From NCBI GenBank assembly GCA_035461765.1, contig DATHUY010000068.1, positions 1-54,477 on the forward strand: a stretch of 54,477 nt of DNA, written 5' to 3'. Within the stretch, counting starts at the first letter, position 1; each line of letters opens with the position of its first letter. This document shows, piece by piece, positions 1 to 54,477 of this stretch. The notes below the pieces were generated by a model. It made no database searches and was not told the origin of the DNA. It was given only the letters and a program-made list of their open reading frames with translations. Source of the stretch: Longimicrobiales bacterium (GTDB lineage Bacteria > Gemmatimonadota > Gemmatimonadetes > Longimicrobiales > RSA9). The position numbers and the translations under genes are program-made.

Positions 1-59
1 CGAACCCGGTTTCCCGCTCTTTCCCCTACATCGTCGTGCTCGAAGACGCTGATCACACC

Positions 60-131
60 GGCCCCGTAGCCAAGTGGTAAGGCGAAGGTCTGCAAAACCT
101 TTATTCGGCGGTTCGAATCCGCCCGGGGCCT
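60..131 (+). tRNA. tRNA-Cys (anticodon GCA)
   Basis: A full cloverleaf can be drawn. The acceptor stem pairs 60-66 (GGCCCCG) with 124-130 (CGGGGCC), the anticodon loop carries GCA at 92-94, and the T-arm is GGCGG-TTCGAAT-CCGCC. The discriminator base at 131 is T, as is usual for tRNA-Cys and important for cysteinyl-tRNA synthetase recognition. The 3' CCA is not encoded. A bidirectional terminator hairpin lies about 65 bases downstream. I see no convincing promoter in the 59 upstream bases, so it may be transcribed from outside the window. Confidence 0.96.
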
Positions 132-197
132 CTGTTGCGCTGACATCGCGGTCCCTGCAATGCGCCGCATGACGGCGGAGTGAACGGATCCCTGCGA

Positions 198-225
198 AAA
201 AGCCGACTCGTGTGAGTCGGCTTTT
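198..225. terminator. Bidirectional rho-independent terminator
   Basis: A perfect 12-bp stem (198-209 with 214-225) closes a 4-base GTGT loop. The stem starts with AAAA and ends with TTTT, so it gives a U-tract on both strands. It sits between the plus-strand tRNA-Cys and the 3' end of the minus-strand response regulator, the expected place for a shared terminator. Confidence 0.9.
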
Positions 226-289
226 CGTCATCATGCACTCCCCGTCGATACGGCCTGTACCTGTTGTGCGCCGGAACCGCAGAGCGGCC

Positions 290-661
290 TTACTTGGCCG
301 ATCCGGCGACCGGGGCGACCTGCGCCAGCACGAAGACCACGTCCGAGGGACTGAACGGCTTCTGCAGGAAGCACGTGAAGCTCCGCTCATCGGCCGGATC
401 GATGTCGTGGCCGCTCATGCCGATGATCGGCACCAGTTGCGTGTCGGGGTGCGAGCGGAGCGACTGAAGGATGGTGGTGCCATCCAGCGCCGGCAGCTCG
501 ATGTCCAACACCACCGCGTCCGGCCGCAGCTCCCGCGCCATACGCAGGGCCTCGACACCATCGGCCGCCTCGATCGTTCGATATCCGTGATCGCGCAGCG
601 AGTTCGAGATCAGCGAGCGGACCGACGACTCGTCGTCGACCACCAGCACCATCGGCTCCAT
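290..661 (-). CDS. Stand-alone response regulator receiver (REC) protein
   Basis: A 123-residue protein made of one CheY-like receiver domain. The acidic pair is D9-D10, the phospho-acceptor is D53 (VVLDIELP), the switch Ser is S83 and the conserved Lys is K101 (LQKPF). There is no DNA-binding or enzymatic output domain, so it probably works as a CheY/Spo0F-type shuttle or by protein contact. The ATG at 659-661 has a GAGGAG ribosome binding site five bases upstream. It is convergent with the tRNA-Cys gene across the shared terminator at 198-225. No cognate histidine kinase is nearby, so input and output are unknown. Confidence 0.92.
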   Translation of the reverse strand: MEPMVLVVDDESSVRSLISNSLRDHGYRTIEAADGVEALRMARELRPDAVVLDIELPALDGTTILQSLRSHPDTQLVPIIGMSGHDIDPADERSFTCFLQKPFSPSDVVFVLAQVAPVAGSAK

Positions 662-848
662 GGACGCTCCTCATTCTGGGGTGTTCCAATTACGCGAGGC
701 GATCGCGTCGCGGCAAGTGTGACGTGACGATCGGCGGGCGTATCGGGAGGCGCCGACGACCGTTCGCCGGCGCCATCCAGCGTCGGTTATCCCGCGCGAC
801 TGCGTCGCCAACTCTGGCGCGTCCGACTGTCGTTCGCCAGTGTAACGC

Positions 849-1223
849 ATGATAATGCCCGCCTGGCTGCTCCTTCTATGGTCCGGCCTCGCGGCCGCCT
901 GCGCCGCCGCCCTCATCGCACCCGTCATCGGCGGCGTGCCCGTTGCGTCGTGGTCCCTCGCCCCGCTGCCACGCTCGCGCACCCATGGCGCACTCTGGTC
1001 GTTCGCCGCCGGTCTTCTGGTTTATCCCGTGCTCTACGGCGTCGTGTTCGAACTGCTCCACCGCGCGGACCTTCGCACCGGTCTCCTGCTGGGGGCCGTT
1101 CACGGAGCCGTGATGTTCGTCCTCGTGCGCCGCCGCCGCGGCTCAGGGCGCGCGGGTCTCCGCACGGCCGCCGCTCACCTCGTCTACGGCGCTGTTCTCG
1201 CCTTCCTCTACGTCACGCCTTGA
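849..1223 (+). CDS. Small integral membrane protein, unknown function
   Basis: A 124-residue, very hydrophobic protein with about four predicted membrane spans (roughly residues 5-27, 46-68, 78-95 and 106-122) and a basic RRRRGSGR loop between the third and fourth. No family is recognised. Two ATGs (849 and 855, two codons apart) are possible starts and neither has a clear Shine-Dalgarno sequence. It ends 32 bases before argR on the same strand, so the two may be co-transcribed. Codon use and GC content match its neighbours. I assign no function. Confidence 0.6.
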   Translation: MIMPAWLLLLWSGLAAACAAALIAPVIGGVPVASWSLAPLPRSRTHGALWSFAAGLLVYPVLYGVVFELLHRADLRTGLLLGAVHGAVMFVLVRRRRGSGRAGLRTAAAHLVYGAVLAFLYVTP

Positions 1224-1255
1224 CGCGCCGAACCGTCCCCGGGCATTCTCAGCCC

Positions 1256-1714
1256 ATGGGAAAATCGCAGCGGCATACCGTCATACGTGAACTCATTCAG
1301 AGCCACCGCATCGGCAGCCAGGAGCAGCTCCGCGAGCTCCTCGAGACGCGTGGTTTCGACGTGGCCCAGGCCACACTGTCCCGCGACATCCGCGAGCTGC
1401 GGCTCATCAAGGTGCACGACCCCGAGGGCGGCACCCACTACACGCTGCCCCCAGAGGCATGGGACACCGCTCCCGCCCTCACCCGCCTCCTGCCGGCGCT
1501 CTATCTCGGCGCCGAGGGGACAGGCAATCTCCTCGTCGTGAAAACCATGGTCGGCGGGGCCCAGGCCGTCGCCGAAGCCATCGACTGGGAGGAATGGCCC
1601 GAGGTTCTCGGCACGCTCGCCGGCGATGACACCATCCTTCTCATCCTGCGCGACGCCCGACAGCTTCAGAACGTGATCAAGCGCCTGGAGGAACGCGCGG
1701 GCACACTCGACTGA
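1256..1714 (+). CDS. argR: Arginine repressor ArgR
   Basis: A 152-residue protein, the usual ArgR length. The N-terminal winged helix-turn-helix covers about residues 1-70 (SQEQLRELLETRGFDVAQATLSRD is split here as SQEQLRELL and QATLSRDIREL). The C-terminal oligomerisation and arginine-binding domain contains the hallmark GTLAGDDTILLI stretch near residues 122-133, whose two Asp residues bind arginine in known family members. ArgR hexamers repress arginine biosynthesis genes when arginine is plentiful. It lies directly upstream of [15 protein letters not shown], and an ARG-box-like palindrome overlaps the argC promoter. The ATG at 1256 was chosen because the domain starts there; longer upstream extensions in the same frame read as spurious arginine-rich sequence. 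Confidence 0.96.
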   Translation: MGKSQRHTVIRELIQSHRIGSQEQLRELLETRGFDVAQATLSRDIRELRLIKVHDPEGGTHYTLPPEAWDTAPALTRLLPALYLGAEGTGNLLVVKTMVGGAQAVAEAIDWEEWPEVLGTLAGDDTILLILRDARQLQNVIKRLEERAGTLD

Positions 1715-1744
1715 CCCACCGGGCGCGGCGCACGGATGCGGTAT

Positions 1745-1784
1745 CGCCGTCGCATCGCCGGACGCGCCGTCGCATCGCCGGACG
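1745..1784. repeat. Two tandem copies of a 20-bp unit
   Basis: The 20-base unit at 1745-1764 is repeated exactly and immediately at 1765-1784 (it begins CGCCGTCGCATC). The second copy runs into the left arm of the 22-bp inverted repeat described separately. It is non-coding and lies in the argR-argC intergenic region. Confidence 0.85.
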
Positions 1785-1976
1785 CGGCACCCCTTCTGCA
1801 TTTTGCGCCGTAGGCACATTCCGGCGCCCAAACGCCGGCTGGTCTCTGCTCCTCGTACTCGGTCCGCCCCGCACCATCTCCTTCGACCCCTGACAGATTC
1901 GCTCCGACCGCGCCGCCAATGGCCACCCCATGTGCATGGGTCAATCGGCCGGATTGCAGAAGGGGTGCCGCGTCCG
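1779..1976. repeat. 22-bp perfect inverted repeat bounding a 198-bp non-coding segment
   Basis: Bases 1779-1800 are the exact reverse complement of 1955-1976 (core GGCACCCCTTCTGCA and its complement), with 154 bases between the arms. The match ends sharply at both sides of each arm. The interior has no credible gene. The whole argR-argC gap (1715-2038, 324 bases) therefore contains the tandem repeat, this inverted repeat and, at its right end, the argC promoter. Either a pair of oppositely oriented dispersed repeats or a small non-autonomous mobile element would look like this. No target-site duplication was recognised. Confidence 0.8.
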
Positions 1977-2000
1977 ATTCCGGCCGACTGCCCGCTCCCC

Positions 2001-2036
2001 TTGCATCCGCACGTCAATGATGTATACTTATTCATA
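2001..2036 (+). promoter_or_regulatory. argC promoter with ARG-box-like operator overlapping the -10
   Basis: TGTATACTTATTCA at 2021-2034 matches the E. coli ARG box core (TGAATWWWWATTCA) at 12 of 14 positions, and it stands out as AT-rich in a GC-rich region. The same bases contain a good -10 hexamer, TATACT (2023-2028), with a weak -35 TTGCAT (2001-2006) 16 bases upstream. Bound ArgR would cover the -10. The predicted transcription start is near 2035, only a few bases before the argC ATG. A second, poorly matching half-box may follow around 2036-2049, but I would not rely on it. Confidence 0.75.
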
Positions 2037-2038
2037 GA

Positions 2039-3007
2039 ATGATGCATAACAACCCGTTTCGCGCCGCCATACTCGGCGCCACCGGTTACACCGGTCAGGA
2101 ACTCGTCGCCCTGCTCGCGCGGCACCCGCGCCTCAGGGCGACCTTCGTATCCTCCGAGTCCGAGGCCGGCCAGCCTGCGGCGGGCAGCGGGCTGCGTTAC
2201 AGGCGCGTGGAAGAAGTCCCGCTGGGCGAGGTCGACGTGGTGTTCAGCTGCCTGCCGCATGGTGAAGCGGAGGGCTGGGTGCTGAAGGCGCGCAGTGCGG
2301 GCGCGCGTGTGGTGGACCTCTCGGCCGACCTCCGCGATGGCCGGCACGGCGCCGTTTATGGGTTGCCCGAGCTCTGGCGGGAACAGGTCAGGGGGGCGGA
2401 TCTGGTGGCGAACCCGGGCTGCTACCCGACGGGGATCCTGCTGGGGCTGGCGCCGCTGCTCGGAGCGGGTGTGTTGGACGGTTCGCGGCCGATAATGATC
2501 GATGCGGCGTCGGGTGTGACGGGAGCGGGGCGGGTGGCGAAGCGGGACCTGCTGTTCGGGGAAGTCGCCGAGGATTACCGGGCGTATGCGACGGGCAATA
2601 CGCACCGTCACGTGCCGGAGATCGCGCGGGGTCTGAGCGCAGTTGCGGGTCGGGCCGTGGAGTTCGTGTTCACGCCACACCTGCTGCCGGTCCGTCGCGG
2701 GATCCTCGAGACGATGCACGTGCCCGTCGCAGCGGGTGTAAGCGCGGCCGATGTCGTTGCCGGCTGGAACGTCGCGTACGCGGCGGAGCCGTTCGTGGAG
2801 GTGTGGCCGGAAGGGCTGCCGACCCTGCGAACAGGTGTGCAGCGCAACGTCGTGGCGCTCGGCGCCAGCGACGTGATCGGAGTGGAGCAGCCGCTGGTTC
2901 TGGTAGTGGCGGCGTTCGACAATCTGGTCAAGGGAGCGGCAGGGCAGGCGCTCCAGAATGCGAACCTGATGCTTGGCGTATGCGAGCACGAGGGATTGAG
3001 CCGGTGA
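2039..3007 (+). CDS. argC: N-acetyl-gamma-glutamyl-phosphate reductase ArgC
   Basis: A 322-residue enzyme that reduces N-acetylglutamyl-5-phosphate to the semialdehyde with NADPH, the third step of arginine synthesis. The Rossmann motif GATGYTG is at 13-19, the catalytic Cys is C128 in NPGCYPTG, and H191 lies in NTHRHVPE. First gene of the arg operon. Two consecutive ATGs (2039 and 2042) are possible starts. There is no Shine-Dalgarno sequence, and the predicted transcription start lies only about four bases upstream, so translation is probably leaderless or nearly so from the first ATG. It overlaps argB by four bases (GTGA). Confidence 0.97.
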   Translation: MMHNNPFRAAILGATGYTGQELVALLARHPRLRATFVSSESEAGQPAAGSGLRYRRVEEVPLGEVDVVFSCLPHGEAEGWVLKARSAGARVVDLSADLRDGRHGAVYGLPELWREQVRGADLVANPGCYPTGILLGLAPLLGAGVLDGSRPIMIDAASGVTGAGRVAKRDLLFGEVAEDYRAYATGNTHRHVPEIARGLSAVAGRAVEFVFTPHLLPVRRGILETMHVPVAAGVSAADVVAGWNVAYAAEPFVEVWPEGLPTLRTGVQRNVVALGASDVIGVEQPLVLVVAAFDNLVKGAAGQALQNANLMLGVCEHEGLSR

Positions 3008-3765
3008 AACTGCAGGTGGTGAAGATCGGCGGCGCCGCCCTGGCGGACGCGACATGGCTTTCGGGGTTCGCGGCTGCGGTTGCGACGGCCCGCACCCCGC
3101 TCGTGATCGTACATGGCGGCGGTCCGGACATCACGGCGCTGTCGGACCGTCTCGGAATCGAGGTGCGGTGGCACGAAGGTCGTCGCGTTACGCCGCCGGA
3201 AGCGCTCGACGTGGCCGCGATGGTGCTGAGCGGCCGGGTGAACAAGCGCATCGTCGCGGCGCTGCTGGCGGCTGGCGTCGACGCGATTGGCCTGTCGGGA
3301 ATCGATGGTGGTCTGCTGCGCGCCGACATCGTGGAGAACGGTCTGCTCGGGCGTGTCGGCCGTGTTGCCAGTGTCCGTACCGGCCTGATGACGGGGCTGC
3401 TCCAGCAGGGACATTCGATCGTGGTTTCCCCGATCTCGCTCGGCTCGGACGCCGAGCCGCTGAACGTGAACGCCGATGATGCGGCTGCTGCGATCGCGGC
3501 TGCGCTCGGTGCGACGGAGCTCGTATTCCTGACGGATGTGCCCGGAGTGCGTGACGCGTCGGGTGTGAGACGGCTGCTTGATGCGGGCGAGGCCGTGTCG
3601 CTGATCCGGACGGGCATCGCGTTCGGCGGCATGAGTGTAAAGCTGAGCGCGGCCATGAATGCGCTCGACTGTGGCGTGCCCGCAGTACGGATCGGAGACG
3701 CGCAGGTTCTTTTCGACATGTCGGCCGGCACAGTGCTGCGGCCGGTCTCTCTGGGAGTCGCGTAA
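3004..3765 (+). CDS. argB: Acetylglutamate kinase ArgB
   Basis: A 253-residue amino acid kinase family enzyme that phosphorylates N-acetylglutamate with ATP. Visible signatures are the N-terminal KIGGAAL (K7, G9, G10), VHGGGPDI (about 36-43), the LSGRVNKRIVAAL substrate-binding segment, and LNVNADDAAAAIA followed by LVFLTDVPGV in the nucleotide-binding lobe. The start is GTG at 3004, overlapping the argC stop as GTGA. This is the only sensible start because upstream sequence in the frame is the argC antisense-like shadow. It lacks the long N-terminal helix of arginine-sensitive hexameric ArgB proteins, so feedback inhibition by arginine is not expected, though this is an inference from length. 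Confidence 0.96.
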   Translation: MKLQVVKIGGAALADATWLSGFAAAVATARTPLVIVHGGGPDITALSDRLGIEVRWHEGRRVTPPEALDVAAMVLSGRVNKRIVAALLAAGVDAIGLSGIDGGLLRADIVENGLLGRVGRVASVRTGLMTGLLQQGHSIVVSPISLGSDAEPLNVNADDAAAAIAAALGATELVFLTDVPGVRDASGVRRLLDAGEAVSLIRTGIAFGGMSVKLSAAMNALDCGVPAVRIGDAQVLFDMSAGTVLRPVSLGVA

Positions 3766-3767
3766 CG

Positions 3768-4997
3768 ATGATTTCTGCCGCACTGGAACGGGGTGCCGCA
3801 GCCGCGACGGGTCCGGCTCGTCCGGCAGCCGGCGCGCGCGAGTCAGCCGTACTGGGTACGTACCGGCCGGCACCGCCGGTGTTTACGCGGGCGGAAGGCT
3901 GCCGCCTGTACGATGCCGAGGGTCATGCATACCTGGATTTCGCGAGCGGAATCGGCGTGAACGCTCTCGGTTACGGGGATGCGGGCATCGCTGCGGCTCT
4001 CCAGTCGCAGCTTGCGACGGGCCTGGTGCATACGTCGAACCTCTATCGTACGGAGCCAGCCGAACTGCTTGCGCGCGAGCTCGTGTCGCATTCGTTCGCA
4101 GACCGGGTGTTCTTCTCGAATTCCGGCGCCGAGGCGAACGAAGCGGCTTTCAAGTTCGCGCGCAGGTTCGGGCGCGCTACAGGGGGCTCGGCCCGGCACG
4201 AGATCGTCGCGCTGCGCGGAGCGTTCCACGGCCGGCTGTTCGGCGCCCTCGCCGCGACGGATCGTCCGGCGATGCAGGAGCCCTTCGAGCCGCTCATGCC
4301 CGGGGTGCGGTTCATTGCGCCGGGCAATGTGGCGGAAGCCAGAGCCGCCATCCGCGGGACGACAACGGCTGCGATCATCGTCGAACCGGTCCAGGGCGAA
4401 GGCGGCGTCCAGCCGCTCGATGCAGGATATCTGCGTGCGCTGCGCGAGATCGCAGACGAGGCGGATGCGCTCCTCATCTTCGATGAGGTGCAGTGCGGTC
4501 TCGGCCGTACGGGCCATCTGTTCGCATATGAAGCGTCGGGTGTAACGCCGGACATCCTGACGCTGGCGAAGCCGCTCGCCGGAGGGCTGCCGATGGGCGC
4601 CACGCTCGTCACCGATCGGGTGGCCGCCGTCGTTCGGCCCGGTGACCATGCAACGACGTTTGGCGGCGGGCCCCTCGTGGCCGCGGTCGCCCTTCATGTC
4701 GTCCGCCGCCTGGCCGATGAGGATTTCCTCGCCGGTGTGCGCGAGACCGGCGTGTACCTCCAGCGGCGTCTCGACGAGCTGTGCGGCCTGCGCGCTGTCG
4801 ACCACGTGCGCGGGGCCGGAATGATGTGGGGCGTGCAACTGCGCGAGCCGGCCGCGCCGGTCGTAGCAGCGGCCCTCGAGGCAGGCCTGCTGGTAACGGC
4901 GGCGGGCGAAAGGGTGCTGCGTCTGCTGCCGCCGCTCGTGATCGCGCCGCACGAGGTCGACACGGGTGTGAACATTCTGCGCGAGGTATTGCGGTGA
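3768..4997 (+). CDS. argD: Acetylornithine aminotransferase ArgD
   Basis: A 409-residue class III PLP-dependent aminotransferase. It converts N-acetylglutamate semialdehyde to N-acetylornithine using glutamate. Conserved features are FFSNSGAEANEAAFK (about 116-129), FHGRLFGAL (153-161), the cofactor-contacting FDEVQCGLGRTG (D239, E240) and the Schiff-base Lys K268 in LTLAKPLAGG. The first 25 or so residues are Ala/Gly/Pro-rich and not conserved, so a slightly later start is possible. It follows argB by two bases and overlaps the GNAT gene by four (GTGA). Enzymes of this family often also serve in lysine synthesis. Confidence 0.96.
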   Translation: MISAALERGAAAATGPARPAAGARESAVLGTYRPAPPVFTRAEGCRLYDAEGHAYLDFASGIGVNALGYGDAGIAAALQSQLATGLVHTSNLYRTEPAELLARELVSHSFADRVFFSNSGAEANEAAFKFARRFGRATGGSARHEIVALRGAFHGRLFGALAATDRPAMQEPFEPLMPGVRFIAPGNVAEARAAIRGTTTAAIIVEPVQGEGGVQPLDAGYLRALREIADEADALLIFDEVQCGLGRTGHLFAYEASGVTPDILTLAKPLAGGLPMGATLVTDRVAAVVRPGDHATTFGGGPLVAAVALHVVRRLADEDFLAGVRETGVYLQRRLDELCGLRAVDHVRGAGMMWGVQLREPAAPVVAAALEAGLLVTAAGERVLRLLPPLVIAPHEVDTGVNILREVLR

Positions 4998-5551
4998 GCA
5001 CTGCGCTTCCGGTCATCGAGCATGTCGTACGGCACGGCCTGGAGCAGGCGCGTGCGAAGCGACCGCTCAGCATCGTCCCGGACGGTTCCGCGCTGTACCT
5101 GCGCCGTGCCGAGCCATCGGATGCGCGTGAGATCCACGAGCTGCTCGAGGTGTTCGTTGCACACGGCCAGCTGCTGCCACGCACGCTGCGGCAGGTCTAT
5201 CGCACGATCCGCGATTACGTCGTCGCCATCGAGGACGGCCGGATCGTCGGGTGTGCCGCACTGCGGATCTATTCCGCGGACGTGGCGGAGGTCGGCGCGC
5301 TGGCCGTAGCGGCGGAGAAGCACGGCAGCGGGATCGGCCGCCGGCTGGTGGAGACGCTCGTTCACGATGCGGGCATGCTGGGTCTGCGGCGCGTGTTCGC
5401 ACTCACGCTGCAGGATGGGTTCTTTCACCGTCTCGGCTTCGAGACGACGGTTGTATCGGAGTTTCCCGAGAAGGTGGCGGCGGACTGCAGCACGTGCGCA
5501 CGACGCGCCACGTGCGCCGAGATCGCCGTTGCACGCAACGTGACCAACTGA
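4994..5551 (+). CDS. argA: GNAT N-acetyltransferase, probable short-form N-acetylglutamate synthase
   Basis: A 185-residue protein with a single GNAT fold. The acetyl-CoA-binding segment is VGALAVAAEKHGSGIGRRLVE, and VFALTLQDGFFHRLGFE is typical of ArgA-type acetyltransferases. The C-terminal EFPEKVAADCSTCARRATC region, with three or four Cys, resembles the end of short N-acetylglutamate synthases and of the acetyltransferase half of fused ArgH(A) proteins. The amino acid kinase-like domain of classical ArgA is absent. Position between argD and argG supports acetylation of glutamate as the first arginine step. The start is GTG at 4994, overlapping the argD stop. A different acyl acceptor or donor (for example succinyl-CoA) cannot be excluded. 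Confidence 0.78.
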   Translation: MSTALPVIEHVVRHGLEQARAKRPLSIVPDGSALYLRRAEPSDAREIHELLEVFVAHGQLLPRTLRQVYRTIRDYVVAIEDGRIVGCAALRIYSADVAEVGALAVAAEKHGSGIGRRLVETLVHDAGMLGLRRVFALTLQDGFFHRLGFETTVVSEFPEKVAADCSTCARRATCAEIAVARNVTN

Positions 5552-5581
5552 CGGCTGAAACAGCAGGAAGAGGAAAGCGAA

Positions 5582-7000
5582 ATGTCCTTCACCATCGTAC
5601 TGGCGTACTCCGGCGGTCTCGACACGTCCATCATCGTGCCGTGGCTGCGTGAGAACTACGACAACGCGGAGGTCATCTGCGTCGCGGCCGACGTCGGCCA
5701 GGGCGAGGAGCTCACCGGCCTCGAGGCACGCGCACTCCGCCAGGGAGCCAGCGCACTCGTGGTCGAGGATCTGCGCGAGGCTTTCGTGCGCGAGTCGATC
5801 TGGCCGACACTTCGTGCGGGCGCGATCTACGCGCGCAAGTACCTGCTCGGCACATCGATGGCGCGGCCGATCATCGCGCGCAGCCAGGCGCAGGTCGCGC
5901 TGCGCGTCGGCGCCAGCGCGCTGGCGCACGGCTGCACCGGCAAGGGCAACGATCAGGTGCGTTTCGAGCTTTCGTATGCGGCATTCGCCCCCGATCTTCA
6001 GGTCATCGCGCCGTGGCGGCACTGGGACATCCGTTCGCGTGAGGACGCCATCAACTACGCCGACGCACGCGGCATCGATGTCCCCGTCACCAAGGCGAAG
6101 ATCTACTCGCGTGACCGCAACCTGTGGCATGTCTCGCATGAGGGCGGGCCGCTCGAGGACCCGGGCAATGAACCACCGGCCGATGTATTCCAGCTCACGA
6201 GCGCGCCGGAGGACGCACCGGATCGTGTGCAGTACGTCGACATCGGGTTCGATGCCGGGTACCCGGTGACGATCGATGGTGAAGTACTGTCGCCCGTCGC
6301 GTTGATCGAGATGCTGAACGAGATCGCGGGCGTGCACGGCGTCGGTCGGGCCGACATTGTCGAGGACCGCATGGTGGGCATGAAGTCGCGCGGGATCTAT
6401 GAGACCCCGGGCGGGACGCTGCTGTACACGGCGCATCGCGAGCTCGAGCAGATCGTTCTGGACCGCCGTACGCTTGCCCTCAAGGATCAGGTCGCGCAGC
6501 GTTACGCAGACATCGTCTATGAGGGGCGGTGGTGGTCCACCGAGCGTGAGGCGCTCGACGCGCTCGTGGACCGGACACAGGAGCGCGTCACGGGTAACGT
6601 GCGCCTGAAGCTGTACAAGGGCAGCGCCATCGTGGCGTCGCGCACGACTCCGTATCCGCTCTATGACGCAGGTCTGGCATCGTTCGGCGATGACGGTCAC
6701 TACGACCACGCGGATGCGGCAGGCTTCATCCGGCTGTTCGCGTTGCCGACGCGGGCGGAGGCTATGCAGTCCGCCATGTACGACGCGTCGCGGGCAGGAC
6801 GGAGTGCTGGTACGCACAACGGTGCGTTGCGTGCAGAGCCGCGGGTTGCGCCGGCGCCACAGCCGTCGCTGAAGACGGCGCGGGTGTCACAGCAGGAAGT
6901 CCAGCCTGCGCAGAATGGACAGCACCCGGCGGCCGCCGCGTCACAGTCTCCGCCTGCCGCACAGCGGGTGGTGCAGCATGTGCATCCGGTATCGGTGTAA
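5582..7000 (+). CDS. argG: Argininosuccinate synthase ArgG
   Basis: A 472-residue ligase joining citrulline and aspartate with ATP. The PP-loop AYSGGLDTS is at residues 8-16. GTSMARPIIARSQ and AHGCTGKGNDQVRFE follow, and these are diagnostic. The catalytic body ends near residue 405; the last 67 or so residues are a low-complexity Pro/Ala/Gln-rich tail not found in ordinary ArgG of about 400 residues. A purine-rich ribosome binding site (AGGAAGAGGAAA) precedes the ATG by a few bases. The stop TAA overlaps the argH ATG by one base. Citrulline would come from ornithine carbamoyltransferase, which is not in this window. Confidence 0.96.
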   Translation: MSFTIVLAYSGGLDTSIIVPWLRENYDNAEVICVAADVGQGEELTGLEARALRQGASALVVEDLREAFVRESIWPTLRAGAIYARKYLLGTSMARPIIARSQAQVALRVGASALAHGCTGKGNDQVRFELSYAAFAPDLQVIAPWRHWDIRSREDAINYADARGIDVPVTKAKIYSRDRNLWHVSHEGGPLEDPGNEPPADVFQLTSAPEDAPDRVQYVDIGFDAGYPVTIDGEVLSPVALIEMLNEIAGVHGVGRADIVEDRMVGMKSRGIYETPGGTLLYTAHRELEQIVLDRRTLALKDQVAQRYADIVYEGRWWSTEREALDALVDRTQERVTGNVRLKLYKGSAIVASRTTPYPLYDAGLASFGDDGHYDHADAAGFIRLFALPTRAEAMQSAMYDASRAGRSAGTHNGALRAEPRVAPAPQPSLKTARVSQQEVQPAQNGQHPAAAASQSPPAAQRVVQHVHPVSV

Positions 7001-8421
7001 TGGCACAGTCGATCATCGAAACGGGGACACCACCCATCACGCCGCCGACGGAGCATCGCCTCTGGGGAGGCCGCTTCGAGGGCGCGCCGGCGCCTTCGCT
7101 GGAGGAGCTGAACCGTTCGCTCGACGTCGATCGGCGCCTCTGGCGCGAGGATATCGAAGGGAGCGTTGCGTGGGTGCAGGCGCTCCTGCGCGCCGGCGTG
7201 CTGCAGCCGGCGGAGGCGGGGACGCTCGACGCCGGACTGCGTCGCGTTGCACACCGGCTGGAAGAGCAGTTCCCCGTGGATGCGGGGGACGAGGACATAC
7301 ACACGCTCGTAGAGCGGTTGCTGTACGAGGAAGTCGGCGCGGTAGCGGGCAAGCTGCACACGGGCCGGTCACGCAACGACCAGGTCGCGACGGACGCGCG
7401 TCTATGGACGCTGCGCGCGTGCGGGCGCATCGAGCGCGAGCTGCGTGCGGTGCAGCTTGCACTGCTGGAGCAGGCGGCGGATCACGTCGATGTGCTGATG
7501 CCGGCCTACACCCACCTGCGCCGCGCGCAGCCGGTACGAGTCGCGCACTGGCTCCTCGCGCACTTCTGGGCACTGCAGCGCGACCGCGACCGGCTCGGCG
7601 CCGCAGTGGAGCGCGTCAGTGTGCTGCCACTCGGATCGGGTGCCATCAGCGGGTCCGGGTTCGCCGTCGATCGCACTCTGCTGAAGGAGCTGCTCGGGTT
7701 CCGGCACGTGTCGCAGAACTCGATGGACGCAGTCGGCGATCGCGACTGGGTGTGCGAGGTGCTTTTCGTCACGTCCATGGTCGCCACGCACCTGTCGCGG
7801 CTCGCGGAGGACCTCATCATCTTCTCCAGCGATGAGTTCCGCTATGTGCACCTGCCGGAGGCGTTCACGACCGGCTCGAGCCTGATGCCGCAGAAACGCA
7901 ATCCGGACGGCCTCGAACTGGCCCGCGGCATGGCCGCACGCTCGATCGGCGACCTCACCTCCAGTCTCGCGATGCTGAAGGGAACGCCGTCGGGATACAA
8001 CAAGGACTTCCAGGAGGACAAGCGACTGCTGTTCGGCGCGGTGGACGCGATGGAGATGCTGCTGCCGACAACGCGTGAAACGATTGCCGGGCTCCGCTTC
8101 GACACGGACCGGCTGCGCGTCGCCGTGTCGGATGAAGCGCTGCTTGCCACGGATCTGGCTGATGAGCTGGTTCGCCGCGGTCTGCCGTTTCGCGAGTCGC
8201 ACGCAGCCGTGGGTCGGCTGCTGCGCGCCGCGGACCAGCTTGGCGTGGCTGTGTCGCAGCTCCCCGCGACTGCCTGGGCCGAGGCGCATCCCCTCTTCGT
8301 GACACCGCGTCTGCCCGTCGTGTCGCCGGAAACATCGGTGGACGCACGCGCAGCCGACGGCGGCACCGCCCGTCCAGCGGTACTGCGCCAGCTCGTCGCG
8401 GCCCGAGACGCCCTGATCTGA
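7000..8421 (+). CDS. argH: Argininosuccinate lyase ArgH
   Basis: A 473-residue fumarase/aspartase-superfamily lyase that splits argininosuccinate into arginine and fumarate. Family signatures are LWGGRF (21-26), HTGRSRNDQ (120-128), YTHLRRAQP (about 170-178) and the flexible catalytic loop GSSLMPQKRNP (292-302), whose second Ser is the catalytic residue in studied homologues. It is the last gene of the arg operon. A 77-base gap follows before the next gene, with no recognisable terminator. No acetyltransferase domain is fused at its C-terminus, consistent with the separate GNAT gene. Confidence 0.97.
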   Translation: MAQSIIETGTPPITPPTEHRLWGGRFEGAPAPSLEELNRSLDVDRRLWREDIEGSVAWVQALLRAGVLQPAEAGTLDAGLRRVAHRLEEQFPVDAGDEDIHTLVERLLYEEVGAVAGKLHTGRSRNDQVATDARLWTLRACGRIERELRAVQLALLEQAADHVDVLMPAYTHLRRAQPVRVAHWLLAHFWALQRDRDRLGAAVERVSVLPLGSGAISGSGFAVDRTLLKELLGFRHVSQNSMDAVGDRDWVCEVLFVTSMVATHLSRLAEDLIIFSSDEFRYVHLPEAFTTGSSLMPQKRNPDGLELARGMAARSIGDLTSSLAMLKGTPSGYNKDFQEDKRLLFGAVDAMEMLLPTTRETIAGLRFDTDRLRVAVSDEALLATDLADELVRRGLPFRESHAAVGRLLRAADQLGVAVSQLPATAWAEAHPLFVTPRLPVVSPETSVDARAADGGTARPAVLRQLVAARDALI

Positions 8422-8498
8422 TCGGAACGGAAGTTGCACCCTCCGGCCCGGAAACGATACCGGAACGTCAATACCCACGGCGCCGTCGGAGCGATAAG

Positions 8499-9176
8499 GT
8501 GAAAAATCCGTTCTCATCCAGGGACCTGTCCGAAGCCACACGTCGTCGCATAGAGCTGGCGATCGCCGTGGCACAGGAGAGGTTGTTGAGCACCCACGTC
8601 GATCACGCCTTGCGCCTGATCCAGCTGGTCGGTGAGCAGGTGCCGTTCGAAAACGCACTGGGCATCTACACGCGACTGCTGCGGCTGTCGGACGACGAAG
8701 CCCGGGTGATCACAACGCGCGCACTCGCCATTCTGGGCGAGCAGTCGCGCGACATGCCCGTGTACGACGCCGCCGCGATGGAAGCAAACCAGCCGCCGGC
8801 CGACAACGAGTCGTCGCGGTCGTTCCTGCGTAACATGCGGCAGCGTCTGCGCGGCCGCGTCAAGGACGACCTCCGCCGGTGGGTGGAGCTGTCGGCGGCG
8901 CGTACCGAGGTCGCGATCCTGAACACGCACGTGGAGAACGCGGTCAACTTCGTCGAACTGCTGGAGCCGGAGATGGCGTCGGCCGAGGCGGTCGATCTCT
9001 ACCTGGACGCTCTCGAGGTGAGAGAGAGCGTCGCGGAAGTCGCGTACTACCTGGTGCTGGCCAGAATCGCCGATGAGGAGTTGCCCGAGGTCCCGAAGAG
9101 GGACGGGCCGGGCCGCGGCGATGACGGTCGCAGCGTGCCCCGCACAGCCGCAGGTGTGCGCCTCGAAGGCAGCTGA
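8499..9176 (+). CDS. Unknown protein with a gapless internal duplication
   Basis: A 225-residue, mostly helical, charged protein that matches no family I know. Two segments, about residues 18-80 and 129-191, align without gaps at an offset of 111 residues. Both contain a THV(D/E)(H/N)A core (32-37 and 143-148) followed by a hydrophobic helix and an A(L/V)xxY segment. The linker between them is basic and Arg-rich (about 107-128), and the C-terminal 35 residues are low-complexity. No signal peptide or membrane span is seen. The start is GTG at 8499 with GGAG seven bases upstream. A terminator follows at 9224-9260, so it looks monocistronic. Confidence 0.7.
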   Translation: MKNPFSSRDLSEATRRRIELAIAVAQERLLSTHVDHALRLIQLVGEQVPFENALGIYTRLLRLSDDEARVITTRALAILGEQSRDMPVYDAAAMEANQPPADNESSRSFLRNMRQRLRGRVKDDLRRWVELSAARTEVAILNTHVENAVNFVELLEPEMASAEAVDLYLDALEVRESVAEVAYYLVLARIADEELPEVPKRDGPGRGDDGRSVPRTAAGVRLEGS

Positions 9177-9223
9177 CCGCCTGCACGTCGCGCGCGGCGC
9201 TGATTCCGCCTTCCGCAAACAGC

Positions 9224-9260
9224 AACCGGCCGGCCGCCTGCGCGCGGACCGGCCGGTTTT
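9224..9260 (+). terminator. Rho-independent terminator
   Basis: A 10-bp GC-rich stem pairs AACCGGCCGG (9224-9233) with CCGGCCGGTT (9249-9258) around a 15-base loop, followed by further T residues. It ends the transcript of the duplicated unknown gene just before the transketolase operon. Its U-tract also supplies part of the -35 region of the next promoter. Confidence 0.8.
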
Positions 9261-9287
9261 GCGTGCGGCATGGGCCAATACTACATT
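9259..9287 (+). promoter_or_regulatory. Promoter of the transketolase operon
   Basis: A -35 TTGCGT (9259-9264) and a -10 TACATT (9282-9287) are separated by exactly 17 bases, with a predicted start near 9294. TACATT is also the -10 of the tRNA-Leu and ssrA promoters in this window, which strengthens the call. The -35 is weak. Confidence 0.6.
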
Positions 9288-9328
9288 CCCGCCGCTGTTG
9301 GAAAACTGCTCCCCAGGCACCGAGAAGA

Positions 9329-10273
9329 ATGGCCCGATCTGCCGCTCCTTCCGCCGCCCGCGATGTCGACGCTCTGCGCGACCGGGCAAGAAGTATTCGC
9401 CGTCACATAGTGGAGATGCTGCACGAGGCAGCGAGCGGTCACCCGGGCGGCTCGCTGTCGGCTGTGGAGATCGTGACCGCACTCTATTTCGGAGGGGTGC
9501 TCCGTCACGATCCGGAAAGACCGGAATGGCCGGACCGTGACCGCTTCGTGCTTTCGAAAGGCCATGGCGTACCGGTGCAGTACGCCGCGCTCGCGCTGGC
9601 CGGTTATTTCCCGCTGGACGAGTTGCGCACACTGCGCAAGATCGACAGCCGGCTGCAGGGACATCCGGTGCTCGGCACAGCGCCCGGCATCGAGGCGTCC
9701 ACGGGCTCGCTCGGACAGGGCCTCTCGATCGGCCTCGGAATGGCCCTCGCGAGCCGACTCGACGACAGCGGTTATCGCGTGTTCGTGCTGCTCGGCGACG
9801 GCGAGTGCCAGGAGGGACAGGTCTGGGAGGCGGCGATGGCTGCTGGACACCACCGGCCGGACAACCTCATCGCAATCGTCGACTACAATAAGTTCCAGCT
9901 GGATGGCGCGATCGAAGACATCATCGGTCTGGAACCGCTGGCGGCGAAGTGGGAGTCCATGGGGTGGAAGACCCGCGAGATCGACGGCCACGACATGCAG
10001 CAGGTCCTCGATGCCCTCGACTGGTCGATGCAGGCAGGCGAGCCCGCGTGCATTATCGCGCACACGGTCAAGGGGAAGGGTGTCAGCTTCATGGAAGGCG
10101 AGAACGCGTACCACGGCGTTGCTCCCTCCGATGAGGAGCTGGCTCGCGCACTGGCCGAGCTGCAGGGCGAGGATCCGGAAGAGCAGAATGCGCGCGCGCT
10201 CGCGAGCGATCACGTGCTGGAGGAGGCGGAAGCGTCGATCGAGGCATCGAACGGGAAGGGAGGTGCACGGTGA
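9329..10273 (+). CDS. Transketolase, N-terminal (TPP-binding) subunit
   Basis: A 314-residue half-transketolase. It binds thiamine diphosphate: SGHPGGSLSAVEI near the N-terminus, RFVLSKGHGVPVQYAAL, ASTGSLGQGLSIGLGMA and the GDGECQEGQVWEA...NLIAIVDYNKFQ TPP/Mg motif. Together with the next gene it transfers two-carbon units in the pentose phosphate pathway. The start at 9329 (MARSAAP) is preferred over an in-frame ATG at 9263, because 9263 lies upstream of the predicted promoter's -10 and family homology begins soon after 9329. It overlaps its partner by four bases (GTGA). Split transketolases are common in archaea and several bacterial phyla. Confidence 0.94.
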   Translation: MARSAAPSAARDVDALRDRARSIRRHIVEMLHEAASGHPGGSLSAVEIVTALYFGGVLRHDPERPEWPDRDRFVLSKGHGVPVQYAALALAGYFPLDELRTLRKIDSRLQGHPVLGTAPGIEASTGSLGQGLSIGLGMALASRLDDSGYRVFVLLGDGECQEGQVWEAAMAAGHHRPDNLIAIVDYNKFQLDGAIEDIIGLEPLAAKWESMGWKTREIDGHDMQQVLDALDWSMQAGEPACIIAHTVKGKGVSFMEGENAYHGVAPSDEELARALAELQGEDPEEQNARALASDHVLEEAEASIEASNGKGGAR

Positions 10274-11250
10274 AGCACCTGTATCCCGGGCTCGAGTTCG
10301 GTAAGGCGACACGAGATGCCTACGGCGAGGCACTGCGCGATCTGGGTCGCGACCACAGCGAGATCGTCGTGCTCGATGCGGACCTGGCGAAGAGTACGAA
10401 GAGCGCGACGTTCGGTGAGGCGTTCCCGGAGCGGTTCTTCAATGTCGGGATCCAGGAGGCGAACCTCGTCGGCATGGCGGGTGGCCTGGCGAGCTGCGGC
10501 AAGGTGCCGTTCATCTCGAGCTTCGCGGCCTTCGTCATCCTGAAGGGCTTCGATCAGCTGCGCATGGCCGTATCGTATCCGAAGCTGAACGTGAAGGTAG
10601 TCGGCAGCCATGGCGGCATTTCCATCGGCGAGGATGGAGCGAGCCAGCAGTCCGTGGAGGACGTCGCGCTCGCGTGCGCGCTGCCGGACTTCGTCGTGTG
10701 CGTTCCGAGCGATGAGCATCAGATGCGTGCGGTCGTGAAGGCTGCGTACGAACACAACGGTCCCGTCTACATCCGGTCGGGTCGGCCGAAGGCGCCGCTC
10801 ATCTACGACGCGACACCGACGGACTTCGCTTTCGGACGTGCGTCCACGCTTCGTGAAGGTCGTGATCTCACGATCGTCGCCAACGGCCTGCTCGTCGGTG
10901 CGGCACTCATCGCTGCCGATCATCTCGCGCAGGACGGCATCGAGACGCGTGTGCTCGACATGGCTTGCGTGAAGCCGCTGGATGAGGACGCCGTGCGTGC
11001 CGCTGCCGAGGAGACAGGCGCCATCGTTGTCGCCGAGGAGCACCTGGTTCACGGCGGTCTCGGCGCGCGTGTCGCGCAGGCCGTGTGCACTTCGCATCCT
11101 GTGCCGCTCGAGTTCGTGGGGATCAACGACACATACGCGGAGAGCGGGGCTCCCGCCGACGTGATGGAGAAATACGGTCTCACATGGAAAGAGGTGGAGG
11201 CCGCCGCGCGTCGTGTCGTCGCCCGGCGCGGGGCCGGTGCTGCACGTTGA
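10270..11250 (+). CDS. Transketolase, C-terminal (pyrimidine-binding) subunit
   Basis: A 326-residue partner of the preceding gene, covering the pyrimidine-binding and C-terminal domains. The catalytic Glu is in GIQEANLVGMAGGLA, followed by PFISSFAAFVILKGFDQ and the SHGGISIGEDGASQQSVEDVA cofactor loop (quoted here in part). The C-terminal domain contains LDMACVKPLDED and VVAEEHLVHGGLG. It closely resembles 1-deoxyxylulose-5-phosphate synthase C-termini, but the split arrangement and neighbours rpiA and rpe support transketolase. The start is GTG at 10270. Confidence 0.93.
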   Translation: MKHLYPGLEFGKATRDAYGEALRDLGRDHSEIVVLDADLAKSTKSATFGEAFPERFFNVGIQEANLVGMAGGLASCGKVPFISSFAAFVILKGFDQLRMAVSYPKLNVKVVGSHGGISIGEDGASQQSVEDVALACALPDFVVCVPSDEHQMRAVVKAAYEHNGPVYIRSGRPKAPLIYDATPTDFAFGRASTLREGRDLTIVANGLLVGAALIAADHLAQDGIETRVLDMACVKPLDEDAVRAAAEETGAIVVAEEHLVHGGLGARVAQAVCTSHPVPLEFVGINDTYAESGAPADVMEKYGLTWKEVEAAARRVVARRGAGAAR

Positions 11251-11266
11251 GCGGCCGCAGCCGTCA

Positions 11267-11977
11267 ATGAGCGAGCGCGAACAGCAGAAGCGGGCCGCGG
11301 CGGAGCGTGCTGTAACGTACGTCGAGTCGGGCATGCGGCTCGGACTCGGCACGGGCTCGACCGCAAAACATGTCCTCGACGTGCTGAGCGAACGGCTGCG
11401 CGATGGTACGCTCCGCGACATCGGCGGTGTGCCGACTTCGCGCGCGACAGCCGATTACGCACGCAGCGTCGACATTCCGCTGCTGGATCTCGATGATGTG
11501 CAGCGCCTCGACCTGGCGATCGATGGTGCGGATGAGGTGGACCCCCGTCTGGATCTGATCAAGGGTCTCGGTGGAGCGCTGCTCTGGGAAAAGATCGTCG
11601 AGAGCGCCGCGGACCGCTTCGTCGTCGTAGTGGATGAATCGAAGCTGGTGCAGCGTCTGGGCGAGAAGGCTCCCGTGCCGGTCGAGGTGGTGCCGTTCGG
11701 CTGGCGTTCGCTGCTGCCCCACTTCACGGCTGCAGGTGCGCGGCCGGAGCTTCGGCTGGCCGGCGGCGAGCCACTGCTGACGGATGGTGGACACTACATC
11801 GTGGATTGTCACTTCGATGGCGGTATCGAGGATGCCGTCGAGACGGCGGCGCACCTGCGTGCGCGCGCCGGCGTCGTGGAAACGGGCATGTTCATCGGCA
11901 TGGCGACGGCTGTCGTGGTGGCCGGCGCCGACGTGCGGGTGATGGAACCGGATACTGGCAACAACAGGCGAGGATAA
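11267..11977 (+). CDS. rpiA: Ribose-5-phosphate isomerase A
   Basis: A 236-residue aldose-ketose isomerase interconverting ribose-5-phosphate and ribulose-5-phosphate. Diagnostic segments are GLGTGSTAKHVL near the N-terminus, DLAIDGADEVDPRLDLIKG, GGALLWEKIVE with its catalytic Glu, and VVDESKLVQRLG. I chose ATG 11267 (MSEREQQK). Starts further upstream would overlap the transketolase gene, adding an unconserved 18-residue Pro-rich extension. It is followed directly by the aldolase gene: TAA ends at 11977 and ATG starts at 11978. Confidence 0.94.
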   Translation: MSEREQQKRAAAERAVTYVESGMRLGLGTGSTAKHVLDVLSERLRDGTLRDIGGVPTSRATADYARSVDIPLLDLDDVQRLDLAIDGADEVDPRLDLIKGLGGALLWEKIVESAADRFVVVVDESKLVQRLGEKAPVPVEVVPFGWRSLLPHFTAAGARPELRLAGGEPLLTDGGHYIVDCHFDGGIEDAVETAAHLRARAGVVETGMFIGMATAVVVAGADVRVMEPDTGNNRRG

Positions 11978-13030
11978 ATGAGTCAGAACGTGGAAGCACT
12001 GCTCGGCAGTGATGCAAAGACACTGCTCCAGCATACGTGCAAGATTCCGAAGGAACAGCTGCATCTGCCCGGCCCGGATTTCATCGATCGGGTCTGGCAG
12101 ATCTCCGATCGGCCGGTGCCGGTGCTGCGCAGCCTCCAGAGCATGTTCGATCACGGACGTCTCGGCGGAACCGGCTACCTCTCGATCCTCCCGGTCGACC
12201 AGGGTATCGAGCACTCGGCGGGTGCGAGCTTCGCACCGAACCCCGCATACTTCGATCCGGAGAAGATCGTGGAGCTTGCGGTGGAAGGGGGCTGTAATGC
12301 GGTCGCTTCGACACTAGGCGTGCTGGGTGCGGTGGCACGCCGCTACGCGCACCGCATCCCGTTCCTCGTCAAGCTGAACCACAACGAGCTGTTGTCCTAT
12401 CCGAACCAGTATGACCAGGTCTATTTCGGCCAGGTCGAGCAGGCGTTCGACATGGGAGCGGTTGCGGTCGGTGCGACGATCTATTTCGGCTCCGCGGAAT
12501 CACGGCGCCAGATCCAGGAGACGAGTGAGGCGTTCCGCCTGGCGCACGAGCTCGGCATGGCCACCGTGCTGTGGTGCTACCTGCGCAATCCGGACTTCAA
12601 GCAGGGCGGCACCGACTACCACGAGTCGGCCGACCTGACGGGGCAGGCGAATCACCTGGGCGTGACGATCCAGGCCGACATCATCAAGCAGAAGCTCCCG
12701 ACGAACAACGGCGGATACAACGCGCTCAAGAATTTCGGCAAGACGCACAAGAAGGTGTATTCCGATCTCACGAGCGACCACCCGATCGATCTCGTGCGCT
12801 ATCAGGTCGCGAACTGCTACATGGGGCGCGCAGGCCTCATCAACTCGGGAGGCGCATCCGGCGCGAACGACGTGGAGGAGGCGGTGCGCACAGCCGTGAT
12901 CAACAAGCGTGGCGGCGGCATGGGCCTGATCTCCGGCCGCAAGGCGTTCCAGCGTCCGACGTCCGAAGGCGTAGCGCTGCTGAACACGATTCAGGATGTG
13001 TATCTGGACGACGGCATCACGGTAGCGTGA
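11978..13030 (+). CDS. fbaB: Class I fructose-bisphosphate aldolase (DhnA/FbaB type)
   Basis: A 350-residue Schiff-base aldolase splitting fructose-1,6-bisphosphate. It belongs to the bacterial/archaeal DhnA-type class I family: [18 protein letters not shown] (in part) after residue 67, [28 protein letters not shown], and a C-terminal phosphate-binding [20 protein letters not shown] region (in part). It has no zinc-binding His cluster, which argues against the class II enzyme. It sits between rpiA and rpe and links the pentose phosphate genes to glycolysis. Confidence 0.93.
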
Positions 13031-13067
13031 GGGCTGCCCAGCACGGTACGCGGCGGCGGGGAGGACA

Positions 13068-13736
13068 ATGACGGTCAGGATATCGCCCTCCATCCTCTCC
13101 GCCGATTTCGCCCGGCTGGCCGACGGTGTGGCGGAGGCGGAAGCGGCCGGTGCGGACTGGATACACGTCGACGTGATGGACGGGCATTTCGTCCCGAACA
13201 TCACGATCGGCGTGCCTGTCGTGGCCGCGCTCCGGCGGGTCACGAAGCTGCCGCTGGACGTCCATCTGATGATCGACCAGCCAGAGCGGTACGTCGATGC
13301 GTTCGTGGAGGCGGGCGCCGACTGGCTGACGGTACACCAGGAGGCCAGCGTCCACCTGCATCGCACGGTGGAGCAGATCCGCCACGCAGGGGCCAAACCC
13401 GGTGTCTCACTTAACCCGGCCACGCCGGTGGCCGCGCTCACGGAGATCCTGCCCTACGTGGATCTGGTGCTTGTCATGAGCGTGAACCCGGGGTTCGGCG
13501 GCCAGCGATACATCCCGACGAGCACAGCCAAGATCGCAAACATCCGGCGCCAGCTGGATGAGCGCGGCCTGTGGCCGATCGAGCTGGAGGTGGATGGCGG
13601 TGTCAGCGAACGCAATGCCGGTGAAGTGAGTGCGGCGGGTGCCACCGTGCTCGTTGCGGGCGCGGCCATTTTCAACCCGGCGGCGAGCGTGGCGGACAAC
13701 ATCACGCGTCTGCGCGCCGCCGCAGAGGCGGGGTGA
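13068..13736 (+). CDS. rpe: Ribulose-phosphate 3-epimerase
   Basis: A 222-residue TIM-barrel epimerase. It contains ISPSILSADFARL at the N-terminus, IHVDVMDGHFVPNITIG with the metal and acid/base residues, LDVHLMIDQPERY, VLVMSVNPGFGGQRYI and LEVDGGVSERNA. Last gene of the pentose phosphate operon. The ATG at 13068 has a GGGGAGGA ribosome binding site. GC-rich inverted sequences follow the stop (about 13751-13770), but a terminator is not certain. Confidence 0.96.
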   Translation: MTVRISPSILSADFARLADGVAEAEAAGADWIHVDVMDGHFVPNITIGVPVVAALRRVTKLPLDVHLMIDQPERYVDAFVEAGADWLTVHQEASVHLHRTVEQIRHAGAKPGVSLNPATPVAALTEILPYVDLVLVMSVNPGFGGQRYIPTSTAKIANIRRQLDERGLWPIELEVDGGVSERNAGEVSAAGATVLVAGAAIFNPAASVADNITRLRAAAEAG

Positions 13737-13770
13737 GGCTGGAGGTCCATTCGGCCGGCCGGCCTGCCGG

Positions 13771-13799
13771 TTGTTCGGGAGGTCGCACGCTGGTAGATT
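13771..13799 (+). promoter_or_regulatory. Promoter of the c-di-AMP riboswitch transcript
   Basis: A -35 TTGTTC (13771-13776) and -10 TAGATT (13794-13799) are spaced by 17 bases, predicting a start near 13806. That is about 25 bases before the riboswitch core. The 5' end of the RNA would carry a short hairpin (GAAGGT/ACCTTC, about 13806-13823). Confidence 0.55.
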
Positions 13800-13829
13800 G
13801 GTAGACGAAGGTGCAAGACCTTCGACAGC

Positions 13830-13945
13830 AGCAATGCCGAACGCGCTCGTCGCGCGGCGGGGGAACCGATTTGCACGGGGTGTATCCGGCGTCCGCCGGA
13901 GGGAGACTTCCTTCTCCTAACCCGTCAGCTAACCTCGCAGGCGAA
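13830..13945 (+). promoter_or_regulatory. Cyclic di-AMP riboswitch (ydaO-yuaA class) aptamer
   Basis: The conserved blocks of the ydaO-yuaA family appear in the right order. They are TGCCGAAC (about 13835), GGGGGAACC (13859-13867), GGGGTGTATCC (13877-13887) followed by hairpin TCCGGC-GTCC-GCCGGA, and a GGAG...CTCC hairpin. The signature 3' block CCCGTCAGCTAACCTCGCAGG comes last (13921-13941). The order and hairpins match the published T. tengcongensis and B. subtilis ydaO RNAs. The closing P1 helix is short here (GCC with GGC plus wobble). Known members bind c-di-AMP and usually turn genes off. It precedes an unknown gene and a tandem Usp gene, and no c-di-AMP synthase or phosphodiesterase is in the window. 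Confidence 0.92.
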
Positions 13946-13955
13946 AAAAGGAAGT

Positions 13956-14057
13956 GCGGAGCGCCCGCTCCGCCCTCTCGTGAAGCCAGCGCTTCACAGC
14001 GGCTTCATCGCCTGTAATACCCCGTCAGACGCGCGCGCCTCCGGCCGGAGAGGGAGG
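13956..14057 (+). promoter_or_regulatory. Putative riboswitch expression platform with alternative hairpins and anti-SD
   Basis: Downstream of the aptamer, GCGGAGC/GCTCCGC (13956-13962 with 13967-13973) forms one hairpin. GTGAAGC/GCTTCAC (13980-13986 with 13991-13997) forms a second. TGAAGCC (13981-13987) can instead pair with GGCTTCA (14001-14007), so these two structures exclude each other. Finally, CCTCC (14038-14042) is the exact complement of the Shine-Dalgarno GGAGG (14053-14057). No U-tract follows any hairpin, so translational control (or Rho-dependent control) is more likely than intrinsic termination. This is read from base pairing only. Confidence 0.5.
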
Positions 14058-14063
14058 TGTGAT

Positions 14064-14327
14064 GTGGATCGTATTCTACTGATAAGCGGAGATATGGTCA
14101 GCAGCGCGGAGACGCTGCGCCGTCGCGTGCTGCGGTTCACCGGCTCACGTCGGGCGACCCGCATGATCATTGGGCGCATCGAAGCGGCGCGTCGGCTCGG
14201 TCAGGTCATGTCGTGCATGGTGCTTCCGCGCGATGTCACGTCGGATGCGGACTATGGTGATGAGCAGGGCTGGGATGTACGTGTCAGCTATGCAGCGGCC
14301 GCGGGCCAGGGAGGTCGACGTGCATGA
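14064..14327 (+). CDS. Unknown 87-residue protein under the c-di-AMP riboswitch
   Basis: A small basic protein starting at GTG 14064, with GGGAGG six bases upstream. It begins with a short beta-like VDRILLISGDMV segment followed by Arg-rich amphipathic helices (ETLRRRVLRF, IIGRIEAARRLGQVM) and an acidic turn (SDADYGDEQGWD). No family is recognised and there is no membrane span. An in-frame ATG at 13980 would lengthen it by 28 residues, but that region is the riboswitch expression platform. It overlaps the next gene by eight bases, implying coupled translation. It could be a regulator of, or partner for, the Usp protein; nothing in the sequence proves this. Confidence 0.55.
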   Translation: MDRILLISGDMVSSAETLRRRVLRFTGSRRATRMIIGRIEAARRLGQVMSCMVLPRDVTSDADYGDEQGWDVRVSYAAAAGQGGRRA

Positions 14328-15072
14328 TCTGATCGCACAGCAGAACATCGCGCCGCCCGCCGCGCACCGGGTTCTCGCCCTGACGGGTGGCGCTCCGCCG
14401 GAGCGGCTTCTCGAGCTTGCCCGGTGCAGCACGCCGCGCGGGGCACGCCTGGAGCTGTTCGCTCTGCACGCGGACGCGGCGGCCCCGGTGGAGGGAGCCG
14501 ACTCTCTGCTGGGCGGCGCCGTTCGCGTCGAGCAGCCGAGTGTCCGCGAGGTGCTGCGTGCGCTGCACGATACGCGGGCGGATGCCGTGGTCCTCGGCTA
14601 TCCCGATCATGCGCGTGGTCGCAGCGCATTCACCGACATCGTGGAGCGGGCGACTGCGGCCGCGTCGGTCGACGTCATTGTGTGCGTCGACCGGCATGAG
14701 CGGCCGTGGCGCCGGGTGCTGGTCCCCTACCTGTACGGCCCGCTGGACAGCGGCGCCCTCGGCGTCGCCCGTCGGCTCGCGCGGACCGGCGACGCCGAGG
14801 TCACCGTCCTTCACGTCGTGGAGCCCGCGGGTGAAGACGACGATGCCGTGCAGCCGCTCCGCACGCGCATCGATGGCTGCAACCTCAAGGTCGTCACCGC
14901 AGGCGACCCGGTCAGTGCGGCAGCGGAGGAAGCGCGACGCGGTTACGACCTGATCGTGCTGGGCGGTCGCGATCGCCTGGTGCAGGGCCGGTATTTCACC
15001 ATGCGTCAGCAGCGCCTGCTGCTGACAACGGACGCGACGCTCGTCATCGTTCACTCCGGCCGGCAGAACTGA
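14320..15072 (+). CDS. Tandem universal stress protein (UspA-like) domain protein
   Basis: A 250-residue protein with two UspA-like alpha/beta domains, about residues 15-125 and 128-247. The second is clearer: RRVLVPYLYGPLDSGALGVA, VTVLHVVEP and YDLIVLGGRDR before a basic loop and TDATLVIVHS. Usp domains bind ATP or AMP and are found fused to, or beside, cation antiporters and amino acid permeases; no transporter is present here. The start is GTG 14320 with AGGGAGG five bases upstream, inside the end of the preceding gene. Position behind a c-di-AMP riboswitch suggests an osmotic, potassium or envelope-stress role. Confidence 0.8.
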   Translation: MHDLIAQQNIAPPAAHRVLALTGGAPPERLLELARCSTPRGARLELFALHADAAAPVEGADSLLGGAVRVEQPSVREVLRALHDTRADAVVLGYPDHARGRSAFTDIVERATAAASVDVIVCVDRHERPWRRVLVPYLYGPLDSGALGVARRLARTGDAEVTVLHVVEPAGEDDDAVQPLRTRIDGCNLKVVTAGDPVSAAAEEARRGYDLIVLGGRDRLVQGRYFTMRQQRLLLTTDATLVIVHSGRQN

Positions 15073-15073
15073 G

Positions 15074-15089
15074 GCAGGCGCCCGCCTGC
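15074..15089 (+). terminator. Hairpin after the Usp gene, possible weak terminator
   Basis: GCAGGCG (15074-15080) and CGCCTGC (15083-15089) form a 7-bp stem with a two-base loop immediately after the Usp stop codon. The following ATTCTTGTT is T-rich but is not a clean U-tract. It separates the riboswitch operon from the tRNA-Leu promoter. Confidence 0.45.
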
Positions 15090-15103
15090 ACGAGCCATTC
15101 TTG

Positions 15104-15132
15104 TTGAGAGCCAGGGGCCCGGCCGCTACATT
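15104..15132 (+). promoter_or_regulatory. tRNA-Leu promoter
   Basis: A -35 TTGAGA (15104-15109, five of six matches to TTGACA) and a -10 TACATT (15127-15132) are separated by 17 bases. The start predicted near 15139 lies just before the tRNA 5' end at 15142. Confidence 0.75.
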
Positions 15133-15141
15133 GTGCGGCGG

Positions 15142-15225
15142 GCCCGGGTGGCGGAATGGCATACGCAGTCGACTTAAAATCGACGGCCTCAAAAGGGCAT
15201 GTGGGTTCGACCCCCACCCCGGGCA
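15142..15225 (+). tRNA. tRNA-Leu (anticodon TAA)
   Basis: A class II tRNA of 84 bases with a long variable arm. The acceptor stem pairs 15142-15148 (GCCCGGG) with 15218-15224, and the discriminator is A15225. The anticodon stem GTCGA/TCGAC closes loop CTTAAAA with anticodon TAA at 15175-15177, reading UUA/UUG leucine codons. The T-arm is GTGGG-TTCGACC-CCCAC. CCA is not encoded. Confidence 0.97.
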
Positions 15226-15285
15226 TGACTTCCATTCGATAGCGCGGTCCGGTCTCGGCCGGCGGCGCATGGAAACGGTACTGGC

Positions 15286-15627
15286 ATGAGCACGGCCATC
15301 ATGCTGCTCGCCGTGGCGGGCGTGATCGCGGTCCTGCTGCGCCTGCTGCGCTCGCTGTTTGCGACGCTGCGCGGTGGCGTGGATGTGTTCCTGGCGCACG
15401 ATGTCGCGGACACGCGCGCGCAGCGCGGTGACCTGACGGGTGTGGATGACGCGAAGGCGGCCGCGGCGGTCGCGCGTCGGCGACGCCTGTTCGCGTTGGG
15501 CACTGCATCCCTGTGGATCGGGTTACTCATCGTGCCGATGCTCACGCCGTGGCCGTCGCTCCTGTATGCCACGTACTCGCTCCTCTGGCTGCTCCCGCGC
15601 GCGCCGCGTCACGCACCACGCGCATGA
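15286..15627 (+). CDS. Small membrane protein, unknown function
   Basis: A 113-residue protein with a hydrophobic N-terminus (about residues 3-25) and a central cytoplasmic-looking charged stretch (VDDAKAAAAVARRRR). Two further hydrophobic segments follow (about 70-86 and 90-103), and the tail is basic. No family recognised. It overlaps rnz by four bases (ATGA), so the two are probably translated together. No clear Shine-Dalgarno sequence precedes ATG 15286. Confidence 0.6.
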   Translation: MSTAIMLLAVAGVIAVLLRLLRSLFATLRGGVDVFLAHDVADTRAQRGDLTGVDDAKAAAAVARRRRLFALGTASLWIGLLIVPMLTPWPSLLYATYSLLWLLPRAPRHAPRA

Positions 15628-16541
15628 TCCGAGTCACATTCCTGGGCACTGCTGCGGCCCGGCCGACGGTCGGGCGCAACGTCAGCGCCATCATGATGCA
15701 CCGGGGCGGCGACTCGCTGCTGTTCGACTGCGGCGAGGGCACGCAGCGCCAGATGATGCGCTACGGGAGCGGCTTCTCTGTCGACGACATCTTCTTCAGC
15801 CACCTCCACGCGGACCATTTTCTGGGCCTCACCGGCCTGCTCCGGACCATGGGGCTGCAGGGGCGCGAGGAGCCCATGCGGCTGTGGGCGCCGGAGGGTG
15901 GAGCGCGAACGCTTCACGATGCGGCCAATCTGGGGATGGAGCGAGTGACGTTTCCGCTCGAGATCCGGGAGCTGCAGCCGGAGCAGCGGGTGGAGCGCGA
16001 CGGCTATGAGATCGTGGCGTATCGATCGCAGCACGGGCACCGTTCGCTCGGCTACGCCCTGGTCGAAGCCGAGCGACTCGGGCGATTCGACCCGGATCGT
16101 GCGCGCGCTCTCGGCGTGCCCGAGGGCCCGCTGTTCGGGAAACTTCACCGTGGTGAGGCCATCGAGGTGGACGGGCGAGTGATCACGCCGGAGGACCTCG
16201 TGGGCCCGGCGCGTCCGGGGCGCTGCGTCGTATACACGGGCGATACGCGGCCCTGTCGCGAGACCCTCGAGATTGCGCGGGACGCGGACCTGCTGATTCA
16301 CGACGCGACGTTCACCCACGAGGAAGCCGCCCGCGCAAAGGAAACGAATCACTCGACGGCGCGTGAAGCCGCCGATCTCGCGAAGCGCGCCCGTGTGCTG
16401 CAGCTCGCGCTCACACACATCTCCGCTCGATACGCGGATGATGCCCGCCCCCTGGAACGCGAGGCGAGAGCGGTGTTCCGGCCGACGGTCATCGCCTACG
16501 ACGGGCTCACGATCGAAGTACCGTACCGCGATGCATCCTGA
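15624..16541 (+). CDS. rnz: Ribonuclease Z (tRNA 3' endonuclease)
   Basis: A 305-residue metallo-beta-lactamase fold nuclease that removes tRNA 3' trailers. It fits that the tRNA genes in this window lack encoded CCA. The metal motif HxHxDH is at residues 60-65 (SHLHADHF). Further motifs are LFDCGEGTQRQM (about 33-44), the SQHGHRSLGYAL region, VYTGDTRPC with the metal-bridging Asp, and HDATFTHEE. The flexible exosite arm is present between about residues 150 and 180. The start at ATG 15624 overlaps the previous gene. The end overlaps aroA by 11 bases. Confidence 0.95.
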   Translation: MIRVTFLGTAAARPTVGRNVSAIMMHRGGDSLLFDCGEGTQRQMMRYGSGFSVDDIFFSHLHADHFLGLTGLLRTMGLQGREEPMRLWAPEGGARTLHDAANLGMERVTFPLEIRELQPEQRVERDGYEIVAYRSQHGHRSLGYALVEAERLGRFDPDRARALGVPEGPLFGKLHRGEAIEVDGRVITPEDLVGPARPGRCVVYTGDTRPCRETLEIARDADLLIHDATFTHEEAARAKETNHSTAREAADLAKRARVLQLALTHISARYADDARPLEREARAVFRPTVIAYDGLTIEVPYRDAS

Positions 16542-17841
16542 AATACGGGAGCGTCAGCTCCGGGTGCCCGGCGACAAGTCGATCACGCATCGCGCGCTCA
16601 TCCTGGCGGCGCTCGCGACGGGCCGCAGCAGGATAATGCGTCCGCTCGTGGGTGCGGACACGCAATCCACCGCTGCGTCACTCCGCAGCCTCGGTGTCTC
16701 GCTTCCCGCGCTCGCGGACGATCTCACGATCCCGGGCGCCGGGCTGCACGGACTGCGTGCAGCTGCAGGACCGATCGACTGCGGTAACAGCGGCACGACG
16801 GCGCGCCTGCTGATGGGCGTGCTCGCGGGCTGTCCATTCGAGAGCACCCTCACCGGTGACGCATCGCTCTGCTCGCGCCCCATGCGGCGCGTGACTGTAC
16901 CGCTGGAGCTCATGGGGGCCGCGTTTCATGAGCTGGGCGCGCCCGATCGCCTGCCGATCCGCATGCAGGGCGGCGCGCTCCGCCCGCTCCACTACGACAG
17001 CCCGCACGCCTCGGCGCAGGTGAAGAGCGCCATCCTGATTGCGGGTCTCACCGGCAGCGCAGACGTCGTCGTGACCGAGCCGTTTCTGAGTCGCGACCAT
17101 ACGGAGCGCATGCTCGGCAGGCTCGGCGTGCCGCTGCGCCGCGGACTCAACCCGGACGGCCGGCCCGAGGTCACACTTTCCCCCGTGGCCGAACTGGATG
17201 CCTTCGAGATCGAGGTGCCGGGTGACCTCTCTTCGGCCGCGTTCATGATTGCACACGCGCTCTTCTCGGCCAGCGTGCCGGTCCGCATACGGGATGTCGG
17301 GCTGAACCCCGCGCGCACGGGATTCCTTGACGTGGTCCAGCGCATGGGGGGACGCGTGAGCGTCGAGAACGTGCGCGAATCGTGCGGAGAGCCGCTCGGG
17401 GATATCGTCGTCGAGCAGAGCGGTCTTCGTTCCGCGCACATCACTGCGGAGGAGGTCCCGTCGCTGGTCGATGAGATCCCCGTTCTTGCGGTGCTTGCGG
17501 CGCACGCCGAAGGCACAACGGTCATTGAAGGGGCAGGTGAGTTGCGCGTGAAGGAATCGGATCGAATCACGGCGATGGTCGACAACCTCAGGGCCGTCGG
17601 TGCGAGCGCGGAAGAGCGGCCGGATGGACTGGTCGTACACGGGAACCCCGTCCGGCGGGGCAGTGGCTCGCCGCTGCGCGGCGCCGTGCGCGTCCACGGC
17701 GACCATCGGATTGCGATGGCCTTCGGCGTGCTCGGCGCGGTAACGGGGGGTGCCGTACGCGTGGACGATCCCGATGCCGTCGCCGTCAGCTTCCCGGGCT
17801 TCTGGGACATGCTCGCCGACAGCGCGGAGCGACAGCCGTGA
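16531..17841 (+). CDS. aroA: 3-phosphoshikimate 1-carboxyvinyltransferase (EPSP synthase)
   Basis: A 436-residue enzyme of aromatic amino acid synthesis, joining phosphoenolpyruvate and shikimate-3-phosphate. Family motifs are VPGDKSITHRALILA (K16, S17), DCGNSGTTARLLMG, SRPMRRV, ASAQVKSAILIAGL, DLSSAAFMIA, KESDRITAM and HGDHRIAMAFGV. The ATG at 16531 begins directly before the conserved N-terminus, inside the end of rnz. It overlaps cmk by four bases (GTGA). The aroA-cmk-rpsA order is widespread in bacteria. Confidence 0.97.
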   Translation: MHPEIRERQLRVPGDKSITHRALILAALATGRSRIMRPLVGADTQSTAASLRSLGVSLPALADDLTIPGAGLHGLRAAAGPIDCGNSGTTARLLMGVLAGCPFESTLTGDASLCSRPMRRVTVPLELMGAAFHELGAPDRLPIRMQGGALRPLHYDSPHASAQVKSAILIAGLTGSADVVVTEPFLSRDHTERMLGRLGVPLRRGLNPDGRPEVTLSPVAELDAFEIEVPGDLSSAAFMIAHALFSASVPVRIRDVGLNPARTGFLDVVQRMGGRVSVENVRESCGEPLGDIVVEQSGLRSAHITAEEVPSLVDEIPVLAVLAAHAEGTTVIEGAGELRVKESDRITAMVDNLRAVGASAEERPDGLVVHGNPVRRGSGSPLRGAVRVHGDHRIAMAFGVLGAVTGGAVRVDDPDAVAVSFPGFWDMLADSAERQP

Positions 17842-18524
17842 TCATTGCCATCGACGGTCCGGCCGGCTCGGGCAAGAGCAGCACCGCGCGCGCCGTGGCC
17901 AGGGAGCTGGGCTTTCGACATCTCGATTCGGGTGCGTTCTATCGAGCCCTCACCTACGCGGCCATGGAGCGCGGCATTCCGCCCGCTGAATGGCCAAAGT
18001 TCGACGAGGCCCGTCTGGAGTCCTTCCACGTTTCCGCAGAGCCGGCCGACACCGGATTCCGCATGCTGCTGGCAGGTAACGACATCTCCGGTCCGATCCG
18101 CAGGGCCGAGGTCAACGCCCTCGTTTCGGCCATGGCCCGTGTCCCCGCCGTGCGGGACTGGCTGCTCAGGACACTGCGCGAGACGGCCCGCCACACCGAC
18201 CTGGTCGCGGATGGCCGTGACATGGGGACGGTCGTATTCCCCGCCGCGGATCTCAAGATCTTCCTCGTCGCCGACCCGGCCGTGCGTGCGCAGCGACGCC
18301 TGACTCAGATGGGTCTGCCCGTTGATGAAGAGAGCGTACGCGATGAGGTCGACCGCATTGAGGCCCGGGACCGCGCCGATTCCTCGCGCGAGGTCGCACC
18401 GCTGCGCCAGGCGACGGATGCGGTGCTGCTCGACACAACCGACCTCACGTTCGACGCGCAGGTCGCGAGGATCGTGGAGCTGGCGCGGGCGCGCAGCCAC
18501 GACTCAGGACCCGCCACCCCTTGA
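17838..18524 (+). CDS. cmk: Cytidylate kinase
   Basis: A 228-residue NMP kinase phosphorylating CMP and dCMP. The P-loop GPAGSGKSS is at residues 7-15, followed by LGFRHLDSGAFYRALTY, where the usual TG of TGAMYR is replaced by SG. VADGRDMGTVVFP binds the CMP, and the LID-region Arg residues follow. It starts with GTG 17838 overlapping aroA and ends with a Pro/Ala tail. The TGA lies inside the putative -35 of the rpsA promoter. Confidence 0.95.
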   Translation: MIIAIDGPAGSGKSSTARAVARELGFRHLDSGAFYRALTYAAMERGIPPAEWPKFDEARLESFHVSAEPADTGFRMLLAGNDISGPIRRAEVNALVSAMARVPAVRDWLLRTLRETARHTDLVADGRDMGTVVFPAADLKIFLVADPAVRAQRRLTQMGLPVDEESVRDEVDRIEARDRADSSREVAPLRQATDAVLLDTTDLTFDAQVARIVELARARSHDSGPATP

Positions 18525-18550
18525 CCCTCGCCCTGATGTCGGGTTAGTGT
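18521..18550 (+). promoter_or_regulatory. Possible rpsA promoter
   Basis: TTGACC (18521-18526, a good -35) overlaps the cmk stop. A weak -10 TAGTGT (18545-18550) lies 18 bases downstream. The leader to rpsA would then be about 100 bases. The -10 is poor, so this is tentative. Confidence 0.35.
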
Positions 18551-18656
18551 AAGAGTCTGTTCCGGCTCCGAAATCCGGTGCCGGCATGGACGCAAACCCT
18601 CAACCGTGCCCACTGCTCCCGCGGCGGGCATGCAGATGCAGTCGGAGGCTCTCCCC

Positions 18657-20603
18657 ATGGCGGACAATCAGGACATCCAGGAAACACAGGATAGCACGGA
18701 CGCGCTCGCCGGGCAGGAAGGCGGAGTGGCGACGAAGCCGCGGCGTACCCGTGTGAAGCCGAAGGCGGAATCGCTGTCGCAGCAGTCGGCGTTCTTCGAG
18801 GAGGACGAGTATTCGCTCGAGGAGTACGAGGCGATGCTCGAGATGTACGAGGAGACGCTGACGAACATCGAGGAAGGCGAGATCGTGAAGGCGAAGGTGC
18901 TTCGCATCACGGAGAACGCCGTCATCCTCGACGTCGGCTTCAAGAGCGAAGGCGCGATCACGAAGGACGAGTTCAAGAACCCGGATCAGCTGAAGCCGGG
19001 TGATGAAGTCGAGGTCTTCCTGGAGAATCTGGAGGACCAGGACGGCGTGGTCGTGCTGTCGAAGAAGAAGGCCGATTTCCTGCGCGTCTGGGAGAAGATC
19101 AAGACTGCGTACGAGGAGAACGAGAAGGTCCCGGGCATGCTCACGCGCAAGATCAAGGGCGGCGTAACGGTCGACCTGATGGGCGTGGACGCGTTCCTGC
19201 CGGGCTCGCAGATCGCATTGCGTCGCGTGCCCAACATCGAGGACCTGATCGGTCAGACGTTCGACTTCAAGATCATCAAGCTGAACAAGCGCCGCCGCAA
19301 TATCGTGGTGAGCCGCCGCGTGATCCTCGAGGAGGAGCGCGAGGGCAAGCGGGAGCAGCTGGTGAAGGAGCTGCTGGTCGGCCAGGTCCGCAAGGGTGTG
19401 GTTAAGAACGTGACGGACTTCGGCGCGTTCATCGACCTGGGCGGTCTGGACGGTCTGCTGCATATCACGGACATGAGCTGGGGTCGTGTTGGACACCCGT
19501 CGGAGATCGTGCAGATCGGCGACGAACTGGACGTGAAGGTGCTCGACATCGACTGGAACCGGGAGCGGATCTCGCTCGGCCTCAAGCAGCTGCTGCCGTA
19601 TCCGTGGAAGGACATCGAGCGCAAGTACCCGGTGGGTGTGCGCGTGCGCGGCAAGGTCGTGTCGATCACGAACTACGGCGCGTTCGTGGAGCTGGAGAAG
19701 GGCGTCGAAGGACTGGTCCACATCAGTGAGATGTCGTGGACGCGGAACGTGAAGCACCCGTCGAAGCTGGTGAACATCGGCGACGAGATCGAGGCGGTGG
19801 TGCTGAAGGTCGATCGCGACGACGAGAAGATCTCGCTCGGCATGAAGCAGATCGAGGAGGATCCGTGGCTGGCGCTGCCGGAGAAGTACCCGATCGGCAC
19901 GCGTGTCGAGGGCAAGGTGCGCAACCTGACGTCGTTCGGTGCGTTCGTGGAGATCGAGCCGGGCATCGATGGCCTGATCCACATCAGCGACATGAGCTGG
20001 ACGAAGCGGGTACAGCATCCGTCCGAGGTACTGCGCAAGGGCGATGATGTTCAGGTAGTCGTCCTCGGCGTGGATCCGGAGAACAAGCGGATCTCGCTGG
20101 GCCTGAAGCAGACGCAGGAGGACCCGTGGGACTCGCTGGCGGCGCAGTACGGCGCGGGCGTGGAGAAGACCGGCACGATCGTCCGGCTGCTGGAGGACGG
20201 TGTGGTGGTGGACCTCGGGGACGACGTGGAGGGCTTCATTCCGCGCAGCCAGGTCGAGATCCCGGCGAACGAGCAGATCGAGAACTACATCCGCGAGGGT
20301 GTGAAGCTGGAGCTGCGCGTGATCGAGTTCGACGGCGCGAACCGGCGCATCGTGCTCACACCGACGCAGGAGCTGGAGCGTCAGCCGGGCGAGGCGCCGA
20401 AGCCGGCCGGCTACGAGGGAGCCGATGAGGGCGAAGCGGTAGCCGAGTCGTCGGACGAGGAGGCCGACGCCGCTGTTCCGTCGGGTGACGAGGCGGCGGA
20501 AACCACCGTCGAGGGCGCCGGTGCAGGGGCCGAGGCGGAGGGAACCGAGCCGGGTCAGCCGGTCGATGCGGACGAGGAGCCGCGCTCGCAGGAGCAGGCC
20601 TGA
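18657..20603 (+). CDS. rpsA: 30S ribosomal protein S1
   Basis: A 648-residue protein with six S1 (OB-fold) RNA-binding repeats between about residues 72 and 575. The clearest are repeats 3-5, each containing (F/Y)GAF(V/I) and a GLxHI(S/T)(E/D)MSW ending. Both ends are acidic: residues 48-75 are Glu-rich, and the last 70 residues are an acidic, low-complexity tail. S1 binds mRNA leaders on the small subunit and helps initiation. The ATG at 18657 is chosen because GGAGG (18644-18648) lies eight bases upstream; in-frame ATGs at 18630, 18636 and 18606 lack one. A strong terminator follows. Confidence 0.96.
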   Translation: MADNQDIQETQDSTDALAGQEGGVATKPRRTRVKPKAESLSQQSAFFEEDEYSLEEYEAMLEMYEETLTNIEEGEIVKAKVLRITENAVILDVGFKSEGAITKDEFKNPDQLKPGDEVEVFLENLEDQDGVVVLSKKKADFLRVWEKIKTAYEENEKVPGMLTRKIKGGVTVDLMGVDAFLPGSQIALRRVPNIEDLIGQTFDFKIIKLNKRRRNIVVSRRVILEEEREGKREQLVKELLVGQVRKGVVKNVTDFGAFIDLGGLDGLLHITDMSWGRVGHPSEIVQIGDELDVKVLDIDWNRERISLGLKQLLPYPWKDIERKYPVGVRVRGKVVSITNYGAFVELEKGVEGLVHISEMSWTRNVKHPSKLVNIGDEIEAVVLKVDRDDEKISLGMKQIEEDPWLALPEKYPIGTRVEGKVRNLTSFGAFVEIEPGIDGLIHISDMSWTKRVQHPSEVLRKGDDVQVVVLGVDPENKRISLGLKQTQEDPWDSLAAQYGAGVEKTGTIVRLLEDGVVVDLGDDVEGFIPRSQVEIPANEQIENYIREGVKLELRVIEFDGANRRIVLTPTQELERQPGEAPKPAGYEGADEGEAVAESSDEEADAAVPSGDEAAETTVEGAGAGAEAEGTEPGQPVDADEEPRSQEQA

Positions 20604-20631
20604 TCCGCAAAGCTGTGCCGCAGGACGCAGG

Positions 20632-20667
20632 GAGGGGTCGCGCTGGAGCGCGGCCCCTTCTTTTTTT
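20632..20667 (+). terminator. Strong rho-independent terminator after rpsA
   Basis: An 11-bp stem (AGGGGTCGCGC at 20633-20643 with GCGCGGCCCCT at 20648-20658, one T-G wobble) closes a TGGA tetraloop. TTC and seven consecutive T residues follow (20661-20667). Confidence 0.93.
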
Positions 20668-20683
20668 GCCTCACCCGCTGCCG

Positions 20684-20689
20684 TATACT
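20684..20689 (+). promoter_or_regulatory. Possible -10 element of the propionyl-CoA operon
   Basis: TATACT (20684-20689) is a good -10 hexamer, identical to that of argC, about 31 bases before the lipoprotein gene ATG. The only -35 candidate at correct spacing is the T-tract of the preceding terminator, so support is limited. Confidence 0.35.
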
Positions 20690-20719
20690 TCGCGGGCCGC
20701 AACCCCTGCAGGAGGACGG

Positions 20720-21850
20720 ATGTTGAAGTACATACGCATGATGGCCGCCGCACTGGTGGTGTTCAGCAGCGCGTGCGCCACGGCGCCGCCGGAAGGGACG
20801 CGTCCGGAGCCGCCGGCGGGCGAAGAGCCGCGGCCGGACCAGCCCGAGGAAATACGTCGGGAGGCACCTCTGCGAATCGGACTGATCGTGAGCAGCACCG
20901 GTTCTTCGGTGCTCGAGCAGTATGCCGACCTCGTGATGGAGGGCGTACGGGTCGCGGAGGACGCGGCGAGCACACCGCGTCGTGACGTGGAAGTGGTGGT
21001 GCGTGATGATGGCGGTACGACCGCCGGTGCCGAGCGCGCGGTGCGCGAGCTGGAACAGGCGGGTGTTCGCGTCATCGTCGGACCGCTCGTCGACGAGGCG
21101 CTCATTGCGGCCGCGCGGGCGCGGAGCAGCGACGACGTGGTGATCATCAGCCCGACGGCCGTGTCCGACCCGTTCGGTGTGCGCAACGCCTACGCGCTGA
21201 ATGTCGTGGATACGCGCGGCGCGGAGGCCCTCGGCGACTACGGTCGCCGCTGGTCACACGTGGGCGTACTGTACAGCCGCGCACCGGAGTCATCCAGACA
21301 GGCGCGGGCGTTCATCGATGCGTATTCCCGCGGTGGTCGCGGCGCGGTCACGGAAGCGCCATTCGCGTCGGGCGCCACGAACGTTACCGCACAGCTCACG
21401 CAGTTGCGCGAGGCAGGTGTCGAAGCCCTCTATTTCCCCGCATCGGAGCGCGAGATCCAGAGTATCCTCCCGCAGCTGGAATACGCGGGCCTGGACGGCG
21501 TGCAAATGCTCGGCAACGAGAGCTGGGTGGGCGACGCGGCACGGCGTGCGCCGCCGCGCGTTCTGCAGGGAGCGATCATCGCTACGCCGCTGTTGCAGGA
21601 GAGCAGTGATGTGGCGTGGCTGGAGTTCGTGAGCCGCTACGAGAACATGCACCGGCGATCGCTCACGAATCCTGTGCCTGCCCTGGGGTACGACGCGGCC
21701 GTGCTGGCGCTGCAAGCGCTGACATCGGGCAACAGCACCGTACGCGACTTCCGCGGTGCGACGGGCGTTCTGTCGCTGCAGTCTGGCACCGTTACGCGCC
21801 GGCCGTTCCTGGTGCGCATCGACGGCGGCCGTCTCATTCCGATCAACTGA
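20720..21850 (+). CDS. Putative lipoprotein, periplasmic ligand-binding (LivJ/LpoA-like) fold
   Basis: A 376-residue exported protein. The N-terminus is a short signal peptide with a lipobox-like FSSAC (Cys about residue 19), then an acidic Pro-rich linker to about residue 50. The body resembles type I periplasmic binding proteins: LRIGLIVSSTGSSVLEQYADLVMEGVRVAED, the VVVRDDGGTTAGAERAVREL strand-helix, VIVGPLVDEALIAAA and YDAAVLALQAL (quoted in pieces). Such folds serve branched-chain amino acid uptake or, as LpoA/YraM, peptidoglycan synthase activation. No permease genes are near, so the second role or a sensor role is possible. GGAGG lies four bases before ATG 20720. The following carboxylase gene starts three bases after its stop. 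Confidence 0.75.
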   Translation: MLKYIRMMAAALVVFSSACATAPPEGTRPEPPAGEEPRPDQPEEIRREAPLRIGLIVSSTGSSVLEQYADLVMEGVRVAEDAASTPRRDVEVVVRDDGGTTAGAERAVRELEQAGVRVIVGPLVDEALIAAARARSSDDVVIISPTAVSDPFGVRNAYALNVVDTRGAEALGDYGRRWSHVGVLYSRAPESSRQARAFIDAYSRGGRGAVTEAPFASGATNVTAQLTQLREAGVEALYFPASEREIQSILPQLEYAGLDGVQMLGNESWVGDAARRAPPRVLQGAIIATPLLQESSDVAWLEFVSRYENMHRRSLTNPVPALGYDAAVLALQALTSGNSTVRDFRGATGVLSLQSGTVTRRPFLVRIDGGRLIPIN

Positions 21851-21853
21851 CTG

Positions 21854-23401
21854 ATGGCCATTACCGAAAAGCTGAAGCGCCTCGAGGAACTGCGCCGCCA
21901 GGCAGAGCAGGGCGGCGGCGCGGAGCGCGTGAAGGCGCAGCACGAGCGCGGCAAGCTGTCCGCCCGGGAGCGACTGGACCTGCTCCTGGACACGGACAGC
22001 TTCGTCGAGCTGGACCGTTTCGTCACTCACCGCACCGTGGGTCTGGAGGACCAGAAATACCTGGGCGATGGAGTGGTCACGGGCTACGGCACCGTCCACG
22101 GCCGTCTCGTGTACGTCTTCAGTCAGGACTTCACCGTGTTCGGCGGCTCGCTGTCGGAGGCGCATGCGGAGAAGATCGTCAAGATCATGGACCTCGCGCT
22201 CAAGAACGGCGCACCCGTGATCGGTCTCAACGATTCGGGCGGGGCGCGAATCCAGGAGGGCGTGGTCAGCCTCGGTGGCTATGCCGACATATTCCTGCGC
22301 AACACGCTTGCGAGCGGCGTCGTTCCGCAGATCAGCGCCATCCTCGGTCCGTGCGCGGGCGGCGCCGTCTATTCTCCCGCCATCACCGATTTCGTCTACA
22401 TGGTGCGGGGCACGAGCTACATGTTCGTGACGGGGCCCAACGTGGTGAAGACGGTGACGCACGAGACGATCGACATGGAGGGTCTCGGCGGGGCGGACGT
22501 GCACGCATCGACGTCGGGCGTGGCTCACTTCGCGTGCGACAGCGAGATGGAATGTCTCGCGTCGATCCGCACGCTCATGCAGTATCTGCCGCAGAACAAC
22601 CGTGAGGACCCGCCGCGCCTGGAGGATTCCGAGGACCCGCACGACCGTGCGGATGAGGACCTGCTCAACATCGTTCCCGACGAGCCAGCGAAGCCGTACG
22701 ACATTCACGAGGTCATCCGCCGTGTGGTCGATCACGGCTCGTTCTACGAAGTGCACCGGGATTACGCAGCGAACATCGTGACCGGCTTCGCGCACCTGGG
22801 GGGATACCCGGTCGGCATCGTCGCCAACCAGCCGGCCGTGCTGGCCGGCGTGCTCGACATCAACAGCTCGGTGAAGGGCGCGCGCTTCGTACGGTTTTGC
22901 GACTCGTTCAACATCCCGCTCGTCGTATTCGAGGACGTGCCGGGTTTCCTGCCGGGAGTAGCGCAGGAACACGGCGGTATCATCCGGCACGGCGCAAAGC
23001 TGCTGTACGCGTTCTGTGAAGCAACGGTGCCGCGCCTGACCGTCATTACGCGCAAGGCGTACGGTGGTGCATACGACGTGATGAACTCGAAGCACATCCG
23101 CGGGGACATCAATCTGGCATGGCCGACCGCGGAGATCGCAGTGATGGGGCCCAAGGGCGCGGTCGAGGTGCTGTTCCGCCGGGAGATAGCGAGCGCGGAC
23201 GACCCGGCGGCCGCGACGGCGGAACGGGAAGCGGAATATCGTGAGCAGTTCGCTCACCCGTACATCGCCGCGTCGCGCGGGTTCATTGATGACGTCATCG
23301 ACCCGCGCGAGACGCGACCGCGCCTGATCAGCGCTCTGGACATGCTGCGCAACAAGCGTGATTCCAATCCACCTCGGAAGCACGGAAACATACCGCTGTG
23401 A
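21854..23401 (+). CDS. pccB: Propionyl-CoA carboxylase beta (carboxyltransferase) subunit
   Basis: A 515-residue acyl-CoA carboxyltransferase with N- and C-terminal crotonase-like halves. Motifs are [14 protein letters not shown], the first oxyanion-hole region [32 protein letters not shown] and, in the second half, [22 protein letters not shown] and [14 protein letters not shown] (in part). It transfers carboxylate from biotin to propionyl-CoA (or acetyl-CoA), giving methylmalonyl-CoA. Propionyl preference is inferred from the mutase downstream. It overlaps the biotin carboxylase gene by four bases (GTGA). Confidence 0.94.
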
Positions 23402-24891
23402 TATCGCTCCGTTGCGTGCTGGTCGCGAATCGTGGCGAGATTGCGCTGCGCATCATCCGCGCATGTCATGAGCTCGGCATCCGTGCGGTTGCCGTATACT
23501 CGGAGGCGGACCGGCTCGCGCCGCACGTGCTCGAGGCCGACGAGGCCCATCTCATAGGCCCGCCGCAGTCTGCGCGATGCTACCTCAAGGCGGAAACGCT
23601 GATCGATGTCGCACGGCGCAGCGGGTGTGACGCAGTTCACCCTGGCTACGGCTTCCTGGCGGAGCGGGCGTTTTTCGCGCGCCAGGTGGAGGAGGCCGGC
23701 CTGGTGTTCGTAGGGCCGCCTGCGTCCGCCATCAGCGCCATGGGTGACAAGACGGAAGCGCGCCGCCGCATGATCGACGCGGGTGTGCCAGTGGTGCCCG
23801 GGATTGCGGAGCCGCTGCAGGATGCGGCCGCTGCACGGTCGGTGGCGGCGGAATTCGGCTACCCGGTACTGCTCAAGGCGGCGGCGGGCGGCGGCGGTAA
23901 GGGCATGCGTGTAGTGCACACGGAGGGCGAGCTGGAGCGCGCGTTCGAAGCCGCGCGCAGTGAGGCGCAGTCGTCGTTCGGAGACGGCAGCATCTACCTG
24001 GAGAAGTACCTCGCGCGGCCGCGTCACATAGAGATCCAGGTGATGGCCGATGCCCACGGCAATGTGCTTCACTTCGGCGAGCGCGACTGTTCGGTGCAGC
24101 GCAGGCACCAGAAGATGATCGAGGAGGCCCCCTCACCGGCTCTCTCGGCGGAGTTGCGCGCACGCATGGGGGAGACGGCCGTCGCGGCGGCGCGGGCAGT
24201 CGGTTACCGCAACGCCGGCACGATCGAGTTCCTGTTCGAGGACGGCGAGTTCTTTTTCCTCGAAATGAACACGCGGATCCAGGTCGAGCATCCGGTCACG
24301 GAGCTCGTGATGGGAATCGATCTGGTACAATGGCAGCTGCGTATCGCGGCGGGCGAGGCGCTGCCATTCGCGCAGGATGACATCCGGCCGAACGGTCACG
24401 CGATCGAATGTCGTATCACGAGCGAGGATCCGGCCAACGGCTTTCTGCCGTCCACTGGCCGCATAACGCTGCTCGAGATGCCGGGCGGGCCGGGTGTGCG
24501 GTGGGATGGCGGGATCGCGGAGGGAGTTGAAGTGGGGCTTTTCTACGACCCTCTGCTCGGCAAGCTGATCGTCCATGGGCCGGACCGGGCGAGCGCAATG
24601 GATCGCATGAGCCGCGCGCTCGCGGAGCTGCGCGTGGTGGGTGTCGAGACGAGCGCGCCGTTCCACCGTCGCGTCATGAGCGAGCCGGACTTTCGCAGTG
24701 GCGACGTGACGATCCGCTACCTCGAGGAGCACGCGGACATGCTGACGCTGAGTCTGTCGGATGATGTGATCCGCAGCGCCGCCGTGGCCGCCGCGCTGCT
24801 CGAGGACGCGAGCCGCACGCGGCGCGGCACCCGGCGGATGGCTGCGGATGACCGCGCGCGCAGCGGCTGGCGCGCTGGCGGCTGGCGGTGA
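23398..24891 (+). CDS. pccA: Acyl-CoA (propionyl-CoA) carboxylase biotin carboxylase subunit
   Basis: A 497-residue ATP-grasp enzyme that carboxylates biotin. It shows the [21 protein letters not shown] start, [27 protein letters not shown] (ATP loop), [34 protein letters not shown] and the biotin carboxylase C-domain ([20 protein letters not shown]). It lacks a biotin-carrier domain, which is a separate gene at 27543. The last 45 or so residues are Arg/Ala-rich and unconserved. The start is GTG 23398. The HPt gene begins within its stop (GTGA). Confidence 0.94.
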
Positions 24892-25241
24892 CTGACACGC
24901 CGGTCGTGGATCCTGCGGCCGTCGACCGTCTGCGCCGCCTCGGGGGCGCGAACCTGGTGCGGCAGATGCTGGAGCTGTATCTCGCGCGGGGCCCGGAGCG
25001 GCTGCACGCGCTTATGGAGGGTGCCGAAGCGGGGGACGCGGACCGCGTGGAGCGGTCGGCGCACACGATGAAGTCGTCGGCGGGGAATGTGGGTGCGCTG
25101 CGGCTGCAGCGTACGGCGGAGGGGCTCGAGGCTGCGGCGGGCGCCGGCGTCATCGACCACGTGATGGTGGAGCGGCTGATGCGCGAATATCAGGAGAGTG
25201 CGGCGTTGCTGCGCGGCGTACTGGAGGAAGAGAATCGATGA
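24888..25241 (+). CDS. Histidine phosphotransfer (HPt) domain protein
   Basis: A 117-residue four-helix HPt domain. The phospho-accepting His is H59 in SAHTMKSSAGNVGA, a textbook HPt signature. In phosphorelays such proteins pass phosphate between receiver domains. The start is GTG 24888, overlapping pccA by four bases, and the stop overlaps the next REC gene by four (ATGA). It is therefore built into the propionyl-CoA operon. No histidine kinase is encoded nearby. Confidence 0.92.
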   Translation: MTDTPVVDPAAVDRLRRLGGANLVRQMLELYLARGPERLHALMEGAEAGDADRVERSAHTMKSSAGNVGALRLQRTAEGLEAAAGAGVIDHVMVERLMREYQESAALLRGVLEEENR

Positions 25242-25609
25242 CCCGGATCGCGCTCGTCGAGGACAACGCCGACAATCGCCTGCTGGTGCACGCGATCCTC
25301 GAGGAGATGTATGAGATCGATGAGTACGATTCGGGCAGCGACGCGCTGACGGGCATGCTGGCGCAGCCGCCGGCATTGGTGCTGCTCGACATTTCGCTGC
25401 CGGTCATGGACGGCACAGAGGTACTGCGCCGCGTCCGTGCCGACGACCGGCTGCGGGGCATACCTGTCATTGCGTTGACAGCGCACGCCATGGCGGGCGA
25501 CCGCGAGAAGTTCCTCGGCATGGGGTTCGACGCATACGTGACAAAGCCGATTGTCGACGAATCCGTGCTGCTCGGAGAGATCGAGCGGCTCCTCGAACGG
25601 ACAGGCTGA
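25238..25609 (+). CDS. Single-domain response regulator (REC), DivK/CheY-like
   Basis: A 123-residue receiver domain: E8-D9 acidic pocket (ALVEDNADNR), phospho-acceptor D51 (LLDISLPVMDG), T81 (ALTAHAM) and K103 (VTKPI). The ALTAHAMAGDREKFL segment is typical of DivK-type and hybrid-kinase receivers that trade phosphate with HPt domains. There is no output domain. It is flanked by HPt and HPt-REC genes and coupled to the former by an ATGA overlap. Confidence 0.93.
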   Translation: MTRIALVEDNADNRLLVHAILEEMYEIDEYDSGSDALTGMLAQPPALVLLDISLPVMDGTEVLRRVRADDRLRGIPVIALTAHAMAGDREKFLGMGFDAYVTKPIVDESVLLGEIERLLERTG

Positions 25610-25613
25610 TACC

Positions 25614-26258
25614 ATGCAGGAGGATCTGCAGTCACTCTATCGGCAGGCTCTGCCGGCACGCATAGCGGCGCTCGAATCTGCGCACGCTGCCCGCGACGAC
25701 GACGAGATCCGCAGTATCGCGCATGCCCTGCGCGGCTCCGGTGCGACGTACGGATTCCCGGATGTCACCGCGGCCGCCGCGGCCGTGGAGTCAGCCGATG
25801 CCGATGAGATCGGCGCGCGCACCGATGCGCTGGTCGCCGCCCTGCGAGGCGTCATTGCCAACGTGCCCGACGCCGACGCGGTGCCGGCTCTGCGCGTGCT
25901 GCTCGTCGATGATGATCCCGAGATCCGCCTGATCGTCACACACCTTCTGCGCGGTGCGGGATATGTCGTCGACGAGGCTGGCGATTCACGGAGCGCAGCC
26001 GCCGCCATTGAGGCAGCTCGGCCCGACATCGTTCTGATGGACATCATGCTCGATCACGAGGATGGCGTCGACGCCGCCGCGGCACTCTTCCGTTCCATGG
26101 CTGCTCCCCTGCCGAGGCTGATCTTCCTCACAGGCGCCGTACGCGCTGAGCAGTTCGAGCGCATGAATGCCGCCGGTGCCGCGGGCATCATCCACAAGCC
26201 GTTCGACCCGGACTCCTTCCTGTCGCTCGTCGAGCGCATGGTCGGGCCGGACCTGTGA
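25614..26258 (+). CDS. HPt-REC fusion protein
   Basis: A 214-residue protein with an N-terminal HPt-like domain (H37 in IAHALRGSGATYGF) up to about residue 85, and a receiver domain from about residue 93. The receiver has D99-D101 acidic residues, phospho-acceptor D143 (LMDIMLDHEDG), T173 (FLTGAV) and K195 (IHKPF). Both phospho-sites are intact. It has no kinase or DNA-binding output. It starts four bases after the preceding REC gene, at ATG 25614, with overlapping GCAGGAGG-like sequence inside rather than before the start. The three genes form a kinase-less phosphorelay set. Confidence 0.9.
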   Translation: MQEDLQSLYRQALPARIAALESAHAARDDDEIRSIAHALRGSGATYGFPDVTAAAAAVESADADEIGARTDALVAALRGVIANVPDADAVPALRVLLVDDDPEIRLIVTHLLRGAGYVVDEAGDSRSAAAAIEAARPDIVLMDIMLDHEDGVDAAAALFRSMAAPLPRLIFLTGAVRAEQFERMNAAGAAGIIHKPFDPDSFLSLVERMVGPDL

Positions 26259-26280
26259 GCACTGCCGTACAGATCGCCTG

Positions 26281-27558
26281 GTGAGCGCCGAGCTGGAGCT
26301 CCACATCGACAGCATCGCGGCCGGTGGCGCAGGCGTGGGTCGCGACAGCGACGGTCGCGCGGTATTCGTGCACCGCACCGCGCCTGGAGAGCGGGTAGCG
26401 GTGCGCATCACGACCGCCAGGAAGCGCTGGGCGCGCGCGACGCTGCTGCGCGTGCTCGAGCCGTCGCCCTTGCGCCGCGATGCGCCGTGCCGGTTTTACG
26501 CCCGCTGCGGCGGCTGCACCCTCGAGCACCTGGCGTACGAGGCGCAGCTGGCGGCGAAGGCCGGCATCGTGGCGGACGCGCTGGCGCGGATCGGCGGCAT
26601 CGCGGTCGAGCCACCGACCGTCGTCGCATCGCCCAGGCAGCTGCGCTATCGCAATCGCATGTCGTTCACACTGGTCCGCCTGCAGGATGGCACGGTGCGC
26701 GCCGGTTTCCACGAGCTGGAGCGGCCCGATCGCGTGCTTGACATCGATGAGTCATGCCTCATGCCCGAGGAGACGATCGCCGCCGTATGGGGAGAGGTCC
26801 GGCGTCACTGGGGCTCTGGCGCGTCACGACTGCCGAGCGGAACGCGCCTTCGGCTGACGCTGCGCGCGACGGCAGACGGCCGGACATCCCTGCTCGTGCA
26901 GGGAGGCTTCAGCGCCGGGCGTCCGGACGAGCTGCTTGCGCGCGTTGCTTCGCTTGATGCCATCTGGCACCAGCCGCAGCCGGAGGAGGCACCCGTGCTT
27001 CTCGGCGGCAGTGCTGCACTGAAGGAGGTATGGGACGGCGAAGACCTGTCGCTGGGCGGCGCCGTGTTCCTGCAGGTCAACCGCGGCGCCGCAGCACTGC
27101 TCGACGAATACGTGCTCGAGCTCGCCGGTGATGTATCCGGGCGCATCGTCGTGGACGCCTACTGCGGCGTCGGCCTGCATGCGCGCAGGCTGGTGCGCCG
27201 GGGGGCGCGCGTCAGCGGTATCGAGCTCGATGCGCAGGCCGTTCGGGAGGCGCAGCGCGGCGTGCCAGACGCCGCATTCACGGCGGCACGTGTGGAAGAC
27301 GCGCTGCCGGCCGTGCTGCCGGCAGATCTCGTCGTGCTGAATCCGCCGCGCGCGGGTGTGGCGGAGGACGTGATCACGGCGCTCCTGGGCACGCCGCCCG
27401 GACGTATCATCTACGTCAGCTGCGATCCCGCGACACTGGCGCGGGATCTGAAGCGACTTGCGCAGGGATACGAGCTGCGCTCGATTCGCTGTTTCGACCT
27501 GTTCCCTCAAACCGCTCACGTCGAGTCCGTCGTGGAACTGACATGCTCTACCACGTAA
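26281..27558 (+). CDS. rlmD: 23S rRNA (uracil-5-)-methyltransferase, RlmD/RumA family
   Basis: A 425-residue SAM-dependent RNA methyltransferase. An N-terminal TRAM RNA-binding domain (about 1-60) is followed by an iron-sulfur cluster site C70, C76, C79 and C159 (PCRFYARCGGC). A C-terminal Rossmann domain follows, with VVDAYCGVGLHARRL, VVLNPPRAGV and the catalytic-Cys loop YVSCDPATLARDLK. The Asp of the usual DPPR motif is Asn here. It could equally be an RlmC- or TrmA-like enzyme with another target uridine. The start is GTG 26281. It is an unexpected housekeeping gene inside the propionyl-CoA operon, and its end overlaps the biotin carrier gene by 16 bases. Confidence 0.87.
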   Translation: MSAELELHIDSIAAGGAGVGRDSDGRAVFVHRTAPGERVAVRITTARKRWARATLLRVLEPSPLRRDAPCRFYARCGGCTLEHLAYEAQLAAKAGIVADALARIGGIAVEPPTVVASPRQLRYRNRMSFTLVRLQDGTVRAGFHELERPDRVLDIDESCLMPEETIAAVWGEVRRHWGSGASRLPSGTRLRLTLRATADGRTSLLVQGGFSAGRPDELLARVASLDAIWHQPQPEEAPVLLGGSAALKEVWDGEDLSLGGAVFLQVNRGAAALLDEYVLELAGDVSGRIVVDAYCGVGLHARRLVRRGARVSGIELDAQAVREAQRGVPDAAFTAARVEDALPAVLPADLVVLNPPRAGVAEDVITALLGTPPGRIIYVSCDPATLARDLKRLAQGYELRSIRCFDLFPQTAHVESVVELTCSTT

Positions 27559-28045
27559 CCATCGGGAGCCGCACCGTCACGGTCGAGCTGGAGGGTGACC
27601 GCGTGATCGTGGATGGCGCTGATGCCGGCAATGCGGAGATTGCCGCGATGCCGGGCACGGACGTAAAGCACCTGCTGCTGGCCGGCCGCTCCGTCACGCT
27701 GGTGGCGCGTCGCGACGACGAGGGCTGGAACCTGCACGTAGATGGCTGGCCGGTGCGAGCGGACGTGGTGGATGAGCGGACGCGTGCCATCCGGGCCATG
27801 ACCGGCCACGCAGGCGCCGTACAGGGGCCGAAGCCCGTACGCGCGCCGATGCCGGGCATGATCGTGCGCACGGAAGTGAACGTTGGCGATCAGGTTCGTG
27901 CGGGGCAGGGCGTGGTGGTGATGGAAGCGATGAAGATGGAGAACGAGCTCAAGGCGGAGACGGATGGCATCGTTGCGCGGGTGCTGATCACGCCCGGGCA
28001 GGCGGTCGAGAAGGGGACCGTGCTCGTCGAGTTCGAGGCGGTGCC

Positions 28046-28049
<4 letters not shown>
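27543..28049 (+). CDS. Biotin carboxyl carrier protein of propionyl-CoA carboxylase
   Basis: A 168-residue protein. The C-terminal 75 residues are a biotinyl domain with the acceptor Lys K131 in [12 protein letters not shown]. The N-terminal 85 residues form a beta-rich region resembling the BT (subunit-joining) domain of propionyl- and methylcrotonyl-CoA carboxylases. A short Pro-containing linker joins them (about 88-102). It carries carboxybiotin between the products of the two carboxylase genes at 21854 and 23398. Its separation from them by four unrelated genes is unusual. Overlaps rlmD by 16 bases and the mutase gene by four (ATGA). Confidence 0.93.
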
Positions 28050-29680
<1,631 letters not shown>

Positions 29681-29726
29681 CGGGGAAACGGCTACTTTTA
29701 GCCCTTCACTCACAGACAGTTACGCA

Positions 29727-30053
29727 ATGCCAACATATGAATACCGCTGCTCGAAGGGCCACGACTTCGAGCAGTTTCAGCGGATGAGCGAAGAGCCCCT
29801 GCGCGTCTGCACCGTGTGCGGCGCGCCGGCGGAGCGCATCATGTCCGCGGGCGCCGGCCTCCTCTTCAAGGGCTCGGGCTTCTATATCACGGATTACCGC
29901 AGCGATTCCTACAGGAAGGCGGCCGACGCGGACAGCGGCGGCAGCGGCAGCGCCGGCAAGGGCGGGAAGGATGCCGCACCATCCGGTGGTGACGCGTCGC
30001 CGCCCGCCAAGTCCACCGGCACCCCGGGATCTACACCTTCCAAGGGCGAGTGA
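29727..30053 (+). CDS. FmdB-family zinc ribbon protein
   Basis: A 108-residue protein. The first 45 residues are the FmdB/CxxC_CxxC-SSSS putative regulatory zinc ribbon: MPTYEYRCSKGHDFEQFQ followed by CTVCGAPAER and IMSAGAGLLFKGSGFYITDY. The remaining 50 residues are a disordered Gly/Ser/Lys/Pro tail. The molecular role is not established; some homologues are annotated as regulators. It starts at ATG 29727 with no Shine-Dalgarno sequence and runs directly into argS. A small GGCTA/TAGCC hairpin (29690-29703) lies upstream. Confidence 0.88.
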   Translation: MPTYEYRCSKGHDFEQFQRMSEEPLRVCTVCGAPAERIMSAGAGLLFKGSGFYITDYRSDSYRKAADADSGGSGSAGKGGKDAAPSGGDASPPAKSTGTPGSTPSKGE

Positions 30054-31738
30054 TGTCCACGGACGCTCTCGTCCGGCAGCTGGAGCGGATCGCAGCCCGC
30101 CTCGGCAACGGCGCGGACGTGCCCGTGCAGCTGGAGCGGCCGCGTAATCCCGAGCACGGCGATTTCGCGACGAACCTCGCCATGATCCTGGCGGGCCGGT
30201 TGGGGCGTCCGCCGCGTCAGATCGCAGCGGAAATCGTCGAGATCCTCGACCTCGAGGAGGCCGGCCTGGCCGGCGCCGAGATCGCGGGTCCCGGCTTCAT
30301 CAACTTCCGGCTCGCCGCCGGCAGCATTCAGGCGCGTGTGGCGGAGATCGTGTCGGCCGACCGCGCATTCGGCCGCGCCGCGCTGCCGGAACGGCGGCGC
30401 ATCCAGGTCGAGTTCGTCTCGGCCAACCCGACCGGCCCGCTGCACGTGGCGCACGGGCGCGGTGCTGCGCTCGGTGATGCCATCGCGGCTCTGCTCGAGT
30501 ATGTCGGCAACGACGTGGAACGCGAGTTCTATGTCAACGACGCCGGTGTGCAGATCGATCGGCTGGCGGAGTCGCTGGAGGCGCGCTGGCTGGAGGCGAC
30601 GGGCACACCCACGCCGATCCCCGAGGGCGGCTACCACGGCGATTACCTGCGTGAGCTGGCCGACGTTGTCGAAGCCGAGATGGGTGACCGGCTGCGTGCC
30701 ATGCCACGCGAAGAACGGCTGCGCGTGCTGCGTGACCGCGCGACGCACACGCTGCGGGAGGAGCAGGACCGCGATCTGCGCGAGTTCGGCGTCCGCTTCG
30801 ACGAATACTTCCCGGAGTCGCGCCTCTATGAGGAGGGACGACTCGAGGAGACGCTGGAGGAGCTGGCGTCGCACGGTCTGACGTACGAGTCGGACGGCGC
30901 GGTGTGGCTGCGCTCGAGCGCGTTCGGCGATGACAAGGATCGTGTGCTGGTCAAGAGCGACGGCTCCTACACGTATTTCCTGCCGGACATCGCGTACCAT
31001 CGTGACAAGGCGCGGCGGGGCTTCGATCACGTCATCGACGTCTGGGGCGCTGATCATCACGGCTATGTGCCGCGCATGCAGGCAGTGCTGCGTGCGCTCG
31101 GCATGCCGGACTTCCTGGACGTCGAGATCGTTCAGATGGTGCGCATCGTCCGCGGGGGCCAGGAGGTCAAGCTGAGCAAGCGCGCGGGCGATATCGTGAC
31201 GCTACGCGATCTGATCCGCGAGACCGGCCCTGACGTGGCGCGTTACTTCTTCCTGATGCGTCGCAGTGATGCGCAGATGCTGTTCGATCTGGACCTCGCT
31301 CTGGATCACTCGGAGAAGAACCCCGTATACAAGGTGCAGTACGCGCACGCTCGCATGTGCAGCATTTTCCGCAAGGCGGGCGTAGAGATGTCGGCGATCG
31401 GCGGCGGTGCGGCGGACCTGTCGCGGCTGGTGGACCCGGCGGAGCAGGACCTGATCAAGCATCTGGTACAGTTTCCGGAGGTGGTGGCGCGCGCCGCGGA
31501 CGCGCACTCGCCGCACATGGTGTGCGACTACCTGGAGGCCACCGCCGGAATGGTGAATTCGTGGTATCACGCGGGCAACCCGAGCCGTAATCCGGAGCTG
31601 GCCGTGCTGGTAGCCGATCCCGCACTGCGTGACGCGCGGCTCAGTCTGACACGCGCGGTGCAGATCGTCCTTCGAAATGGTCTCGAGCTGCTCGGGCTGA
31701 GAGCGCCCGAGCAGATGCAGCGGGAGGAAGCCCAATGA
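30053..31738 (+). CDS. argS: Arginyl-tRNA synthetase
   Basis: A 561-residue class I aminoacyl-tRNA synthetase. It has the N-terminal Add-1 tRNA-recognition domain (RNPEHGDFATNLAM), the HIGH-type motif SANPTGPLHVAHGRGAALGD, WGADHHGYVPRMQA, the KMSKS-equivalent VKLSKRAGDIVTL, and a C-terminal anticodon-binding DALR domain that ends GLELLGLRAPEQM. ATG 30053 overlaps the fmdB stop by one base; a GTG one codon earlier (30050) is an alternative. It overlaps the PfkB gene by four bases (ATGA). It is not next to the arginine biosynthesis operon. Confidence 0.97.
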   Translation: MSTDALVRQLERIAARLGNGADVPVQLERPRNPEHGDFATNLAMILAGRLGRPPRQIAAEIVEILDLEEAGLAGAEIAGPGFINFRLAAGSIQARVAEIVSADRAFGRAALPERRRIQVEFVSANPTGPLHVAHGRGAALGDAIAALLEYVGNDVEREFYVNDAGVQIDRLAESLEARWLEATGTPTPIPEGGYHGDYLRELADVVEAEMGDRLRAMPREERLRVLRDRATHTLREEQDRDLREFGVRFDEYFPESRLYEEGRLEETLEELASHGLTYESDGAVWLRSSAFGDDKDRVLVKSDGSYTYFLPDIAYHRDKARRGFDHVIDVWGADHHGYVPRMQAVLRALGMPDFLDVEIVQMVRIVRGGQEVKLSKRAGDIVTLRDLIRETGPDVARYFFLMRRSDAQMLFDLDLALDHSEKNPVYKVQYAHARMCSIFRKAGVEMSAIGGGAADLSRLVDPAEQDLIKHLVQFPEVVARAADAHSPHMVCDYLEATAGMVNSWYHAGNPSRNPELAVLVADPALRDARLSLTRAVQIVLRNGLELLGLRAPEQMQREEAQ

Positions 31739-32664
31739 GTCTTCTGGTCGTCGGCAGTGTAGCGCTCGACAGTGTCGAGACCCCCTTTGGCAGCGTCACC
31801 GACGCGCTCGGCGGATCCGCCACATTCTTCAGCGCAGCGGCATCGCTGTACTGCGGTGTGCAGCTGGTCGGTGTGGTCGGCAGCGACTTTCCGATCGGTG
31901 ATCTGGATTTCCTCGAGCGACGCGGGGTGGACCTCACTGGCCTCGCGCAGGAGGAGGGCGAAAGCTTCCGGTGGTCGGGCGTCTACAGCTTCGACCTGAA
32001 CAGCCGGGAGACGCTGGAGACGCGCCTGGGCGTATTCGCAGATTTCCAGCCGAAGATCCCCGATGAGTTCCGCGACGCGGAGTGGATCTTCCTGGGCAAC
32101 ATCGATCCCGTGCTGCAGCTCGATGTGCTCGAGCAGGTCCGTGCCCCGCGCTTCGTCGCGTGCGACACAATGAACTTCTGGATCGAGGGCAAGCGTGCCG
32201 AGCTGCTGCGTCTGCTCGAGCGCGTCGACCTGGTGATGGTCAACGACAGCGAGGCACGCGAGCTGTCAGGGGATTACAACCTGCTCCGTGCCGCACGCTG
32301 GATTCAGGCGCGGGGCCCGCAGATGGTCATCGTGAAGAAGGGCGAGCACGGAGCGATGCTGTTCACAAAGGACTTCGTCTTTTTCGCGCCGGGCTACCCG
32401 CTGGAGGAGGTATTCGATCCGACGGGAGCCGGTGACGCATTCGCGGGCGGGTTCGTCGGCTACCTGGCGCGCGCCGGATCGAGCGACCCGATCCACCTGC
32501 GGCGCGCGATGATCTACGGCTCGGCCATGGGATCGTTTGCCGTGGAGAAGTTTGGTGTCGACCGGCTCGTGGACCTGTCTGCACGCGAAGTGCACGACCG
32601 CGTGTGCAAGTTCCAGGAGCTGACCGCGTTCGAGCAGCCCGTCCTCGAGGAAGTGCATGCCTGA
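31735..32664 (+). CDS. PfkB-family carbohydrate/nucleoside kinase
   Basis: A 309-residue ribokinase-fold enzyme. The N-terminal LLVVGSVALDSVETP and GGSATFFSAAASLYCG substrate-side motifs, the MVNDSEARELSG segment and the C-terminal anion-hole motif DPTGAGDAFAGGFVGYLAR with its catalytic Asp all fit the family. The substrate cannot be assigned from sequence. Adenosine or another nucleoside is possible given that it is coupled to purM by an eight-base overlap, but sugars are also possible. It lies in a co-oriented run with argS. Confidence 0.88.
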   Translation: MSLLVVGSVALDSVETPFGSVTDALGGSATFFSAAASLYCGVQLVGVVGSDFPIGDLDFLERRGVDLTGLAQEEGESFRWSGVYSFDLNSRETLETRLGVFADFQPKIPDEFRDAEWIFLGNIDPVLQLDVLEQVRAPRFVACDTMNFWIEGKRAELLRLLERVDLVMVNDSEARELSGDYNLLRAARWIQARGPQMVIVKKGEHGAMLFTKDFVFFAPGYPLEEVFDPTGAGDAFAGGFVGYLARAGSSDPIHLRRAMIYGSAMGSFAVEKFGVDRLVDLSAREVHDRVCKFQELTAFEQPVLEEVHA

Positions 32665-33697
32665 CGACGGCAGCAGCCTGAGCTACGGCGCCGCGGGCGT
32701 GGACCGGGAAGTCGCGGCGCGCGCGAAGAGCCGCATCGCCCAGCTCGTCGAGTCCACCCGCACGGAGCATGTAGTGTCGAGCGCCGGCGGTTTCGGCGGG
32801 CTGTTCCGGGTGCCGGACGGATATCGGAAGCCGGTAATGGTCTCCAGCGCGGACGGCGTGGGCACGAAGCTGAAGGTGGCGATGCTGGCCGGACGGCACG
32901 CCACCGTCGGCATCGACCTCGTGAATCACTGCGTGAATGACATCCTGGTCGAGGGCGCCAGGCCGCTGTTCTTCCTGGACTACATCGGAATGGGCCGGCT
33001 GGAGCAGGGCATCATCGAGGCGCTGGTCGAGGGTCTGGCCGTCGGCTGCCGCGACAACGAGTGCGTCCTGCTCGGCGGCGAGACGGCGGAGATGCCCGAT
33101 TTCTACGAACCCGGCGAGTACGATCTCGCTGGCTTCATCGTCGGTATGGTGGACGAGGACTCGCGTCCCGGCTCGCACCGCGTTGCGGCGGGTCACGTGC
33201 TGATCGGCTTCGAGTCCTCGGGATTTCACACCAATGGGTACTCGCTGCTTCGCCGTCTCTTCTTCGACCGCCTGGCCATGGGCGTCCATGACCGTTATCC
33301 CGACAGGGAGGAGAGCATTGCGGACGTGCTGCTCCGCCCGCATCGCAGTTACGCGCCAACGCTGCTGCCTCTCATCACGAACGGCAGTGTCCGTGCGCTC
33401 TCGCACATCACGGGTGGAGGTATACCGGAGAACCTCGTGCGCGTGCTGCCGGACGGCGTGCGCGCCCGAGTCGACTCGAGTACGTGGACTGTGCCGCAGG
33501 AGTTCACGGCCGTTCAGCGTCTGGGACGTGTGGAGCGCGACGAGATGTTCCTCACGTTCAACATGGGAGTCGGCATGGTCGCCGTCGTCGCCCAGGACGA
33601 TGTGAGCCGCGTACTGGATCAGCTGCGCGCCGGCGGTGAGTCGGCGTGGGTGATCGGCGCACTGGAATCCGGCGCGCGCGAAGTGGTGATCACGTGA
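32657..33697 (+). CDS. purM: Phosphoribosylformylglycinamidine cyclo-ligase (AIR synthetase)
   Basis: A 346-residue ATP-dependent enzyme that closes the imidazole ring in purine synthesis. Conserved motifs are VVSSAGGFGGLF, VSSADGVGTKLKVA, GIDLVNHCVNDILVEGARPLFFLDY (in part), LGGETAEMPDFY, GFESSGFHTNGYSLLRRLFF (in part), HITGGGIPENL and FNMGVGMVAVV. It is the only de novo purine gene in the window. The next gene starts within its stop codon. Confidence 0.97.
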   Translation: MPDDGSSLSYGAAGVDREVAARAKSRIAQLVESTRTEHVVSSAGGFGGLFRVPDGYRKPVMVSSADGVGTKLKVAMLAGRHATVGIDLVNHCVNDILVEGARPLFFLDYIGMGRLEQGIIEALVEGLAVGCRDNECVLLGGETAEMPDFYEPGEYDLAGFIVGMVDEDSRPGSHRVAAGHVLIGFESSGFHTNGYSLLRRLFFDRLAMGVHDRYPDREESIADVLLRPHRSYAPTLLPLITNGSVRALSHITGGGIPENLVRVLPDGVRARVDSSTWTVPQEFTAVQRLGRVERDEMFLTFNMGVGMVAVVAQDDVSRVLDQLRAGGESAWVIGALESGAREVVIT

Positions 33698-34644
33698 TGC
33701 GCCGCGCAGCCTTCGCGACACTGGTGTTCGTGCTCGGCGCCATGACAGGGGCGGTGGATGCGGGTGCGCAGTCGCTGCGTGAACAGTGTGCTGGTGCTGC
33801 AACGGGAGGTCTCGCGTATTGCGAGTCCCTGGCCGACGCGGCAGTCACGCTCCCCGCGCGGCTCGCGATCGCGGCCACCGGTGGTAACCCCGTCGCCGGC
33901 ACCGCGAGCACGCTCGGCATGCGCGTACCCGGATCGCCACGCTGGAGCCTGGCGCTGAGGAGCACGATTGCACGCGCATCGCTTCCGCCGATCGGTGATG
34001 AACGCGCCGTTCGCCCGACGCTCTGGAGCGTCAATGCGGACGCGACGGTAGGGTTGTTCAATGGTTTCAACGTGGCACCGACGATCGGCGGATTCGGTTC
34101 GCTCGATGTGCTCGGCAGTATCGGCGTGCTCGGCGTACCGGACGGTGACGGCTTCGAGCGCTCCTCACCTCTCACGTGGGCGCTCGGTGCGCGAGTCGGG
34201 ATACTGCGCGAGTCGTTCACGGCACCGGGCGTGAGCGCATCCGCGATGTACCGTTCGCTCCCCGACATCGAGTTCGGTGAGCCCGTGCCCGGCCCGTATT
34301 TCGAGAATGCCGGACAGAGTGTTCTCTCACTGCGCGGCACGGTCGGCAAGCGGATCCTGGGGCTGGGTCTGACGGCCGGCGTCGGCTACGACCGGACGGA
34401 CAGCGATGTGCGCGCCCGGTTCGACGAGCCGGGACCCATCTTTCCCAACCCCGTCGACATCGCGGAGCGGGATCTCACGTTCGGTCGCACATCGTTCTTC
34501 GGGAACGTGTCCTATACCATTCTGATTCTCAACATGGCGGCGGAGCTTGGCTGGCAGGAAAGCGGCACGAGCCCGGGCGCTGCGCATGACGACACGGGGA
34601 AGGGAGGCCTGTTCGGCGGCGTCGCCGTCCGGCTGGCCATTTGA
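33697..34644 (+). CDS. Secreted protein, putative outer-membrane beta-barrel, unknown function
   Basis: A 315-residue protein with a clear Sec signal peptide (MRRAAFATLVFVLGAMTGAV, cleavage near AGAQ about residue 25). The mature part is rich in alternating hydrophobic/Gly segments such as LWSVNADATVGLFNGF, GALGARVG-type strands and VLSLRGTVGKRILGLGLTAG. It ends LFGGVAVRLAI, with aromatic/hydrophobic residues typical of outer-membrane strands. Two Cys near the mature N-terminus (QCAGAATGGLAYCESL) could form a disulfide. No family recognised. GTG 33694 is an alternative start. Its place between purM and ribD looks incidental. Confidence 0.65.
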   Translation: MRRAAFATLVFVLGAMTGAVDAGAQSLREQCAGAATGGLAYCESLADAAVTLPARLAIAATGGNPVAGTASTLGMRVPGSPRWSLALRSTIARASLPPIGDERAVRPTLWSVNADATVGLFNGFNVAPTIGGFGSLDVLGSIGVLGVPDGDGFERSSPLTWALGARVGILRESFTAPGVSASAMYRSLPDIEFGEPVPGPYFENAGQSVLSLRGTVGKRILGLGLTAGVGYDRTDSDVRARFDEPGPIFPNPVDIAERDLTFGRTSFFGNVSYTILILNMAAELGWQESGTSPGAAHDDTGKGGLFGGVAVRLAI

Positions 34645-35738
34645 ACGTGATCACTGAAGACCTCGCGACGCACATGCGTCGCGCGCTGGAGCTGGCACGA
34701 CGCGGCTGGGGCCGTGTCCACCCGAATCCCATGGTGGGCGCCGTCGTGGTGCGTGATGGCCGGATCGTGGGCGAGGGATTTCATGAGGAGTACGGCGGCC
34801 CCCATGCGGAAGTAGTCGCGCTGCGGGCCGCCGGCGAGGCGGCTCGAGGCGCGACGCTTTACGTCAACCTCGAGCCGTGCGCGCATCACGGCAAAACGCC
34901 GCCCTGCGTGGACGCGATCATCGACGCCGGCGTCGCACGCGTCGTGTATGCCACGGCGGATCCGAACACGCGTGCCCGGGGTGGGGCGGAGCGACTCAGG
35001 GACGCCGGCATCGAGGTGATCGGTGATGTGGAGCGCGGCGAGGCACGCGCCATGAACGCGCAGTTCTTCCACCTCCACGAGACGGGCTCGCCGTACGTCG
35101 CGCTCAAGCTGGCGATGTCGCTCGACGCGGGTATCGCGAAGGCGCCCGGCGTACAGACCGCGCTGACGGGCCCGGCCGCGCTCGCGGCCATGCACCGACT
35201 CCGCAGCGGATATGACGCCATCCTGGTCGGGATCGGTACCGTCCTGTGCGACGACCCGCTCCTCACCGTGCGTGACGCACCCGTCAGGAAGCCGCCCGCC
35301 CGCATCATCGCCGACACCCATGCACGCCTGCCGCTCGAGTCCAGACTCGTGCAGACCGCGGCCGCTGCGCCCGTCTGGGTCCTCGCCGCTGAGGATGCGC
35401 CGCAGGATCGGGTCGAAGCCCTGAGCAGGGCCGGTGTACGCGTGCTGCGCGTGCCGCGCCAGCGGGAGCACATCGACATGCAGAGCGCGATTGCGACACT
35501 CGGCGAGGAAGGCATCCAGTCCGTGTTCTGCGAGGGTGGAGCAGCCCTGGCCGGCACGCTGCTCGAAATCGGCGTCGTGCACCGCATGTACATTTTCCTC
35601 GCCCCGCTCTTTCTCGGGCCGGGCGCAGTGCCGGCATTCGGCCTGACGCACCCGGAGCAGGACCGGTGGCGCTGCACGTCGACGGAGTGGCACGGGTCGG
35701 ACGTTCTGGTGACGATGGACCTGTCGCAGGACGCCTGA
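34641..35738 (+). CDS. ribD: Bifunctional riboflavin deaminase/reductase RibD
   Basis: A 365-residue two-domain enzyme for steps two and three of riboflavin synthesis from GTP. The N-terminal deaminase has the zinc site HAE (55-57) and PCAHHGKTPPC (C80, C89). The C-terminal NADPH-dependent reductase starts near residue 150 (YVALKLAMSLDAGIA) and has FCEGGAALAGTLL. The start is uncertain: TTG 34641 gives a TTGA overlap with the upstream gene, and GTG 34647 and an ATG at about 34674 are alternatives. None has a Shine-Dalgarno sequence. No FMN riboswitch precedes the operon. Confidence 0.95.
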   Translation: MNVITEDLATHMRRALELARRGWGRVHPNPMVGAVVVRDGRIVGEGFHEEYGGPHAEVVALRAAGEAARGATLYVNLEPCAHHGKTPPCVDAIIDAGVARVVYATADPNTRARGGAERLRDAGIEVIGDVERGEARAMNAQFFHLHETGSPYVALKLAMSLDAGIAKAPGVQTALTGPAALAAMHRLRSGYDAILVGIGTVLCDDPLLTVRDAPVRKPPARIIADTHARLPLESRLVQTAAAAPVWVLAAEDAPQDRVEALSRAGVRVLRVPRQREHIDMQSAIATLGEEGIQSVFCEGGAALAGTLLEIGVVHRMYIFLAPLFLGPGAVPAFGLTHPEQDRWRCTSTEWHGSDVLVTMDLSQDA

Positions 35739-36364
35739 TGTTTACGGGCATCGTGACCGCTGTGGGTGTCGTGCGCAGCGTCGACAAGCTGGTCCAGGCG
35801 CGTCGGCTCGAGATCGGCGCGCCGGCCGGCTACCTCGATGGCGTCGCCGAAGGCGATTCGATTGCGGTGGACGGCGTGTGTCAGACGGTGGTGGCGCGCT
35901 CTTCGGACAGCTTCACCGTCGAGGCGATCGGCACGACGCTCTCACGCACCACGCTGGGCGACATGGACCCCGGCCGGCGGGTGAATCTGGAACTGGCACT
36001 GTCGTTCGGCGAGCGGCTGGGCGGTCACCTGGTGCAGGGGCACGTGGATGGAACGGGTCGGGTGCTGGCCATCGACCGGCAGGATGAATATGTGCTGCTT
36101 GACGTCTCGCTGCCGGAGGATGTGGCGGAGGTGACGGTTCTGCACGGGTCGATTACGATCGACGGTGTGAGTCTCACCGTGAATGCGCTACCCGGGCCCC
36201 GGCAGGCACAGGTGGCGCTGATCCCTTATACTTGGGACAATACGAACCTGAGTCGTCTGGTCGTGGGCGCTGCGGTAAATCTGGAGGGCGACATGCTCGG
36301 CCGGTTCGTGGTGCACCATCTGAAGGTCCGATCCGGCGATGTCAGTGGCGCCACGCCGGACTGA
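35738..36364 (+). CDS. ribE: Riboflavin synthase alpha subunit
   Basis: A 208-residue enzyme made of two similar lumazine-binding barrels: [12 protein letters not shown] at the N-terminus and [16 protein letters not shown] at the start of the second half. Each repeat carries a substrate motif ([12 protein letters not shown] and [12 protein letters not shown]). It dismutates two 6,7-dimethyl-8-ribityllumazines into riboflavin. The ATG at 35738 overlaps the ribD stop by one base. Confidence 0.96.
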
Positions 36365-36374
36365 AGGAGTCGAG

Positions 36375-37604
36375 ATGTTCGACCGCGTAGAAGACGCGAT
36401 AGAGGATATCCGACAGGGCAGGATCGTGATTGTCGCGGATGATGAGGACCGCGAGAATGAGGGCGATCTGGTCTGTGCGGCTTCGTGCATCACGCCCGAG
36501 CTCGTGAACTTCATGGCGACGCACGGCCGCGGCCTGATCTGCGTCGCATTGACGGAAGACCGCGCGGAGGCGCTCGACCTGACGCCGATGACGAAGTGGA
36601 ACCGTGAGTTCATGGGCACGGCGTTCACGGTGTCCGTAGATGGCGATCCGCGTTTTGGCGTGACCACGGGCATCAGCGCGTGGGATCGGGCGAAAACGAT
36701 CGAGCTGCTCATCGATCCGCAGACCCGTCCGTCGGATCTGCGCCGGCCGGGGCACGTGTTCCCGCTCCGCGCAGTGGGCGGCGGAGTGCTCCGGCGTGTC
36801 GGCCAGACGGAGGCGTCGGTCGATCTGGCGCGGCTCGCCGGGCTGCCGCCGGCCGGGGTCATATGCGAGATCCTGAACGCCGATGGGACGATGGCGCGGC
36901 GGCCGGAGCTCGAACAGTTCGCGCGCGAGCACAGGATTCGCTTCATCACGGTGGCACAGATCGTCGCATACCGACTCCAGCACGAGCGGCTGGTGCAGCG
37001 GGTGGCGGAAGCGCGCCTGCCGACGCCGTACGGTGAGTTCCGCGTGATCGCGTTCGAGAACCAGGTCGATCAGCGCGAGCACGTCGCGGTCGTGAAAGGC
37101 GAGATCGAGGGCAGAAGCGACGTCCTGGTGAGGATGCACTCCGAGTGTCTGACCGGGGACATCTTCCACTCCCTGCGCTGTGACTGCGGTGAGCAGCTGC
37201 ATGCCGCGCTGCGCCGCCTGGAGGAGGAGGGTGCCGGCGCGGTGGTGTACCTGCGGCAGGAGGGTCGCGGCATCGGGCTGGCCAACAAGATCCGCGCATA
37301 CATGCTTCAGGACGAGGGCCAGGACACCGTCGAGGCGAACGAATCGCTCGGCTTCAAGCCCGACCTGCGCGATTACGGTATCGGGGCGCAGATCCTGCTC
37401 GACCTCGGACTGACCTCGATCCGCTTGTTGACGAACAACCCGCGCAAGGTCGTGGGGCTGGAAGGATACGGGCTGACCATCACGGGCAGGGAGCCGCTGC
37501 AGGTCGCGCCCGGCACCTACAACCGGCTGTACCTGGACACGAAGCGGGAGAAGATGGGGCATCTGCTCGGAAATGGTTCCGCACCGCGCGACGAGGATTC
37601 ATGA
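36375..37604 (+). CDS. ribBA: Bifunctional DHBP synthase / GTP cyclohydrolase II
   Basis: A 409-residue fusion. Residues 1-205 or so are 3,4-dihydroxy-2-butanone-4-phosphate synthase ([36 protein letters not shown] in part, [15 protein letters not shown]). The rest is GTP cyclohydrolase II with the zinc Cys cluster in [20 protein letters not shown] and the catalytic region [15 protein letters not shown]. It makes both precursors of lumazine. The start ATG 36375 has AAGGAG five bases upstream, so the in-frame ATG at 36339 is rejected. Confidence 0.96.
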
Positions 37605-37619
37605 AAAGGGCCGCATACA

Positions 37620-38099
37620 ATGGGTGAGTTCAGCGGGCGCGCGCGTGTGCACGGCGATCGGATCGGCATCGCGGTGAGCCGCTTCAATGATCTCATCACG
37701 GAGCGTCTGATGGCGGGGGCGCGGTCGTGCCTGATCGACCACGGCGCCGCCGAGCAGGACATCGATGTCGCGTGGGTGCCGGGCGCCTGGGAACTGCCGC
37801 TCGGTGCGCAGCTGCTCATAGAGAAGCGCGGCTGCGCGGGCGTCATTGCGCTCGGCTGCGTGATCCGCGGTGACACGCCGCATTTCGATTTCGTCGCGGG
37901 TGCGGCCGCGACGGGGCTGGCGAACGTGGGTGCGACGACCGGCGTACCGGTGGCCTTCGGCGTGCTGACGACCGATACCATGGAGCAGGCGCTGGCACGG
38001 GCCGGTGGCAAGGCAGGCAACAAGGGGTGGGAATCCGCGCTCGCGGTGCTGGAACAGCTCGACCTGATCCGCGAGATGGGGTCGACGGATGGCGCGTAA
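37620..38099 (+). CDS. ribH: 6,7-dimethyl-8-ribityllumazine synthase
   Basis: A 159-residue enzyme that forms hollow icosahedral or pentameric particles in known cases. Signatures are IGIAVSRFNDLITERLMAGA, VPGAWELPLGAQLL, IALGCVIRGDTPHFDFVAG and VAFGVLTTDTMEQALARAGG. The usual PGxxE(I/L)P motif is complete. It overlaps nusB by 11 bases, the common ribH-nusB arrangement. Confidence 0.96.
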   Translation: MGEFSGRARVHGDRIGIAVSRFNDLITERLMAGARSCLIDHGAAEQDIDVAWVPGAWELPLGAQLLIEKRGCAGVIALGCVIRGDTPHFDFVAGAAATGLANVGATTGVPVAFGVLTTDTMEQALARAGGKAGNKGWESALAVLEQLDLIREMGSTDGA

Positions 38100-38529
38100 G
38101 CGTTCGCGCGCACGCGGCTGGGCGCTGCAGGTGCTCTATGCCTGGGAGGTGCGCGGTGAGCGCGACCGCCTGCCGGACCTGCTGAGTGAGTTCATCAGCC
38201 GACGGAATATCGGTGCGGAGGCCCAGGAGTACCTCGAGACGCTCATCACGACGCTCGACATGTACCTCGAGCCCGTCGATGCGGCGATCACCGCGTCGCT
38301 GCTGAACTGGCGGCTGGAACGCCTGTCGATCATCGACCGCAACATCCTGCGGCTGGCCGGCGCGGAAATGCTGCACCTGGCCATTCCTCCGCGCGTGGTG
38401 ATCCAGGAAGCGATCCAGCTCGCGGAGAAGTACGGCACGAACGAAAGCCCACGCTTCATCAATGGCGTGCTGGACGCACTGATGCGCCGCATGGAGATGG
38501 ATACCAGCCGAACCGGAGGCGGAAGCTGA
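38089..38529 (+). CDS. nusB: Transcription antitermination protein NusB
   Basis: A 146-residue all-helical protein that with NusE (S10) binds boxA RNA and supports rRNA antitermination. Family features are RSRARGWALQVLYAWE at the N-terminus, the central LERLSIIDRNILRLAGAEML and the C-terminal VVIQEAIQLAEKYGTNESPRFINGVLDAL, quoted in pieces. Near its end it contains the GGAGG (38515-38519) that probably serves the next gene. Confidence 0.95.
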   Translation: MARKRSRARGWALQVLYAWEVRGERDRLPDLLSEFISRRNIGAEAQEYLETLITTLDMYLEPVDAAITASLLNWRLERLSIIDRNILRLAGAEMLHLAIPPRVVIQEAIQLAEKYGTNESPRFINGVLDALMRRMEMDTSRTGGGS

Positions 38530-39638
38530 AACTGCTGGTGGTCAACTGGCAGGACCGGCACAATCCGCACAGCGGCGGCGCCGAGATTCATCTCCATGAA
38601 GTATTCGGGCGGCTGGCCGCCCGCGGCCACGAGGTGACGCTCCTGGTGTCTTCGTGGCAGGGCGCTGCGGCCCGCACAGTGGTCGACGGCATGGACGTGC
38701 ATCGTACCGGCGGGCGTCATACATTCCCGATCATGGCCCCCGTGTATCACCGCCGGCACCTCGCGCAGCGGAGCTTCGACATCGTGATCGAGGATCTGAA
38801 CAAGGTGCCGGTCCTCGCGCCGCGCTGGCGGCGCACACCGGCAGTGCTCCTCGTCCATCACCTGTTCGGCGCGACTGCGTTCGAGGAAGCCGCCTTTCCG
38901 GTCGCGGCCGCTACCTGGCTCATGGAGCAGCCCCTCGCGCGTCTGTACCGCGGCCTCCCCGTACAGGCGGTTTCCGAGAGCACTGCGCAGGACCTGGTCC
39001 GGCGCGGCTTCGAGCGCAGCCGTATCGAGGTGATCGAGAACGGTGTGGACCTGCACTACTATTCGACGTCCCCGGAGACGACCCGCTTTGCGGAGCCGAC
39101 GGTGCTGTATCTGGGACGCCTGAAGCGCTACAAGCGCGTGGATCTGATCGTGCGCGCCATTGCGCGCCTGCGTGCCGACGGTGTGGAGGCCCGGCTGATC
39201 ATCGCCGGTCAGGGAGACGCCCGGCGGGATCTGGAACGGCTCACCGCGGAGCTGGATCTCACGGACCGCATCCGATTCGCCGGATTCGTGAGCGAAGACG
39301 AGAAGCGGGAGTTGTTCCGCCGCACCTGGGTGCACGCATTGACATCTCCGAAGGAGGGCTGGGGTATAAGCAACGTGGAGGCCGCGGCATGCGGTACAGC
39401 GACCGTGGCCAGCGACTCGCCGGGCCTGCGCGATTCGGTGCGCGACGGTGTAACCGGCTTTCTGGCCCCCCACGGAGACGTGGACGCGCTCGCCGGACGG
39501 CTCGCCCGGATTCTGCGCGATCCCGCGCTGCGCGACGAGCTGGGCGCGCAGGCCCGGGCCTTTGCGGAGCAGTTCTCGTGGGACCGTACTGCCGACAGGA
39601 CGGAGACACATCTGAGCCGGGTTCTGGTGGACGGCTGA
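38526..39638 (+). CDS. GT4-family glycosyltransferase, apparently starting at CTG
   Basis: A 370-residue GT-B glycosyltransferase. It has GGAEIHLHEVFGRLA at the N-terminus, IENGVDLHYY, TVLYLGRLKRYKRVDLIVRA and the nucleotide-sugar EX7E motif in SPKEGWGISNVEAAACGT. The first canonical codon, GTG 38538, would remove the first beta strand (KLLVVNW) and lies 18 bases from the nearest ribosome binding site. CTG 38526 overlaps the nusB stop as CTGA, restores the strand, and is six bases after GGAGG. The sugar substrate and acceptor are unknown; surface polysaccharide or glycolipid synthesis is likely. Confidence 0.88.
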   Translation: MKLLVVNWQDRHNPHSGGAEIHLHEVFGRLAARGHEVTLLVSSWQGAAARTVVDGMDVHRTGGRHTFPIMAPVYHRRHLAQRSFDIVIEDLNKVPVLAPRWRRTPAVLLVHHLFGATAFEEAAFPVAAATWLMEQPLARLYRGLPVQAVSESTAQDLVRRGFERSRIEVIENGVDLHYYSTSPETTRFAEPTVLYLGRLKRYKRVDLIVRAIARLRADGVEARLIIAGQGDARRDLERLTAELDLTDRIRFAGFVSEDEKRELFRRTWVHALTSPKEGWGISNVEAAACGTATVASDSPGLRDSVRDGVTGFLAPHGDVDALAGRLARILRDPALRDELGAQARAFAEQFSWDRTADRTETHLSRVLVDG

Positions 39639-39671
39639 GTGTCTCCCGTATTTCCGTAGCAGGAGGAAGTC

Positions 39672-40007
39672 ATGGAGATCAGGATCAACGCTCGTCATGG
39701 CAAGCTGCCCGAGTCGCTTCGCAATCAGGCGGAGCAGCGCTTCATGCGCCTGGAGCGGCTCGGCCGCCGGCTCACGGCCGGCTCACTCGTGATCGACGGC
39801 ACCGCGCGGCTGCATCGCGCGGAAGCGCGCGTGCTGGCGGCGGGCGGTCCGCCGCTCATCGGCCACGCCGAGGGCCCCACCCTGCGAGCGGCGATCGACG
39901 GTGCACTGCACCGATTGGAGCGACAGCTGAAGCGGCGCGCCGAGCGGCGGGTCGCTCGACGCACACGCGGCCCCTCCCTCGTCGAATCGGACGACGTGAC
40001 TCCGTGA
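39672..40007 (+). CDS. hpf: Ribosome hibernation promoting factor, short form (HPF/RaiA family)
   Basis: A 111-residue sigma-54 modulation/S30EA-type protein: MEIRINARHGKLPESLRNQAEQRF (in part), RLERLGRRL and a C-terminal basic helix LHRLERQLKRRAERRVARR. Such proteins bind the 30S decoding centre in stationary phase. It lacks the long C-terminal dimerisation domain of long HPF. AGGAGGAA lies just before the ATG. It overlaps hprK by four bases (GTGA), the common hpf-hprK association. Confidence 0.87.
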   Translation: MEIRINARHGKLPESLRNQAEQRFMRLERLGRRLTAGSLVIDGTARLHRAEARVLAAGGPPLIGHAEGPTLRAAIDGALHRLERQLKRRAERRVARRTRGPSLVESDDVTP

Positions 40008-40963
40008 CCAGACTGGCGGTCGAAGAGCTCTATCGCACGAAGGAGCGGACGCTGGAGCTGGAGCTGCTTACTCCCGGCTGCACACTGGAACGGGAGATCG
40101 AGTCGCCGATGCTGTCCAGCCCGGGCCTGGTCCTCGCCGGCTTCCGCGACCGCTTCCTGCGTGGCCGCTTGCAGGTCCTGGGCGAGACGGAAATACGGTG
40201 GCTCGACTCGCTCGAGGAGGCGCGCCTCCGCGACACGCTGAATTCGTTCCTCTCGCTGCAGATGCCGGCGCTCTTCGTGACGAAGAGCCTCGATGTGCCG
40301 GACGTGCTGCTGCAGCTGGCGCGCGAACACGACATTCCGGTGCTGCGGTCGTCACTCAAGACTGGTGACTTCTACCGACGGGTTCAGCCGTACCTGGAAG
40401 AACGCTTTGCACCGCACACGACGGCGCACGGCTCTCTTGCGGACGTATACGGCGTGGGCGTCATGTTCATCGGCCGCAGCGGCATCGGCAAGAGCGAGTG
40501 CGTGCTCGACCTGGTGGAGCGCGGCCATCGCCTGGTGGCGGACGATCTGGTGCTGATCACGAGGCGCGGCAACGACGTCCTCATAGGTCGCGGCCACGAG
40601 CAGCAGCAGCATCACATGGAGATTCGCGGTGTCGGTATCGTCGACATCAAGGCACTGTTCGGCATTCGCTCCATACGGCAGCAGAAGCGGGTCGAGGTAG
40701 TCGTCCGGCTGGTCGACTGGGATGACACGGCGCAGTACGACCGCACGGGGCTGGAGACGGAGGAAACAGAGATCCTGGGTGTGCAGCTGCCGCGGATCAC
40801 CATTCCGCTGAACGCCGGCAAGAACATCACCGTGATCTCGGAAGTCGTCGCAATGAACCACCTGTTGAAGTACTCGGGCGTGCATTCGGCTCGCATGTTC
40901 AATCAGCGGCTGATGGATACCATGCAGCCGGTTCGTGCGTACCTGGAGGAAGACTATGAGTGA
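40004..40963 (+). CDS. hprK: HPr kinase/phosphorylase
   Basis: A 319-residue bifunctional enzyme that phosphorylates or dephosphorylates HPr on a serine. An N-terminal domain (about 1-130) is followed by the kinase domain with Walker A GRSGIGKSE (157-165), LVADDLVLI, MEIRGVGIVDIKALFGI and the family signature LPRITIPLNAGKNITVI. The start is GTG 40004, overlapping hpf. HPr with the matching serine is encoded 2.3 kb downstream, so the kinase and its substrate are in one cluster. It overlaps the EIIA gene by eight bases. Confidence 0.95.
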   Translation: MTRLAVEELYRTKERTLELELLTPGCTLEREIESPMLSSPGLVLAGFRDRFLRGRLQVLGETEIRWLDSLEEARLRDTLNSFLSLQMPALFVTKSLDVPDVLLQLAREHDIPVLRSSLKTGDFYRRVQPYLEERFAPHTTAHGSLADVYGVGVMFIGRSGIGKSECVLDLVERGHRLVADDLVLITRRGNDVLIGRGHEQQQHHMEIRGVGIVDIKALFGIRSIRQQKRVEVVVRLVDWDDTAQYDRTGLETEETEILGVQLPRITIPLNAGKNITVISEVVAMNHLLKYSGVHSARMFNQRLMDTMQPVRAYLEEDYE

Positions 40964-41384
40964 GACAGTGCCCCTGCGCGCCGTGCTCCTGGGCCATGGC
41001 GGCATGGCCGAGGGCATTGTCGATGCGGTACGCAGCATCACCGGCTGCCCACCGGATGCCATCACGCCCGTCAGTAATCGCGGCATGTCGCCGGACGCAC
41101 TGTCCGATGCCGTGACACGCGTACTCGGCAGGGGGCCAGGCATCATCTTCACCGACCTGCAGAGCGGCAGCTGCGGTTTCGCGGCGCGGCGGCTGGCGCA
41201 GAACAATGCAGATATCGTCGTGATCTCCGGTGTGAACCTGCCGCTGCTGATCGACTTCGCCATGAACCGCACGCGGCCGCTCGAGGAGCTCGTGCCTCGC
41301 CTGCTCACGAAGGGACGTGCGGCCATGTGCTGCGCACCTGCTCATCTGGAAGACCATGCCGATCGTGCTGCATCGAATCGATGA
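40956..41384 (+). CDS. PTS mannose-family EIIA component
   Basis: A 142-residue EIIA(Man)-type domain. The phospho-His is H14 in LLGHGGMAEGIVDA, and FTDLQSGSCGFAARRLA and VISGVNLPLLIDF match the family core. It accepts phosphate from HPr and passes it to EIIB. The ATG at 40956 follows GGAGG-A by about six bases inside the end of hprK. It overlaps the EIIB gene by 29 bases. In some bacteria a lone EIIA(Man) is regulatory only, but here the full transporter follows. Confidence 0.93.
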   Translation: MSETVPLRAVLLGHGGMAEGIVDAVRSITGCPPDAITPVSNRGMSPDALSDAVTRVLGRGPGIIFTDLQSGSCGFAARRLAQNNADIVVISGVNLPLLIDFAMNRTRPLEELVPRLLTKGRAAMCCAPAHLEDHADRAASNR

Positions 41385-41850
41385 GCGCCTGATCCACGGC
41401 CAGGTGGTGGTCGGGTGGGGTGGGCAGCTGCATCCCGACCGGATCGTGGTCGTCGACGACGACCTGGCCGCGTCCGAGTGGGAGCAGGAGCTCTACTGTC
41501 TGGGTCTCCCGCCGGAGATCACCGCGGAGTTCGCGAGCGTCAGCGGCGCCCGTGCGCGCGTCCCTGAGTGGCGCATCAGCCACGAGCGCATCATTGTGCT
41601 CACACGTGATGCGGCCACCATGGCCGCGCTCGGTCGCGACGGGCTGCTGAGTGGCGAGGAGATCAATGTGGGCGGGATTCATCATTCACCCGGCCGCCGC
41701 CAGGCCCTCCCCTACGTATTCCTCTCGCCACCGGAAGAGGCCGCGCTGCGCGACCTCGCGGCGAGCGGAGCGGAGGTGACCGCACGGGACCTGCCGTCCA
41801 CACGGCCGGTGGCGCTCGAGCAGCTGATGCAGGACGGAACGGTTCATTGA
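41356..41850 (+). CDS. PTS mannose-family EIIB component
   Basis: A 164-residue EIIB(Man/Sor)-type protein. MPIVLHRIDERLIHGQVVVGW carries the phosphorylatable His H14 (quoted as IDERLIHGQV). DRIVVVDDDLAAS and INVGGIHHSPGRRQAL are conserved family segments. It receives phosphate from EIIA and transfers it to the sugar during transport. It overlaps EIIA by 29 bases and EIIC by four (TTGA). Confidence 0.94.
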   Translation: MPIVLHRIDERLIHGQVVVGWGGQLHPDRIVVVDDDLAASEWEQELYCLGLPPEITAEFASVSGARARVPEWRISHERIIVLTRDAATMAALGRDGLLSGEEINVGGIHHSPGRRQALPYVFLSPPEEAALRDLAASGAEVTARDLPSTRPVALEQLMQDGTVH

Positions 41851-42521
41851 CGTGGCTGGCACTCATCGGACTGGGCGGCATTGTCGCGCTCGATGCCACT
41901 TCGTTCGGGCAGCTGATGCTGTCGCGCCCCTTCGTCGCCGCGGCCCTGGCCGGCGCGCTCGTCGGCCAGCCGCTCGAGGGAGCCCTGGTCGGGGCGCTGC
42001 TCGAGGCGTTCTCGCTCGGCATCCTACCCGTCGGAGCATCCCGCTACCCCGACACGGGTACGGCCGCTGTGGCCGCCGTCGGGACTCTGGGACTGTCGGA
42101 GGTCGTGGCCAGCGCACCGACGCTTCTGCTCGTCGTGGTCTATGGGCTCGTCTGGCAGCGGATCTCCGGCTTCAGCGTGATCGGAGGACGCTACCTGAAC
42201 GAGCGTCTCGTGCTCGCGGGGCATACCGATACGAGGGCGCGGATGGATCGGCTGATCGAGCACCGGCATCTGGAGTCGATGCTCATCGACATGGCGCGCG
42301 GTATCGTGATCACGACCGTGGCACTCCTGATCGGCTCACGGCTGCTGCCGTTCGCGCTCGCGAACTGGGGGCTGCCGCACATCGCAGCCACTCTCACCGT
42401 TTCCGTGGCGGCCGTCGCAGTGCTTGCCGGGACTGCTCCGCTGTTCGCCGAATCGCCGCGCGCACGGGTGTTCCTGCTGCTCGGACTCGGTTTCGGAACC
42501 CTGCTGCTGCTCGCCCAGTGA
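41847..42521 (+). CDS. PTS mannose-family EIIC component (permease)
   Basis: A 224-residue membrane protein with about six hydrophobic spans. GGIVALDATSFGQLMLSRP (in part), GALVGQPLEGALVGALLEAFSLGILPVGAS (in part) and YPDTGTAAVAA match EIIC(Man) proteins. It is somewhat shorter than the usual 250-270 residues. It forms the sugar channel with EIID. The start is TTG 41847, overlapping the EIIB stop, with no good Shine-Dalgarno sequence, implying coupled translation. Confidence 0.9.
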   Translation: MTWLALIGLGGIVALDATSFGQLMLSRPFVAAALAGALVGQPLEGALVGALLEAFSLGILPVGASRYPDTGTAAVAAVGTLGLSEVVASAPTLLLVVVYGLVWQRISGFSVIGGRYLNERLVLAGHTDTRARMDRLIEHRHLESMLIDMARGIVITTVALLIGSRLLPFALANWGLPHIAATLTVSVAAVAVLAGTAPLFAESPRARVFLLLGLGFGTLLLLAQ

Positions 42522-43264
42522 AGCGACTCCCCACGTCCGTGCGCCTGAGCGTGTTCCTGCGCTCCTTCGCGATCCAGGGATCGTGGAATTATCGCACCCT
42601 GCAGGGCTCCGGCTTCGCGTATGCGCTGATGCCCGTGCTGCGCTACGTGCATGAGGATCCGGACCGGCTGCAGGAGGCGGTGATCCGGCACACGACGCTG
42701 TTCAATGCGCATCCGTACCTGGCGGGAATCGCGCTCGGCGCCGTCGCCCGGATGGAGCTGGACGGGGAGGACCCGGTGCTGATCGAACGATTCAAGACGG
42801 CACTGCGCGGCTCGCTCGGCACGCTCGGAGACCGTATCATCTGGGCCGGGTGGCGTCCCGCCTGCGTGCTGCTCGGCATGGTGGTGCTGCTCTCCACCTC
42901 CTCGGCGCTCGCGGGCGTGGCATCGTTCCTCTTCGTTTACAACGTCGGCCACCTCGGCCTCCGCTGGTGGGCGCTGCGGACCGGCTTCGAGGGCGGCCGT
43001 CACGTTGGCGAGCGACTGCGCGAAGTGCCGCTCACACGGTGGCACCGTCTCGTCGTGACCACCGCCGCGTTCCTGCTCGGTGCGGCGCTGCCACTCATTG
43101 CCGCCGGTGAGTTCACGGAAACGCGGGTTGCTGCGCCATGGCTCTCGCTGCCCGCGGCCGCCGCGATCATCGGCTGGTTTGCCGGACCGTCCGTCCGTCT
43201 GCCGGCTCTCATCTTTCTCGCGATCGTGACGATCGCGGGTTTCCTCGTGCACCTGATTTCATGA
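42518..43264 (+). CDS. PTS mannose-family EIID component
   Basis: A 248-residue protein with a soluble N-terminal half and membrane spans in the C-terminal half (about residues 112-130, 180-198, 204-220 and 225-245). SFAIQGSWNYRTLQGSGFAYALMPVLRY (in part), HTTLFNAHPYLAGIALGAVARME (in part) and FKTALRGSLGTLGDRIIWAG are diagnostic of EIID(Man). The start is GTG 42518, overlapping EIIC. The stop overlaps the HPr ATG. Confidence 0.93.
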   Translation: MKRLPTSVRLSVFLRSFAIQGSWNYRTLQGSGFAYALMPVLRYVHEDPDRLQEAVIRHTTLFNAHPYLAGIALGAVARMELDGEDPVLIERFKTALRGSLGTLGDRIIWAGWRPACVLLGMVVLLSTSSALAGVASFLFVYNVGHLGLRWWALRTGFEGGRHVGERLREVPLTRWHRLVVTTAAFLLGAALPLIAAGEFTETRVAAPWLSLPAAAAIIGWFAGPSVRLPALIFLAIVTIAGFLVHLIS

Positions 43265-43545
43265 GCGCCACCTGCGACTCCGAACGAACCGTTACCATCG
43301 CGAACAGGCACGGGCTGCACGCGCGGCCCGCGGCGGAGTTCGTCAAGCTTGCGGGTACATTCCGCTGCGATGTCATGGTCCGGAAGGATGAACTCGAGGT
43401 GAACGGCAAGAGCATCATGGGCATGATGATGCTGGCCGCGGAGTTCGGTACGGCCATCACGATCCGCGCGACCGGCGAGGACGCTGCGGAAGCCGTGGAG
43501 GAGCTCTCCAGTCTCGTCTCAGGCAGGTTCGGCGAGGACTCATGA
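43261..43545 (+). CDS. ptsH: Phosphocarrier protein HPr
   Basis: A 94-residue HPr. The enzyme I phosphorylation site is H20 in NRHGLHARPA. The regulatory serine is S51 in VNGKSIMGMMML, the site used by HprK. Both sites are intact, so HPr can take part in both transport and HprK-dependent control. It starts at ATG 43261 overlapping EIID (ATGA) and overlaps ptsI by four bases. Confidence 0.96.
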   Translation: MSATCDSERTVTIANRHGLHARPAAEFVKLAGTFRCDVMVRKDELEVNGKSIMGMMMLAAEFGTAITIRATGEDAAEAVEELSSLVSGRFGEDS

Positions 43546-45317
43546 AGCTGGTGCGCGACGGCATCCCCGCTTCACCCGGCATCGTGGTCGGTCCCGCTTA
43601 CGTGCTGCGCTGGGAAGTCCCGCGCGTACCGCACGTGACGGTTGCGGGTCACGCAGTGGAGGAGGAGGTCGCGCGCTTCCATGAGGCGCGGGATTGGGCA
43701 CAATCGCGCATCCGCGAAATTCAGGAGAATACGGAACAGCGGCTGGGATACGTCGAAGCCCAGATCTTCGAGCCGCAGATTCTGATGCTCGACGATGCGG
43801 ATCTGGTGGATGGCACGGTGGCCTACATCCGTGAGAACCATCTGTCAGCGTCGCGAGCCTTCGAGCTGCGCATGCTCGAGTTTCATTCGGAATGGTCGCG
43901 CAGCGGCCATCCGATGATCATGGACCGGATCAACGATCTGACAGACATCCAGATGCGTGTGATCCGGCGTCTTCTCGGCATTGAGGACCCCGAGCTCAAC
44001 CTGAGCGAGTTCGACGAGCCTGTCATCCTGATCGCGCGCGATCTCACGCCGACCATCACGGTGCAGCTCGATCGCGAACGAATCCTGGGCCTCGCGACGG
44101 ACGCGGGCACTCGCACGTCGCACTCGGCGATCCTCGCGCGCTCGCTCAACCTCCCCGCCGTCGTGAGTCTGGGCGATCTTTCGGAGCTCGTGCAGACCGG
44201 CCAGCAGGTTGTTCTCGACGGGCGCGCGGGCCGCGTCATCGTGGAGCCCACTGAGTCCGAACGGCGCATGTACCGGGACCGCGATATCCGCATCCGTGAG
44301 TGGGAGCAGGAGCTGATGCTGCTCGCGCACCTGGAAGCGGTCACGCCGGACAGGCAGCCGGTGCAGCTGCGCGCGAACATCGATCTGCCGGGCGAGGCGA
44401 CAGCGGCCCGCAGCCATGGCGCGCGGGGCATCGGTCTCTACCGCACCGAGTTCTTCGTCGTGGGCCGCGCCACCGCTCCCGAAGAGGAGGAGCAGTACCG
44501 CTGCTACAGGGAAGTCCTCGACGTGTTTCCGGACGAGGCCGTGTTCATTCGGACGTTCGATCTCGGCGGCGACAAGTTCCCACTGTTCCTGCACATGCCT
44601 CCGGAGGAGAACCCGTTTCTCGGTTGGCGCGCGATCCGGGTCTGTCTGGATACGCCGGATATGTTCCGGGCGCAGCTGCGCGCGCTGCTGCGCGCGAGTG
44701 CGCACGGCGACCTGCGCATCATGCTGCCGCTGGTCAACGACGTTTCGGAGGTTCTGCGCACGCGGCATATGCTGGACGAGGAAGCGGCCCGTCTGACGGA
44801 GGACGGCATCCCGTTCAATGGCGGGTACAAGCTGGGTCTGATGATCGAGACGCCCGCCGCAGCGCTCACGGCACCCGAGCTCGCGCGCTACGCGGACTTC
44901 TTCTCGATCGGGACGAATGACCTCGTGCAGTACACGCTGGCTGTGGATCGCGGCAATGCGCGGCTGGCGCCACTCTACAATCCGTTCCACCCCGGCGTGG
45001 TACGGCTGCTCGATCACACCGGCCGTGCGGGCAGGGAGGCGGGCATCGAGGTGAGCGTGTGCGGGGAGCTCGCCAGCAACCCGCTCGGTGTCTTCATGCT
45101 GCTCGGTCTCGACATCACGGCACTGAGCGTTGCGCCGTCCGCACTGCCCGAAGTCAAGAAGGTGATCCGGACGGTACCGGCGGCTGTTGCGCGCGCAGCG
45201 ACGCGTGCGGCATTGCAGGCCGCGACGCCGGAGGACGTGATCGCCATCCTGACGGAAGGGATTTCGCAGTATCTCGATCTCTCACTGTTCTCGGGTCGCT
45301 GGAACCTGGCACCATGA
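43542..45317 (+). CDS. ptsI: Phosphoenolpyruvate-protein phosphotransferase (PTS enzyme I)
   Basis: A 591-residue enzyme I. The N-terminal HPr-binding and swivelling domain has the phospho-His H194 in DAGTRTSHSAILAR. The C-terminal PEP-binding barrel contains GARGIGLYRTEFF, IMLPLVNDVSEVL, GLMIETPAAAL, FFSIGTNDLVQYT and the catalytic Cys in VSVCGELASNP. It starts the PTS phosphate chain from PEP. It is the last gene of the hpf-to-ptsI run; an 82-base gap follows. Confidence 0.97.
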   Translation: MKLVRDGIPASPGIVVGPAYVLRWEVPRVPHVTVAGHAVEEEVARFHEARDWAQSRIREIQENTEQRLGYVEAQIFEPQILMLDDADLVDGTVAYIRENHLSASRAFELRMLEFHSEWSRSGHPMIMDRINDLTDIQMRVIRRLLGIEDPELNLSEFDEPVILIARDLTPTITVQLDRERILGLATDAGTRTSHSAILARSLNLPAVVSLGDLSELVQTGQQVVLDGRAGRVIVEPTESERRMYRDRDIRIREWEQELMLLAHLEAVTPDRQPVQLRANIDLPGEATAARSHGARGIGLYRTEFFVVGRATAPEEEEQYRCYREVLDVFPDEAVFIRTFDLGGDKFPLFLHMPPEENPFLGWRAIRVCLDTPDMFRAQLRALLRASAHGDLRIMLPLVNDVSEVLRTRHMLDEEAARLTEDGIPFNGGYKLGLMIETPAAALTAPELARYADFFSIGTNDLVQYTLAVDRGNARLAPLYNPFHPGVVRLLDHTGRAGREAGIEVSVCGELASNPLGVFMLLGLDITALSVAPSALPEVKKVIRTVPAAVARAATRAALQAATPEDVIAILTEGISQYLDLSLFSGRWNLAP

Positions 45318-45399
45318 GGCGGATCGAGCGACGAGGGCACGCCCCGGCGCAGTGCGGGTATCTCACGCGTTGGCTGAGTACGTTACAGGCGGAGGAAGT

Positions 45400-45936
45400 A
45401 TGATCGAAGTAAAGGTACAGAGCCTCGGCCTGGATCGGTCGTCGAACACTCCCGTCGTCATCCTGCAGGAGGAGGACGGCACGCGTGTGCTGCCCATCTG
45501 GATCGGTCCCGGCGAGGCGAGCGCGATAGCGATGGAACTGGCCGGGATGAAGTTCTCACGCCCGCTCACGCACGACCTGTTCGCATCCGTGATCACGGGT
45601 CTGGGCGGAGCGCTCCAGCGTGTCATGATCACGAAGGTCGTGGACAATACGTATTTCGCCGAGCTCATCATCCAGCGCAATTCGGAGCTGATCAGCGTGG
45701 ACGCGCGGCCATCGGATTCGATCGCGATCGCGCTGCGCATGTCGGCCGCGATCTTCACGACTGAGGACCTGCTGGAGAACACGTCGATCGAGATTACGGA
45801 TTCGACCGAGCACGACTTCGTCGAAGAGCCCGGCGAGGAGAAGCCGCCGGAGGGTGCGGCGGGCCTGACGCCGGAACAGCTGCGCGAGTATCTGCGTCGC
45901 ATGAACCCCGAAGATTTCGGACGCTTCAACCCATGA
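45400..45936 (+). CDS. Bifunctional nuclease-family (DUF151/BFN) protein
   Basis: A 178-residue protein of the BFN/DUF151 family: VVILQEEDGTRVLPIWIGPGEASAIAMEL (in part), RPLTHDLFASVI, AELIIQR, SVDARPSDSIAIALRM and the C-terminal acidic tail with LTPEQLREYLRRMNPEDFGRF (in part). Members have been described as nucleases with DNase and RNase activity in plants and Thermotoga; the bacterial role is not settled. ATG 45400 with GGAGG four bases upstream is preferred over an in-frame start 16 codons earlier. Confidence 0.9.
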   Translation: MIEVKVQSLGLDRSSNTPVVILQEEDGTRVLPIWIGPGEASAIAMELAGMKFSRPLTHDLFASVITGLGGALQRVMITKVVDNTYFAELIIQRNSELISVDARPSDSIAIALRMSAAIFTTEDLLENTSIEITDSTEHDFVEEPGEEKPPEGAAGLTPEQLREYLRRMNPEDFGRFNP

Positions 45937-46574
45937 GTAGAAGACATTCGATACTGTTCGCCGCTGCGCTTGCCTGTATCGCGAGCGGGGCGGCGGGGCA
46001 GGAGCCGGCTACGACGGTAGATGGGCGCATCATCGGCCCGGACAACGCGCCGCTCGCCGATCAGAACGTCGTGCTGCACCGGGTGCAGCGTCAGACCGGC
46101 GAGACGGTTGCGGAGGCAGTGACGGGCGAGGACGGGCGTTTCTCGCTGCAGCTGCCCGCCGGCTCGGATACGTCGGCGGTGTATTTCGTGGCGACGCGTT
46201 ACGCGGGCGAGCTCTACATCGGCGCGCCTTTCCGGACCGGCATCCAGGAGCCAGGTGACCAGACGATCCAGGTCGGTGTTCCCGGCACGTCGGCCACCGC
46301 GCTGCTCGATGGGGAGGGCGGTGCGAGCCCGATGGTGCAGCCGGTCGGTCGTCCGCTGACCAACCGGAACTGGCTGCTGCTCATCATTCCGCTCGTCGGT
46401 GTTGCCGCAGTCGCAGTGTACGCGTTGATTCCCCGGAGCCGAATACCGGCGGACCGAGCCGCGCTGATCCGCATCGCGGAACTGGATGAGCGCATGAGCA
46501 GGGCACCGGACGCGCAGCGCGAGTCGCTGCTCGAGGAACGTTCCCGGCTCACGGCACAGCTGCGGACCGGCTGA
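45933..46574 (+). CDS. Exported membrane-anchored protein with a carboxypeptidase-regulatory-like domain
   Basis: A 213-residue protein. It has a signal peptide (about 1-22, ending SGAAGQ), then a beta-sandwich-like domain VDGRIIGPDNAPLADQNVVLHRV...DGRFSLQLPAG typical of carboxypeptidase-D regulatory folds. A membrane span lies near residues 149-166 (NWLLLIIPLVGVAAVAVYAL), followed by a charged cytoplasmic coiled tail (ELDERMS...LLEERSRLTAQL). It has no enzymatic motif. It is coupled to the nuclease-family gene by an ATGA overlap. The function is unknown. Confidence 0.75.
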   Translation: MSRRHSILFAAALACIASGAAGQEPATTVDGRIIGPDNAPLADQNVVLHRVQRQTGETVAEAVTGEDGRFSLQLPAGSDTSAVYFVATRYAGELYIGAPFRTGIQEPGDQTIQVGVPGTSATALLDGEGGASPMVQPVGRPLTNRNWLLLIIPLVGVAAVAVYALIPRSRIPADRAALIRIAELDERMSRAPDAQRESLLEERSRLTAQLRTG

Positions 46575-46575
46575 C

Positions 46576-47319
46576 ATGGCGGCGACGGCGACGGACGCCA
46601 TCGTCCTGCAGTCCTTTCCGTATGGCGAGACCAGCCGGATCGTACGGCTCCTCACGCGGTCGGCAGGCGTTCACTCCGCCATTGCGAAGGGCGCACTGCG
46701 GCCGCGCAGCCGTTACGCGATGATGGAACCGTTCGCCGAGGGCGCTGCGACGCTCTACATCCGCAGCACGCGTGACCTCCAGACGCTTGGCGGCTTCGAC
46801 CTGACGCGCAGCCGCCAGGGTCTCGGACGCGATCTCCTGCGCTTCGGCGGCGCGTCGCTGCTGGCCGAGCTGGTGCTGCGTACGGCCAGCGAGGAAGCCA
46901 ACCCGTCGCTCTATGACGCGGTGTCCGCCGGCCTCGACCGTCTCGTGCACGTGGAGGCGGACGCGCTCGAAGCGAGCGTGCTGGCAGTCACCTGGCACCT
47001 GGTCTCAGAGCTCGGGTTCACACCGGAGATCGACGGGTGCATCGTCTGCGGCCGCAGCATCGATGCGACCCGTGACGCGATGTTCGACTATGCCGCCGGC
47101 GGCCTGCGCTGCGACGCCTGCGCTGCGGGCCTGCCGGGACGACGCATTCCCGCACACGCACGAGCCGCCCTCGCGCAGTTCAGCCGCGGTGAGACCGCAC
47201 GCGTAGGCGCCACCGAAGGTCACTGGCGCCTCCTCACGAGGTATCTCGAGCATCACGTCCTCGAAGGTGCACCGCTGCGTTCCCTCCATTTCGTCGCTAC
47301 GAGTCTGAGCGTCGGCTGA
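46576..47319 (+). CDS. recO: DNA repair protein RecO
   Basis: A 247-residue recombination mediator. The N-terminal OB domain has AIVLQSFPYGETSRIVRLLTR and AKGALRPRSRY. The helical C-terminal part contains a zinc-binding Cys set (DGCIVCGR and LRCDACA). RecO loads RecA with RecR and anneals SSB-coated strands. It starts one base after the upstream stop and overlaps selB by one base. Confidence 0.94.
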   Translation: MAATATDAIVLQSFPYGETSRIVRLLTRSAGVHSAIAKGALRPRSRYAMMEPFAEGAATLYIRSTRDLQTLGGFDLTRSRQGLGRDLLRFGGASLLAELVLRTASEEANPSLYDAVSAGLDRLVHVEADALEASVLAVTWHLVSELGFTPEIDGCIVCGRSIDATRDAMFDYAAGGLRCDACAAGLPGRRIPAHARAALAQFSRGETARVGATEGHWRLLTRYLEHHVLEGAPLRSLHFVATSLSVG

Positions 47320-49202
47320 TGCGCCCGCTCGTGCTCGGTACTGCCGGTCACATCGACCACGGCAAGACCGCCCTCGTCCACGCACTCACCGGCACGGATA
47401 CCGATCGCCTGCCCGACGAGAAGCGCCGCGGCATAACCATCGACCTGGGCTTTGCCACTCTCTCCCTTCCCAATGGCCGCCGCCTGAGCATCGTCGATGT
47501 GCCCGGGCACGAGGCTTTCATCCGCAACATGCTCGCAGGAGCGACGGGCATCGATCTCGTGATGCTCGTCGTCGCGGCGGACGAGGGGCCAATGCCGCAG
47601 ACGCACGAGCACCTCGCGATCCTGGAGCTGCTGGGCATCGGCCGTGGCGTGATCGCACTCACGAAGGCCGATCTCGTCGAGGCTGAATGGCTTGAGCTGG
47701 TGCGTGACGAGCTCCGCCAGACCATGGCCGCCACGTCGCTGGCCGGGGCGCCCATCGTCGACGTGTCCGCTCGCACCGGTCAGGGGCTGGACACCCTGAC
47801 GGCGGCGCTCGTACAGGCGGCCGACCTCGCCCCGGAGCGCTGGCATGACGATCTGTTCCGGATGCCGATCGACCGTGTATTCACCGTGCGAGGTACGGGT
47901 ACCGTCGTCACCGGCACCGTGTGGTCCGGGACTGTGCGCCGCGACGCCCAGGTACACGTGCTGCCGGCCGGCCTGGAGGCCCGCGTACGGGGGCTCCAGC
48001 AGCATGGGGCGGACTGCGATGAGATCGGACCCGGCGCCCGCGCGGCGGTCGCACTCGCGGGTGTGGAGCGCGCTGCCCTCTCCCGTGGCGATACGCTGCT
48101 CACCGGCGATGCCTGGCAGGCTGGCGGGACCCTCACCACGACACTGCGCGTGCTCGACGACGCGCCGGGACCTGTCCGCCCGCGCGAGCGGGTAAGGGTG
48201 CATGTCGGCACGGCTGAAGTGATGGGACGCGTGGCCCTCGCGGACCGCGAGCTGCAACCCGGACAGAGCACCATCGTTCAGCTGCGACTGGAGCGGCCCC
48301 TGGTCGCGCGCGCCGGGGACCACGTCGTCGTGCGATCCTACTCGCCCGTCCGGACCATCGGCGGCGGCATCGTGCTCGAGCCGGCTGCGCCGAAGCGCAA
48401 ACGCCTGAGCGCCGACGTGCGTGGCGCCCTGATGCGGCTGGTAGGGGGGCGGGGAAGCGCCCCCGACCTGGTCGAGGCGGCGGTGACCATCGCGGGACCG
48501 ACCGGAGTCGGCGTCGAAATGCTGCCGCTCGCTACCGGCCTCTCTCCCTCCGCCGTTGCCACCGCCGTGCCCGGGTGTCCTGCCGTGATTCTCACGGGCA
48601 ACCGCGTCGTCTCGGCAGAGCTCCTGCATTCGACCGCGGCGTCCATCCTCCGGGAGGCGACGGAATTCCATCGCACCAATCCCATGCTCGACGGCGTGGA
48701 GCGGGAGGCGGTGCGCAGCCGACTGGAGGAGCCGGCGCTCTTCGATGCCGCCGTCACCACCCTTCTGGCGGACGGGCGCCTGACCGCCAGCGGCAACGCG
48801 CTCGCGATGCCCGGCCACGCCGCGGCACCCGTCGGCGAGGCGCTGGTCGCCATGGAGCGCCTGGCCGGTTTCTACGAGGCAGCAGGCCTCGACGCACCGG
48901 AGCTCGGAGACCTCCCCGCGGACCTCGCGGGTCGGGCGGATCTGCCGGTCCTGATCCGATTCCTGGAGCGGGGTGGGACGCTGTTGCGGCTGTCGGCCAC
49001 GCGGCTGATCAGTGCGCGCGCGGTCTCCGACAGCGTCCTTGCCGTAAGGACGCAACTGCCTGTCGGTAAGCCACTTGGTATTGCTGACTTCAAGGAAGTT
49101 CTACAGCTCACGCGACGGAATCTGATACCGCTTCTGGAGCATTATGACAGGAGTGGTGTCACGATGCGGGCGGGCGAGAGCAGGACGTTGCGGGAAGGCT
49201 GA
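47319..49202 (+). CDS. selB: Selenocysteine-specific elongation factor SelB
   Basis: A 627-residue translational GTPase delivering Sec-tRNA to UGA codons. The G domain has G1 GHIDHGKT (10-17), switch [10 protein letters not shown]3 DVPGHE (60-65) and G4 TKAD (115-118). Domains II and III follow to about residue 340. The long C-terminal region contains winged helices, ending [23 protein letters not shown], the SECIS-RNA-binding part. This C-terminus separates SelB from EF-Tu. Its presence implies selenoproteins elsewhere; selA, selC and selD are not in this window. Confidence 0.95.
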
Positions 49203-49229
49203 CCGGCGCCCTGTCGACGGGGCGCCGGT
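49202..49229. terminator. Hairpin between convergent genes, possible bidirectional terminator
   Basis: A perfect 10-bp stem ACCGGCGCCC (49202-49211) with GGGCGCCGGT (49220-49229) closes an 8-base loop. It starts on the last base of the selB stop codon and lies 16 bases beyond the end of the minus-strand zinc-ribbon gene. There is no U-tract, so termination efficiency is doubtful. Confidence 0.5.
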
Positions 49230-49245
49230 GCCAGGGCCGGTGGGA

Positions 49246-49608
49246 TCAGCCGGGTACCACGTAGAGGAACCGGCCGCAGCTTTCGCAATAGTTGACGTTG
49301 TCGTTACGGCCCAGGTCCGCAACGGAGCCGGTCGCCACGGCGGTGAAGCAGCCGTAGCAGATCCCGTTGATCATGGGGACGACGGCACGACCACCGGTCT
49401 TCGCGAACCTGTCGAGCCGGCCACGTACCTGGGGCGGCAGATCTTCCTTGAGCTCGTCGATGCGGGCGTCGAGCTGACCTATCGCATCGTCGATATTGAT
49501 GTTGAACTCCTGCTCCTCCATCTCCCGACCGCTCTCGTTCTCGCGCAGCTCGCGGCGCTGCGACTTCAGGTCCTGGATCTGGAGGAGAATTTCCAACTGG
49601 GGATGCAT
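49246..49608 (-). CDS. C4 zinc-ribbon coiled-coil protein (DUF164/CT398-like)
   Basis: A 120-residue protein. Residues 1-70 are charged and helical, likely a coiled coil (LEILLQIQDLKSQRRELREN). The C-terminus is a zinc ribbon with C84, C87, C108 and C111 (ICYGC and YCESCGRFLYVV). This matches the C-terminal part of the DUF164/CT398 family but with a shorter coiled coil. The function is not established. It follows the ptsN-like gene by 14 bases with an AAGG six bases before ATG 49608, and shares its promoter. Confidence 0.82.
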   Translation of the reverse strand: MHPQLEILLQIQDLKSQRRELRENESGREMEEQEFNINIDDAIGQLDARIDELKEDLPPQVRGRLDRFAKTGGRAVVPMINGICYGCFTAVATGSVADLGRNDNVNYCESCGRFLYVVPG

Positions 49609-49622
49609 GCTGCGCCTTCTTC

Positions 49623-50075
49623 CTACTGGGCCTTCTCTTCGAGGAGTGAGAGGAACTCGTCAGGCGAGTCCAGCTCGGCGAGCCGCCGCGTGATCTCCGG
49701 GTCCTTCGCGAACTGCGCGAGCTTGCCCAGCACCGGCAGGTACTGATTGCTGACCTCGAGCGGCGGCGCGACGATCAGGAAGAAGTTGTTGACGGGCTGG
49801 TTGTCGATGGCGTTGTACTCAACGCCATTGGTGCGGCGTCCGAACGCGACGCGGAGCCTGTTGACCACGAGCGAGCGGCAGTGGGGGATCGCAATGCCGC
49901 GGCCGATGCCCGTCGACCCGAGGTTCTCCCGGCGCTTGAGCATCTTGAAAAGGATACCTTCGCTCTTCTCATCGAGCCTGAGCAGCGCGATCAGCTCCTT
50001 GAGGATCTCATCCTTCGTCTCCCCGCGGATATCGAGGGCGACGGCTTCTCTATCGAAAAATTCACGCAATTCCAT
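49623..50075 (-). CDS. PTS EIIA, fructose/nitrogen (PtsN-like) family
   Basis: A 150-residue EIIA(Fru/Ntr) domain. The phosphorylatable His is H65 in GRGIAIPHCRS, and NFFLIVAPP and YLPVLGKLAQFAKDP are family core segments. There is no attached EIIB/EIIC, so it is probably regulatory like PtsN rather than a transporter part. It may be phosphorylated by the HPr/EI encoded about 5 kb away. The ATG 50073-50075 has GGAGG five bases upstream. A near-consensus promoter is at 50125-50153. Divergent from dus. Confidence 0.9.
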   Translation of the reverse strand: MELREFFDREAVALDIRGETKDEILKELIALLRLDEKSEGILFKMLKRRENLGSTGIGRGIAIPHCRSLVVNRLRVAFGRRTNGVEYNAIDNQPVNNFFLIVAPPLEVSNQYLPVLGKLAQFAKDPEITRRLAELDSPDEFLSLLEEKAQ

Positions 50076-50124
50076 GTATGCCTCCAGGTCCCCGACGCCG
50101 CCACCTGCGGGTCGGGCGGTGCAC

Positions 50125-50153
50125 AACATAAAGGCGGTGCGCATAGGTGTCAA
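50125..50153 (-). promoter_or_regulatory. Near-consensus promoter of the ptsN-like operon
   Basis: Read on the minus strand, TTGACA (50153-50148) and TATGTT (50130-50125) are separated by exactly 17 bases. The -35 is a perfect match and the -10 matches four of six. The start would be near 50118, giving a leader of about 43 bases. It is the best sigma70-type promoter in the window. Confidence 0.85.
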
Positions 50154-50204
50154 AACGGCGGAATGCAATTGATCGCGCGTCGGAGCGCCGTTAGCTTCAA
50201 GGGC

Positions 50205-51236
50205 ATGTTCGACAAGCTGATGGCGCGTCTTCGCGATGATTCCGTGCCGCTCTATCTGGCCCCGCAGGCAGGTGTGAGCGAATCCCCGTTCCGACGGCTG
50301 TGCCGCCGGTTCGGGGCGGACGTCGTGGTGAGTGAGTTCGTGAGTGCCGAGGGGCTCCGGCGCGGCAGCGAGCGCACACATGAGTACCTGCGCTTCGATG
50401 ACGAGGAGCGACCGATCGGCGTGCAGATCTTCGGAGCCGATCCGCAGGCCATGGCGGAGGCCGCCGCCCTGGTCGAGCAGACGTACGAGCCGGACTTCCT
50501 CGACATCAATTTCGGCTGTCCGGTCAAGAAGGTGGTCTCGCGCAACGGCGGGTCCGGCTGCCTGCGCGATCTCGATCTCGTGCAGGACATCATCCGCGCG
50601 GTCGCGCGCTCCATCACCATTCCCACGACGGTGAAGGTCCGCAGCGGCTGGAACGACGAGCAGCGCAATCCCGTGGAGATCGGACTCCGCTGCCAGGACG
50701 CCGGTGCCCGCGTCCTGACCCTGCACGCGCGCTCGCGCACGCAGATGTACGCCGGGCACGCGAACTGGGACGAGATCGCCGCCGTGGTCGATGCGCTCGA
50801 CATCCCCGTGATCGGTAACGGGGATGTGTGGACGGGCGAGGATGCGCGGCGGATGAGGGATCACACGGGCTGCGCAGGCATCATGATTGCCCGCGGATCG
50901 CACGGTGCACCGTGGATCTTCACGCAGGCGCGCGCAGCACTGGAGGGACGGCCGGTGCCGGCCGCGCCCGAGGTGGCGGAGCGGTTCGCGATCGTCCTCG
51001 AGCACGCCCGCAACGCGATCGCCTTCAAGCACGAGGTGGCGGCGGAGCGCGCGGGCGAGGCGCTGAGCGAGGAGTACGCGATGCGCGAGTTCCGCAAGCA
51101 CCTCGGGTGGTATACGAAGGGTCTGCCGAACGGCAAGGCGCTGCGCGAGGAGCTGTTCGGCGTCACGACGCTGATCGATGCCGAGCGCATTCTCGAGGGC
51201 TACCTGGAAGCGGCACTGGCGCCGGCCGCAGCGTGA
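50205..51236 (+). CDS. dus: tRNA-dihydrouridine synthase
   Basis: A 343-residue flavoenzyme reducing uridine to dihydrouridine in tRNA D-loops. It has YLAPQAGVSESPFRRLCRRFG (in part), SEFVSAEGL, VQIFGADP, DINFGCPVKKVVSRNGGSGCL with the catalytic Cys (in part), LHARSRTQMYAGHANW and IGNGDVWTGEDA. It is closest in layout to DusB-type enzymes. The start is uncertain: ATG 50205 (MFDKLMARL) fits family length, while an in-frame ATG at 50163 would add 14 residues. Divergent from the ptsN-like gene. Confidence 0.94.
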   Translation: MFDKLMARLRDDSVPLYLAPQAGVSESPFRRLCRRFGADVVVSEFVSAEGLRRGSERTHEYLRFDDEERPIGVQIFGADPQAMAEAAALVEQTYEPDFLDINFGCPVKKVVSRNGGSGCLRDLDLVQDIIRAVARSITIPTTVKVRSGWNDEQRNPVEIGLRCQDAGARVLTLHARSRTQMYAGHANWDEIAAVVDALDIPVIGNGDVWTGEDARRMRDHTGCAGIMIARGSHGAPWIFTQARAALEGRPVPAAPEVAERFAIVLEHARNAIAFKHEVAAERAGEALSEEYAMREFRKHLGWYTKGLPNGKALREELFGVTTLIDAERILEGYLEAALAPAAA

Positions 51237-51282
51237 TGGCAGAGAGGCGCTCCGTCGTGAATCCGCGAAGCGTCCCGGGCGC

Positions 51283-52059
51283 ATGACGCCCGAGACCCTG
51301 CTGCGACTGCTCGAGTCCGTCGCCGCCGGCGATGCCTCGCCCGCGACCGCACTGGAACGGCTGTCATGGCTGCCGGTCGAGCAGGTCGGCGGCACCGATG
51401 CGTTCGCACGCCTCGACCACCATCGCGCGCTCCGCGTCGGCTTTGCCGAAGTGGTCTTCTGTCAGGGCAAGACCGCCGGGCAGACCGTCGAAATCTGCGG
51501 CCGGCTCGCCGCACGCGATGGCAGTTTTCTCGCAACGCGAGCGGATGCGGCCACGCAGGACGCCCTCGCCGCGGCGTTCCCGGCCGCCAGCGTCAACGCC
51601 CTCGGCCGCACTGTGTGGCTGGAGTCCGCCGATGCTCCCGAGCCGACCGGCCCGGCCGTGCTGGTGCTGAGTGCGGGCACATCCGACCTGCCCGTGGCCG
51701 AGGAGGCGGCGGTCACCGCCCGCGCGTTTGGACACCCCGTCAAGCGTCTGTACGACGTCGGCGTAGCCGGCATCCACCGCCTTCTGAACGACGGTCATCA
51801 GCTGCAGGAGGCCGGCGTCACGATCGTCGTCGCCGGAATGGAGGGCGCCCTGCCATCCGTTGTCGGCGGCCTGACCGGCGCGCCGATTGTTGCCGTGCCG
51901 ACGAGCGTCGGCTATGGCGCCTCGTTCGGCGGCCTCGCCGCGCTCCTCGCCATGCTGAACAGCTGCGCGGCCGGGATCACCGTGGTGAACATCGACAACG
52001 GCTTCGGTGCAGCGTGCGCAGCAACGCGAATCCTCCGGCTCGTCCGCCGGTCGAGCTGA
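51283..52059 (+). CDS. larB: Nickel pincer cofactor biosynthesis protein LarB
   Basis: A 258-residue protein with a PurE-like C-terminal domain: ALRVGFAEVVFCQGKTAGQT (in part), VLVLSAGTSDLPVAEEAAVTA and VVAGMEGALPSVVGGLTGAPIVAVPTSVGYG (in part). LarB carboxylates nicotinic acid adenine dinucleotide and releases AMP, the first step of the nickel-pincer cofactor of lactate racemase. LarC and LarE, the other two enzymes, are not in this window. The start ATG 51283 gives the conserved N-terminal helix (TPETLLRLLESVAAGDASP). Its end overlaps the GGDEF gene. Confidence 0.92.
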   Translation: MTPETLLRLLESVAAGDASPATALERLSWLPVEQVGGTDAFARLDHHRALRVGFAEVVFCQGKTAGQTVEICGRLAARDGSFLATRADAATQDALAAAFPAASVNALGRTVWLESADAPEPTGPAVLVLSAGTSDLPVAEEAAVTARAFGHPVKRLYDVGVAGIHRLLNDGHQLQEAGVTIVVAGMEGALPSVVGGLTGAPIVAVPTSVGYGASFGGLAALLAMLNSCAAGITVVNIDNGFGAACAATRILRLVRRSS

Positions 52060-53834
52060 CCGACCGCGCGCGCCTCGGGCTGGCCGCCGTCGCACTCGGC
52101 CTGCTCGGCGTCAGCCTCTTCACAGGAGGCGCGACATCGCCATTCCTGCTCCCGCTCGTCCCGCTGCTGGTCGTGCTGGTGCGCCATGCGGCGCGTCCGC
52201 CCGAACTGATTGCACCGCTGGTCGCCGCTCTGATCCTGTCCGGCTTCGAGACCCTGTTCGGTGGCGGTGCCATGCGCGGGATCATCGGCGGACTCGTCCT
52301 GGCCGGCGCGACCATCCCGGGATGGCTGTGGCGTCGCGAGGCTCTCGCTGCCAGCACGCGTCTCGGTGAGCTCGATCGCATCCTGGCGCAGGCGCGTCGC
52401 GGCCGTGTGGCGGAGGCTCCGGCGGCCGCGCAGGAGCTCGCGGACCTCACGCGCTCGCTCGGCGCGCTCGCCGAGCAGATCGGCGCGCAGCAGGTGCTGC
52501 TATGGGACGTCGAAGTCTATCGCGGCGTGGCGCGCGCGCGGGCCGCTGCACGCGGACGCGCGGGACAGACCGTCCGGCTCCCGGGTGATCCGCTCGGATG
52601 GGTCTGGGACCAGGGTATCCGGATGCGGCTCGATCCTCCACCCCGGTGGGCGGAGCAGGGAAGCCTCGTCGTCGCCGACCGCCTCCGTCAGACCGAGGAA
52701 CACGGTCTCCTGGTCACCTACGGATTCGACCCTGCACATCTGCCCGTCGACGATGCGACGTTCGAGCAGGCCGCTGTCTATGTCCGTGGTCTCATCTCCG
52801 TCCAGGAGGCCCGCTCGACGGCCGCTGCAGGACGCCGACGCGTGGAGAGACTCCTCGATGGACTCAAGGGCATGCCGGCCGATGCGGGCCTGGAGACGCT
52901 CGCCGCCAGTCTCTGCGAGACGGCCGTCGAGATCACCGATGCAACGGGTGCCGCGATCGGCGTCTGGGCCGGGGAAGCAGGGCGCATCATCTCCGCGTCC
53001 GGCACCGACGGCGGTCCCCGCCCCGGGGACTCATTCGCCCCGCCCGCCTCCGAGCTCGCGCTCGCAATCCGCGCGAATACGATGGTCGTACGCGACGGCG
53101 GGACCTGGTCGCTTGGGAAGACGTCACTCGCAAACGAGAACGAACGCTGGATGCACCGGCCGCGATCCATGGCCGCGCTGCCACTCCACAGCGCCACCGG
53201 CGTCAACGGCGTGCTCGCCGTCTGGTCGGCCCGCTCCCTGGTGCTCGACCCGGATGGCCTCGAGCTGCTGCCTCTGCTCGCGCCGCAGATCGCTCTCCAC
53301 ATCGAGCAGGCGCGGGAGCTCGATCGCATGCGCGAAACCGCCGCTCGCGATCCGCTCACCCAGCTCCGCAATCGCCGCGCTTTCGACGAGGTGTTCACCG
53401 CCGAGACCGTTCGGTTCGCCCGCTACGGTCGGCCGCTCTCGCTCCTGGTCATCGATCTCGACCACTTCAAGAGCATCAACGATCAGTTCGGCCATGAGGC
53501 CGGCGACGATGTACTCTGCCGCACCGCACGCATCATCGAGGCGAGCATACGCGACATCGACACCGCCGCACGCTTCGGCGGCGAGGAATTCGTCGTACTG
53601 CTGCCGGAGACCGACATCGCCAGCGCACTCGACGTCGCCGAGCGTATCCGCGCCACCGTAGCCGCGTCCGATATCGACTTCAGGGGACGGCCGGTTCCCG
53701 TGCGCGCGTCCATCGGCGTTTCCGCCTGTCCCGATCGCGTCGCTCTGCCCGCCGATCTCGTGCGCAGCGCGGACGCGGCCCTGTATCAGGCGAAGGCCGA
53801 GGGGCGGAACCGCGTGGTGGCCGCGAGAGGTTGA
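52014..53834 (+). CDS. Membrane GAF-GGDEF diguanylate cyclase
   Basis: A protein of about 606 residues. It has four predicted membrane spans (about 20-38, 43-57, 64-82 and 87-106), a GAF-like sensor region (about 290-430) and a C-terminal GGDEF domain. The active site is GGEEF (522-526). An RxxD inhibitory-site motif (RDID) sits five residues before it, suggesting product feedback. It should make cyclic di-GMP from two GTP. The start is the least certain point. GTG 52014, inside the larB end, is the first plausible codon before the first span, without a Shine-Dalgarno sequence. There is no EAL or HD-GYP domain. Confidence 0.9.
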   Translation: MRSNANPPARPPVELTDRARLGLAAVALGLLGVSLFTGGATSPFLLPLVPLLVVLVRHAARPPELIAPLVAALILSGFETLFGGGAMRGIIGGLVLAGATIPGWLWRREALAASTRLGELDRILAQARRGRVAEAPAAAQELADLTRSLGALAEQIGAQQVLLWDVEVYRGVARARAAARGRAGQTVRLPGDPLGWVWDQGIRMRLDPPPRWAEQGSLVVADRLRQTEEHGLLVTYGFDPAHLPVDDATFEQAAVYVRGLISVQEARSTAAAGRRRVERLLDGLKGMPADAGLETLAASLCETAVEITDATGAAIGVWAGEAGRIISASGTDGGPRPGDSFAPPASELALAIRANTMVVRDGGTWSLGKTSLANENERWMHRPRSMAALPLHSATGVNGVLAVWSARSLVLDPDGLELLPLLAPQIALHIEQARELDRMRETAARDPLTQLRNRRAFDEVFTAETVRFARYGRPLSLLVIDLDHFKSINDQFGHEAGDDVLCRTARIIEASIRDIDTAARFGGEEFVVLLPETDIASALDVAERIRATVAASDIDFRGRPVPVRASIGVSACPDRVALPADLVRSADAALYQAKAEGRNRVVAARG

Positions 53835-54231
53835 CCGCATCAGACTTGCAGGACCTGGCGGACGACAGGAGCGCGCGGCGGTAGGTCGTGCGCCGCCAGA
53901 GTGCCGCTGCTTGCGGGCCTGATGATGTGGCTGCTGCCCCGTGCTCGTGATGCGGCCGGTGTCCTGGGCCGGTGCCGGCGCATCCAAACGACCATTCGCC
54001 GGCGCCGGATCGACTGATCGGACGATTCGGCGCTCCATGCGCCCTGAATTAACCAGTGGTCCTGCCGCAATCGAGCGCAGCGGAACGTTGTGCGTCGCAT
54101 GTGCGCTCAACACTCCAGTGGCGAGACGCTCGTGCGTCGGCTGGTCATTTCGGTGGGCAGGCCTCCGGCGTGGTCGGCGCGAACTCCTTCCGCGACCGCA
54201 CAGATGTACCCGTATCAAGCGTACCCACGGG
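53835..54231. other. Intergenic region without recognisable gene
   Basis: About 400 bases between the GGDEF gene and the ssrA promoter. Open frames here are short, Arg/Pro-rich and have no ribosome binding sites or family resemblance; one of them runs on into ssrA. I see no terminator with a U-tract, no tRNA and no obvious repeat. Confidence 0.6.
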
Positions 54232-54259
54232 TTGACTCCGCCGGCGATTCCGCTACATT
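54232..54259 (+). promoter_or_regulatory. ssrA (tmRNA) promoter
   Basis: TTGACT (54232-54237) and TACATT (54254-54259) are spaced by 16 bases, giving a start near 54266. That is just before the mature 5' end of tmRNA at about 54269. Confidence 0.8.
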
Positions 54260-54268
54260 TGGAGTACC

Positions 54269-54477
54269 GGGGCCGATCCGGATTCGACGTGTTTGGTGAA
54301 GTCGAAGCAGCGTGCCGAGGTGGTCGTTACCTCGTTAATCAGCGACAACAGTCACAACTGCCAACAATCAACTGGCACTGGCTGCGTAAGTAACCCTTAC
54401 GCGCCCGTTTCCTGAGAGGCCGGGCCTCGAGGCGTTTCAGGGAGCGTCGCTCAAATCGGGCTGGTCCATGGGAGCTG
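54269..54477 (+). ncRNA. ssrA: Transfer-messenger RNA (tmRNA), 3' end beyond the window
   Basis: The 5' end GGGGCCGATCCGGATTCGACG (54269 on, quoted to 20 of its bases as GGGGCCGATCCGGATTCGAC) is the conserved tRNA-like half of tmRNA. An open reading frame ending ANNQLALAA-stop (codons 54360-54386, TAA 54387-54389) is the proteolysis tag; LALAA is the usual ClpXP/ClpAP degron. The resume codon is either GCC 54360 or ACA 54354. The latter follows AGTC as the E. coli resume codon does, which would add two Thr residues. Pseudoknot sequence follows. The 3' half is cut off by the window end. Confidence 0.95.

Follow-up and report, generated by a model that had tools for sequence, protein, structure and literature searches.

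The window, as the 54,477-nucleotide stretch of Longimicrobiales DNA analysed here is called throughout, carries a short cassette that runs from a promoter-like element through a riboswitch of the c-di-AMP (ydaO/yuaA) class to two overlapping open reading frames, the first for a small basic protein and the second for a universal stress protein (Usp) (Table 1). Riboswitches of this class, RF00379 in Rfam, usually control K+ transporters, permeases and cell-wall hydrolases. Here the aptamer is the same, complete and scored well above the gathering threshold, but it precedes a small soluble protein assigned to no known family, followed by what appears to be a free Usp tail, with no transporter or hydrolase gene adjacent. 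The initial annotation had drawn attention to these unusual targets, and they are indeed set apart from the ordinary targets found behind the same RNA in eight relatives.

Table 1. Features of the cassette, in positions of the window
Feature	Position	Strand	Basis or remark
Sigma-70-like promoter TTGTTC-17-TAGATT	13771..13799	+	Read from sequence; 17-nt spacing kept in G001, G005 and G006
5'-terminal hairpin CGAAGGU-gcaag-ACCUUCG	13806..13824	+	Between presumed transcription start and aptamer
c-di-AMP (ydaO/yuaA) riboswitch aptamer	13825..13958	+	RF00379, 86.4 bits, full length, sole genomic copy
Expression platform (leader, possible Shine-Dalgarno-sequestering hairpin)	13959..14063	+	CCTCC 14038-14042 with GGAGG 14053-14057
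87-aa small basic protein, no known family, GTG start	14064..14327	+	Homologues in G001, G005 and G006; Ka/Ks; AF2 model
250-aa tandem Usp protein, probably of detached antiporter-tail type, GTG start	14320..15072	+	PF00582; tree; Ka/Ks

The riboswitch and its leader

The RF00379 covariance model aligns over its entire length (model positions 1-134 of 134) with an E value of 8e-19 and a score far above the gathering score of 38, and on this match the RNA is certainly a member of the known riboswitch class, as the initial annotation had held on finding all of the conserved aptamer blocks between 13830 and 13945. The single copy was established by a scan of the whole host genome (4.68 Mb), and scores of 80-86 bits are reached in all four genomes of the host's family that bear the cassette, the other three being G001, G005 and G006. 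The host genome encodes a diadenylate cyclase (PF02457), so the host can make the ligand.

The elements upstream of the aptamer are less sharply defined. The promoter hexamers (TTGTTC at 13771-13776, TAGATT at 13794-13799) are weak relative to consensus, falling below the threshold of a consensus promoter scan that did not list them, but the 17-nt spacing on which they were first proposed recurs by eye at the equivalent place in all three relatives (TTGTCG/TAGATT in G001, TTTTCC/TATAAT in G005, TTGCTC/TACTGT in G006), with a perfect TATAAT as the -10 element of G005. The hairpin that would lie at the 5' end of the transcript has counterparts of other sequence at the equivalent position in the three relatives, with a folding energy below that of most mononucleotide shuffles in the window and G001 only, and a role as a stabiliser of the mRNA 5' end is possible.

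In known riboswitches of the ydaO class, ligand binding lowers expression. A terminator scan saw no intrinsic terminator-like site on the + strand of the leader, and translational control is therefore the more likely mode. Folding predicts the CCTCC/GGAGG hairpin both with and without the aptamer, so that no switch is predicted; in G001 the two sequence blocks are kept and the predicted fold is not. In a free fold the aptamer core ACGGGGU pairs instead with a downstream ACCCCGU; this pairing was discarded, as it is not kept in the G001 sequence. By analogy with the known switches, high c-di-AMP would lower expression of the cassette, most likely at translation.

The small protein and its Usp partner

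The 87-codon reading frame, whose tabulated coordinates include the stop codon, lies behind a good Shine-Dalgarno sequence (GGGAGG, 14052-14057) and is conserved as a protein in three further genomes. Its Ka/Ks is about 0.35 against G001 and 0.24-0.54 over the comparisons with homologues, and 39 of its 71 differences from G001 fall at third codon positions (17/15/39). Residues R3, L5, I7, G9, S14, L18, TGS26-28, T32, R33, I35, RI38-39, A42, R44, G46, S50, W70, V72 and SY75-76 are common to all four homologues, and include the conserved motif TGS..TR.I..RI. The earlier description of the protein as lacking a known family holds against Pfam and PHROG, where none of the four homologues has a match, and against NCBIfam, where the window protein has none. 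An AF2 model built from three sequences has a beta-alpha-alpha-beta-beta arrangement at pLDDT 76. The closest structures to this model (best Foldseek E 1.2; best VIA-align Z 4.7, for the ThermoDBP-related 4psl) are not meaningful fold relatives, and three PDB chains with sequence matches at E 0.1-0.9, two of them artificial repeat proteins, were likewise rejected.

The Usp gene begins within the end of the small reading frame, with an overlap of 8 nt at its GTG (14320); the overlap is again 8 nt in G001, where the start is ATG, and is 4 nt (ATGA) in G005. Judged from this retained overlap the two genes are translationally coupled, as had been proposed. The Usp frame has a Ka/Ks of 0.17 against G001, with differences of 42/31/128 by codon position, and by these substitution patterns both genes are under purifying selection. 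Of the two Usp units claimed for the product, the second is recognized by Pfam on its own (PF00582 at residues 130-174, E 8e-7, 30.2 bits against a cut-off of 24), and the first is inferred from alignment with the G005 homologue, which scores 75.3 bits with three stretches over the cut-off. An AF2 model of the window protein (pLDDT 49) was too poor for use.

The affinities of this Usp protein lie with transporters. When it was compared with 41 relatives, a single match outside the family reached E 1e-6, namely the cytoplasmic, C-terminal Usp tail of a CPA2 cation/proton antiporter in G037 (PF00999 plus PF00582), with which it aligns at 27% over 241 aa and the G005 homologue at 28% over 269 aa (E 8e-24). 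The G037 gene is likewise situated behind RF00379; the window protein, by contrast, is free-standing and is preceded by the 87-aa protein in place of a membrane-anchored one of 155 aa, and a search for an Na_H_Exchanger membrane domain in it returned only PF00582. A profile built from the three family Usp proteins finds chiefly the tails of APC permeases (proteins of ~750-800 aa), along with some free tandem Usps. In the tree, the three family proteins and the G037 CPA2 tail form a clade (99/99) that is nested in a clade of transporter tails (100/100), apart from the free Usps. The initial view of the protein as a generic stress-type Usp is not borne out by this grouping, and on the simplest reading of the sequences the gene derives from an antiporter tail that became detached. 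The change may instead have run the other way, by fusion of a Usp to an antiporter, and as the tree contains a single close CPA2 tail, that of G037, on a long branch of 1.67, its direction is not proved. A search of the rest of the genome for a membrane partner that might have split off found antiporters, none of them particularly near to the membrane part of the G037 protein; those without a Usp tail in G000, G001 and G005 (411-459 aa) are 26-28% identical to it.

In Staphylococcus aureus the Usp domain of KdpD is a c-di-AMP receptor (PMC4686210, PMC8214093), which ties a domain of this family to both K+ homeostasis and c-di-AMP. The window protein differs in having no histidine kinase, and the KdpD-type c-di-AMP motif (A/G/C)xSxSx2N(Y/F) (PMC8214093) is absent from the Usp domains. 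The ATP motif G-x2-G-x9-G(S/T) is also absent from the Usp proteins of the window, G001 and G005. Because both motifs are lacking, direct ligand binding by the Usp protein is not predicted.

Distribution of the cassette and targets in related genomes

RF00379 is an uncommon RNA in the class, present in 12 of 345 genomes. In the host's family the riboswitch occurs in four of 12 genomes and the small protein in the same four of 12, directly behind the riboswitch each time, a coincidence expected once in 495 under random assignment of genomes that are, through shared descent, non-independent. The small protein has no match at E 1e-4 in the 391 other genomes of a 395-genome phylum sample; 15 extra matches from a profile search of the class (E 0.001-0.01) are short, some with internal stops, and were taken as chance. 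The Usp gene is less constant. The initial annotation had raised the question of whether the small gene always sits between a ydaO RNA and a Usp gene, and it does so in only three of the four; in G006 an MBL hydrolase gene comes directly after the small gene, and no close Usp was found in that genome (85% complete). Since the small gene stands alone there, riboswitch and small protein are the core of the cassette, and the small protein can do without the Usp tail.

The cassette occupies one locus, after rpe in the window, in G001 and, one gene further, in G006, and in all four genomes it precedes a conserved 113-aa reading frame and/or a ribonuclease-Z-like MBL gene. Within the reach of the contigs, the eight riboswitch-less genomes of the family have no homologue of the small or Usp gene before the ribonuclease-Z-like gene. 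By its place next to rpe and/or the ribonuclease-Z-like gene, the cassette is inherited at a single locus. Contigs homologous to the window are found in the Gemmatimonadetes MAGs SH-MAG3 and MnB_13 and place the host in the Gemmatimonadota. As for its surroundings, a tRNA-Leu (TAA) gene at 15142-15225 is directly behind the Usp gene, and in riboswitch-less G003, G008 and G009 a tRNA-Leu(TAA) lies upstream of the same ribonuclease-Z-like gene with no cassette. The 113-aa frame (15286-15627) looks membrane-like, is kept through most of the family and has only a sub-threshold Pfam match (DUF6950). A tmRNA gene at 54269-54477 is cut by the end of the window.

Eight further genomes of the class, from other families, have RF00379 before CPA2 antiporters (G037, G293, G015, G051), APC-superfamily permeases (G041, G209, G063) or an M23-like peptidase (G119). 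Pfam was used to check the targets in G037 (PF00999 with a Usp region at the C terminus) and in G041 (AA_permease_2); those of the other relatives were named from sequence, the antiporters also by BLAST similarity. Antiporters, permeases and peptidases of these kinds are ordinary c-di-AMP targets (review PMC7266159). In a tree of the aptamers, those of the host's family group with the CPA2-linked ones and a single APC-linked aptamer, set against the remaining APC and M23 aptamers at 100/100, and are not resolved as one group. Two further observations concern these relatives. In G037 the gene for the ~155-aa membrane-anchored protein lies between riboswitch and antiporter, and G293 looks similar; this protein would be a second small unannotated product of c-di-AMP riboswitch operons in the phylum. 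G209 has the best RF00379 match in the class (91.2 bits), and PF02457 diadenylate cyclase was not found in its genome, which is 92% complete.

Proposed control in trans and its alternatives

The explanation that fits best, which taken as a whole we consider moderately probable, is that the small protein and a Usp of detached antiporter-tail origin are encoded in a two-gene operon under the control of a c-di-AMP riboswitch, with products that may act in trans. The ancestral unit would have consisted of the riboswitch, perhaps a small upstream gene, and a CPA2-Usp antiporter; in the host's family the membrane part would have been lost, the soluble Usp tail kept as a free protein and a different small protein installed as the first gene. 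With expression lowered at high c-di-AMP, most likely at translation, a fall in c-di-AMP under low K+ or osmotic upshift might allow the small protein to be made, together with the free Usp tail in genomes that have it, and these might then act on a transporter of K+/cations or osmolytes whose gene lies elsewhere, the last two steps being the least certain. Because the Usp groups with a riboswitch-controlled CPA2 tail in a relative, the link to transporters is an evolutionary one, although no transporter is adjacent; the genome encodes several antiporters, of which some have no Usp tail, and no split partner is singled out among them. Judged by descent and by the genes that this RNA class accompanies, the likeliest role of the cassette would lie in K+/ion homeostasis, possibly through action in trans on an antiporter.

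Other readings start from the same genes. The initial annotation had suggested a stress module. On such a reading the free tandem Usp would bind nucleotides and work on its own as a stress protein controlled by c-di-AMP, partnered by the small protein; the coupling of the two genes and the binding of c-di-AMP by some Usp domains, as in KdpD, fit this proposal, but it is rather unlikely given that both nucleotide motifs are missing, that other S. aureus Usp proteins did not bind c-di-AMP (PMC4686210), that the small protein occurs without the Usp in G006 and that the Usp has its affinity with transporter tails and not with free Usps. Should the antiporter simply have been lost, the small protein and Usp tail could be relics in a decaying remnant and the riboswitch a survivor by inertia. 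Such decay would account for a Usp that is a partial relative of a transporter, for its absence from G006 and for the absence of the whole cassette from eight family members, yet it is improbable in view of the purifying selection on both genes (Ka/Ks against G001 of 0.35 for the small gene and 0.17 for the Usp gene), the start-stop overlap kept in three genomes and the strong riboswitch scores in all four. It is more improbable still, to the point of being hardly credible, that the small frame is chiefly a translated leader which opens the Usp start and yields no functional protein: in three genomes the small frame runs 8 or 4 nt past the Usp start, as a coupling device would require, but the TGS..TR.I..RI motif is conserved as amino acids, Ka/Ks stays between 0.24 and 0.54, and the frame is kept in G006 where no Usp gene follows.

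In sum, the locus joins a riboswitch of known class to a new regulon that is confined to the host's family, in which the small protein is the constant partner and the probable antiporter tail the usual second gene. Our literature search found no link between Gemmatimonadetes and c-di-AMP riboswitches, and the combination of small protein and detached antiporter tail is new within the reach of that search, which did not extend to the primary lists of ydaO-controlled genes, where a ydaO-Usp association may already be recorded. More tentatively, the small TGS-motif protein could be a new c-di-AMP effector, a soluble protein made at low c-di-AMP that, with or without the Usp tail, acts in trans to control ion transporters; were this so, a riboswitch that was ancestrally over an antiporter would now control a diffusible antiporter regulator. 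Riboswitch regulons are a proven route to the roles of unannotated proteins, and here a well-understood switch marks a protein family that has no annotation, while the apparent antiporter-tail ancestry of its Usp partner supplies a concrete first hypothesis, K+ or osmotic control in trans. The cassette would exemplify a riboswitch kept in place while a complete transporter gave way to soluble parts as its target, and it suggests that the second messenger c-di-AMP can control a loose regulator besides the transporter itself.
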